Source: Anastatus disparis
Taxonomy: Eukaryota; Arthropoda; Insecta; Hymenoptera; Eupelmidae
Length of the DNA: 64,000 nucleotides
NCBI GenBank assembly: GCA_017163975.1
Contig: JAFFSR010000004.1
Location: 3,844,001-3,908,000 of the forward strand
Direction: 5' to 3'
Positions 1-64,000 of the stretch are shown piece after piece; positions within the stretch are counted from its first letter, which is position 1, and each line of letters opens with the position of its first letter. The notes under the pieces are model-generated. The model had not been told where the DNA came from, made no database searches, and saw nothing but the letters and a program-made list of their open reading frames with translations. Both the position numbers and the translations under genes were made by a program.

Positions 1-3000
1 ACTTAAATATATGAAATCAAAATCACATTTAAATAATTTTCACTCTAACGTAAAATTTTTAAAATATTCATATCTGATTTATCATATTTTTAATTCCGTG
101 AAAGCAACGTGTAATAATCAGTACTATTTTTTTATTAATAAATCAGTTAAAATTTATTATTATATTTAAAAATAATGAGTTAAAAGTTAATTTTGATTGA
201 TTTTAAAATGGATTGTAAAGAATTAAAGTAAATATTTAGATAATTTCATAATTATTCAATCCGATTGCAGGCGACCAAAGAATTTTTACAGACAACAAAT
301 ATTATCTTAAATGAGAAAGTTCATGTTTAAAAAGCCATTGTAAATGTTTTCCATTCCAAATTTCCAAGTTTAAAAATGTTTGTGTAAATATTTATATAAT
401 AAGAAAATTTTTCAATATAATAAATTTTTCCGGTAATTTAAATCCTTAAGAAAACACTTATCATTAGTTTAATTTGATTAATTTGGGTATAAAGTCACTA
501 TTTGAGTTATTTTTAATGGAAAATTCAAATATACATTGGGTATAAAAAAATAAAATATAATGCTTGTAATACCAAAAAAAGAACAATTTCAAATACTAAA
601 AATTATTATAAAATTAAATTGGTTGAAAAATTTACTTTTATCGAAGGTAATTTACCCATGAAATTTTTAAACGTTTAAAAAAATAATTTTTTTATATAAC
701 AGTATTTTTATCAATACTATTCAGTGTTACTAAGGCCTTAGAAAGATATCTACTGATTGATTTTTTTAATATAATACGTTTGAAATAAAAAAATAATATA
801 TTTAATTCAAACAATCTATTTTATTACAAAAAATGTTAAACTCACCAAAAAAATAACTTTTCTATAAAATTAGCCTTTAACTTTGGATTTGAATTTTCAT
901 TGTTCCCCATCAAAGTAACCATTATTCTCTATTGTTAACTACTATCACTTCACAAATTTATCGCATAATGCTCACTTGCTGAGAAACACTTAAAGACTAA
1001 TAATAAATTTAATCGCTTTGATAAAAATCAATAAAAATATATATTTTAAAGTAATATCAAATAAACGAGTCGCACATATTCATACAGAATTCAAAAGCTT
1101 AGGCCTTATCATTTGGCGCGACAAGATAAACCATAAAGAAGCACACTATCTGATAATGACAATTCGAGTTTAAACAATTTATATATATATTTTTTAATAT
1201 TTTTTTTCTCATTACTAACGATCGTGAAAAATTTTAAACAAACAATATTTATTGAATACTTGTTACAATCACAGCATGTGACAATACTAAATGGAATGAC
1301 TGAGTTATGATATGAAATACTTCGTTTTATCTCTTTTAATTTTGTTTGTTTTTCTTTAATTTCAAGAAATTATTGAAAGATATACATGTTTCGCAATTTC
1401 GAAGTTGATGAACTTGAAATGCACTCGTTTTATAAACTTGAATTATACGATTACGTAAAATTTGATTATTTATTTTATTATGTTTTAAAAGTTAAAAAAA
1501 TTTTTATTTTTTAATATAAATAATTTATTTAAAAAAACTCTAAAATAAAACATAAATAATTGAGTACTCTAAGATCTAAAGATAGAGACGTATATTAATC
1601 ATTCAATTATCGATTAATATAATTAGAAAATGTAATATTCTGAAATATTTTTCAAATTATTAATAAAATAACACTATGTGTAAAAAATTAAAAATTTTCT
1701 GATCAAATAAAATTCAATATCTATTAAATAATCATCTCCCGTATATTATCATTAATAAATTCTAAATACGTTTTGAAAAATAACATTTTCAAGGATATAC
1801 ACTTTTTTTTAATTATAGTGACATGGATAAGGAAAAATAAAAATTCAAGCTTCTTATCAGACTTAAATACAATGCATATTTTATGCTTACATTGCATTTT
1901 CATATTTTTCTTTTATTAATTATTGTCAACAGTGCTTGTGAGTCTGTTAAAAACTCATTTTTTTTAACATCTAATTATATTAACAAGCTGTTTATGTCAA
2001 ATAGATACATTATATTATTAATTAATTTTTTATTTGATTATATAAAATTTTCTAATTTTTTCTACTGAGAATAAATTTATTTTAATGAGATACAATATTA
2101 AAAAAGAAATTATGAAATGAAAAAATTTTATGTTTGTATTTTTAAAGGTTTTATTTTTAATTAAAAGATTAGTCAAATGTATCAGAAAATTATATCGCAA
2201 AATTAGATTATTTTTTAAAGAATTCTTGTTTTACTTATCAACAAGAAGTATAGCATAAGAAATTTTTATTTGAGATCAGTCTGCTTTCTCTTAAAAAAAA
2301 ACAATAGAAAATTTTCAATTTCAAATCATTCTCCTGTATACTTTTATCAATTTAATTATCCTTTTCTTTTTTTGGAGATACTACCATGTTCCAGCTGTCA
2401 TCTTGAATCAATAGAAAAAAAAATAAAATACATACAATCAATTTTATAAATACAAAAATTCACTTGTACAATATATCGATCAGTCAAAATATTAAAATAA
2501 TAAAAATTTAATAAAGGTATAATAAAATAAAAATAATACAACACTTACGTAATAGCATAAAATCGCAATCAATAGATTAAAATGAAATTCATTCACTCTC
2601 TAATCATATAACCACCAATCTTTACAGCAAATACAGTCACACCTTAAATCTATGAACGGAATAATACAAAAATAAAATTTAATGTATTAGAATTATTGAT
2701 TTCAATGAATTATTCATAATTTTAGTATATCTATAACATAAAATTACCTTTGAAATAATTAAATTATAATTATAAGTATCATCGATTGTTTAATTAATTC
2801 TTTACACTAATATATTAACATTAACATTTTTTAAACATGCTCTAATACATTTTACATACTGGTAAAAGATATTTCCAAAAAATGTATTTGGTTATGTGTT
2901 TAAGTTTTTGATTATCAGGATTAAACTGAATCAATTATTCTAAAAAGTTTTTTTTTTAAATCATCATAAACGATTTTATAAGATTTGATTGTGATTTTTT

Positions 3001-4660
3001 GCAACAAAATTAGTATTTCATTTATTTATGAACATCAAGTTGACATAGGCTCCTTAGCTGTTGCATTTATATATGAACTTTAATTGTATATGCTGCGCTG
3101 GTGAGTTTTGCAATAGTATTACCCATCAAATATTAAGAATTTTTCAGGAATTTCATCATTTTTAATTTATTTTATCTTTTTTTTTTTAATTATCATCCTC
3201 ATCCTGGTAGAAATGTGAGAATAAAGGATTGGTGTATACTACAATTTATGGACAGTATTAATAGTAATATTTTGTCATGTCAATATTGGATAATAAATAG
3301 TCAATTTTTGCCAAATCTGCAGAGTCTAAATTTTTTGGATAGACAAAAAATGCAAATAGAAATAAATATGTTGTTCTTAAAATGGGCATTTTAAGTACCT
3401 AGAAATATTTTAACCTATAAATTCAATACATCTTTTTATTCACGTTTAAATTATAAAATATGTTTAATGAATACAAAAAAATGAAAAAAAAACGCTGCCA
3501 AGTGCTTTGGCGCAATGCTTTCTAATAGAGCTCATTGAGTTAGAATAATTTGATTTAATTATTTTAAATGTGAATTCAATGTAAAAAACATAATTTCTAT
3601 TTAAGAAAAATTAGAGAGAGACAGGGATTTACGAAAATAGGATAAAAATGATGATCAAATTAAGATAGAAAGACTGAAAGGAAGTGAGGAAGTAAGAAAT
3701 GAGTTAGTGAAATGAAACATAATTAATCTGTTCTGAATAAATTTTATTCATACATAACTATTATGTTATATCTTTGAGTAAAAACCTCTATTAACCCCAA
3801 ATGTGAAGCTTATCTGCACCGGATTTGCACCGCATCCGGACTGGATTTGTATTTAGTCTATTGTACTTCTTTGTACTTCAGACTGTCCTACTCCGGTCAT
3901 GTCATAGTCCTAAATAGCAAAACTGAAATCAGGTATCCTGACAGAGTCCGCAAATTTCTCTAGTAACACACCCAAATAGGTAATAATTCGATTCCGGATC
4001 GGGACCGGAATATTATCTTCAGGATACGGATCCGAGACAGATGTTTCCCGTATTAACATTTCTAATCGGGAACTTGGATTATTTATGTTCAGTTTATGTT
4101 TTCTTAAGACTCTAAAATCAAAACTACCCTAAGAAAACTAATTTTCAATAGCTTCCGATAAATACAAAAATTTTTTTCAAAAATTCAAAATGTTTTAAAA
4201 TTAAAACTGTCCTAAGAAAATCAGTTTTCAAAAGTTTATTTTGATTTGGCGATCAAAAATAACTTCCATGAAAATTTTTAAGAAAATTAATAGAGTAGTT
4301 TGCGTAAAATATAAAAAAAATAAAAAATATAAAATTTAAAAAATTTTTAAAATGGCTATTTCATTAAAACTATTCTAAGTATACCAATTTTCAATAGCTT
4401 CCGCAAAAGTTAATCAAATAATAAATTGTATGGAAAATTTGAAGCAAATCCATCAATCACTTTTCGAGATCTAATTTCCTAAATAAATACAAACATTTTT
4501 TTCGAAAATTTCAAAATGCTCTAAAATTAAAACTACGCTAAGGAAATCAATTTTCAGAAGTTTATTTTATTTCGGGGATCAAAAATTATTTCCATGCAAA
4601 TTTTTAAGCAGATTCATCGGATAGTTCACGAAAAATACCAAAAAAAATTAAAAATCGAAT
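1..4660. other. AT-rich intergenic DNA, no gene seen
   Basis: No convincing coding region, tRNA or complete mobile element is visible. The few open frames are short, low-complexity and Leu/Ile/Phe/Lys-rich, as expected from AT-rich noncoding DNA. A moderately GC-richer patch (about 3800-4080) looks like old repeat debris but has no recognisable ends. Confidence 0.6.
4100..4650. repeat. degenerate direct repeat, period about 327 bp
   Basis: A block starting near 4199 (Leu/Lys-poor noncoding sequence containing TTAAAACTGTCCTAAG) recurs near 4526 (TTAAAACTACGCTAAG) with the following roughly 100 bp also matching. A third partial match begins near 4120. Diverged, noncoding. Confidence 0.5.
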
Positions 4661-4666
4661 TTTTTT

Positions 4667-4855
4667 GAAGTGAAACTTGTTTACCGCCGGTATACACTTC
4701 CTATAAGAGACGTATCAAAAAAATTATACGGGAGTGAATTGATTTCATGACGGTATATGCAACGGAACTAATGAAACGGAAGTGTATATATATATAGGAG
4801 GAGCGTTCGGCTTTCTGTCGGCCAGTCCCAAAGACTGCTACACCAATTTTTTTTT
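4667..4855 (+). repeat. left inverted repeat enclosing the ankyrin gene remnant
   Basis: Begins GAAGTGAAACTTGTTTACCG and ends GACTGCTACACCAATTTTTT. Its reverse complement matches the sequence at 7997-8622 over nearly its whole length, the right arm being interrupted by about 440 extra bases. Outer flank is T-rich so the exact end and any target duplication are unclear. Confidence 0.75.
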
Positions 4856-5204
4856 AAATGACTCTGGATTTAAATATTCTGTATTTTTAATTTTTTGAGT
4901 AAAACTCATATAAATGTAAAAATTTGTAAATGGAGGATTCTTAATTTTTTTGTAATGACATATTTTTTTTTATAACCTTTTTATTCATTATGATGTACAC
5001 ATATGTCGTTACAATATAAAACTAACTTTTGTATTCTTGACTAAATTTTATTAAAGAATCTATGAAAAATTTTGATGAATAATAAAAATAAAAGATACAA
5101 TTTTTTTAATACAATTTATAAATTTATGCAGAGAGTACTGCTAAATCATTTGGGCTTAAGATTTTAACTATATTTGCTATAATTTCTAAATTGCAATTCA
5201 ATTG

Positions 5205-6884
5205 TTAGATATTATTACTTAGAATATTTATAGCTTTTTGTGTCAACTTTTGTTTTCTATATGCACGTCGACATCGGCTTATTATGTTTTTACCATAAAT
5301 TGGATATCGATAGCCAACTTGAATTTTAAAAATATTCTGAACTATGTCTTTGTTTCGAGCATAATAAAAAAGTTGATGTTCCGAAACGCATAAAATATCA
5401 AATACTGAGATATCACTGTTTGCGATTACCTGTGTATGTTTCATTAAATGAAGTTCTCGCAAACATAATTCAAAAAGAGAATGAATTTTTGGAATGCTTT
5501 TTTAATAAATAATAATAATTTAATAATGTTCGTTTCTTTTTGAAACAGTTTTACTGTGTAAATGCACAATCGCCATTTGTTTTATTATTGGGCTTGCCCT
5601 TAAAGCGCGAAAATTCGACTTTATGATATCATTTAATATGTGATTTTGCATTTCCTCATCCAAAATTACACCGTTATTTATAAGTGTTTCTATTACTTTC
5701 TTTGATGCATGGTTATTTATCGCATAAATCAATGGGGTATGTCCATTTTTATTTTTAGTATTGACATTAGCACCTTTGTTAATTAATGCTTTTATGCACT
5801 TTATAGACCACTCGTTGACTGCATAGTATAATGCTGTATTCCAATTAATATCTTTATTATCCACATTGATTTTTGTGTTTAAAATGTGATTGCTAACTTC
5901 CCGATTATCATTACAAGCTAGAGAATGCAAAAGTGTTGACCCAGATCTATCTTTTATTGTCAGGTTGACTTTGTATTTACCTAATAGTTTAATGATTTCA
6001 GCATTGGTAAAACCGAAGAAACCTGTATATTTCTCTATACCCCCATCTGTATTAAATCGTTGCAGTTCACGTTCCAAAAATAATTCAAATATTTTACCAT
6101 TATTTTTCCTATCTACGTTTGAAGCCAGTTCCAATGGCGATTTTTGGTTTCCATTATATATATCTAAATCAGCTCCATATTGCAATAAAATTTTTGTACT
6201 TTCTAAATCACCACTATAAATAGCCTTATGTAGTGCTGTCATATTGTCAGTTAATTCGTCTTGAGAATCTATAGAATAGCCAGCCTCTATCATCAACTTT
6301 ATTAATTCGGAGTTTTCAATGTCTATGGCGTAGTCTAGTGGCCAGCCTGCTTCTAATCTTAACGGAGCTAATTCTTTACCATTTAGTCCACATACTCTGA
6401 GATGTTTCGTGAACAATTCAATAAGCTTTGCTCTTTTAACTTTTTGACTATCTTGTAATATCATCTTTAAAGCATGTATTCCGGATATATTATATCTTAA
6501 ATAGTTAGTTAGTTAAAGTATTTACCGGATAATAATAAATATATTATTATCCGGAAGAAATATGTTCACTTTTGCTTTAAGTAATTTGCTCATTGCGTGC
6601 CAATAACGCAATTTGAGAGCAGCTAATAAAGGTGTTGTGCCATTTTTATCTTGAGCGTTTATATCGCAGCCTCTATCAATGAAAAATTTAATAATTTCAT
6701 AATTTCATATCTTGATCGCCAAATGCAAAAGCGCAGAGCTTGTATGATCTCTTATATCTATACAGGGGTTAACTCTCGGGTTAACTCCTTCTAGTAAGGT
6801 GACAATAGTTTCCTTATCATCCCTCCTAATAGCTCTTTTTATCTTCTTAGAGAAGTGTATACGATCACCTTTAATGGTAAGCAT
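5205..6884 (-). pseudogene. ankyrin-repeat / PRANC-like protein gene, broken by in-frame stops
   Basis: Reads on the minus strand from an ATG at 6884. All three open pieces (6884-6525, 6464-5520, 5462-5205) lie in the same frame and are separated only by stop codons: TGA at 6705-6707, TAA at 6522-6524 and 6513-6515, TAA at 5520-5522 and 5502-5504. The longest intact piece is 314 codons with successive ankyrin repeats (motifs such as TALHKAIYSGD, NTALYYAVNEWS, GHTPLIYAINNH). The last piece (DISVFDIL, HQLFYYARN, YPIYGKNI, RCRRAY) resembles the C-terminal PRANC module that follows ankyrin repeats in poxviruses and in many parasitoid-wasp genes. It would act, if expressed, as a protein-interaction adaptor. 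It sits between the inverted repeats at 4667-4855 and 7997-8622. The middle ORF could still be a functional short ankyrin protein, but the shared frame argues for a decayed larger gene. Confidence 0.7.
6525..6554. repeat. short perfect hairpin inside the ankyrin gene remnant
   Basis: CCGGATAATAATA and its reverse complement flank a few A/T bases. It lies at the junction where the first and second ankyrin open pieces are separated by stop codons, so it may mark a small insertion that helped break the gene. Confidence 0.5.
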
Positions 6885-7106
6885 TTTCTTTATTTATTTG
6901 TAATGGTTAACTTAAAATCGTTAAGTAAATTTAGTATTGAAAATACTTAATGGATACTATCCTGATAGCAATTTCTAACTGAAGAGCCTATGAATTTACA
7001 GAGATATTTACATACGTACTTCTTCTGTATTTGTGAATAACTAGAAAAATATTCTAAATTTTACTTAAAAAATATACAAATAATAATACTGATTTTATGT
7101 TTAATA

Positions 7107-7246
7107 AAATAGTATATTATTCACCTAGGGAGTAAAAACGAAAAATGTCTTAAATTGTATGTTAAATGTCACCCGAGCCGAAGGCGAGGGTGACAAACAT
7201 ACGATTTAAGGGATTTTTCATTTACTCCCGTGGAGAATATACGATT
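7107..7246. mobile_element. hairpin MITE, family A copy 1
   Basis: Roughly 140-bp palindrome. Left end AAATAGTATATTATTCACC, right end a complement of it; apex motif CCCGAGCCGAAGGCGAGGG. Other members of the same family lie at 8875-9012, 10512-10645, 28185-28325 and 46039-46177, with a short relative at 32153-32217. Confidence 0.7.
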
Positions 7247-7248
7247 TT

Positions 7249-7335
7249 TTTACACAGGTAGCGTACAGTGGGTACCTTACTTTTCGCTGGGAGGGAGTAA
7301 AGTACCCACTGTACGCGCCCTGTGTAAAAAATATT
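7249..7335. repeat. hairpin next to MITE A1
   Basis: TTTTTACACAGG...GCGTACAGTGGGTACC is mirrored by GTACCCACTGTACGCGCCCTGTGTAAAAA. About 85 bp, noncoding, probably a small foldback element. Confidence 0.6.
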
Positions 7336-7996
7336 ATTTAATTTAATGTGTTGAGTTAATTGGTTGTACATGAGGCCTTGACGAGTGTACTGTAGTGTGT
7401 GAAGGCCTGAACTAGACTGGCTCGTTCATTTAACCCTTACAGCCACTTTCCTTCGAACTGTTCAGTATATGTCCACTTTTCTTTATACTTTTCGGTTTTC
7501 TCCAGGTCACATTACTGTCTACTCCAAAGGCCGCTGTTATAAAAATCATGTGTTGCCTGTCCCTTGTTTATTGTACTATGGCCATTTATGATATCAGTGT
7601 TGTGCATAGATGTGTAAACTCCTTGCATGAATAACGCGCAGCTTTCACCAACTTTATTATATTCTTTGAATTAGAGCTTACATAGATTTATGCCTGCAAT
7701 TACATTGTACCTTTTATTTTATTTAATTAGAGGTGAATAAAGAAAAAAATTAGTAAGCCAGGTAAAATTTTATTCTCAATCTTTTGAGTGTCCGTATACG
7801 TATGTTAATACTTAGCAAAAATATAAAGTTTTTGCTTATCTATGACACTCCTTTTTATTTAAATTGAAAACAATGAAATATGAAGACAATGATTTGCATT
7901 ACCATTCTTTATAAAAATAATATTATTTTTAAATAACAAAAAATCACAAATTAAATTAAAATTGCCGCTTTTATACATATATCTTTATAATACATT
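7336..7996. other. noncoding sequence inside the inverted-repeat unit
   Basis: AT-rich sequence between the hairpins and the right inverted arm; no gene, tRNA or repeat recognised. Confidence 0.5.
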
Positions 7997-8626
7997 AAAA
8001 AACTGGTGTGGCAGTCTTTGGGACTGGCCGATAGAAGTGAAACTTCTTTACGAAATTATAGAACTCATGAATGTTTATTTAAGTTCTATCACTGTTTTAT
8101 TTAATTTTAAAATAATTTTGAAACTAAATAATTATAAAATTTAATAAAACTAAATTAAAATAATTTAGTTATTTAAGGAATTGATTTTTTTTTATTTTAA
8201 ATGAGATGGTGTATAAAATTTTTGTTAATAATATTTATTTTACAAAAATATAATTAAAAAAATGTAGAGAAGAGAGGGGTTCACCATAAAACATTATAGA
8301 GAAAGAAAGAAAAAAAGAAAACGCGTGCTATTGCTTTCCTTATTTATTCAGATCAGATTCAGATATTTGTTTTGCATATATAGTATGCATGTATACATAT
8401 ACTATATCTGTGCGTTTGACATCAAGTCAGTCCCGCAAATTTTGCTTTATACGTATTTAGTACCTTGATTCGCATATAGGAGGCGCGGACGTTCCTATAT
8501 ATTTACACTTCCGTTTCATTAGTTCCGTTGCATGTACCGTCATGAAATCAATTCACTTCCGTATAATTTTTTTATACGTTTCTTATGGGAAGTGTATACC
8601 GACGGTAAAGAAGTTTCACTTCAAAA
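7997..8626 (-). repeat. right inverted repeat enclosing the ankyrin gene remnant
   Basis: Reverse complement of the left arm at 4667-4855. The inner part (7997-8034, AAACTGGTGTGGCAGTC) and the outer part (about 8480-8622, ending AGAAGTTTCACTTC) both match; about 440 bases between them have no counterpart in the left arm. The pair of arms is 3.1 kb apart. Confidence 0.75.
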
Positions 8627-8757
8627 TTGTGTGTTTTGTGTAATTTGATGCGGAATACACAGAATGTGTGTAAATAAACAACAAATATTTTGTGTAATTA
8701 AAAACAAATTTAATGTATTAAATATAATATTACACGATTTGTATATTTTATTTTTTT

Positions 8758-8802
8758 GGGTGAAGTTTAAACACACAATGAGTGTTTAAACTCCACCCGA
8801 TT
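8758..8802. repeat. short palindrome
   Basis: GGGTGAAGTTTAAACAC and GTGTTTAAACTCCACCC flank seven bases. Confidence 0.65.
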
Positions 8803-8874
8803 TTCAACTGTGTAGAGAAAAACATTTTCTTCGATTTTAACCATTTTTCTTTATATTTTCCAATATTAATTTTA

Positions 8875-9012
8875 AAATAGTATATTACGCAACGAGTGCG
8901 TAAAATATGTGATTATCGCACGAGTCGGTTTTGTCGCCCGAGCGCAGCGAGGGCGACAAATGAGACGAGTGCGATGATCACTTTACGCATTAGTTGCGTA
9001 TATTATTTTTTC
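8875..9012. mobile_element. hairpin MITE, family A copy 2
   Basis: Left end AAATAGTATATTACGCAACG, right end CATTAGTTGCGTATATTATT; long internal complementarity and apex GCCCGAGCGCAGCGAGGGC. Clearest member of the family. Confidence 0.8.
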
Positions 9013-9068
9013 TAACAAGTGCGCAAAATTCTAAGAATGACAAACTTGCATCTGTGATAGTATGTACA

Positions 9069-9555
9069 CACTGAGAGAAGAACTTGTATGTCGTAAGTCA
9101 ACGTGCGCGTAAACTATATACAATTAGCCTTTTAAAGACCGCGCACAATCGTACTTGTAAGTTACAAACAAGTGAAATGTTTGCTGTTTACAAACGATTG
9201 AAGGTATTTTGCTTAGCAACAGTTATTAGTGAGCAGGTTACGTTTATATTTGCGTTTTGATAGAAAAATAAGTTATAAATTAACAAATTTGTTAAATTAA
9301 AAAATTGGACTTGTTTGATCGCAATTTTAAAAATCAATTTATTAAATATAGAATATAGTATTAACAAAATGCTGACGGCAAATTAAGTTCGCGAGCCAAT
9401 GTTTATTGCAGGCAGAATGCTTTTGACTATGTGTAAGTGGCTAACATTTTACTTGTAAGTCACTAACAAATGCAATGCATGCGATCTACAAAAGACCGCT
9501 TGCGTATAGTTTACGCAGTGTGTTGGTATTACGTATACAAGTTTTTCTCTCAGTG
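9069..9555. mobile_element. small TIR element with CACTGAGAGAA ends
   Basis: Left end CACTGAGAGAAGAACTTGTA, right end ATACAAGTTTTTCTCTCAGTG in complement. Subterminal blocks around GTAAACTAT and ACTTGTAAGTTAC also recur in inverted orientation. No ORF. The terminal CACTGAGA is shared with the element at 51974-53130. Confidence 0.65.
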
Positions 9556-9579
9556 CAATCTTGTTCGAAGGCTATCAAG

Positions 9580-9692
9580 ATTGTAAGTAGTCGAGGTCGG
9601 GGCGCAGGACGGGGTCCAGGGGCGGAGCCCCGGTGGGGTGCAGGGGCAAAGCCCCTGCCAGAGGTTAGGGAGCAGCCCCCCCCACCTCCAAA
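9580..9692. other. GC-rich patch with nested small hairpins
   Basis: About 110 bp of strongly GC-rich DNA in an AT-rich region. Contains GGGGCGGAGCCCC and CAGGGGCAAAGCCCCTG, two perfect hairpins, then a C-run. It immediately follows the TIR element and is noncoding. Confidence 0.6.
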
Positions 9693-9779
9693 AAAATAAA
9701 TAATATTACTAATATAAAAATAAAATTAATAAAACCATCAACGGCAAGCCGGAGTAGAACCTGATATCGACCGAGTAAC

Positions 9780-10077
9780 AATTGAGTTGTTTGTTATTTA
9801 CTCAAGTATTAATCGGTGTATCTTCAAATTAAAAGTTGAGCGCAATAGATATTATTATTATGAACATCTATGCACAGAAAAAAAAATCTACCGCTTTGTT
9901 TTTGAGAAAAGTAAGTAACGCCAAAGTTTTTTCGCGTTACTTACTTTTCTCAAAAACAAAGCGATAGATTTTTTTCTTCTTGTGCATAAATATTTTTAAT
10001 AATAATATCTATTGCGCTCAACTTTTAATTTGCAGATTCACCGATTAATACTTGAGTAAATAACAAAAATCTCAGTT
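9780..10077. mobile_element. long hairpin element (about 300 bp)
   Basis: Almost the full length folds on itself: left AATTGAGTTGTTTGTTATTT, right complement at about 10056-10077; the centre (near 9927) has GAAAAGTAAGTAACG mirrored by CGTTACTTACTTTTC. No ORF. Confidence 0.75.
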
Positions 10078-10357
10078 AGACAAGGATAGCTCTCAAATTA
10101 AAATTCCATGAAAATATATTATTAAAATAATAATTGAGAATTCCTCCCCCCTCTTTAAAAAAATAAATAAGAAATTATTTAAATGATTAACTCTAAGATT
10201 AATTAATAAGAGAGTTCACGTATCGCGAAAAAAATTGTACATAGCACTTTAAAAGAGCACTACAAGAGCTTTCAAATGAGATGTATAAATGTCTGTTATG
10301 ATGTATAGTTCCTGAAATATAATACTTTAAAAATTAAAAAAATTTTTTTTAGATGAA

Positions 10358-10437
10358 ATCATTTTACGCACGCTCAAATCATTTTACGCACGCTGTATTC
10401 ATTTTACGCACGCTGAAATCATTTTACGCACGCTAAA
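10358..10437. repeat. 20-bp tandem repeat, four copies
   Basis: Unit ATCATTTTACGCACGCTGAA-like, repeated at exact 20-bp spacing with one or two changes per copy. Its core TTTACGCACGC resembles the subterminal sequence of hairpin family A. Confidence 0.8.
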
Positions 10438-10511
10438 CAAATGCGTCTCATAATATGATATTTTATGTACGTAAATGGGTACATGAAATCGAATTTTGCG
10501 CACGCCGTTAG

Positions 10512-10645
10512 AAAATAGTACATTATGCAATGGGTGTGTAAAGGCTTTATTTACGAAACGAGAAGTTTACAGCCCGAGCCGAAGGCGAGGGTTGTAACGA
10601 GTTTCGTAAAAAAGCTTTTACACACCCATTCCATAATATATTTTA
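10512..10645. mobile_element. hairpin MITE, family A copy 3
   Basis: Left AAATAGTACATTATGCAATG, right CATTCCATAATATATTTTA in complement; apex GCCCGAGCCGAAGGCGAGGG. About 130 bp. Confidence 0.75.
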
Positions 10646-11558
10646 TACCACGATAGCCGAATAATCATATTAAAGTTATGATTTTGAGGTTAGAGTGGTA
10701 TAAAAATATTTATTGATCTAAATAATTTGACTGTTATTGTTGGTTTGACTGTTGTCCTGAAGAGAGAAATACGCTCCTGAAGCATCAGTATTTATTAATA
10801 AAAAATTTGCAAAATATTTAGCTTATAAATTACTTTTTTGATTAAAGGAGACAAGAACTATTATTAACATTTTTGTAAAAGTAACTCCACCCCGTCAAAA
10901 ACGTTTAGCTAAAAAAATTAGCTAAAAATATAGCTAAAAATGCAGCTAAAAATACAGCTATATTTAGCTGGAATATAGCTATATTTATCTGGATTTTTTA
11001 GGTAAAAATCCAGTTATTTTTTAGGTAAAAATCCAGTTAATATTTTGAGTCTCTTGTAACAGCGGAAAATATAACTGTATTTTTAGCTGTATTTTTAGCT
11101 GTATTTTTAACTATATTTTTAGCTAATTTTTTGAGCTAATTGTTTTTGATGAGGCGAACAATAGCTGATAATATAGCTAAATTTTCAGCTATATTTTTAG
11201 CTGTATTTTTAGCTTAAATTATTTTATAATTTCACGGAATAATAACTCGTTAGTCATTTTCCTGTAAAAGAAAGTTCCAAAAATGAGGTAAACCTCGTAG
11301 TGTCAGCTCTCCGAAGATCGAAGAGCTTCTACATTTTGGCACAAAGTATCTTGCTCTTTTATACCTATGGCCTCAAAATTTCTTAATGGAATCGTAAAAT
11401 TTAGAGATCCGCCACCTAGCGACGTGAAGTGAACTTACCTGTCTTTAATTATTGATTAATGCTACGTCGCAAGGTGGCGTTTCTCTAAATTTTACGATTC
11501 CATCGACAAATTGTGAGGACACAGGTATAAAAGAGCAAGATACTTTGTGCCAAAACGT

Positions 11559-11834
11559 GTTCACTAACTGACTTTAAATCACTAACTGACTTTAAACAGT
11601 CTATTTCGTGTTTCGCAATTTGCGCGAGTGCTATACAGTCCCCGCTGTATGAGCCACCGTTGTCTCTCAATTTTCTTCTTCTTAAGGTTCATAACAATTT
11701 TGGTTGGTAACCTACGGGGAGGCGGTTTTAGTCGGTAGGCACCTGCGGGTGAATCCGACACTACCCCTACGGGGGTGTCTTTTGAAGATTTCCCCTCCTC
11801 GACCCTTCAAAAAAAAAAAAAAAAAAAAAAAAAA
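11559..11834 (+). mobile_element. short retroposon with poly(A) tail and 12-bp target duplication
   Basis: Flanked by perfect copies of GTGCCAAAACGT at 11547-11558 and 11835-11846, ending in a run of more than 20 A. The body is GC-richer than its surroundings and has a stem-forming 3' part (CTACGGGGAGG / CCCCTACGGGGG). It looks like a SINE or a 5'-truncated LINE tail; its parent is not identified. Confidence 0.8.
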
Positions 11835-12121
11835 GTGCCAAAACGTAGAAGCTCTTCGATCTTCGGAGAGCTGACACTAAGAGGTTCATCTCATTTTTGG
11901 AACTTTCTTTTACAGGAAAATAACTAACGAGTTATTATTCCGTGAAATTATAAAATAATTTAAGCTAAAAATACAGCTAAAAATATAACTGAAAATTTAG
12001 CTATATTATCAGCTATTGTTATCTTCGTCGAAAACGATTAGCTCAAAAAATTAGCTAAAAATACAGTTAAAAATACAGCTAAAAATACAGCTGAAAATAC
12101 AGTTGTATTTTTCGCTGTTAC

Positions 12122-12453
12122 AAGAGACTCAAAATATTAACTGGATTTTTACCTAAAAAATAACTGGATTTTTACCTAAAAAATCCAGATAAATATAGCT
12201 ATATTCCAGCTTAATATAGCTGTATTTTTAGCTGTATTTTTAGCTATATTTTTAGCTAATTTTTTTAGCTAAACGTTTTTGACGGGGAAGAGACTCAAAA
12301 TATTAACTGGATTTTTACCTAAAAAATAACTGGATTTTTACCTAAAAAATCCAGATAAATATAGCTATATTCCAGCTTAATATAGCTGTATTTTTAGCTG
12401 TATTTTTAGCTATATTTTTAGCTAATTTTTTTAGCTAAACGTTTTTGACGGGG
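12122..12453. repeat. 166-bp tandem duplication of a foldback arm end
   Basis: 12122-12287 and 12288-12453 are almost identical and both end in GTTTTTGACGGGG, so the right end of the foldback element exists twice. Confidence 0.8.
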
Positions 12454-12455
12454 CA

Positions 12456-13395
12456 GTTATTAATCAAAGGATTATTTGAATAATTACTTAAATAACTGCC
12501 TACTGTAGAAGTTAGTGAATTAGATCAGCTATGGTTTAGCTCGGGAATTTTTTTTTCAAGGGGATTCAGAGGATTTTAAATATTTTTCTATTTTAATTTT
12601 TCTCCTGCATTCAGGGTTAGTATTTCATTTTTTTTTACTTAAAGATGTAATTAAATAATAAATACAAAAATTTAATCAATATAAACAAGAATTATAATGA
12701 GAAAACTCTATTATCTCGAGCAACAAAATTATAGTTTTAAAAAATGGCTAGCTTAATAAAAGTTTTTCAAAACAATAATTTTTGGTTTCTGAAAATGAAA
12801 TATTTCTATCTTCTCAAAGAACTATATGTTTTTAATAATTATATGTCCAAATAACAAGTAATACGTAACAGAAGTTTAACAAAATATGGAAAAATTATTC
12901 ATTTTCTTTAACGCAAAAATAACATCGATTTTCCGTTCATATAATTACAGCTAAAAGCATTGGTTATGAATATTTATGAACAAAAAAAGCATTGAATACT
13001 TCTCATTCAATTAATTTTTTATCTAACGCATTTTGTTAATATTTTGTATTTGTTAGTGTTAATATTTGACCCGTAAATTTGTCAATACTTGCCCTAGCAC
13101 ACAATTTTTTTTTTAAATATCGTTAAAACTTAATGCTTCAAATATTAATGTGATTTGATAACTTATTTTTAAAATAGATTCATGTAAAACAATTATAATT
13201 TTATTGATTGCGTTGAATGAAATCGAAAACATTTATTTACGTATATGAAAATTTTGTGTTACCTGCCAAAAAAATTGCTGTGTCTTGCGCCTTTTCTCTG
13301 CGATTCGAGTTACCAGTTACCATGTTAGATGTTTACATAACAGGATGGGATGCTCCAGCAAACTGCACAACGCTTCATCATAAGAACAGAAAATA
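12456..13395. other. AT-rich spacer, no gene seen
   Basis: Short open frames only (for example about 13217-13423) without recognisable domains or splice structure. Confidence 0.5.
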
Positions 13396-13397
13396 TA

Positions 13398-13760
13398 TGA
13401 GAGCGCGGTGGTGTAATGGATAGAGCTCTTGCCTTCAACGCGGAGGGCATGGGTTCGAATCCTGACCAGGTACCTCTAAACTTTTTTTTCAAAGAAAATT
13501 AGTGTATGTGCCATTTATATCGCGACTTTTCAAGAATCCGACCTCATTGGGTATCGATTGATTGTTGGTCACAAAAGTGACTGACTATCCATCGGTAGTC
13601 AAAGTTTTCGGTATGGTGGTGTCTGACAGTCTAGCCTGATGTAATGTGTTAAACGGTTCCGGGCTGGGCTCCCTCGACATCTCCATTGAAAAAGGTTAAT
13701 TATATAGAGGATAACAATATCCTTTATATAATTAATCTTTTCTTTAAAAAGATAAAAAGA
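13398..13760 (+). mobile_element. tRNA-derived SINE-like repeat
   Basis: Head carries an A-box-like TGGTGTAATGG and a B-box GGTTCGAATCC at the usual spacing, but acceptor and T stems do not pair well, so it is not a functional tRNA gene. A 250-bp body follows and ends in a small hairpin around TTAATTATATAGAGGATA. Related head sequence (AGCTCTTGC..., CGCGGAGGGC, GGTTCGAATCC) occurs at 34846-34906. Confidence 0.6.
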
Positions 13761-14261
13761 ACAGAAAATATGAAATCAATGTGCTAAACAAAGATAGCAC
13801 TATCGCTCCGCAACAAGAATCTAAAGCAATTTTATTAAACGCATAAAGCCAACTATGGTACTGTTACTTTTAGCCCTAATCTCCCTTATATATAACTTTT
13901 TAATGATGTTTATAAACAAAATTATTTTTAAATTGCATTGTTTTAAAAATTTGTAATTATGTACATTAATTATTAAATTATTTAACGTATACTATAAATT
14001 TAAATACAGCATATAATAAAACTCACCGTAAAGAGCGCCTCTATCGGAGTACGCAAAAACTTAGCACCACATGCTAAAGCGGAGTTTCCTATCTACATAA
14101 CCTTACCGACTCACAGTTGAATTCGAATACAATTGATGGGAACTGGCGGTTTTTAAAACTCCAACGGTCAATGTTTGTAAACACGCGCGTGTGGAAAATA
14201 AGTGCATGCCGTCTAATTCTGTAAAAGGAAAATCTTGAATAAAAATAATTTAAAAAAGAAA
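13761..14261. promoter_or_regulatory. upstream region of the separase gene
   Basis: About 500 bp of AT-rich DNA before the separase ATG. Its last 200 bp is less AT-rich, as insect 5' regions often are. No specific promoter motif can be defended. Confidence 0.3.
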
Positions 14262-17092
14262 ATGTCGTCGTCGCCGGGTGTATTGCGTGAATTGCCTTGT
14301 ATAAAAAATGCTCCAACATCGATATTCGACGAGCGTAAAATTGAAATTTGCAAAAGTAAACAGCCCATTGAATTTTTATCTGAACGTAATTTATTTGATA
14401 ACACTTTGGATATGGTGTTTGGTAAAAAAAGACGAGATACTAAAAAGAAACCAGCGATGACATTGAAGAAACTCGAAGGTGTGATGAAAAATTATTTTAA
14501 GGATAATTTACAGAATTTTGCTGTTGTTGAAAATTCGTCTATTAGCAAAATGATGGCTCGTGTTTGTCTTGCTGTAAGTAATAATTTATTTTTTCAATAC
14601 TTACTTTAATTATTTTTTGTTCATTTATAATATTAAACAGTTTAGAAACTTTTAATGTTCTTCGAGATTTTGTTGACCTCTTTGCAATTTTATATTAAAT
14701 ATGTATAAAATTATATTACATTAAAAAATAATTGTTATATTATTTTTTTAGATTTAACATAATCAAAATTAATACTCCAACTCTGTAAATTTTTAAAAAG
14801 AATATTGAACTTTATTTCATTACGTTTATATTTTATGAAATTGATTGTAATTTGAAATGTTTATAGCTAATAATGAAAAATTTTTTTAATTTAAGAATGA
14901 TAATGAACTAGAAGCATGTTGTCAATTAATAGCTTCGCATGCAGCTTGTTTGCGACAACAAATAATGTACAGAAATTTGAAATCTAAATTAAGGACAAAA
15001 ATTCTTCATGAACCAATGGTTAATAATTTGGATCCAGCAGATTTAGATGTTGACAATTCAAACATTAATACAAATCCAAAAACACTCGTTTCTACGCTTA
15101 GTAAACTGCCTACAGGTAACATATATATTTCTTACTATATTTTACATTTGACAAGTTACAGTGCTAATTTATACTTTTTACAGAATGGTACGTAATACAA
15201 ATAACAGCAGAACACGAACCTTTAAAAAATATAAGGCAGAGGATACAGCCTGATGAATCTATGTATTCATTAAAACCTATGCATGGTCTTCATCTTATTG
15301 TGCTTCCAACTGGAGAAAAAGCAATGAATCCTATTTGCATTACCTTACCAAAACCAAATGCAAATTCAACATATGATATTCGTACAGAAATTGAAAGTTT
15401 GTTAAATAACAATAGATCAAATCTAACAGCTGCTTATAATAACAATGATCTTTATTGGAAAATGAGGAAAAAACAAAATGAACAAATGAAAGTAAGTAAA
15501 AATTTTATTTTTAATAAATTGAAACTATTCACTTAGTTACGTATACAATAAAATCATTTTTTAGACTGCAATTTCTGAATTAGAATTCTCTTGGCTAAGG
15601 GAGTGGAGAGTTCTTTTACTGGCTGACTATGTAGAACAATTAGACTTAGTAAAAGATATTCAAGATATGATAGATAAACTTATAGCAGACTCAAATATGT
15701 AAGTATAACAATATAAATAGTAAGGTAAAATGTACAACTATTTTATATTTTACAGTAAAGAAATAAGTGAAAGGACCCGTTGGCTTTTGAAAAAAATTGC
15801 CACTGGAGCTTGTTATCTTCAACCCTTTGAAATTGAAAGAGCAATAAAATATATATTACCAAAGCAAATTAAATTGGCAAAAAATATTATACTATCAATC
15901 GTAGCAAAAGCTAAAGTTATGGAATCTTTAAAATTTGCTAAAAGAAAAATAATGATTTTAATTCCTGATGAAGTTAGTAGCTGTATTACTTATTATATTT
16001 TTAATATTTTTATTTACTTCTCTACATGTACAATTTTTTTTCTTATAGTGTTTAGATCATATATCTTTTGAATCAATCGAACTTTTAAAACATCAGCCAG
16101 TAACAAGATTTCCATCATTGCATGTAGCATATGCCTTGCATAAACAACACAGAAATACAATGAAGGATGGATATAAAATCATTAAAAAATCTGAAAATTT
16201 AGGTACATTTATTGTTAATCCATCTTTAGATTTAGTAAAGATGGAAGCTAGAATAAAATCATTTATTGACTACTGGTTGCCAAAATGGAAAGGAATATAT
16301 GGCTTAAAACCAGATTTAAATGATTTTAAAAAAGCTCTCACACAATATGACATACTTATGTAAGTTGAAAGAAATAAATTTGTAAACTGGAAAACTTTTC
16401 TTCATAATTAATTATTTTATTTATTATTGTTTAAGGTACAACGGACATGGAAGTGGTATACAATATCTAAGTGGTGAAGAAATCGAAAGAATGAGAGTTT
16501 TAGCATCAGTTTTATTGTTTGGATGCAGTAGTATAAAACTTTTACCTGTTGGTGGAAGATTACCTGCTTATGGAATATCAAATCAGTATTTAATAGGTTG
16601 TAGGTGAGTAATGAAATATTAAATTTATAAAATATTAATATGAAAACCACTATTTTATTTACTATTATTTAAGATATTTTTTTAACTGAAAATTTTTCAT
16701 TTTGCTTTTTTTCAGTCCATGCATATTAGGAATGTTATGGGAAGTAACAGATGGAGACATTGATAAGATGACTGCTGAGTTTATGAGTACGTGGATATCA
16801 TCTTCAGCTAAACAAGCGTGGTCAGATGTAAACCAAACATCTTGGTATAATGGAGTAATTGGTATGAATATTATTATAAATAACATTTATGTAGCAATTC
16901 ACATTTTTATTTCATTATTAAATTTTTTTTATATGATTGTAATTTTTAGAATTTTCAAGAAACTCAAAATCAAAAATGAAAATTGAACCAGATATGTTGA
17001 TAGCTGTTGCCAAATCCAAGGATGTATGCAAACAATACATGACCTCTGCTGCTATAATTGTTAGAGGTTTACCAGTCAAACTAGTTGATTAA
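14262..17092 (+). CDS. separase (separin), short insect form, 9 exons
   Basis: Cysteine protease that cleaves the cohesin kleisin at the metaphase-anaphase transition to release sister chromatids. Exons: 14262-14573, 14896-15115, 15184-15491, 15565-15698, 15756-15972, 16049-16359, 16436-16603, 16716-16861, 16950-17092; all introns are GT-AG and phases join without a break, giving 1959 nt and 652 residues. The catalytic dyad is visible in exon 7: YNGHGSG (His at about residue 505) and LLFGCSS (Cys at about 531), the same pair that defines separase. Exon 8 continues with GMLWEVTDGDIDKMTAEF and exon 9 ends with AAIIVRGLPVKL, both typical of the separase C-terminus. The ATG at 14262 is chosen because an in-frame extension upstream has only a TTG. 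At 652 residues it is far shorter than vertebrate separase but close to the Drosophila protein, in which the N-terminal helical part is a separate partner subunit. A separate partner is therefore expected elsewhere in the genome. Confidence 0.93.
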
Positions 17093-17342
17093 TTTTAACA
17101 CCAAAATTTAACTGACAAATTTTATTCCGAACAAAATATCTCGATAACAGTTGTTTGAAACTGAAAGATATTATTAAATAGTACGTACTTCGTGCTGCAA
17201 TGATTGTACATGATTCATCAATCAATTTAATATTTTAAAATAATTTTATTTATTTTTTTTAATTTGGAAATAATGTAATTTTTATAACATGTACACTTCT
17301 TTGTATCAAAGATTTTATATTATTAGGTGATTTAACTTTGTA

Positions 17343-17348
17343 AATAAA
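17343..17348 (+). terminator. candidate poly(A) signal for separase
   Basis: AATAAA about 250 bp after the stop codon. Position is plausible, but such hexamers are common in AT-rich DNA. Confidence 0.35.
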
Positions 17349-18966
17349 AAATACATTTTATAAATTTTTGTACAATTTATAATTAATTTATTTTATAAGC
17401 ATCTAAATATTAGTAAAATCAAAATACATAATAAAAAAATTATTTTTATTTTGGGTATATAGAATCGTACAAAATAATTTTAGATTATAAATATTTTCCT
17501 GATTCAGTAATTAAAATGAATTCTTCTAATGAAAATAGATTTAAATAAATTTATTTCATATTATATTATATTATTCTGTATCTTTGAATGTTATTTTATT
17601 TAGTGCTAATTGAAAAAAATTCTGACAAAACACAATTTTAAAATATTTTGAATTTATAATTTTATATTGTACAATAAAAATGTGTTATGTATAAAAATTT
17701 AAACAATTTTGGATTAAAAATTGTTATGCGCGTAGACAAAAATAGAAATAAAATATATACTTATTTTTTAAATGAAAAAATTGTTAGATCTTTGAATTTT
17801 AAGTAATACTAAATTCTATATTGCAATTTTAAAAATCATGTATAGTTTGGTTTGAACCAATGACATAATCTTTCCTAGAATGTTTTCTACAACATATATT
17901 AATAAGTTGTATAATTCTACTCTAAAGAAATTTTTATTTTTTAAATGTGCTAATAATCTTTTCAAATTATTCAGTTTTTTTTATTAAAAACATTACGAAA
18001 AACGTAAAAATAAAACAAAGTCATGTAATTTCTAGAAACGTATACAATTTTTAGCTAATCTCTTTGATTGATTGACTGCAGAAAATTAGAGTTAATTTTC
18101 TATCCATAAGTACAATATTTATAATAAATATTCGTTTTTATATTTCTTCAGGATTTATCTATAAAAGACAGCCTACTAAACTCTGGCTCAAAGTCGCGAG
18201 CCATGTATAGATTTAACCATTGAACAAATTTTTATTTAAATAAAAATTATTTAAATTAATACTATTTATTGGCTTATTTGCTAAAAAATTTAAGATATCG
18301 ATTATAGTTTTAGAAAAACTATTTTTAAAATAGGACTTAATTTTAACTTTGCTTTTACGTAGGTACCATCTTTAGTCTCGTCAATTGCAGTCGATATTTA
18401 TTTAATTAAGGTGACTTCGACGACTTTTAATAAATATATGGAAAAATTAGTAAAAATTATCATGAAAAGTATAAGTTACAAATTATTCATAGAAGTTTTA
18501 AAAATATGAGATCATCGACGAAATTGAAGAGAAAAAACTAGAGAAATTAAAAAATTGAACATGACCTATGGGAAAAATAGAATTTATGCTTATAACTTTG
18601 TTATCAAATTATAGATTTTTATAAACAAAAATGAAATAGTAGATTTTTTGTTACAAGTTTAATAAAAAAAAATGCTAAGTTATTGATGAAATAAGAAAGA
18701 TATTATTTTTAAATTGACTACAATTTTCATGATTAAAATATCACTAATAATAAATTACAGATATTTTAATTTCAATAATAAAATATTATTGAAATCCTAA
18801 ATATAATAATTGATTATAAACATTTTTTATAAAAATGATTTAAGTAAAATAAAAAAATTTTTTTTCTTTTCTTGCAGAGTCCCAATTAGATACAACCCCG
18901 AAGGCCGAAACCACCTTAAACTGAATCAATGTACTTAAATAGTCTAAAGTTAAATTTTGTACAGTC

Positions 18967-18972
18967 TTTATT
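18967..18972 (-). terminator. candidate poly(A) signal for the ABC transporter
   Basis: AATAAA on the minus strand about 155 bp after the stop codon. Same caveat about frequency. Confidence 0.35.
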
Positions 18973-19126
18973 AAAGTTAAAAAAGAAAGTTGAATAATTT
19001 TATCATAATATTCTTTCTAAATGTTATCATGTTCGGTGTAATAAGAATTTCAATAAAAAATACTGAAAGAGAATAAATAACAAATCATTACGTGATTCCA
19101 GCTTATATAGTTTTAACATTTGATAT

Positions 19127-30262
<11,136 letters not shown>

Positions 30263-31925
30263 CTTAATTATTTATCAAGCTTTAAATTTTTATACGCTGT
30301 TTCCGCAATTTTTCATTTTATATTTACAAATTTCTGCATGCACTGAGATAAAACATAACTCACACTTAAGTGTTACTAGCTTGAATACTGCAGAATGCGT
30401 ACTTTTTAGTTAGATTTTTTACTACTGATATCATCAAAGTTGGATTTGCGCGCACTTAAATATTTGATCAAAATAATTCATTAGCTATAAGCCATTCGTT
30501 TAGTCAGTGCGCTAAACTTCTTATACTAAACTACAACTCATTATTATTATCAATTTGATACACTTATAATCTTATCTGAATGCAACTCTGTTTAATTGAA
30601 TGTCTATATTTATATTTAATAAAACTGTCTAGCTCAAATGTGTAAGCTTGATATCAGCCATTTGCACTACTAATAACAGTGTAATTCTTGAAAATATTTG
30701 AATTGAACGTGCATCACATTATTCATAAGCATACATATAAATTTATAAAAAAATCATTACTATGCATAGAGTAATTATCATTTTAATTGCACTAAGAAAA
30801 AAACATCAACGGATTTAATAAATTCTCTAGTAACTACAATCATTTTTTTCATATAGTCAAAGCATAGACGAATTAACATTTCAGATTAGTAGCGTTCACT
30901 AGATACATCATGCTCTTTTCAACAAGTATTTATTTTATTTTTTAAGTAATATGAACCACAAAGTTTTGAGACCTTCAAGTCTTCTCATCGCGGATTTGTA
31001 TCTCAGTTTATCTGTACATTAATTTTATTCATATATAAGTTAAATAATAATTAAATCATAGTAAATTACAACACTATCCGCAATATTCAAGTAATTAAGT
31101 ACGTGCCACTACAGACTTTAGTTGCATTTACATATTGGTGTAGTAAAAGTGAAAAATAGTAGATGTTAAAAACAAAAATATAATAAAACCAACGATTTTA
31201 TTTCCTCGGTGTGTAGAAGAATTGGTTTTCCTTTAACATTTAAAAAATGTTTAATAAATTAAAATACCATTTTTTAACAATTGTGAAAATATAGATATAT
31301 TTTTTTTTCAAAACTAATTTTTTTTAAACTACGCAAAATGTTATATTAAAGTATTTTCTTTATTTATAAATTTTCTAATAACAAAAACATTTTTGGATGT
31401 AGCAACAATGCAGACAAGGAATCTACTTCAAAATAATCAAATTAAGACTTATCATTCAGTGTTGCGAATTATATTTTATTCGTAAACGACAAGTATAGTT
31501 AATTTATAAAAATGGTAGGAAAGTGTACGTAGTGTGGATCGAACTCAGGGTCTCTTGGACGACAGACATACGCTCAAGCATTGATACATTCCAATTGATG
31601 CAATTTATTTTTTTTTTGTCGCTACATATTCTATAACTTTCATTCTTACAATATTCCATTTATCGCTTCGAAGTGGCATAGGTAAAATTAGTCGATTCTC
31701 AAACGCAGTCCAAATTTTAACTACTATCCCTGCATAAATATTAATACTGAGTTAGGTAATGAAAAACTCTTTAATCTAGATCCTGCATCGACGAAAATCA
31801 ATGTAGACTTAATACATATAAAGTAATATTTTTTTTCCACAAAGTAAGTCCCACAAATACCTGGATTTTTACACAAATACAAATAAGACAATAATAATTA
31901 AGTGCGATACTCTCAACATAAATTT
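30263..31925. other. upstream region of the ABCC4-like gene
   Basis: AT-rich, no ORF of note. Contains the promoter by position, but no motif stands out. Confidence 0.5.
31515..31600 (-). repeat. tRNA-like fragment
   Basis: On the minus strand a B-box-like GAGTTCGATCC is preceded by anticodon-arm-like sequence; stems are incomplete. Probably a SINE head or tRNA relic. Confidence 0.35.
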
Positions 31926-32152
31926 TTTTTAAGTAGTTTATGATGATAAAAGTTTTTTATTAAAGTAATTAGTATACATAAATCTACAGAATAGAACGTA
32001 CATTTAAATATTAATATGTGGTTTTTTAAAAATAAGTATAAAATATTGATGTTTTATTTTCTAATAGTTTTTTTCAACAAATGAATTGAATGAACTAATG
32101 TCTAAAAACAAATAATCCTACTTGCATCAATTAAAATAAAAATCAAAACTTA

Positions 32153-32217
32153 ATAATAGTATATTACGATACATGTGATGTTAACAATAAGTCTCAAGTA
32201 TCGTATACTATTTTATA
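32153..32217. repeat. short relative of hairpin family A
   Basis: AATAGTATATTACGATAC at the left and GTATCGTATACTATTTTAT at the right form a 65-bp hairpin. Confidence 0.5.
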
Positions 32218-33398
32218 GCACAAGTGTCATAAATCCGCCGCATTACATGAGTACTCTTAAAAATCAATAATTAACGAAAACTATGCACTCCACGAATGAT
32301 AATTCGTAAAATAAAAATGAAAATTGTAAAAGAGCAAATACTAGGCATTCCGTGAATGATGAATCGAGAAGGGAAAGCAAAAACTATAAATAAAAAAAAT
32401 TTGAACATTTCATGAATGATAAATCAAAAGAGAAAAATTTTAAAACTGTAATTTCAAATATTTACTTAAATCGTATAATAATGATAATACAATAATAATA
32501 CCTCTTCGTTTCATATATTACACTGGTATTAACTTTAGTTTTACTCTTATCTCACATTCTTATTATAGTTGTTTAATTTAAAAAATGCAAACTGTAAACT
32601 TACCTACTTCGGCCTACTCTCTGCTATACCGGTCGGTATAGTAGAGCGTATGCATGCCCTTGACTGTTAATTATTACCCCTGTTACTTTTAACCCGGGTC
32701 TCCTCTATTTTCATAGTTTCAAAACTAACAAAAAAATTCAATGGAGCAAGCCATATGCAAATTTTCAAAAATAAATTCGAAAGTATATTGTTGAGAATTT
32801 ATAATTTTATTCATAGATGAAAAAATATTTTTACGATTCTAAATATTGCAAACGTAATGAATTAAAATTATCGATTTTAGTAAATAATTAATGGTTTTAT
32901 TGATCATTGGAATTCAACACAATTTTTTTGCACAGTAAATATATTCTCACAATAGTTACATTCCAATTTAACAAAGAGAATGTAAGAAATTTCTCCTGAA
33001 TTCAGTAAAATTTACATAAACAGATATATTTGAAAAAAATACTATCAACTAATTTTATTTTGTTTTTACGTACCTAATAGTTATAAACCCTAGTCTTTAT
33101 ATAAAGAAAGATTTAATTCTATAGTATTCCTTGATAAAAACTTGAAAGAGCACATTAAACTAGAATAAAAATAAAGGGTTCATTTTGTAACGGCTCATAT
33201 TGATTTTGGGTATAATTATTAAATTAAACACAAATATGTCATAAGAATGACTATATTATTTAAAAGATAGAATAAATTTTAGTTATAAGAAATTTAAATC
33301 ACATTAAAAGTATAAGTAGGACTTCATAGTTACCTACTGAGGTCGATAAGATAACTCAAATGTATATATATAGATATAGTAAAATGATTATAGAAATA

Positions 33399-33718
33399 GA
33401 ATGTTCTATTTCTTTTAATAAAAAGTATTATCAATATTTAATGGTTAATAATAAAATGTAACTTTCTAAAATAATTGTGTATATATAAATAGAACATTCA
33501 ATTTATATAATATGTATGAAACTGATTACTCTGTTTAAAGTTTAAAGATATTAATTAAAATATAAAAGATTAACTTTTTCAATTAATAAATAATAAAATT
33601 AACTATAAAAAATAGTTATTTGAAATGTAAAGGAAATAGAATGTTTCTTTTACTAATACATTTATCTTAATTAAATGTTTCTTTTGTAAATATCTAAAAT
33701 AAATGTTATGGAACATTC
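33399..33718 (+). promoter_or_regulatory. HSE-like inverted GAAnnTTC pairs in LTR U3
   Basis: GAATGTTC at 33399-33406, GAACATTC at 33492-33499 and 33711-33718, each embedded in AGAAATAGAA-like context. The pattern matches the inverted pentamers bound by heat-shock factor; function is untested. The 3' LTR repeats them at +11419. Confidence 0.35.
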
Positions 33719-33779
33719 TATTTCCTAAAATATAATTCTTCAATAAGAAATAGAACCTCATAGAAGGTTTAAGAAATAA

Positions 33780-33787
33780 TATAAAAG
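33780..33787 (+). promoter_or_regulatory. TATA-box candidate of the LTR
   Basis: TATAAAAG, the best TATA match in the first half of the LTR, followed about 35 bp later by a TCATT initiator-like sequence. Confidence 0.45.
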
Positions 33788-34069
33788 AGCGTGAACTCAA
33801 GCAAGCTCTCTCATTATCTTTTAGATGTTCGACCATGTAACATCTAACATGGATACTATATTCATTCAATCTTATACTGTCAGAAGTATAAGATTTAAGC
33901 ATTCTGTCTTAAAATACTAAGTAACTTTAGAATCTTTGTAATATATATATTTTCTTAATTTTTTAATAAAAAGATTAAGTATTTCAAATTTAAATGAGAC
34001 TGTGTTTAAAAAGTTATTGATAAAAGTATAACTCATCTCATCTCATTAATCATTTTTCATATAAATACT

Positions 34070-34135
34070 AAACAAATTAATTATCGCACATTGAAGAGTA
34101 TTGTACTTGGATATGTCGTCGATAATAATTTGTTT
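34070..34135 (+). ncRNA. LTR hairpin H1
   Basis: Outer stem AAACAAATTA / TAATTTGTTT, conserved inner stem TTATCG / CGATAA, short variable stem ACAT / ATGT, apical AGAGTATTGTACT. First of four homologous hairpins. Whether it works as RNA or DNA is not known. Confidence 0.6.
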
Positions 34136-34153
34136 ATTCATTTTGCATTAAAT

Positions 34154-34219
34154 AGAAGTGTTATTTATCGCACATCTAAGAGTATTGCACTCAAAGATGT
34201 CGTCGATTTAAACACTTCT
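34154..34219 (+). ncRNA. LTR hairpin H2
   Basis: Outer stem AGAAGTGTT / AACACTTCT; conserved TTATCGC and CGTCGAT (inner pair weakened here); variable stem ACATCT / AGATGT; apical AGAGTATTGCACT. Confidence 0.6.
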
Positions 34220-34235
34220 CTACATATCTCATATA

Positions 34236-34303
34236 ATAAAAAAGTTGATTATCGCACTCTTTAGAGTATTGCACTCAACGGAGTCGTCGATAATAACTTT
34301 TAT
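34236..34303 (+). ncRNA. LTR hairpin H3
   Basis: Outer stem ATAAAAAAGTT / AACTTTTAT; inner stem TTATCG (one base offset) / CGATAA; variable stem ACTC / GAGT; apical AGAGTATTGCACT. Confidence 0.6.
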
Positions 34304-34328
34304 CATTCTACCCTCTCCTCCACACGTA

Positions 34329-34400
34329 AAGAAAATTATAAATTATCGCATCTCCAAGAGTATTGCACTGGAGGAGATCGTCGATAAACATAATTTTCTT
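34329..34400 (+). ncRNA. LTR hairpin H4
   Basis: Outer stem AAGAAAATTAT / ATAATTTTCTT; inner stem TTATCG / CGATAA; variable stem ATCTCC / GGAGAT; apical AGAGTATTGCACT. The best-paired copy. Confidence 0.62.
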
Positions 34401-34520
34401 ATACAATATTGTTGTATGCACCTTGTATATGCATGGAATTAATTAAAATAATGAAGTAAATTTAAATTCGGTAATTAAAATATTACCTGGCGACCGTGAA
34501 TAAAGTCGGGAACGCTTCAA

Positions 34521-34538
34521 CTGGCGACCGTGACAGGA
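34521..34538 (+). other. primer-binding site of the LTR element
   Basis: TGGCGACCGTGAC begins two bases after the LTR end; TGG is complementary to a tRNA CCA end. The same TGGCGACCGTGA also lies inside the LTR end (about 34490). Confidence 0.6.
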
Positions 34539-34845
34539 CATGCATTGAAGGTCATACAACAATAAATCGAGAATCTAGTATAAAACACTAGATGCTACCT
34601 CTGTATAACGGGGGGCTCTTTGAGAGCACTGATTATGCACGTGTGGAGACAGAGGAGAGGTTTGATGACTTTAACGTAGTCAAAACCAAAAAAGAGATGA
34701 GAAATAATAATAAAAAAAAAATTTCAATAAATTATTATAAAAAATATTTATTTAATTATAAATAGTTTCATAAAAGCTAATGCATTTATAGTATTGTACT
34801 AAGGCGGTATTATAATACCCTAATACGTGTAGTGCCTGATAAGCA

Positions 34846-34906
34846 ACGTTAGCTTGATGGCACAGCTCTTGCTTTACACGCGGAGGGCGGCGGTTCGAAT
34901 CCACCT
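34846..34906 (+). repeat. tRNA-like sequence serving as LINE target
   Basis: A-box-like TAGCTTGATGG, anticodon-arm-like TTGCTTTACACGCGG and box B GGTTCGAATCC, resembling a degenerate tRNA-Val head. It continues after the LINE at 40473. Confidence 0.55.
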
Positions 34907-35144
34907 AGAGTCAGCGCGCGGCGCTCGTGGTGTGCACACGTATTTCACGAGGCTCCGCAGAAATTAGCTGAAACCAACATGTAAATTCATCTCCACGTCG
35001 GTGTGTGTAGACAAAATAATACTATTTTAGCACGGGCTACATTCTTGCATATCATAGTGTCAAAATTCACAAAAAACAGTTATAACTAGTGCAGTGTATA
35101 AATTGCCCATTGCAGGGAGGCCGCTTGGCCTTTCCTTTTGCAAA

Positions 35145-36758
35145 ATGGCCGACGCAAGTAAAACCGATGGTGAAACTCATAATTTAGAAAAAATAATAAA
35201 CACTAATAGTGGTGAAATGTATAGTGCTAATTCTTCCCACGTGCAACAAAAAAATCATAATTATCTTAATTACAATTTTGAGCGCAGCGCCTCAGCTACC
35301 TATAGCAATCCTAAAGATAATGGAACAAGTGATCCGGAATTTATTAACAGAATGCTCATACACGCTCGAAAAGAGGCACATCGCTATAAAAGCCCAATTG
35401 TGCCAAACCTGGCACAAAAAAGATCGTTATCAACGTCCTCTAAGGAAGATGAAGGTTTACACAATAATGATGATGGCCATTGGATTACGCCAAAAAATGT
35501 CATAAAAAGACAACAAACAGCTCCACCTGAAAACATAGAAAATAGCAACATGTTCTCTCCCCTGCACAACGTGGATGCCGGCGACATGGACACAACAACT
35601 GAGCTTCAGCCAGAAAGTTATCCTTCTACAAGCCAAGCAACAACAAAGAGCTCTACGCCTATAGCAGCAAACAACCATTCAGCAACCATAGGTAACTCGC
35701 AGCAGTTCCAAGAAACACACAAAAATGCTAGCTCGCGCGATCGCCCACCCCCTATTCACGCGTGTTATACTAAACTAAAATCTTTAATTGAATGTCTAAC
35801 AAAATCTTTCAAACGTATAGAGTTTACAATTAAAAGCGTCAATCAACAAACACAAACCATATTTACCAATGACACAGCCATATTCGAACAAGTCAAAACT
35901 TGCTTAACTGACAATAAAATAAAGTTCTATACCTACACCCCAAAATCACAAAAAATAAAAAATTTTGTCCTAAAAGGTATTCACGGAGATTTTTCGGAAA
36001 AAGAGATTTCGGACGAATTAAACGAATTAAAAATTGAAAACGTTAACATCATTAAAGTATCTAAAATTAAATTAAGCAAAAAAAACCTAATTTACCATAT
36101 TTCTTAGTTCAAATAAGAAATGACAGCGACGCAAACGCTCTCACTAAAATTAAATCAATTGCATATCAAAAGGTTAAATGGGAACCGCTAAAAAAGCGTG
36201 AAATCCACCAGTGTAAAACTGTCAACGACTCGGTCACGCTAGCTCAAATTGTAAACTAGACTATCGTTGCGTAAAATGCAAAACCCAACACGAACCGGGC
36301 AAATGCTCCATAGATACACAAACAGCGTCAAAAGATACCCTATACTGCGTCAATTGCGAACAAACCGGACACCCGGCATCATACCGCGGCTGTCCTCTTT
36401 TCAAAATGGCCAAAACATGGGCCATCACTGTAAACGAACAGAAAAAAGAAAAACCAATGCCCGAGTTGCAGACATAAATAAACGCGTTGAAACGGCGGCT
36501 TCCAAACCATATTCTCAAAATATCCCTCCCTCCTCTTTCCTCTACTCTAAAGCAGTTGCCTCAAGCAAACCCACCCCCATAACTCAAAACGCACACTACA
36601 ACAGCGAAAACACCAGTATGGCTGATATGCTAAACGAATTTAAAAATCAAATCGCACACACTATTGAATTACAATTTAAAAACCTTTACGAAAAAATAGC
36701 AAATAATACATCAAGAATAGACGATTTATACGGATTATTTCTAAATCAAAATGAATAA
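35145..36758 (+). pseudogene. LINE ORF1 (nucleic-acid-binding, PRE_C2HC and CCHC fingers), frameshifted
   Basis: ATG at 35145 in good context (CAAAATGGC). The first open stretch runs to 36107 and ends in a PRE_C2HC-like domain (FYTYTPKSQK, NFVLKGIHGDFS). The frame shifts at an A8 run (36078-36085), again near 36215, where three CCHC-type fingers follow in the new frame (CQRLGHASSNC, CVKCKTQHEPGKC, CVNCEQTGHPASYRGC, about 36220-36400), and again near 36440-36476. The last piece ends at 36758, overlapping the ORF2 ATG by 8 bp. ORF1 protein normally coats LINE RNA; three frameshifts make this copy inactive unless rescued. Confidence 0.8.
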
Positions 36759-39700
36759 TAAAAATAACTGCATACTCTCAACCCAAGATAATCAACATAA
36801 AATTTTAAATACTATAAAATTGGCATCAATAAATGTGAATTCCATTGTTTCTCTAAACAAAAGATATGATCTCTTCAATTTTGCCAGTAGAAACGAACTA
36901 GATATAATACTAATATGTGAAACTAAATTGAACAAAAGACACAAAATACAGTTCTCTAACTATGAGTTCATTCGTACAGATAGAAACTATAACTCAAAAG
37001 GCGGTGGTACGGCGATTCTAATAAAGAACACTATCCCTTTCGAAATCGTTTATTTCCCCTCTTCAAACGCAAATACAATATTAGAGTATACTATAATTCT
37101 CATAAAAATTAATAATAAAAACCTTTTCATTGTATCCTGCTACGCTAATAATCAATCGAAAAAAAAATTCATTCATGAACTCGAATATTTATGCAAAAAT
37201 CTTAACCTAATCAACGAAAACAACTACTACATCTTCGCAGGCGACTTTAACGCCAGGCATACGGCTTGGGGTGACGCTATAAACTCACGCAAAGGTACCA
37301 TGCTGAATAATTGGCTTGAGAACGAAAGTATAGCATATAGAACTAAAATTATTCCTCCCTCCAGCTCAACCTATACTAGTAGCAACTCGTATTTAGACCT
37401 ATGCATTACCGATAACCGCATCAAAATATCCAACCTTAAAAATAATAAAATTCAAATAACAGACTATAATAGCGACCACTGCGCCCTTCTTTTTACAATA
37501 GACATTTCAACAATACACACAATCACATTAATTAACCCACATACAAAATATAGATTTATGTATAAAAAGACCAAATGGACAAAATTTAAAAAAAATCTAT
37601 CTCAAACTTACACAACTGTTATACCGCATAATACTAATCTATCCGTCACCGAAATTGATGCATATCTAAAAGAACTCGAAGAAACAATCCAAAATTCCAT
37701 CGAAAATATAGTACCCAAATACAAACCTACAGATAATGTTCTTAACTATGTAAATACTAAAATAAAAAAATTACACAAATTTAAATCCTTCTTAATAACA
37801 ACCATTAATCAAGCACATCGATCTGCCTACCCCACCACTTCCTATAATACATCCTTTCTAAAAGATCTAATAAATAAAATAAACAATAGCCTTAAAAATG
37901 AATACAAAACAACATATAATAAATACTGGAATGCTCAAATAGCATCAATAAACTACAAAGACCCTTCTACTTTTTTCCCGAAAATCAACACATATTTCAG
38001 ACCCAAAGGACAATTAAAAATAGACAACCTATCTCTCAATAACAATGAAATTAACCTAATAACGCGTAGTAACTGTAACACAGATTCACTTAAAACGGAA
38101 AACAACAATTACTTAATCGAAAAGCCTGTCGACATACTTAACGTAATGGGTGCTTTTTACGAAAGCATTAACGCCCCTACCTTCTATAATTTAAATACAC
38201 CCTTGAAAAAAATAGTCGACAATAAAACCGAAAAACTTAAAAATTCATTTATAAATAAAAATCATTCACCTTCATTAAAATTCTCAGAGACGAATCCGGC
38301 CACTGCCCCAGACAACTTATCAAGCCCACTCATATTTTTTAACGTCGCCGAAACGCAAAATTTATTTAATAACCTGCCGAATAAATGCTCCACCGGTCTA
38401 GATAACATACCTCCTATAACACTCAAACACTTACCGCTCTCGATCATCAAATCATATACCATTATTTTCAACAATTGCATAAATAATAAATACTTCCCCC
38501 CTCAATGGAAAAGATCAAAAATTCTGCCGATACTGAAAAAAGGCAAACCAGCGAATAACCCATCCAGCTACCGGCCGATCAGTCTAACGCCCGCAATCAG
38601 CAAAGTCTACGAATCCCAAATTAACTCCTCAATTCTCAAGCATGTTAATAACAACAACATTATACCCGATAACCAATTCGGCTTCAAACACCAGCACTCA
38701 GCTGTCCACGCCATACACAAAGTCCTCGACGAAATATGCACACACCTAAACAACGGTGATATCGTAGGAGCCTGCTTAATTGATTTACAACGCGCTTTTG
38801 ACTCCGTTTGGATCAACGGCCTACTATACCTTTTATATACTTTAAAATTCCCTACTGACTTAATCCACTTAATTTGGCACATGACCTTAAACAGATCATT
38901 CATAACTTGGAACGGCGAACATATGTCCAGCCAAATATTCAATATAATAGAGGGTCTTATGCAGGGCACCTTAAACTCTCCCCTCCTTTTCAATATATAC
39001 ACACATAAAGTGCCTACCTTATTTAACCTCAACCGCGTCAATAATATTTATTCTACAGCTTTTGCAGACGATTATTTAATCTTAGTAGCCGATCCTAACC
39101 CCGAAACCCTCCGTGATAAGCTTGAAACGTTAGTAAACAATACATGTAAACACTATTTACAATGGAACTTGCTCCCTAATCCCTCAAAATTTGAAACAAT
39201 CCTATTTCACAGGCCTTTTAATACCATGAGTGTAAATAAGCGCAATGCCATAAAAAACTTCTCAATACATGTACATACAAATAACACTACGCATAAAGTG
39301 CAACATAAAAAGAGTGTAAGATATTTAGGCGTTGTTCTAGACAGTCTACTTCGACTAAACATACACGTCACCACTCAACTAAGCAAAGCCAAAAATGCAT
39401 TTAAAATGCATTCCAGACTTTTTTATAATAAATCACTATCTAGTGAATGTAAAGTTATATGCTATCTCCTACTCATCCGCCCCATAATGACATACGCGGC
39501 TCCAATATGGTGGAACATAAGTGCCTCCCTTATGGAGAAACTAAGAAAATTCGAACGTCAATGCTTAAGAGCTGCCCTGCATATCTATAGACGAGATGAC
39601 AATAAATATTTCATTAAAAACAAAGATATTTACAACAAGTCCAATATCCCCAGAATAGATAACTTCATTATCAAAATCACCCGCGACTACTGCGCTAACT

Positions 39701-40050
39701 TGAAAAATATTAAAAACAAATATCTTAAATCTTACAGTGACACAAAAGAATACGCATATTTAGCAAATATCACCACAGAGTACATCCTACCTCATACATT
39801 TATATATCTAGATAGCATAAATAAAATTCAAAATAATGAAAACATCCCCATACTTTTCCACCTTCCCAGACATCAAGGAAATAAAAAGATCCCACCAAAC
39901 TCCCGCATCCTGAAGTATTCCACTGCAATTTCCGATAGAGACTTACTAGACAAATACAAGTTTAATAAAAAATATTGGTGGACTTCCAATAACGTCAAAA
40001 AATTAGATGAAGTGCGTAGAAGACGAAAAAGGAAACTTATCACGAATTAA
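36751..40050 (+). CDS. LINE ORF2: APE endonuclease and reverse transcriptase, 1099 aa
   Basis: Performs target-primed reverse transcription: nicks DNA and copies the LINE RNA. N-terminal endonuclease (residues about 25-255) shows INVNS, ETKLN, GDFNARHTAWG and SDHCALLF. RT follows with SSYRPISLTPAISKVYE, LIDLQRAFDSVW, GLMQGTLNSPLLFNIY and the catalytic FADD at about residues 771-774. A C-terminal region with scattered Cys/His follows. Uninterrupted, full length for the family; its ATG overlaps the end of ORF1 (ATGAATAA), so translation is probably coupled. The frame is intact although ORF1 is broken, suggesting young age. Confidence 0.9.
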   Translation: MNNKNNCILSTQDNQHKILNTIKLASINVNSIVSLNKRYDLFNFASRNELDIILICETKLNKRHKIQFSNYEFIRTDRNYNSKGGGTAILIKNTIPFEIVYFPSSNANTILEYTIILIKINNKNLFIVSCYANNQSKKKFIHELEYLCKNLNLINENNYYIFAGDFNARHTAWGDAINSRKGTMLNNWLENESIAYRTKIIPPSSSTYTSSNSYLDLCITDNRIKISNLKNNKIQITDYNSDHCALLFTIDISTIHTITLINPHTKYRFMYKKTKWTKFKKNLSQTYTTVIPHNTNLSVTEIDAYLKELEETIQNSIENIVPKYKPTDNVLNYVNTKIKKLHKFKSFLITTINQAHRSAYPTTSYNTSFLKDLINKINNSLKNEYKTTYNKYWNAQIASINYKDPSTFFPKINTYFRPKGQLKIDNLSLNNNEINLITRSNCNTDSLKTENNNYLIEKPVDILNVMGAFYESINAPTFYNLNTPLKKIVDNKTEKLKNSFINKNHSPSLKFSETNPATAPDNLSSPLIFFNVAETQNLFNNLPNKCSTGLDNIPPITLKHLPLSIIKSYTIIFNNCINNKYFPPQWKRSKILPILKKGKPANNPSSYRPISLTPAISKVYESQINSSILKHVNNNNIIPDNQFGFKHQHSAVHAIHKVLDEICTHLNNGDIVGACLIDLQRAFDSVWINGLLYLLYTLKFPTDLIHLIWHMTLNRSFITWNGEHMSSQIFNIIEGLMQGTLNSPLLFNIYTHKVPTLFNLNRVNNIYSTAFADDYLILVADPNPETLRDKLETLVNNTCKHYLQWNLLPNPSKFETILFHRPFNTMSVNKRNAIKNFSIHVHTNNTTHKVQHKKSVRYLGVVLDSLLRLNIHVTTQLSKAKNAFKMHSRLFYNKSLSSECKVICYLLLIRPIMTYAAPIWWNISASLMEKLRKFERQCLRAALHIYRRDDNKYFIKNKDIYNKSNIPRIDNFIIKITRDYCANLKNIKNKYLKSYSDTKEYAYLANITTEYILPHTFIYLDSINKIQNNENIPILFHLPRHQGNKKIPPNSRILKYSTAISDRDLLDKYKFNKKYWWTSNNVKKLDEVRRRRKRKLITN

Positions 40051-40907
40051 TAATAAATAAATAATAATCCGACCAGTTATCCTATGTACAACAATTTATA
40101 TTTATATTACCATTGTTTTAGCACCGTCATATGTAAATATACCATAAAACCTCTCTTATCCTATGTAAATATTAACTTTCTTTTTTTAGCTCTCACCGAT
40201 AATCTATGCGGTTTTTTTACTGTAAAATTTTTTTTTTACCGCTTTAAAATCATATTAAAACTAGGTTTAGCGACGAATTTGTCAACACCTCAACTACTCA
40301 ATATTTCTTTCTGTAATAAATAATGTATATTGTTCATATGCGAGAGTTTTCAAACCATGTATATGCGTTACTTATAATATAAGGCTTTTGTTTGTAATGT
40401 TATTTGCGCCTACCATGTATCCAACTATGTATCCTTCTCTAAGCAAATAAACATCTTTTTCAAAAAAAAAAAGGTTCGAATCCACCTCAGAGCATAAAAA
40501 ATTTTAAAGATTTTTTTTTCTGCATTTTATATAATTAAATGATTAAATTAAATTAATAAAATTTATTTGCAAAATTAAAATTGCAATAAATTATTAATTT
40601 AATTAAATATGAATATTTAAAAAATTTGAATTTTAAGAGATGAAAATAAAGAGTAAAGCAAGAAAGATTCAGATGTAAGTGTTAAACACATACACATACA
40701 TATACATATGTAGATGTATTAGCTTGTTGAAATAGATATAAAGGTTGGTTTCCACTTAAGAAATTTCCATTGAGTTTAAATCAAGTTTAAACACTTTGAA
40801 AGTGAATTCAAAGTAAATATAATTCAATACAAAGCTAAGTATTGAATTATAAAAAAGGATTTCTTCTCATTTTTCTTATTTTTTGATTTTATAATTAAAT
40901 TTAAAAA

Positions 40908-42263
40908 ATGTCGAAAAGAAGATCAATCCTAAAGTTACATGAGAAGACATCTGAAGAGCTTCTCAATGAAATAGATCAGCTCTCAGATGCAAGTTCTCCT
41001 GAAGCTATAAGGAAATCTGGCTCATGGAGAAGAGCAGTAGCAGAGGAAGTAAAATGCCTTGATGAGAATCAAGATAGCCTAGAAGCTAGGATAATAAGCA
41101 TCGAAGACGATGTACAAAATCAGAATACTTTGCAAAATAATATGCAAATAAACCAAGATTCTCTGAAGGAATCATTAACTCTTTTGGAAGGGTTAATAAA
41201 TAAAAAATTAGAAGAAGCCAAAGCTGAATGGCAACAAGAGATTCAAACTCTAAAAAATGAAATAGAGAGTTTAAAAGCAGAAAACAAGACTCTAAATGAT
41301 CTTGTTAAAGAGAACGAAGATATTATGTCAAATCTAAGACATCAAGAGATTGCTGAATTAGACGTGGCAATAAGAAATAATGAGGATGCCATGAGAAGTC
41401 TGCAAGAACAAGTAGAGAATTCAACAATGAATCAGACTGTCAACAGCAATATCGTAGCATCAGGTGATGCAACTAAAAAATTAAATTTGAAAATTCCAAA
41501 GTTTAAGGGGACTTCGGAAGAAAGGCCCATCAAGTTTCTAAATGACCTAAAAAGATACATTGAAGTCACGAAACTTGATGAGAAGGAAATCAGATATGTA
41601 TTTTCTCAAAGTTTAGAGGGAATGGCCCAGAGCTGGTTCAATCTAAACGAAAAAGAAATCCTTTCAATAGATGATTTTGAAAAAGAATTTAAGTTGCAGT
41701 TCTGGAATGATAACACCCAGAGGGTCATTAAACGAAAAATCGAGTTTGGGAAATATCATTCTAAGAAAAATGCAACTAGGTTAGCCTATGCAATGGACTT
41801 ATTCAATTCAGCACAAGAACTCGATGAACATCGGGATGATTGTGAAATCATCAATCAATTAAGTGGTCATTTTGAAAGAGAGATTAGAAGTGCAATTCGT
41901 ATACAACGGATTAAAGATAAAACTGCATTCTTTGCACTGTTATCTGAATTTGATTTTGATGATCAAGATCAAAAGGATGAGCAAGATTCTATGGAAAAGA
42001 ATAAAAGCCATCCGAATAAAAATCCAAATTATTATAATAAAGATTATAATAAGAATGGATATAACCAAAAACCTTATAATGCACATGAGGTAAATGAAAT
42101 AAGAGTGCAACAAGGGAATAAACCAAAAGGTTTAAACCTAAAGCAAAAATCATCAAGTCAACAAGACTTCATTAATGAAGCTTGTCGAAGATATGAAGAA
42201 GAGGTAGATGTTACGAGCTTATTTCAAGAAGCAGGTACATCGAAATCGGGAAACGGACAGTAG
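40908..42263 (+). CDS. Gag of the LTR retrotransposon, 451 aa
   Basis: Structural capsid precursor. Residues about 45-175 form a long charged coiled coil; about 195-335 match the retrotransposon gag fold (IPKFKGTSEERPIKFLNDL, AQSWFN, FEKEFKLQF, TRLAYAMDLFNSA). The C-terminus is Asn/Lys/Tyr-rich with no CCHC zinc knuckle, so RNA binding may rely on the basic tail. Intact. The pol frame is open before its stop in the -1 frame, so Gag-Pol would be made by -1 frameshifting. Confidence 0.8.
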   Translation: MSKRRSILKLHEKTSEELLNEIDQLSDASSPEAIRKSGSWRRAVAEEVKCLDENQDSLEARIISIEDDVQNQNTLQNNMQINQDSLKESLTLLEGLINKKLEEAKAEWQQEIQTLKNEIESLKAENKTLNDLVKENEDIMSNLRHQEIAELDVAIRNNEDAMRSLQEQVENSTMNQTVNSNIVASGDATKKLNLKIPKFKGTSEERPIKFLNDLKRYIEVTKLDEKEIRYVFSQSLEGMAQSWFNLNEKEILSIDDFEKEFKLQFWNDNTQRVIKRKIEFGKYHSKKNATRLAYAMDLFNSAQELDEHRDDCEIINQLSGHFEREIRSAIRIQRIKDKTAFFALLSEFDFDDQDQKDEQDSMEKNKSHPNKNPNYYNKDYNKNGYNQKPYNAHEVNEIRVQQGNKPKGLNLKQKSSSQQDFINEACRRYEEEVDVTSLFQEAGTSKSGNGQ

Positions 42264-42264
42264 T

Positions 42265-43729
42265 TGCATTTTGTAACTCGGATCCAAGAAAAAGCAAAAT
42301 AAATCAACAGAATGCAACTGATAAAAAAGAAATTTTCGAGATTAACACTATATTTAGTGATCCTCGTAGTGAACTCTTATATGATATTGAACCTGACGGT
42401 GTCAACATCATAAAAAAGAAATGTCCTCAGATACCATTAGAGGTGGAAGGCATCAAAATTCAAGCATTAATAGATTCAGGCAGTGAGGTAACCTGTATTT
42501 CGGAAGAATTCTACAAGAATAATTCTCATATTTTTAATGATCGTCCAACTTTACCTATAGCAGGAAAAGTTATTAAAGGTGCAACAGGTTTAAAATCAAC
42601 AAAAATAACTAAACAAGTTATGTTGACTGTTAAGGTGGCTAGTATCGAATTCAATGCCATTTTTATCGTAGTACCAAAGCTAGTGAGAGAATGCATAATT
42701 GGCTACGATGTACAAAAAGGCTTAAAAATGATTTTAGATACTGTACATGAAAAAATATGTATCAGTAATCAAAATAAAAAGGAAATTATTCCTTATATTG
42801 ATATCATTCTTGAACAGAATGAATATCAAAGTTTGAGTATTGAGTACAGTGAAAGTGTCTCAAAACCAAACAATAAAAATTTAAATGATCCTAAGTACAA
42901 TTTAATGTATGAAGAGATCGAACAAAAAATACTGCCAAATGAAAACCTTACAGATGAACAAAAACAAAAGTTAATTATGTTAATATTCTATCATCGTGGA
43001 ATATTTGATAAAAACCAAGTTTGCCAGATGTTTATGAACATGAATTGCAGTTCAAGGATGATAAACAATTTTCTATTCCTATTAATTATAAGGAAAAAGT
43101 AGACAAGGAAATCCAAAAAATGCTTGAATTAAATATTATTAGAAGATCAACGAGTTCTTACATCAACCCATTGGTTATTGTAATTAATAAAGATGGCTCC
43201 GTTCGATTATGTCTAGATGCTAGAATACTTAATGAAAAGCTCATTAAAGTTTCTGAAACACCAGCTGGAATCGAGGAAATATTTCAAAGATGCCAAGACA
43301 TAAAATATATGTCAAACTTTCATTTAATAAGTGGTTTTTGGCAAATTGCTTTACCTAAAAACAGAAAAAAAATACACTGCTTTCATGGTAAATAATAAAG
43401 TATATGAGTTCAATGTGGTGCCCTTCGGTACGTCTACAAGTAGTGCAGCTCTTATAAAGGGTTTGAACTTAGCTATTGGTGATTTACACCATTCAGTTAT
43501 AGCATTTTTCGATAATTTATTGTGCATATCACATAGTTTTGAACAACACTTGGAGAATTTAGAAAGATTGTTTAAAAGATTAGAAAAGCACAATTTAAGA
43601 TTAAATTTTACAAAATCTAATTTTGTATTAAAGGAAGTACAACTTTCAAGTCATGTACTATCCTTAGAGGGACCAAGACCCCGAATAAAGAAGCTTTTCT
43701 TAGCATATAGAAAAGTAAAGAAGAAATAA
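42265..43729 (+). pseudogene. broken pol: protease and partial reverse transcriptase
   Basis: Protease motif IDSGSEVTCIS (Asp codon about 42473) starts the region. RT sequence follows (VDKEIQKMLELNIIRRSTS, INPLVIVINKDGS, VVPFGTSTSSA) but in two other frames: one frameshift near 43018 and one at an A-run near 43370. The catalytic YxDD is replaced by FFDN (43508-43516), removing an essential Asp. The frame ends at 43729 shortly after RT; RNase H and integrase are missing. Clearly non-functional. Confidence 0.8.
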
Positions 43730-44604
43730 AATAATACAGATATAAATATGGAAGAAAGAAGAGAGAAGATAGAAGATTTTTAGTCATTTTTAGATTAATT
43801 GATAAAAATTCACTATAGATAATTAAAATTAGTATTTATTTAATTTTACTTTTCAATTTTATTTGAATAAAAAATAGTAGTTTCTTTTTCAGTAAGTTAA
43901 AATAGACTTTATTAAAATAGTAAAAACTACAATTGATTTACATTTGTATTAATAAGATAATAAAAATTTATTTGTTGTAAATTTATAAAACAATTATGTT
44001 TTAAATATATTATAAAGAAATGTTAACTTAAGAGAGAGGCTGTGAAAGGGCTTAACTTAGTTATAAAAAAATTCTTTGTAAATAATTATTGGAAAATGCG
44101 ATTAGATATTAATTGTTTATTCATGTCAAAAGATAGAACTTAAATTGCACTTTTCAGTGGGGGGCTATTAAATATTTCAGATATCGATAGAATTAAGTAA
44201 ATTTAAACACTCGTTTGCTCATGTATTTGAAGAGAAAATAGTTTAAATTATATTTGAATTATATTTGATAAAAGGAAAACTTTCTTAATATCAATGTTTA
44301 AATCATTTAAATGTTAAATTAATAGAGATTGATAAATAACTGTTATAATATAATTATTAGATTTATAAAATGAAGATTAAGATTTAAAATCATATTTGTT
44401 TGTAAATATGATTGAATGTTTATATTTACGAATTAAGCTTATTTTGATTTAAAGTTGATATTAATTATAACAATAAATATAATCAATTAATCATATGGCG
44501 TTTACTGTAATTAAGAAACATTTCAGAGATAGAATTAAAAATTTCTTGTCTTAATCAAAGGGTATTTTATATGCTAAAAATTTTCAATTCTATCTGGGGG
44601 GCTA
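43730..44604 (+). other. noncoding 3' internal region of the LTR element
   Basis: AT-rich sequence replacing RNase H/integrase. Ends in a polypurine tract CTGGGGGGC (about 44594-44602) next to the 3' LTR, where plus-strand synthesis would start. Confidence 0.65.
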
Positions 44605-46741
44605 TGTAACGGCTCATATTGATTTTGGGTATAATTATTAAATTAAACACAAATATGTCATAAGAATGACTATATTATTTAAAAGATAGAATAAATTTTA
44701 GTTATAAGAAATTTAAATCACATTAAAAGTATAAGTAGGACTTCATAGTTACCTACTGAGGTCGATAAGATAACTCAAATGTATATATATAGATATAGTA
44801 AAATGATTATAGAAATAGAATGTTCTATTTCTTTTAATAAAAAGTATTATCAATATTTAATGGTTAATAATAAAATGTAACTTTCTAAAATAATTGTGTA
44901 TATATAAATAGAACATTCAATTTATATAATATGTATGAAACTGATTACTCTGTTTAAAGTTTAAAGATATTAATTAAAATATAAAAGATTAACTTTTTCA
45001 ATTAATAAATAATAAAATTAACTATAAAAAATAGTTATTTGAAATGTAAAGGAAATAGAATGTTTCTTTTACTAATACATTTATCTTAATTAAATGTTTC
45101 TTTTGTAAATATCTAAAATAAATGTTATGGAACATTCTATTTCCTAAAATATAATTCTTCAATAAGAAATAGAACCTCATAGAAGGTTTAAGAAATAATA
45201 TAAAAGAGCGTGAACTCAAGCAAGCTCTCTCATTATCTTTTAGATGTTCGACCATGTAACATCTAACATGGATACTATATTCATTCAATCTTATACTGTC
45301 AGAAGTATAAGATTTAAGCATTCTGTCTTAAAATACTAAGTAACTTTAGAATCTTTGTAATATATATATTTTTTCTCATCCCCTGGCGAAAAGTACGTCA
45401 AAAGACGTCTACTTTCTAAGAGAGAAGTTAAGCATTATCCACGGCGGCTCGGCGCACTAGCGATGCGCAATCGTGTTGACGCTCTGTTTTTCACGGCAGT
45501 TAAGAATAGAGAGGGCTACGTCTATCCTTCTCTGTTCGCCGGCTTTAGACATTGACTCTCTCCCTCTCTCTTTCTTTTTCATACAGAATAGAGAGGGTTG
45601 CGTCTATCCTTCTCTGTCCACCGGTTTTAAGAATTGACTCTCTTCCTCTCTCTTTCTTTCTCTTATATGTACTATAAAGGTGGCTGCGAATGGAGGGGGC
45701 TATGGCTAGCCTTCTTTGCCGGTTACAACAAGCAGTATCTTTTTCTTTATCTTTATTATATAGCAATTTTAAATATTTTATTATTAAAACCTAATTTGTT
45801 TTATTTTGTGAATTATAAATTGCAGTGTGTTATAAAGTGTGTAAATTATAAAATGTGTGTGAAATATTGATGGTTTATTTTAATGATTTATCATCAGTGG
45901 GAGAGGGGCAGAGAAGGATAGAGCATACTCGGTCGAAAGCAGCAGGCGATTCATCGCGGTATTTTTATTTTAATGATTTATCATCAAAAACGAATTATCA
46001 CAAAGGGTAAGTTGGACGTACTTTTCGCCGGAGACAAGAAAAAATCGTATATTTATCTCGGGAGAAAAGTTGACCAGCAATTGTTCGCGTATTTGCCCCC
46101 TCGCTGCGCTCGGGGGCAATCTATACGCGAACATTTAATGGTCAACTTTTCACCCTCGGTGAATAATATACTATTCTTAATTTTTTAATAAAAAGATTAA
46201 GTATTTCAAATTTAAATGAGACTGTGTTTAAAAAGTTATTGATAAAAGTATAACTCATCTCATCTCATTAATCATTTTTCATATAAATACTAAACAAATT
46301 AATTATCGCACATTGAAGAGTATTGTACTTGGATATGTCGTCGATAATAATTTGTTTATTCATTTTGCATTAAATAGAAGTGTTATTTATCGCACATCTA
46401 AGAGTATTGCACTCAAAGATGTCGTCGATTTAAACACTTCTCTACATATCTCATATAATAAAAAAGTTGATTATCGCACTCTTTAGAGTATTGCACTCAA
46501 CGGAGTCGTCGATAATAACTTTTATCATTCTACCCTCTCCTCCACACGTAAAGAAAATTATAAATTATCGCATCTCCAAGAGTATTGCACTGGAGGAGAT
46601 CGTCGATAAACATAATTTTCTTATACAATATTGTTGTATGCACCTTGTATATGCATGGAATTAATTAAAATAATGAAGTAAATTTAAATTCGGTAATTAA
46701 AATATTACCTGGCGACCGTGAATAAAGTCGGGAACGCTTCA
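44605..46741 (+). repeat. 3' LTR with 803-bp insertion
   Basis: 44605-45372 and 46176-46741 match the 5' LTR. The LTR end lies 173 bp upstream of the ionotropic receptor ATG, so it could act as promoter or insulator. The four hairpins recur at 46292-46622. Confidence 0.88.
45373..46175. mobile_element. insertion within the 3' LTR, includes hairpin MITE A5
   Basis: Absent from the 5' LTR. Junction analysis gives a TT duplication. Inside: inverted CTGGCGAAAAGTACGTC (45382) / GACGTACTTTTCGCCGG (46015), an 82-bp tandem repeat of AGAATAGAGAGGG plus pyrimidine tract (from 45503), and a family-A hairpin at 46039-46177. No ORF. Confidence 0.75.
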
Positions 46742-46914
46742 ATTTAAAATATCAATAGTATAGTCAAGATATTATTTTTTATTATAATTCATTTAAAATA
46801 ATATTAACTTTCTTTTGATTTTGGCAGATTTTCTCCAGTAAAAAAGAGTGATAAAATAAGTTTTCTAGTGAATATTTCTATTAAAAGATTGCTAATAGTT
46901 GGTTTTAGTTAAAA

Positions 46915-48828
46915 ATGAATGCTAAATTATTAAATAAATTATTACTTATTAATTTGATCATTGTTTGGGAAGTAAATAGTCTTACAGAATTTAACTGGAT
47001 GAAATACGCAATGACATATCTAAAAGAAGATTTAAATATAAGACAAATGAATATTTTAATACCAGGATCTAAAGTAATAACGCCTACATCTGCCCTCTTT
47101 ATTAAAGAAATTACCAGTATATTTCAATCTTATATCATTTACGTAAAAGACTCCGTTGACTATGAAAGAAATAAAACTTTTAAGAAAATTTTAAGCTTCA
47201 AAGAACTTTATACATCGTTAAACATTGTAGTTACTGATGGTAATAGTTTTGGTGAAAATCTTATGATGTTAAATGAGTACACATGGATTATACATGAAGT
47301 TTCAGATACAGTCCAAGATCCGCGACCGTACATTCTGATAATTTTTAAAAATCAACAAGATACTACATATGAGAGTGATTATAAAAATTTCACATTTGAG
47401 GATACATTAAAAAAATTTTGGTCGAAACATTATTTGAATTTTTGTATTATTGAAATATTAATTCCTAAAAAAAATAGAAAAATAATAAGTGATTCTTTTT
47501 TTGAATATTCTTTCGCTTTGGTTCATAGTTATAATCCGTTCATCAATAAATATACAAAAAAATTATACTTACAAAAAATTAAATTTTTTCCTGATAAGTT
47601 AAGAAATTTACATGGCTATACTCTGAAAGCAACAATTGCCCGTAGTATAGTTTCCATAAAGAATAATTTTACTGGCAATAACTTATGGAATACATTCTGG
47701 GATGTTAATTCTTTGTTATTTAAAACCGTAAGCAAGACCATGAATTTTACAGTTGACTTACAATTATCAATTGGCCCTCATAATATGACTCCAATACAGA
47801 CTGCGATGAATGCATTATACTCCAAAAAAGTGGATTTTCAAGTAACATCAGGATATAAGAGTTTTAAACCAAAACGATCAATTATTAGTATAATAGTTCC
47901 GTACTACGTTTATGATTTAACTTGTGTGGTTAAGCAATATGGTTATTATGAAAAATCGTTTTCTTGGGATTTTATCTTAATAATGAGTGCATTAGTTACC
48001 ATTTTTATTTTCGTCAATTTATGTATTTATTTTTTTCGTTACAATTCGAAATTTCTATCACCGTTTAATTTGATAATGATTACAATTGGATTAAATCCGT
48101 TTTCAATTGCACAAAAGACAAGCGAAAAAATTGTATATTTAAGTTTTATTTCTATATCAATTATATTTTCAACACAATTATTAGAAAGTTTAATGCATAT
48201 ATTTTTGTTGGAGAAGAAATTTTATAATATTAAAAATTTAAATGATTTTCTTGATTTAGGCATTGATATAAAAACTTTAAATGATTCAATAAAATTATTG
48301 CAACCAATGTGGAATCATTTAAAATCAAATAAAACCGTATCTGTAGTTCAAGTTAAAAAAGGTATACCCTGTTATTGGGCGATCATGTTTTATAATGATA
48401 TTAATATATGCGTTACCGAGGAAGTTTTCGCTCGTGAGATAATAAAAACATACTATAAAATTGCGAATGGATGGACAGTAAATATCTTGAATGAAAAGAT
48501 ATTTTCTGCTGTTAGAGCAATATATATGGCTAGGAACTTACCATTTCTTACTAGGATAGAAAACATTATAAGTCGATCTTTCGAAAGTGGCTTAATAAAT
48601 TTTTGGATCTATAATATAACAAAAAGATCGCGAGCTAGTATTAAAGAGAAAATAAACCATAAGCGTAAACTCGAGTTCGAAGAAGAACAGGATTTAAGTT
48701 ACATATTGCGATGCTTAATTACGGCAGGGTATTCAGTATCAGTTTTCGTATTTGCAACTGAAATAATTTGGAATCGATTGCAATATGCATTACTAGTCAT
48801 ATATGTATATATATTTTATAGATATTAA
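46915..48828 (+). CDS. divergent ionotropic receptor (IR), copy 1, 637 aa, single exon
   Basis: Insect chemosensory ligand-gated cation channel of the iGluR-related IR family, acting in sensory dendrites. An N-terminal signal peptide (KLLLINLIIVW) is followed by a ligand-binding S1 region (LRNLHGYTLKATIARS about 240), TM1 near 353-374 (DFILIMSALVTIFIF), a pore segment, TM2 near 406-427, S2, and TM3 near 597-618 (YILRCLITAGYSVSVFVF). Canonical glutamate-contacting residues are not evident, as in other divergent IRs. No intron. Paired with a paralogue at 56348-58261. The upstream region consists of an LTR from 173 bp before the ATG. Subfamily cannot be assigned by eye. Confidence 0.85.
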   Translation: MNAKLLNKLLLINLIIVWEVNSLTEFNWMKYAMTYLKEDLNIRQMNILIPGSKVITPTSALFIKEITSIFQSYIIYVKDSVDYERNKTFKKILSFKELYTSLNIVVTDGNSFGENLMMLNEYTWIIHEVSDTVQDPRPYILIIFKNQQDTTYESDYKNFTFEDTLKKFWSKHYLNFCIIEILIPKKNRKIISDSFFEYSFALVHSYNPFINKYTKKLYLQKIKFFPDKLRNLHGYTLKATIARSIVSIKNNFTGNNLWNTFWDVNSLLFKTVSKTMNFTVDLQLSIGPHNMTPIQTAMNALYSKKVDFQVTSGYKSFKPKRSIISIIVPYYVYDLTCVVKQYGYYEKSFSWDFILIMSALVTIFIFVNLCIYFFRYNSKFLSPFNLIMITIGLNPFSIAQKTSEKIVYLSFISISIIFSTQLLESLMHIFLLEKKFYNIKNLNDFLDLGIDIKTLNDSIKLLQPMWNHLKSNKTVSVVQVKKGIPCYWAIMFYNDINICVTEEVFAREIIKTYYKIANGWTVNILNEKIFSAVRAIYMARNLPFLTRIENIISRSFESGLINFWIYNITKRSRASIKEKINHKRKLEFEEEQDLSYILRCLITAGYSVSVFVFATEIIWNRLQYALLVIYVYIFYRY

Positions 48829-51597
48829 TTTCCTCATGTTAAAATAACTAACAATCTAAAATAAAAATTTACATAAAACCATTGCATTTATTTATTGCAT
48901 GGTGATCTATATATTTTTATAAATAAATCGTTAAAGGTAACTCTATTATTACAATTATCAAAAGTCTAATAAAATTGTTTCGAATCCTAAGTTGTGTACG
49001 CTCACCATTCAGAATTTTTAAATGCGAGGATTAGAACTTTCAAAGTCATTCATATTCAAAATATCGTAACAGAAAAAAAATGCTCCGTTTTTTGGTAATT
49101 CAAATAATTTTAATGAACAAGATGAATGTATTATGTATTATTACGTTATTAATTTCAATCATTTTTTTTACAACAAAAAATACTTTCAACTTACGCTTAC
49201 TAGGGTTTTAATTGTATAAATTTTAATCAGATTTTTAGATTTTTTTATAATTGTATAACATTTTTTGATTGATTTGTGTTATTGTTATTACGCCTTATAT
49301 GGTAATGATGAGTCACTCAAGCCTCGGTAAAATTGACTCTCTTTGTTATTTTTATCCATATTAAATTATACTGTTCGAATAAATAAACAAATCAGCAATA
49401 AAATGATTCGTCCTTGTACCAGAATAGTTAACCCTTAAAACACATAGAATTTTGAAAATTGCACAATTTTTTTCAATATTTTAGAATTAAAAATTCATTT
49501 AGTAAGTGAAATTATATTTAAATAAGGAAATATACAAAAAAGTTTTCATGTTAAAATATTAAAAAGTTTCGTCGCAATAACAAAATGACAGCCGTGGGAT
49601 CTTAACAGCTTTAAAGATGCTATGAATGCACAACGCTATACTAGAGTAAGGGTTATATAAAAGTTAATGTAATATTATGATTTTTTTAGATTTCTTGAAG
49701 CATTCCAAAGCACTTTTTAAATCGCCAAAAACAAAGAACCCATCACCACCATTTAAAGGTGCCGAAAATGACGTTACCATTTAACCCTTTGTTTCACCTA
49801 TTATTTCTATAATTTCAACGTTTTTTAGTAATTATGTATTGATGATGATATCATAATTGAATCTCTAAATACTGCGAATATCAGAAAACTACTCGAATAT
49901 TTAAAAACCTCCATGAAATAGCGAAAAACCCATTTTAAAACAGGTGGTGCATGTATGTATCACGATGCCGCAAAGGGTTAAGGATCAACGAATAAATATT
50001 TAATTTCAGTTTCAATGCGTAAAATGATGTATTATTTTGAATAAAATATAAGAATTCATGTTATTATTTATAAATTTCTATTACATTTTCCTTTTTGATC
50101 CCAGAGACAGTCTCATATTTTGAAAACATCTTCATAATTTCTAAGGACATATTTTATCAAATTCTCTATATTATTTTCAAAAGTAGCTTTTCTCGTGTAT
50201 AATTGTCTAAAATATGGGTGCATCTTCATTCTGGTGACATACTTGCTATGCTTGAGTGTACCTTTGGGCTATATTAGATCTTATATTACAAGCACTGTAT
50301 TATATTTTATAACACGTGTGATGTAAATTCGGCGGTACTAAATAGTTTTCAAAAATGGCGCCTTTTAAGAAATAGTTCAAAATAGAATTTTCATCCTAGG
50401 CGGACGCATTCGGGTTTTTACGTGCAGAAAGTCCTCAATTGATAAATAGGTTAGATGCACGCTAGGAGCTCCTAGGCTATAATAGCAGTCATTACTGCCC
50501 AGGAGTATAAAGCTCCTGGGTTGCATTGTTTCATTATAACCCAGCAACAACTTTTCTCTATCGTATTTCGACTTAATTCAAAAACAAAAGAATCAATAGT
50601 GCAAAACTGCAAGTTTAGCTGTATTCGGTATTCAAGCTACAGCTTGTGCTACAGAATTTTATTACTTTAAAAAATGGATATTTATAAAAAATAATAAAAT
50701 TATGAAATTGCAATAATATTGTTAAATATCAATAATTTTAATAATGTTAATTTTATTATTTATTGTCGATGTTATTATTTTTATTTACTATTTCTTTTTA
50801 ATTTTATTATTTCTTGCTTATTATTTATTGTTAATTTTTTTATTAATATAAAAAAATTAATAAATTCTAATAAAAAAGAGTACCATACAATTTTAATTTT
50901 ATTATATAAATATAAAATTATTTGTAAAAAAACATCTGCAACTAAAAACCCTCATGCGTCCTTGCCTGGGATGAAAATTTTTTAAGCACCCTGATGGGTG
51001 AGCCTTGCGCGATCATGGCCTTCGGACAATATTTACATCGTGGGATAATAAAGCCGAGGCGCGCGAGCGAAGTGTACAATGTTAATATAGTCCTCAGGTC
51101 GTAATCGCGCAAGGCTCGCCCAAGGTACATAAATAACTATTTCAACTTCATTATTGCATAAGATTTGAATCAATACATGAAAAAACCGCAAATGACAACT
51201 GTTTCTTTGCGGGGGTCCAACTGACCCTGTGTGACCAATTAAATACATAATTATTAGGAGGTGTGACCACAACGAGTTGTACTCTTAAAAATCAACAAAA
51301 AGTTAATATTAGGCGCTCTAAATCGAAAAAAAGTGAAGACTAGGCAGGTGCAGATAGGATAGAGAGAGAGAAAAAGAGAATACTGTATCCAAAGGAAACA
51401 AGACACGCAAGAACGTGTTCACATGTATTGTAATGTACTATAATAAAAACAGAAAATAAAATAATGATTTGCCAATAAATAAAACATTAAATAAAAGAAT
51501 GTTTTCGAAACGTGTAGAAATTGTACTAATAATAATAAATAAAGTATTACAGCATTAAAAATAAAAATTGTTTATTGTTTACTAAAATTAACTACTT
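48829..51597. other. downstream region of IR copy 1
   Basis: Matches the 3' flank of IR copy 2 in blocks. Two segments absent from copy 2 lie here (about 49412-50247 and 50394-51142). The second includes a palindromic AGGAGCTCCT region (about 50465-50520) and a hairpin at 50985-51130 (GTGAGCCTTGCGCG / CGCGCAAGGCTCGCC). No gene. Confidence 0.6.
50985..51130. repeat. hairpin element
   Basis: GGGTGAGCCTTGCGCGATCA left, TAATCGCGCAAGGCTCGCCC right, centre carries GCCGAGGCGCGCGAGCGAAG. Confidence 0.6.
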
Positions 51598-51973
51598 TCC
51601 TGGTAGAAATTTTCAGCATCTTTTGGCCAAGCATAGGCCATTTTTTATCAATTTGACCAAAAAATGCTAAAAATCATGGCCAAATACCCTGCTATCTAGC
51701 GACCTTTCATGGTGAAAAGTTGACAAAATAATGGTGAATATATTTAATTTTATTATAATATTTTATTTGAAGGTTATGATCACGCTTTTCTGCTAACATC
51801 TGCTGTCGCTATATAGATACATAACCTAACAGCTATACTCCACGCAAAATGTTTGCAGCACTATACTATCTGCTCACGCGTGATAAATCAAATAACTTAT
51901 TTATGAAACAATTAATAATATATATAGTTACATTAAAAGAAAATCGAACATTAGTTAAAATAAGATATATATA

Positions 51974-53130
51974 CACTGAGAAAAAAATTTCATCAAATCA
52001 ACTGAAATGTTATTGATTCAATAGATCTGCTGTTAATCTGACAGAATTCTTTTGATTTAACAGAATCTGTGCAGTTGAAATAGCCCGAATACGATCGTGC
52101 TGCCAATTTAACAACACGGCTGTTGATATAATTGAATAACAGTTAAAATAAAAAAACATAAGTCAAAATAAAAGTATGACTTACATTTCAACAAAATTTT
52201 ATGAATTGAATCAATAAAATGTGCATGCTCAAAATAACTGATGAATTATTTCAATATAAATGTTTCAATTTAATTATATCAACAGTACGGTTGTTGATAT
52301 AATTAAATAATAATTAAAATAAAAAGAACGTAAGTCAAAATAAAAGTATGACTTACATTTCAACAAAATTTTATAAATTGAACCAATAATATGCACATGC
52401 TTAAATTAACTGATGAATTATTTCAATACAAATGTTTCAATTCAATTATATCAGCAGCCCTACTGTTGATATAATTGAATAACAATTAACATAAAAAACA
52501 TAAGTCAAAATAAAATATTTATCATTTATGTCGTTGATAAATTTATTTTATAAAGATTTTTGTTATTCAATAAGTATTTTTAAATCTCCGCTTTTCAAAA
52601 CAGATACATTTCGATAGTACAATAATAGATGGCGTATCTCTTGTAACCCGCAAGTGGTGAGATTGCACGTCAGTTAGTATATAAGAACGAACGAATTTAT
52701 CCGCTGTATGTTTAAATGCGATGCGATGCATATCGATTATTAGCGAGCGATGTTAGATTTTATTTGTAAATATTAATAGTGTAGTGTGAAATCTTATAAG
52801 ATAATGTTAAAAAATTTCACTTAAGAATTTGTATAATGATTATAGTATGAATTATGCGTTAATTAATATCTAGAAATTGGAACACCGTGAGCTGTGAGTT
52901 TCAACTAAATAAAAAAGTTTTTATCATCTTTAAAACTTATTTGATTGACACAATAAAATGTAACAGCTATTTTGACTTCCTTTGCAGTTAAATTAAAGTT
53001 AATTTCAAATTGAATCAATATTACGATATCCATCAAATTAACAGAACTCGTCTGTTAAATGAATAGAATATTTCATCGTGGTATATTAACAGAAGGATTC
53101 AGTTGATACAATCATATTTTTTTCTTAGTG
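51974..53130. mobile_element. CACTGAGAAAAA-ended element with 171-bp repeats
   Basis: Ends CACTGAGAAAAAAAT and ATTTTTTTCTTAGTG; both flanks read TATA. Contains a 171-bp tandem repeat. No ORF over about 60 codons of interest. Confidence 0.6.
52122..52515. repeat. 171-bp tandem repeat, about 2.3 copies
   Basis: GTTGATATAATTGAATAAC recurs at 52122, 52293 and 52464; the intervening sequence (AAGTCAAAATAAAAGTATGA and onwards) matches copy to copy. Confidence 0.8.
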
Positions 53131-54849
53131 TATAATAAATATATGTAAATTTTAATAATTAAGTTCCAATTTTTTCAACTTTAAAATTAAATCATTCACC
53201 ATTTTTTCGACAACTTTTTACCAGTGACTGGCTAAAAATTGACTAAGAAAGTTGGCCAATCGTTAATTTTTTCACCATTTGAGATGGTGAATTTTCTACC
53301 AGGGTTATAATTTGTTTTTATTTTCCTTTGCACATTTAAAAGTATTACCGGAAATATTCAAACAGTATATCAACATAGATTTAAAATAAGGTGATTTTTA
53401 TATCGTCGGTTGCTACGAAGACTATCCTACTTGGAAAGACTATTCCTCATCAGCATTAAGTACGCAAAGAATCTTAGCTAAAAAATGCTACGAAAAGTAT
53501 GTATGATAATTCAGTAAATAAGGATTCTTCAATCAGATTTATATTCATCCATTAATAATAATATATGGAATTTGATTATCGAATTTCTGGAGAAAAGATT
53601 CAACATTAAAAAAATCAATAAATGATAATGAATTAGTAAATACAATTACGCGATGTATTTGTAGATCTCATGCGATATATTTATTTGAATATCCAATTAC
53701 ATTTAATAAACTGTCACTGTACACACCATCGAAAATGATAAATAAGTATATTACTTTTAAAATATTAAAATTCATTTATTATATTTAGAATCATAAGTAA
53801 GATGTTAAATGCGGTGCTCCCGACAAAATCTTTTTGATGTAGTTTATAATATCCTTGAGAGTAAAAATGCGACGGTCGATAAAATTTTTAATTAAAATTA
53901 GAAGTTTACGTTAATCAATAGTATAGAACTAATATTTAAATATTAATATGTAATTTTTTAAAAGTGAATATTAAATATTAATGTTTTTTTTTCTAATAAT
54001 TTCTTTTTAGTAAATGAATTGAATGAATAAATATTCTAAAATCAATTATTCCAGTAGAATCGATTTAAAAGAATAAAAACTTTATAAAAATATTTTATTT
54101 TTTTTTTATTTGAGGAATGCCTAGTTTTACTGATACATAGATTTCGCTTTTTTATTTGAATTATCATTCGTGGAGTGCGTATCTTTTGTTTATTATTGCT
54201 TTTTAAGGGTATAGATTTCGTGAGGCGGATTTAATTCTTACCCCTGTTACTTTTAACCCGGGTCTCCCCTATTCTCATGGTTTCGAAACAAACGAAAAAT
54301 TCAATGGAGCAAGGCATGTGTAAATTTTCAAAAATAAATTCGAAAGTATATTGTTGGGATTTATAATTTTACTCATGGATGAAAAAATATTTTTACATTC
54401 TAAATATTGCAAACGTAATAAATTAAAATGATCGATTTTAGTAAATAATATATGGATTTATTGATCACTGGAATTCAACACAGTTTTTTTGCACAATAAA
54501 TATATTCTCACAATAGTTACATTCCAATTTAATAAAGAGAATGTAAGAAATTTCTCCTGAATTCAGTAAAATTTACATAAACAGATATATTTGAAAAAAA
54601 TACTATCAACTAATTTTATTTTGTTTTTACGTACCTAATAGTTATAAACCCTAGTCTTTATACAAAGAAAGATTTAATTATATAGTATTCCTTGATAAAA
54701 ACTAAAAAGAGCACATTAAACTAGAATAAAAAATGAAGAATTTTTGAAAAAAAAATGTTTAGTATAGTCAAGATATTATTTTTTATTATAATTCATTTAA
54801 AATAATATTAACTTTCTTTTGATTTTGGCACATTTTCTCTAGTAAAAAA

Positions 54850-56276
54850 CCCTGTTGAAAATAAGTACGTACTTCAAGTATGTACTTTGAGTATGTACTT
54901 CAAGTATGTACTTCAAGTATATACTTTACTTAAGTACGTACTATTTTGGAACATTTTAGTAGGTACTGTTTTGAAAAGTATATACTTTTATTGAAAATAT
55001 GTACTTTTAAAGTATATTTTGATAAATAATATTTCTCAAAGTACGTACTTTATTAGAAAATACGTATTTTTTTAAAGTATGTACTTATTAAAAACATTCT
55101 GGTAGGTACTTTTTTTAAAAGTATATATTTTTAAAAAAGTACATACTAAAATGACCAAAAAAAAAATTACTTTAGCTACAGTACATACTTGAGTATGAAG
55201 GTTCATACTTCGTATAAAAGAATATGTATGAAAATGTTCTAAAAAGTATATACTTCTATACAAGTACGTACTTTTATTAAAATAGAGTATATACCTTTAA
55301 AGATAACAAATCAAATTTTACAAAAAAGTCGGTAAAAGTTTGAGATTATTTTTATTTTCAATAATTCCTCAAGTTAGTAACTTGGTAAGTGTTTTCTTCC
55401 TAAAAGAAGATATAAAAATAAGGTAAGCATCGACTCTCCGCAGATCAAAAAGCTTGAGCGAACAAACTCGAAATGTTATAACTTTATATTCCCACGTCAC
55501 TGAAATTCAGGTAGAGGATCGCAAAATTAACAAAAACGCCACCTAACAGCAAAGACAGAATTAATAATCGATTCGAATAATTTTTTCAGTACTTACGTTT
55601 TTAGCTGTTAGGTGGCGTTTTTCTTAACTTTGCGATCCTTTATCCGAATTTCAGAGATGCAGGTATATAAGGCTATAATATTCCGTATTTTTTTACAGTT
55701 GAAAATCAGTACATACTTTAATAACATACTTTGAGTATGTACTTCAAGTATATACACTTTAGATCAAGTACGTACTTTTTGGAACATTTTAGAAGGTACT
55801 TTTTTAGAAAAGTATGCACTTTTCAAAAAGTACATAATAAAGTAAAAAAAATTTGTCACTTAGCTACAGTATATACTTTTATATGAAGGTACATACATCG
55901 TATAAAAAAGTATGTATGAAAATTTTCTAAAAGGTATATACTTCTATATAAGTAAGTACTTTTATTAAAATAGGGTACATAATTTTGAAGAAAGTACTCA
56001 TTTTTAAAATAAAAGTACGCATAAAAATATTTTTAAAAAGTACATACTTTCAAAATAGTAGGTATTGTTTAATAAAGTTCATATTTAAAAAAATATTATT
56101 TATCAAAATATACTTAAAAAGTACATACTTTCAATAAAAGTATATACTTTTCAAAAAAAGTATCTACTAAAATGTTCCAAAATAGTACGTACTTAAGTAA
56201 AATATATACTTGTAGTACATACTTGAAGTACGTACTCAAAGTACGTACTTCAAGTACGTACTTATTTTCAACAGGG
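54850..56276. mobile_element. 1.4-kb foldback element with GTACTT-repeat arms
   Basis: Ends CCCTGTTGAAAATAAGTACG and its complement, flanked by AA (54848-54849, 56277-56278). The uninterrupted paralogous site is at about 46837-46850, where only one AA is present, giving a directly seen 2-bp target duplication. Arms consist of dozens of AAGTACGTACTT/AAGTATATACTT variants. Core about 55428-55690 (GATCGCAAAATTAAC, GCCACCTAAC / TTAGGTGGCG) is homologous to the core of the element at 10890-12453. The element ends 71 bp before the IR copy 2 ATG. Confidence 0.85.
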
Positions 56277-56347
56277 AAGAGTGATAAAATAAGTTTTCTA
56301 GTAAATATTTCTATTAAAAGATTGCTAGTAGTTGGTTTTAGTTAAAA

Positions 56348-58261
56348 ATGAATGCTAAATTATTAAATAAATTATTACTTATTAATTTAATCATTTTTTG
56401 TGAAGTAAATAGTCTTACAGAATTTAACTGGATGAAATACGCAATGACATATCTGAAAGAAGATTTAAATATAAGAAAAGTGAATATTTTAATACCAGGA
56501 TCTAAAGTAATAACGCCTACATCTGCCCTCTTTATTAAAGGAATTACCAGTATATTTCAATCTTATATTATTTACGTAAAAGACTCTGTTGACTATGAAA
56601 GAAATAGAACTTTTAAGAAAATTTTAACCTTCAAAGAACTTCATACATCGTTAAACATTGTAGTTACTGATGGTAACAGTTTTGGTGAAAATCTTATGAT
56701 GTTAAATGAGTACACATGGATTATACATAAAGTTTCAGATACATTCCCAGATCCACGACCATACATTCTGATAATTTTTAAAAATCAACAAGATACTACA
56801 TATGGTAGTGATTATAAAAATTTCACATTTGAGGATACATTAAAAAAATTTTGGTCGAAACATTATTTGAATTTTTGTATTATTGAAATGTTGATTCCTG
56901 AAAAAAACAAAAAAATAATAAGTGATTCTATTTTTGAATATTCTTTGGCTTTGGTTCATAGTTATAATCCCTTCATCAATAAATATACAAAAAAATTATA
57001 CTTGCAAAAAATTAAATTTTTTCCTGATAAGTTAAGAAATTTACATGGCTATACTCTGAAAGCAACAATTGCCCGTAGTATAGTTTCCATAAAGAATAAT
57101 TTTACTGGCAATAACTTATGGAATACATTCTGGGATGTTAATTCTTTGTTATTTAAAACCGTAAGCAAGACCATGAATTTTACAGTTGACTTACAATTAT
57201 CAATTGGCCCTCATAATATGACTCCAATACAGACTGCGATGAATGCATTATACTCCAAAAAAGTGGATTTTCAAGTAACATCAGGATATAAGAGTTTTAA
57301 ACCAAAACGATCAATTATTAGTATAATAGTTCCGTACTACGTTTATGATTTAACTTGTGTGGTTAAGCAATATGGTTATTATGAAAAATCGTTTTCTTGG
57401 GATTTTATCTTAATAATGAGTGCATTAGTTACCATTTTTATTTTCATCAATTTATGTATTTATTTTTTTTGTTGCAATTCGAAATTTCTATCGCCGTTTA
57501 ATTTGATAATGATTACAATTGGATTAAATCCGATTTCAACTGCACAAAAGACAAGCGAAAAAATTATATTTTTAAGTTTTATTTGTATATCAATTATATT
57601 TTCAACACAATTATTAGAAAGTTTAATGCATATATTTTTGTTGGAGAAGAAATTTTATAATATTAAAAATTTAAATGATTTTCTTGATTTAGGCATTGAT
57701 ATAAAAACTTTAAATGATTCAATAAAATTTTTGCAACCAATGTGGAAGCATTCAAAATCAAATAAAACCGTATCTACAGTTCAAATAAAAAAAGGTATAC
57801 CCTGTTATTGGGCGATCATGTTTTATAATGATGTTAATATATGCGTTATAGTGGAAGTTTTCGCTCGTGAGATAATAAAAACACACTCTAAAATTGCAAA
57901 TGGATGGACAGTAAATATCTTAAATGAAAAGATATATTCTACTGTTAGAGCAATATATATGGCTAGGAACTTACCATTTCTTACTAGGATAGAAAACATT
58001 ATAAATCGATCTTTTGAAAGTGGCATAATAAATTTTTGGATCTATAATATAACAAAAAGATCGCGAGTTAGTATTAAGCGGAAAATAAATCATAAGCGCA
58101 AATTCGAATTCGAAGAAGGACGGGACTTAAGTTACATATTGCCATGCTTAATTACGGCAGGATATTCAGTATCAGTTTTCGTATTTGCAACTGAAATAAT
58201 TTGGAATCGATTGAAATATGCATTACTAGTCATATATGTATATATATTTTATAGACATTAA
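56348..58261 (+). CDS. divergent ionotropic receptor (IR), copy 2, 637 aa, single exon
   Basis: Paralogue of the receptor at 46915-48828 with the same length, topology and uninterrupted frame. By hand alignment about 47 of 637 residues differ, all outside residues 220-366; that middle part (S1 and pre-TM1) is identical in DNA as well (57005-57445 versus 47572-48012). Differences cluster in S2 and the C-terminus, including several charge changes, which could alter ligand response. The promoter region holds a foldback transposon ending 71 bp upstream. Confidence 0.85.
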   Translation: MNAKLLNKLLLINLIIFCEVNSLTEFNWMKYAMTYLKEDLNIRKVNILIPGSKVITPTSALFIKGITSIFQSYIIYVKDSVDYERNRTFKKILTFKELHTSLNIVVTDGNSFGENLMMLNEYTWIIHKVSDTFPDPRPYILIIFKNQQDTTYGSDYKNFTFEDTLKKFWSKHYLNFCIIEMLIPEKNKKIISDSIFEYSLALVHSYNPFINKYTKKLYLQKIKFFPDKLRNLHGYTLKATIARSIVSIKNNFTGNNLWNTFWDVNSLLFKTVSKTMNFTVDLQLSIGPHNMTPIQTAMNALYSKKVDFQVTSGYKSFKPKRSIISIIVPYYVYDLTCVVKQYGYYEKSFSWDFILIMSALVTIFIFINLCIYFFCCNSKFLSPFNLIMITIGLNPISTAQKTSEKIIFLSFICISIIFSTQLLESLMHIFLLEKKFYNIKNLNDFLDLGIDIKTLNDSIKFLQPMWKHSKSNKTVSTVQIKKGIPCYWAIMFYNDVNICVIVEVFAREIIKTHSKIANGWTVNILNEKIYSTVRAIYMARNLPFLTRIENIINRSFESGIINFWIYNITKRSRVSIKRKINHKRKFEFEEGRDLSYILPCLITAGYSVSVFVFATEIIWNRLKYALLVIYVYIFYRH

Positions 58262-59230
58262 TTTTCTCATGTTAAAATAACTAGCAACCTAAAATATCAA
58301 AATAATAAGTAACATAAAATTTACATAAAACCATTGCATTTATTTATTGCATGGTGATCTATATATTTTTATAAATAAATCATTAAACGTAACTCTATTA
58401 TTACAATTATCAAAAGTCTAATAAAAATGTTTTGAATCCCAAGTTGTGTATGCTTACCAATGAGAATTTTTAAATGCGGGGATTAGAACTTTCAAAGTCA
58501 TTCATGTTCAAAATACCGCAACAGAAAAAAATGCTATGTTTTTTGGTAATTCAAATAATTTTAATGAACACGATAAATGTATTACGTATTGTTACGTTTT
58601 CAACTTCAATCATTTTTTGTTACAACAAAAAATACATTCAACATACGCTTACTAGGGTTTTAATTGTATAAATTTTAATCAGATTTTTAGATTTTTTTAT
58701 AATTGGATGACTTTTATTTATTGATTTGCGTTATTATGCCTTAAATGGTAATGATGAGTCACTCAAGCCTCGGCAAAATAGACTCTCTTTGTTATTTTTA
58801 TTCATATTAAATTATATTGTTTGAATAAATAAACAAATCAGCAATAAAATATTTCGTACTTGCTATGCTCGAGTGTACCTTTAGGCTATATTAGATCTTA
58901 TATAACGAGCATAGTATTATATTTTATAGCATGTGTGATGTAAATTCGGCAGTACTAAATAGTTTTAAAAAATGGAATATTCCAAGAAATGGTTCAAAAT
59001 AGAATTTTCAACTTCATTATTGCATAAGATTTGAATCAATACATAAAAAAACCGCAAATGACAACTGTTTCTTTGCGGGGGTCCAACTAACCCCGTGTGA
59101 CCAATTAAATACATAATTTTTAGGAGGTGAGACCACAACGAGTTATACTCTTATAAATCAGCAAAAAATTAATAATATTAGGCGCTCCATTAACAAATCG
59201 AAAAAAAAGTGAAAACTAAGCAGGCGCAGA
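58262..59230. other. 3' flank of IR copy 2
   Basis: Matches 48829-49410, 50248-50393 and 51143-51350. No gene. Confidence 0.65.
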
Positions 59231-59372
59231 TAGATAGATAGATAGATATTTAAATTTATTAACTGTACATTATGTTGTACAACAAAAATAATACAAATTC
59301 GTAAGTATATGTATATAAAATGAGATACTAAGTAAAAATATAATTAAAATAATGATACAGTAATTAAAATAA

Positions 59373-62165
59373 TTAAAGCCTAGCTCGGAGCAGAGGCTCA
59401 TTCTCAAGGGAAAGGTAGTGCGAATATGTTGATGCCTTGAATAATGCCAACGATGAAGAATCTCTTAAAGATGATGGTAGACCGTTCCATAGTTGCGATG
59501 ACACAACCAGGAACGATCTTTGGTGATACTCGGTAGATGAAAAAGGAATGGTTAACGGTCTCACATCACCCCTCAGTGTCCTCACAGGCCGGCTCCACAA
59601 ATATCTAGAATAAAGATATGAAGGTGAGCATGACAAAAACATTTTGTATAAGAAGGTAGTAGCGAAGTAGTTTCTTCTACCCAAAGTGGATAACCAGCCT
59701 AGAGAGGACCTATAAACAGAGATGTGCTCGCGCCTACTTACACCATAGATGTAACGAATACCAGAGTTTACAACCCTTTGAAGCCTCAGATCGAGTTCAG
59801 CAGAAAGGTCAATATAGACCAAACAACAGTAATCAAGTAAAGGAAACAGCAAAGAACGGATAAGATGCTTACGTAGTGCAATGGTGGTACTTTTTCGAAA
59901 GAAATTTAATCTATAGAGCAATGAGTGACTCCTGTTACACACATGCGCAATTTGGTCCTTCCAGTTCAACTTACTATCAAGCCATACACCAAGACTACGA
60001 ACAGAAGATTCAAACTTAATAAGATCACCGTTTATTGGAACACCAGTGATGTGTAATGAGGGCAGCATATTGACATAGAAATAAGATCCAATAATAATAG
60101 CCTTTGTTTTGCTCACATTTAATTTCAGATGATTTTTTGTCGCCCAGTTAACAATACTGACAGCTTGATCACTCATGAGAGCAGTAACAGAAGCCAACTT
60201 AGCAATTGGGAAGTGAATGTACACCTGAGGATCATCAGCATAGATAAGATGCTGCACATCGGCATGGAAGTCAGCAGCCACATCATTGATGTATATAGAA
60301 AACAACAGTGGACCAAGGACAGAGCCCTGGGGAACACCAGTATTTAATGTTACATAGTCAGATGCATTACCATCTGCACCAATAACAGCCTGCTGTCTCT
60401 CAGAGAGATAAGACGCAAACCAACGCACAACTGAATGCGAGATGTCAAGAGAAGACATTTTTCTGAGCAGAGAGACATGGCATACCGTATCAAATGCCTT
60501 GCTGAAATCAAATAGCAACAGCAACGTCACATAGCGTCTGTCCATATTGCGTCTAATGTCCTCAGTTAGTTTCAGTAGTGCGGTCTGAGTACTATGTCCA
60601 GTTCGAAATCCAGTCTGATAAGGGTCCAGTAGCTGTCGTATAGTCAGGTAATTGTAGAGTTGATCATGGACTAGACGTTCAAGAACCTTGGACATAAAAG
60701 ATAATAAAGAAATTGGCCTAATGTCACCAAAAGCTTGGAGAGAGGAGATTTTGTTTATTGTAGTGACCAGTGAGATCTTCCAGCATGAAGGAAATAAGGA
60801 TTCACGCAATGAGTCGTTATAAATACGACATAACAAAGGCCCAATGACCGGAAATGCCGCACGGACAAAAGATTGAGGAACAGCATCAAATCCTCTGGCC
60901 TGTGAAGTTGAATGACAAACAGCCATCCATACCTCCTCCAAAGTAACTGGATTAAACTTAAACATGGGTTTAAGTGGTTCATCTAGAGCAAGTGTATTCA
61001 TGTAATCAGAAATGGAGGGGACCAGAGGATCAAACGCAACACCACCAAAATACCGATTCAAATCATTAATTGAAAAAGAATGTCGAGAGTCACTACTGCT
61101 GGAACATACGCCCAGGTTCTTGAGTTCTTTCCAGATCTGTCTTGCGTCAGTAATCTTAGATAGTCTGTCGTGGTAATACAGTAATTTAGCTGATTCGATG
61201 CATGAATGGGCCCGATCTCGAGCATCTCTATAACATATAAGATCAGCACGCAGCCTAGTACGTTTGAAGCGTCTGTAATGCCTATCTCTCTCAGAGATTA
61301 AGCGGTGATGCTCAGAGGTAATCCACGGACGATGACTCTTGCTCTGTCGAACACGCCTAACAGGCACAAACCGTGAGATAGCTTCATTAAGATGAGTGTA
61401 AAGACATTCAAGGCGAGCCAAAAGAGAAGAGTCACCGTTACACACAGCACAATTCAGCGATCGAAAATAATCAAGAATAGCAGCCTCATCAACCGCTTTA
61501 TAATCATGATAAGTAAAATTATTAAGTGTAGGCCTAGAGAGAGACGACTTCACAGTCGCAGCAATAAAATCATGTCCGTCAATAAATGGTACATCAGTCT
61601 TCCAATAATCAAGCAGTAAGTCATTGGCATCGACAAGGCACAAGTCGAGCCACGTATCAGAGGAATAAGTATGATGCGTAGGTCCATAAGGCACTGAAAA
61701 AAGTGCATTTTCCTTAATAAGGCTCTTCAGGAACACAGAATCATCAGATTCAGAACACAAATTAGTGTTGAAATCTCCTAAAACTACCTTAGTACTATAA
61801 TTGTGCATATGAGTGGTCAAATCAGGAATAAAGTCCGTGTTGGCCAAAAATGGAGCGTGAGGTGGTCTATAAACAACACCAACGAAAATGGGTGAAGCCA
61901 AGTCAGATGAGTTGACCTCACAGAAGAGATACTCAGGTAAACCAGGCTTACCACTCCAGCTTCCAGAGGATGAACAGAGACGCACAGAAGTGAGAGAGCA
62001 GTGTACAAATAAAGCAACACCACCTCCCCTGGTGTTACGATCCTGTCTATAAAGCACATACCCATCAAGAGCAATCAAAGAATCACGAACTATCTGGCCC
62101 AGTTTGGTCTCAGTAACAGCTATTACGTGGAAATAAGGGCGAGAAGCCAAAAAGAGTCTAATCAT
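59373..62165 (-). CDS. LINE 2 ORF2: endonuclease and reverse transcriptase, at least 930 aa
   Basis: APE-type endonuclease (AVTETKLG, RNTRGGGVALFV, VVLGDFNTNL, FIDGHDFIA) then RT (DIRPISLLSFMSKVLERL, LLFDFSKAFDTVCH, GVPQGSVLGPLLFSIYINDV) and catalytic YADD at residues 642-645 counted from the ATG at 62165. The frame is open upstream past that ATG: GLRVCHFNANSI, the usual start of the endonuclease fold, is encoded just before it. The real start is therefore earlier, overlapping the end of ORF1 and lacking its own ATG; stop-start reinitiation or frameshifting is likely. Uninterrupted, so possibly active. Confidence 0.9.
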   Translation of the reverse strand: MIRLFLASRPYFHVIAVTETKLGQIVRDSLIALDGYVLYRQDRNTRGGGVALFVHCSLTSVRLCSSSGSWSGKPGLPEYLFCEVNSSDLASPIFVGVVYRPPHAPFLANTDFIPDLTTHMHNYSTKVVLGDFNTNLCSESDDSVFLKSLIKENALFSVPYGPTHHTYSSDTWLDLCLVDANDLLLDYWKTDVPFIDGHDFIAATVKSSLSRPTLNNFTYHDYKAVDEAAILDYFRSLNCAVCNGDSSLLARLECLYTHLNEAISRFVPVRRVRQSKSHRPWITSEHHRLISERDRHYRRFKRTRLRADLICYRDARDRAHSCIESAKLLYYHDRLSKITDARQIWKELKNLGVCSSSSDSRHSFSINDLNRYFGGVAFDPLVPSISDYMNTLALDEPLKPMFKFNPVTLEEVWMAVCHSTSQARGFDAVPQSFVRAAFPVIGPLLCRIYNDSLRESLFPSCWKISLVTTINKISSLQAFGDIRPISLLSFMSKVLERLVHDQLYNYLTIRQLLDPYQTGFRTGHSTQTALLKLTEDIRRNMDRRYVTLLLLFDFSKAFDTVCHVSLLRKMSSLDISHSVVRWFASYLSERQQAVIGADGNASDYVTLNTGVPQGSVLGPLLFSIYINDVAADFHADVQHLIYADDPQVYIHFPIAKLASVTALMSDQAVSIVNWATKNHLKLNVSKTKAIIIGSYFYVNMLPSLHITGVPINGDLIKFESSVRSLGVWLDSKLNWKDQIAHVCNRSHSLLYRLNFFRKSTTIALRKHLIRSLLFPLLDYCCLVYIDLSAELDLRLQRVVNSGIRYIYGVSRREHISVYRSSLGWLSTLGRRNYFATTFLYKMFLSCSPSYLYSRYLWSRPVRTLRGDVRPLTIPFSSTEYHQRSFLVVSSQLWNGLPSSLRDSSSLALFKASTYSHYLSLENEPLLRARL

Positions 62166-62326
62166 CTCAATGTGCGCTCTAATAGAGTTGGCATTGAAAT
62201 GACAAACTCTGAGACCATCCTTAGTAGTGAAATGATCATGAATGACCGATGAAATAGTATTGTTAGAAGGAAGAAGTGTGTTAGAGTGAGAAGGAAGAGA
62301 GAATGAGCTTACCCCAGTGTCAGATG

Positions 62327-63562
62327 TTAAGTGGTTACATCGTCGTTGGCTGATATCAATGAGAGCTTTGCTAAAAAAGCATCCAAGTCGTCATCCGATG
62401 CAACACGAATGGCTGCATCCTCCTTCTTCCTTCTGACGAAGATCTTACCATCACGCACAAATGTAAGGAAGTTGTACTTCTTATCTTTGGCCTTCGTGAG
62501 CACTCTCAACTTCAGTTGGTGCAATGAGTGTGGCAGATATTCATTGATGTTGATCAAGGAAGGAGTAAGTGTTTCCACTGATAAAGTTCCCTGCAAAAGG
62601 TCACTCCTGATCTTTGAGGTATGAAGGCTACCCATCCTGATCTTTGCTCCGATGACAGATCGCGCCAACGAGGCACTCTTCATAGTGACGAGCAATGGCG
62701 TCGTAAGCAGCGGAGGACCACCTTAAGATGTTGTTGCAGAAGGAGCAGTACTATCATCAGTACTACGAGCTGTAGCAGGTCGCGACAAAGGTCGAACCGA
62801 AACAATGTCACTGAGAGCAAAACCAGAATTAAGAGAAGCCAATACAGCAAAGACACTGTTCTTCAGATCGTTAAATTCATTAGGAACCAGGCCTCCAAAC
62901 ACCAAGTCTGATGCACGCTCAAGACGCTGCTGGCCAGCCGCCAAAACATCACACTGTTGCCGTAAAGATTTATTGAGCTTGTCCAATTCCTGTAGTTTAG
63001 CAGCCATAGGGTCAGATAATGCCCGATCAGGCACAACAGAGAGAGATTCCTCCAGCTTCGCCTTAAGCTCCCGATAATCCTGACAAACCTTGTCAAGCCT
63101 TGCCTCAGCTGCTCCACAACGTTCCTCACATGCCACAGCAATACCATCCACTCGCGTCTCCAAACTTGTAAATCTCCCATCCAGTGTCAATAGTTGAGTG
63201 CCGATATTGTTGATCTTGGTATCCATATCATCCAGCTTATCTAATTTCTCCATCTTCTTCAATATAGAAGACAAAAGTTCATTTGTTTGTAGCGCTGGTA
63301 GTGTCGGAGTTGGAGTACGCGGCAGAGACAGAGAAGCTGAGACATCACTCATAGAACCCACAGAACTAGAACGTGATCGACTGCAATCAGGATTTGCAGC
63401 TGCTATGCAAAAGTTACATACCTTTACTTGTTGGTCATTATTATCTCTAACTAAGAGCAATTTGGTACAAGAGCTGTGATAGGTCTTGCCACAGCGACCA
63501 CAAAGCTGAGGCTTAGATGCAGCACTAAAGTTTTTAAAACAGAGATCACACTGATTAGACAT
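62327..63562 (-). pseudogene. LINE 2 ORF1: PHD-like finger plus coiled coil, one internal stop
   Basis: ATG at 63562. N-terminal Cys/His finger (CDLCFKNF, CGRCGKTYHSSC, CNFC) resembles the PHD-like fingers of CR1-group ORF1s. A coiled-coil part follows (EKLDKLDDMDTKI, LDKVCQDYRELKAKLEE). A single in-frame TAA at 62723-62725 separates it from the conserved C-terminal piece (LVTMKSASLARSVIGAK, RVLTKAKDKKY). Otherwise intact; one substitution separates it from a full reading frame. Confidence 0.78.
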
Positions 63563-63642
63563 AGTGACCTCCAAGATAGAAATAGCTTAATCAAACGAAT
63601 CTTAAATTTTAATTTTAAATTTGGTGCCAGTTGTATATTTAA

Positions 63643-63835
63643 AAGTAGATAAGCAGCTTAATAAATGCACTCTGAGTTGCTTCTAAGTTTCAGTTGCTGT
63701 AAGTGGAAAAGCAGCTTAATAAATGCACTCTGAGTTGTTTCTAAGTTTCAGTTATTGGAAGTGGAAAAGCAGCTTAACAAATGCACTCTGAGTTGCTTCC
63801 AAGTTTCAGTTATTGTAAGTGGAAAAGCGGCTTAA
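63643..63835 (-). repeat. 58-bp tandem repeats in LINE 2 5' region
   Basis: Units start at 63643, 63701, 63759 and 63817 (AAGTGGAAAAGCAGCTTAAT...), exact 58-bp spacing, few changes; a further fragment occurs near 63886. Tandem 5' monomers often carry LINE promoters. Confidence 0.85.
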
Positions 63836-64000
63836 TTTGTACAGAGTAAGATTCGTTTGACTGTGATTAGAGAGAGCACAAGATAATAGTGGAAAAGCGC
63901 CTTAACTGGAGAAATTACCATCAGGTATCACATAGACGGGCAAAGATGCCAATATACAGGTCATCCAAGGGATGGAGCCACCAGCACTAAGCAAATAAGA
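63836..64000. other. window end, no feature assigned
   Basis: GC-moderate sequence, possibly the start of LINE 2 or its flank. Confidence 0.4.

Follow-up and report, generated by a model that had tools for sequence, protein, structure and literature searches.

A retroelement in the genome of Anastatus disparis carries four tandem hairpins within its long terminal repeat (LTR), and the locus raises the question of whether these form a selected structure, on which nucleic acid they act and what would read them. The window analysed here is the whole stretch of 64,000 nucleotides (contig JAFFSR010000004.1, positions 3,844,001 to 3,908,000), and all coordinates below without a contig label refer to it. 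The element that holds the array is composed of the following parts.

33186..34519, + strand: 5' LTR with TG...CA ends (self-comparison; boundaries read by eye)
33780-33787, + strand: putative TATA box (by eye)
33965-33970, + strand: putative AATAAA signal (by eye)
34522..34539, + strand: tRNA-Arg-like primer-binding site (from the sequence)
40908..42263, + strand: gag-like open reading frame of 451 amino acids, without a CCHC zinc knuckle
42443..43102, + strand: aspartyl protease region
43331..43723, + strand: reverse transcriptase fragment, frames broken
44605..46742, + strand: 3' LTR with an insert of about 789 bases (self-comparison)

Based on the order of these parts and on the primer-binding site, which we take to be of tRNA-Arg type, we call the host of the array a Ty3/gypsy-like LTR element, an assignment that draws partly on general knowledge of such elements. 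The two LTRs are 99.5-100% identical in self-comparison, the element contains an aspartyl protease together with a fragment of a reverse transcriptase, and the location of the array inside an LTR is supported. The Gag protein has only three cysteines and the CCHC motif is absent. If the putative TATA and AATAAA set the transcript start and the R/U5 limits, the array, which sits in the second half of the LTR, would belong to U5. The foreign insert (45373-46161) is confined to the 3' LTR, where the array lies downstream of it. The leader of the element is split by a non-LTR element with endonuclease and reverse transcriptase (open reading frame 36751-40050), and a 15-base direct repeat, GGTTCGAATCCACCT, occurs on either side of it at 34892-34906 and 40473-40487; read by eye, this looks like a target-site duplication within tRNA-like (SINE-like) leader sequence. 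Positions 34521-34540, around the primer-binding site, are identical in 10 of 11 aligned sequences. The start of this site (TGGCGACCGTGA) is duplicated at the LTR end, at 34488-34499 as against 34522-34533 for the real site, that is, 34 bases upstream, and a similar copy lies 37-38 bases upstream in five loci of a second lineage described below.

The four hairpin units and the copy of the array were located as follows.

34066..34138, + strand: hairpin unit 1
34150..34222, + strand: hairpin unit 2
34234..34306, + strand: hairpin unit 3
34328..34400, + strand: hairpin unit 4
46283-46626, + strand: copy of the array in the 3' LTR

The preliminary description of the units was confirmed. The four tandem copies have start-to-start distances of 84, 84 and 94, each carries the inner frame TTATCGC...CGTCGAT unchanged and has a core of exactly 43 nucleotides, and the repetition of the array in the 3' LTR was confirmed. 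The frame pattern was found eight times in the window, four times per LTR, where 0.01 would be expected by chance. The apical sequence described as common to the units, AGAGTATTGCACT, is exact in three of them; unit 1 reads AGAGTATTGTACT, and its T is found in only two of 44 distinct arrays (that of the window and that of L010). Each unit consists of an outer stem, a frame that bulges asymmetrically, with a single C facing C-G-U, an upper stem and an apical stem-loop with the core A-G-U-A-N-N-G-C-A-(U)-C-U. Folding of the units was considerably more stable than that of dinucleotide shuffles (z = -4.7, -6.3, -4.7 and -5.8 for units 1-4), and a global fold of the leader retains all four hairpins with mean pair probabilities of 0.85-0.92.

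The stems were said to differ between units yet stay complementary, and the counts agree: 9 of 26 pairs are changed on both sides and 93.3% of the pair cells among the four units are paired, a value reached by 0 of 500 shuffles, while structures slid along the units give only 33.7-51.0%. A cruder comparison of arms is less clean, in that the left arm of unit 3 matches the right arm of unit 1 better than its own and, for the other arms, with a foreign partner tying with or coming close to the own partner. Since the arms are AT-rich, an arm does not always score highest with its own partner; scores as high as those of own arms occur among random LTR arms at frequencies of 0.0025 to 0.037. The statement that no named RNA family fits was upheld by a search of Rfam 15, which gave no match over the array, either at the gathering score or, when the LTR was scanned sensitively, at E<=1. 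A microRNA precursor cluster was considered and rejected, as it would need conserved arms and a variable loop, the opposite of what these hairpins show.

In order to follow the array beyond the window, the core motif was searched in the 939 Mb host assembly. This gave 1462 exact matches, a number of matches and not of arrays, as a single array can hold four or more of them; the reversed control gave 0. A covariance model recovered four units in each of 63 loci (252 hits), as expected of loci picked by array similarity, and these include the two LTRs of the window as well as one place counted twice. Among 14 further places picked for variant cores, one (L078, G000:C15:505930-506530) holds six units, of which units 1-2 are apparently duplicated, and five hold fewer than four (L074, L079, L083, L085 and L086); the number of units thus varies in the family. 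The array pattern had 0 matches in the viral_contigs set, and no relatives of the gag or reverse transcriptase pieces were found there. Nine single bacterial or archaeal hits of the pattern in genome_contigs were put down to chance, and the covariance model found nothing there up to E=10.

The many copies allow selected change to be separated from decay. As inserted copies of a retroelement mutate freely, changes private to one copy served as a near-neutral yardstick, and changes common to several copies, which mostly arose while the lineage was active, were used as the signal of selection. The sample comprised 52 distinct arrays, after five partial arrays out of 57 had been dropped, with the six-unit array outside the alignment. 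Pairing is kept by 9 of 12 pair variants found in at least three arrays, as against 16 of 68 private ones (p=0.001); variants found in exactly two arrays, counted on neither side of this comparison, keep pairing in 4 of 13 cases and break it in 9. Two of the three shared variants that break a pair are at or beside a helix end. Sites with a shared minor allele number 28/136 outside the units, 9/92 in the outer stem, 5/56 in the upper stem, 2/64 in the frame and 1/52 in the apical motif, and private alleles per site range from 0.22 (frame) to 0.36 across all site classes. Double changes kept pairing in five cases and broke it in four, compared with 0-2 kept in slid versions of the structure. At the pair 34073/34132, 27 of 44 arrays have C-G and 17 have G-C, one-sided intermediates being absent, and four more of the 52 arrays have U-A. 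The pair 34155/34218 occurs as A-U, G-U and G-C and is broken in 3 of 44 arrays. The preliminary description had named two findings that would speak against a selected structure, missing covariation in other copies and stems disrupted in the majority of related LTRs. Neither was observed: across the 52 arrays, 96% of the pair cells are paired.

A second lineage was reached through gag and not through the hairpins. With a distant Gag relative (P0001) as query, 99 of 2634 candidates were scored, and the DNA upstream of 28 of these 99 gag copies, picked from the gag listing, was examined, with an extra stretch added for two of them; some of the 28 may be elements already known through their arrays. 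At least one unit was present in 21 of the 28 loci, of which 11 are like the window (type A; L103 with one unit only) and 10 belong to a different type (type B). Six of the seven loci without units show no clear LTR of the family in the stretch examined. The seventh (L095, G000:C135:3043086-3043986) has LTR ends, a leader and an open gag frame, yet the array is absent, and the array may accordingly be dispensable or replaceable. A distant gag relative (L104, G000:C1:104323-105223) has a different LTR, in which a long hairpin without the frame was read by eye, and a different sequence resembling a primer-binding site (TGGCGCCCGAAC).

Type B arrays have three units about 80 bases apart (six loci and L111), of which the type A model reports two. 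These units have the frame and the C versus C-G-U bulge of type A on different stems that are still complementary, and the loop (U)AUUGC(A) is replaced by UAAAGCAU, common to the units of the type and closed by UGG/CCA in unit 1 and by UAG/CUA in units 2 and 3. In L093 and L114, the loop of the first unit is altered at a single base. The type B core pattern gave 334 matches in the genome (159+175) and 0 in the control. The last units of both types have the start of the upper stem in common (CATCTC...GAGATCG), which in our reading suggests that the two arrays are orthologous and that their loops changed together. For a joint count, 17 units were taken from the many more available, eight of type A (two arrays) and nine of type B (three loci), with apical columns omitted from the structure because the lineages differ there by one base. 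Of all cells, 84.1% were paired and 14 of 23 pairs were changed on both sides; double-change cells numbered 64 as against 22.9 in shuffles, and the covariation score was 0.430 as against 0.175 in shuffles, 0 of 500 being as high. Further pair types were not in excess in this count (28 as against 28.6 in shuffles). The counts within the array, over the 52 arrays and across the two lineages all support the claim that the structure is under selection.

Pairing between U5 and the leader was examined as well. Of six U5 segments compared with the part of the leader that lies 3' of the primer-binding site, two can pair with it, and in each case 1 of 1000 shuffles reached the same stability. The predicted helices are formed by the following strands.

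34312..34327, + strand: helix 1, U5 strand, between units 3 and 4
34639..34660, + strand: helix 1, leader strand
34407..34418, + strand: helix 2, U5 strand
34553..34564, + strand: helix 2, leader strand, just 3' of the primer-binding site

Predicted energies of the two helices are -29.3 and -22.0 kcal/mol. A leader lies downstream in 10 of 62 loci, giving 11 sequences together with the window, and in these, with gaps counted as variation, the helix strands are variable at 6 of 58 sites and the remainder of the leader at 43 of 150. Helix 2 has one case of compensation, from U-A to C-G (L061), and one change in U5 without a change in the partner (L066). Helix 1 has changes at four sites in 4 of the 11 sequences, none of them compensated. 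A type B helix can form in the same place, from TGCTGTATGGATTATG in U5 (8 of 10 loci) opposite CATAATCATACAGC (4 of 4 leaders). As for the two exceptions, L114 lacks the search word and L100 has an altered U5 strand without a matching change in the leader. In the one type B locus tested, helix 2 surpassed shuffles only by a modest margin, since 40 of 1000 paired equally well. These results point to a potential for pairing between U5 and the leader, and a function in the genomic RNA is favoured by the location of the partner strand, which is not part of the LTR.

We propose, at about even chances, that the array is a selected RNA structure serving as a multivalent, sequence-specific protein-binding site in the U5 leader of the genomic RNA, with Gag as the first candidate ligand. 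Each unit would be one binding module, in which the outer stem and the short upper stem need only pair, the bulged frame is conserved and a small apical stem-loop would be read by its sequence. Stems that are free to vary while paired, together with a fixed frame and a fixed loop, form the pattern of a ligand-binding hairpin, and a succession of modules (three or four, and six in one copy) would provide avidity. One loop motif per lineage, differing between lineages on a constant frame, is most likely explained if the modules track a single trans-acting ligand, although a single loop per array could partly reflect duplication of units, as in the six-unit array. This ligand would most probably be the element's own Gag, selecting the genomic RNA for packaging, and next a host RNA-binding protein. 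As the Gag lacks CCHC, it would have to bind by means other than a zinc knuckle. A packaging signal would be expected to lie in the leader of the genomic RNA and to be conserved in structure; here the structure is conserved and the array precedes the primer-binding site, while its place in the transcript is predicted from the putative TATA and AATAAA only.

Action through a host protein, in nuclear export of unspliced RNA, translational control or localization, appears less probable to us but is the strongest competitor. Repeated sequence-specific modules on variable stems suit any RNA-binding protein, the 5' leader doubles as an mRNA leader, and the missing CCHC motif fits a ligand other than Gag; a concerted change of loop in two lineages of one genome is, however, easier with a ligand encoded by the element. 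Export would work like the constitutive transport element of MPMV, which depends on NXF1. An array acting as DNA, as an insulator or as transcription-factor sites and perhaps as cruciforms, is unlikely. TATCG occurs four times and CGATA three times in the array, compared with about 0.2 per 340 bases in the whole window, the spacings of 84, 84 and 94 are near whole helical turns, and neither the wobble nor the folding of the hairpins reveals the acting strand (G.U in 14 cells, A.C in 10; the + strand gives a better fold than the - strand in 8 of 17 units). CGATA-type sites and the Su(Hw) insulator of gypsy, an insect LTR element in which a motif is likewise repeated close to the 5' end, are precedents. 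The latter differs in being an array of DNA-binding sites, for which we know of no conserved secondary structure. In the present array the motifs are conserved but the stems keep pairing too, and binding sites alone need no complementarity in variable outer and upper stems; the pairing partner of U5 outside the LTR also speaks against a DNA-level role.

The preliminary description raised the possibility of kissing contacts through TGCA, and dimerization by such homotypic loop contacts is now weakened to a rather improbable reading; the protein-binding array that the description also offered is the one we favour. Three of the window's four units carry TGCA in their apical motif, and 42 of 44 arrays have the C completing it in the first unit. 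It is, however, partly tied up in the apical stem and restricted to lineage A, the type B loop UAAAGCAU having neither TGCA nor, by inspection, any self-complementary 4-mer. We consider it very improbable that the hairpins act in reverse transcription, in strong-stop complementary DNA or as pausing sites: U5, adjoining the primer-binding site, would be the first part to be copied, and both strands fold, but pausing alone needs no invariant loop. Returning to the proposed protein-binding site, we suggest more tentatively that the array represents a multivalent RNA receptor of a new class in retroelements, in which modules vary in copy number (3, 4 or 6) and the loop is switched in concert in all modules between lineages of one genome, recording a changed specificity of the element's own RNA-selecting protein.

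To our knowledge, little is known of RNA self-selection by animal Ty3/gypsy elements, notably those whose Gag lacks zinc knuckles. Cis-acting leader RNA is familiar from retroelements; the arrayed module and the lineage-wide switch of its loop are, as far as we know, new, and searches of the open-access literature listed no array of this kind as judged from titles and the beginnings of abstracts. The closest principle is the multivalent packaging signal of alphaviruses, which consists of 4-6 stem-loops with a conserved GGG in nsP1 (PMC8233893). This signal differs in lying in the coding region of an RNA virus and in its motif, and an asymmetric bulge frame such as that of the array is not described in the excerpt of that account (PMC8233893). 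Retroviral packaging signals such as that of MMTV are, as is proposed for the array, leader structures near the primer-binding site, and are read by Gag; the excerpt on MMTV describes a purine loop and the primer-binding site, in contrast to repeated modules inside U5 with Gag as a candidate only (PMC8096270). The Ty1 and Ty3 RNAs likewise belong to LTR retrotransposons and have leader structure tied to packaging and dimerization, with a pseudoknot and palindromes described for Ty1 in the excerpted source in place of a repeated hairpin array (PMC4974528). Two natural loop types on one frame in one genome make the specificity of an RNA-protein contact directly testable, and the large family of copies, through its private and shared changes, supplies built-in near-neutral controls for proving RNA structure. 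The array in addition belongs to a very abundant mobile element of the host genome.

Some further structures were observed in the window. Extra hairpins, for example CTTATACT/AGTATAAG, occur between the putative TATA box and AATAAA (33812-33898). Far upstream of the element, positions 11669-11804 match the Rfam family R2_retro_el with 48.9 bits (gathering score 38), and inverted and direct repeats are found close to this match, at 10890-12453.
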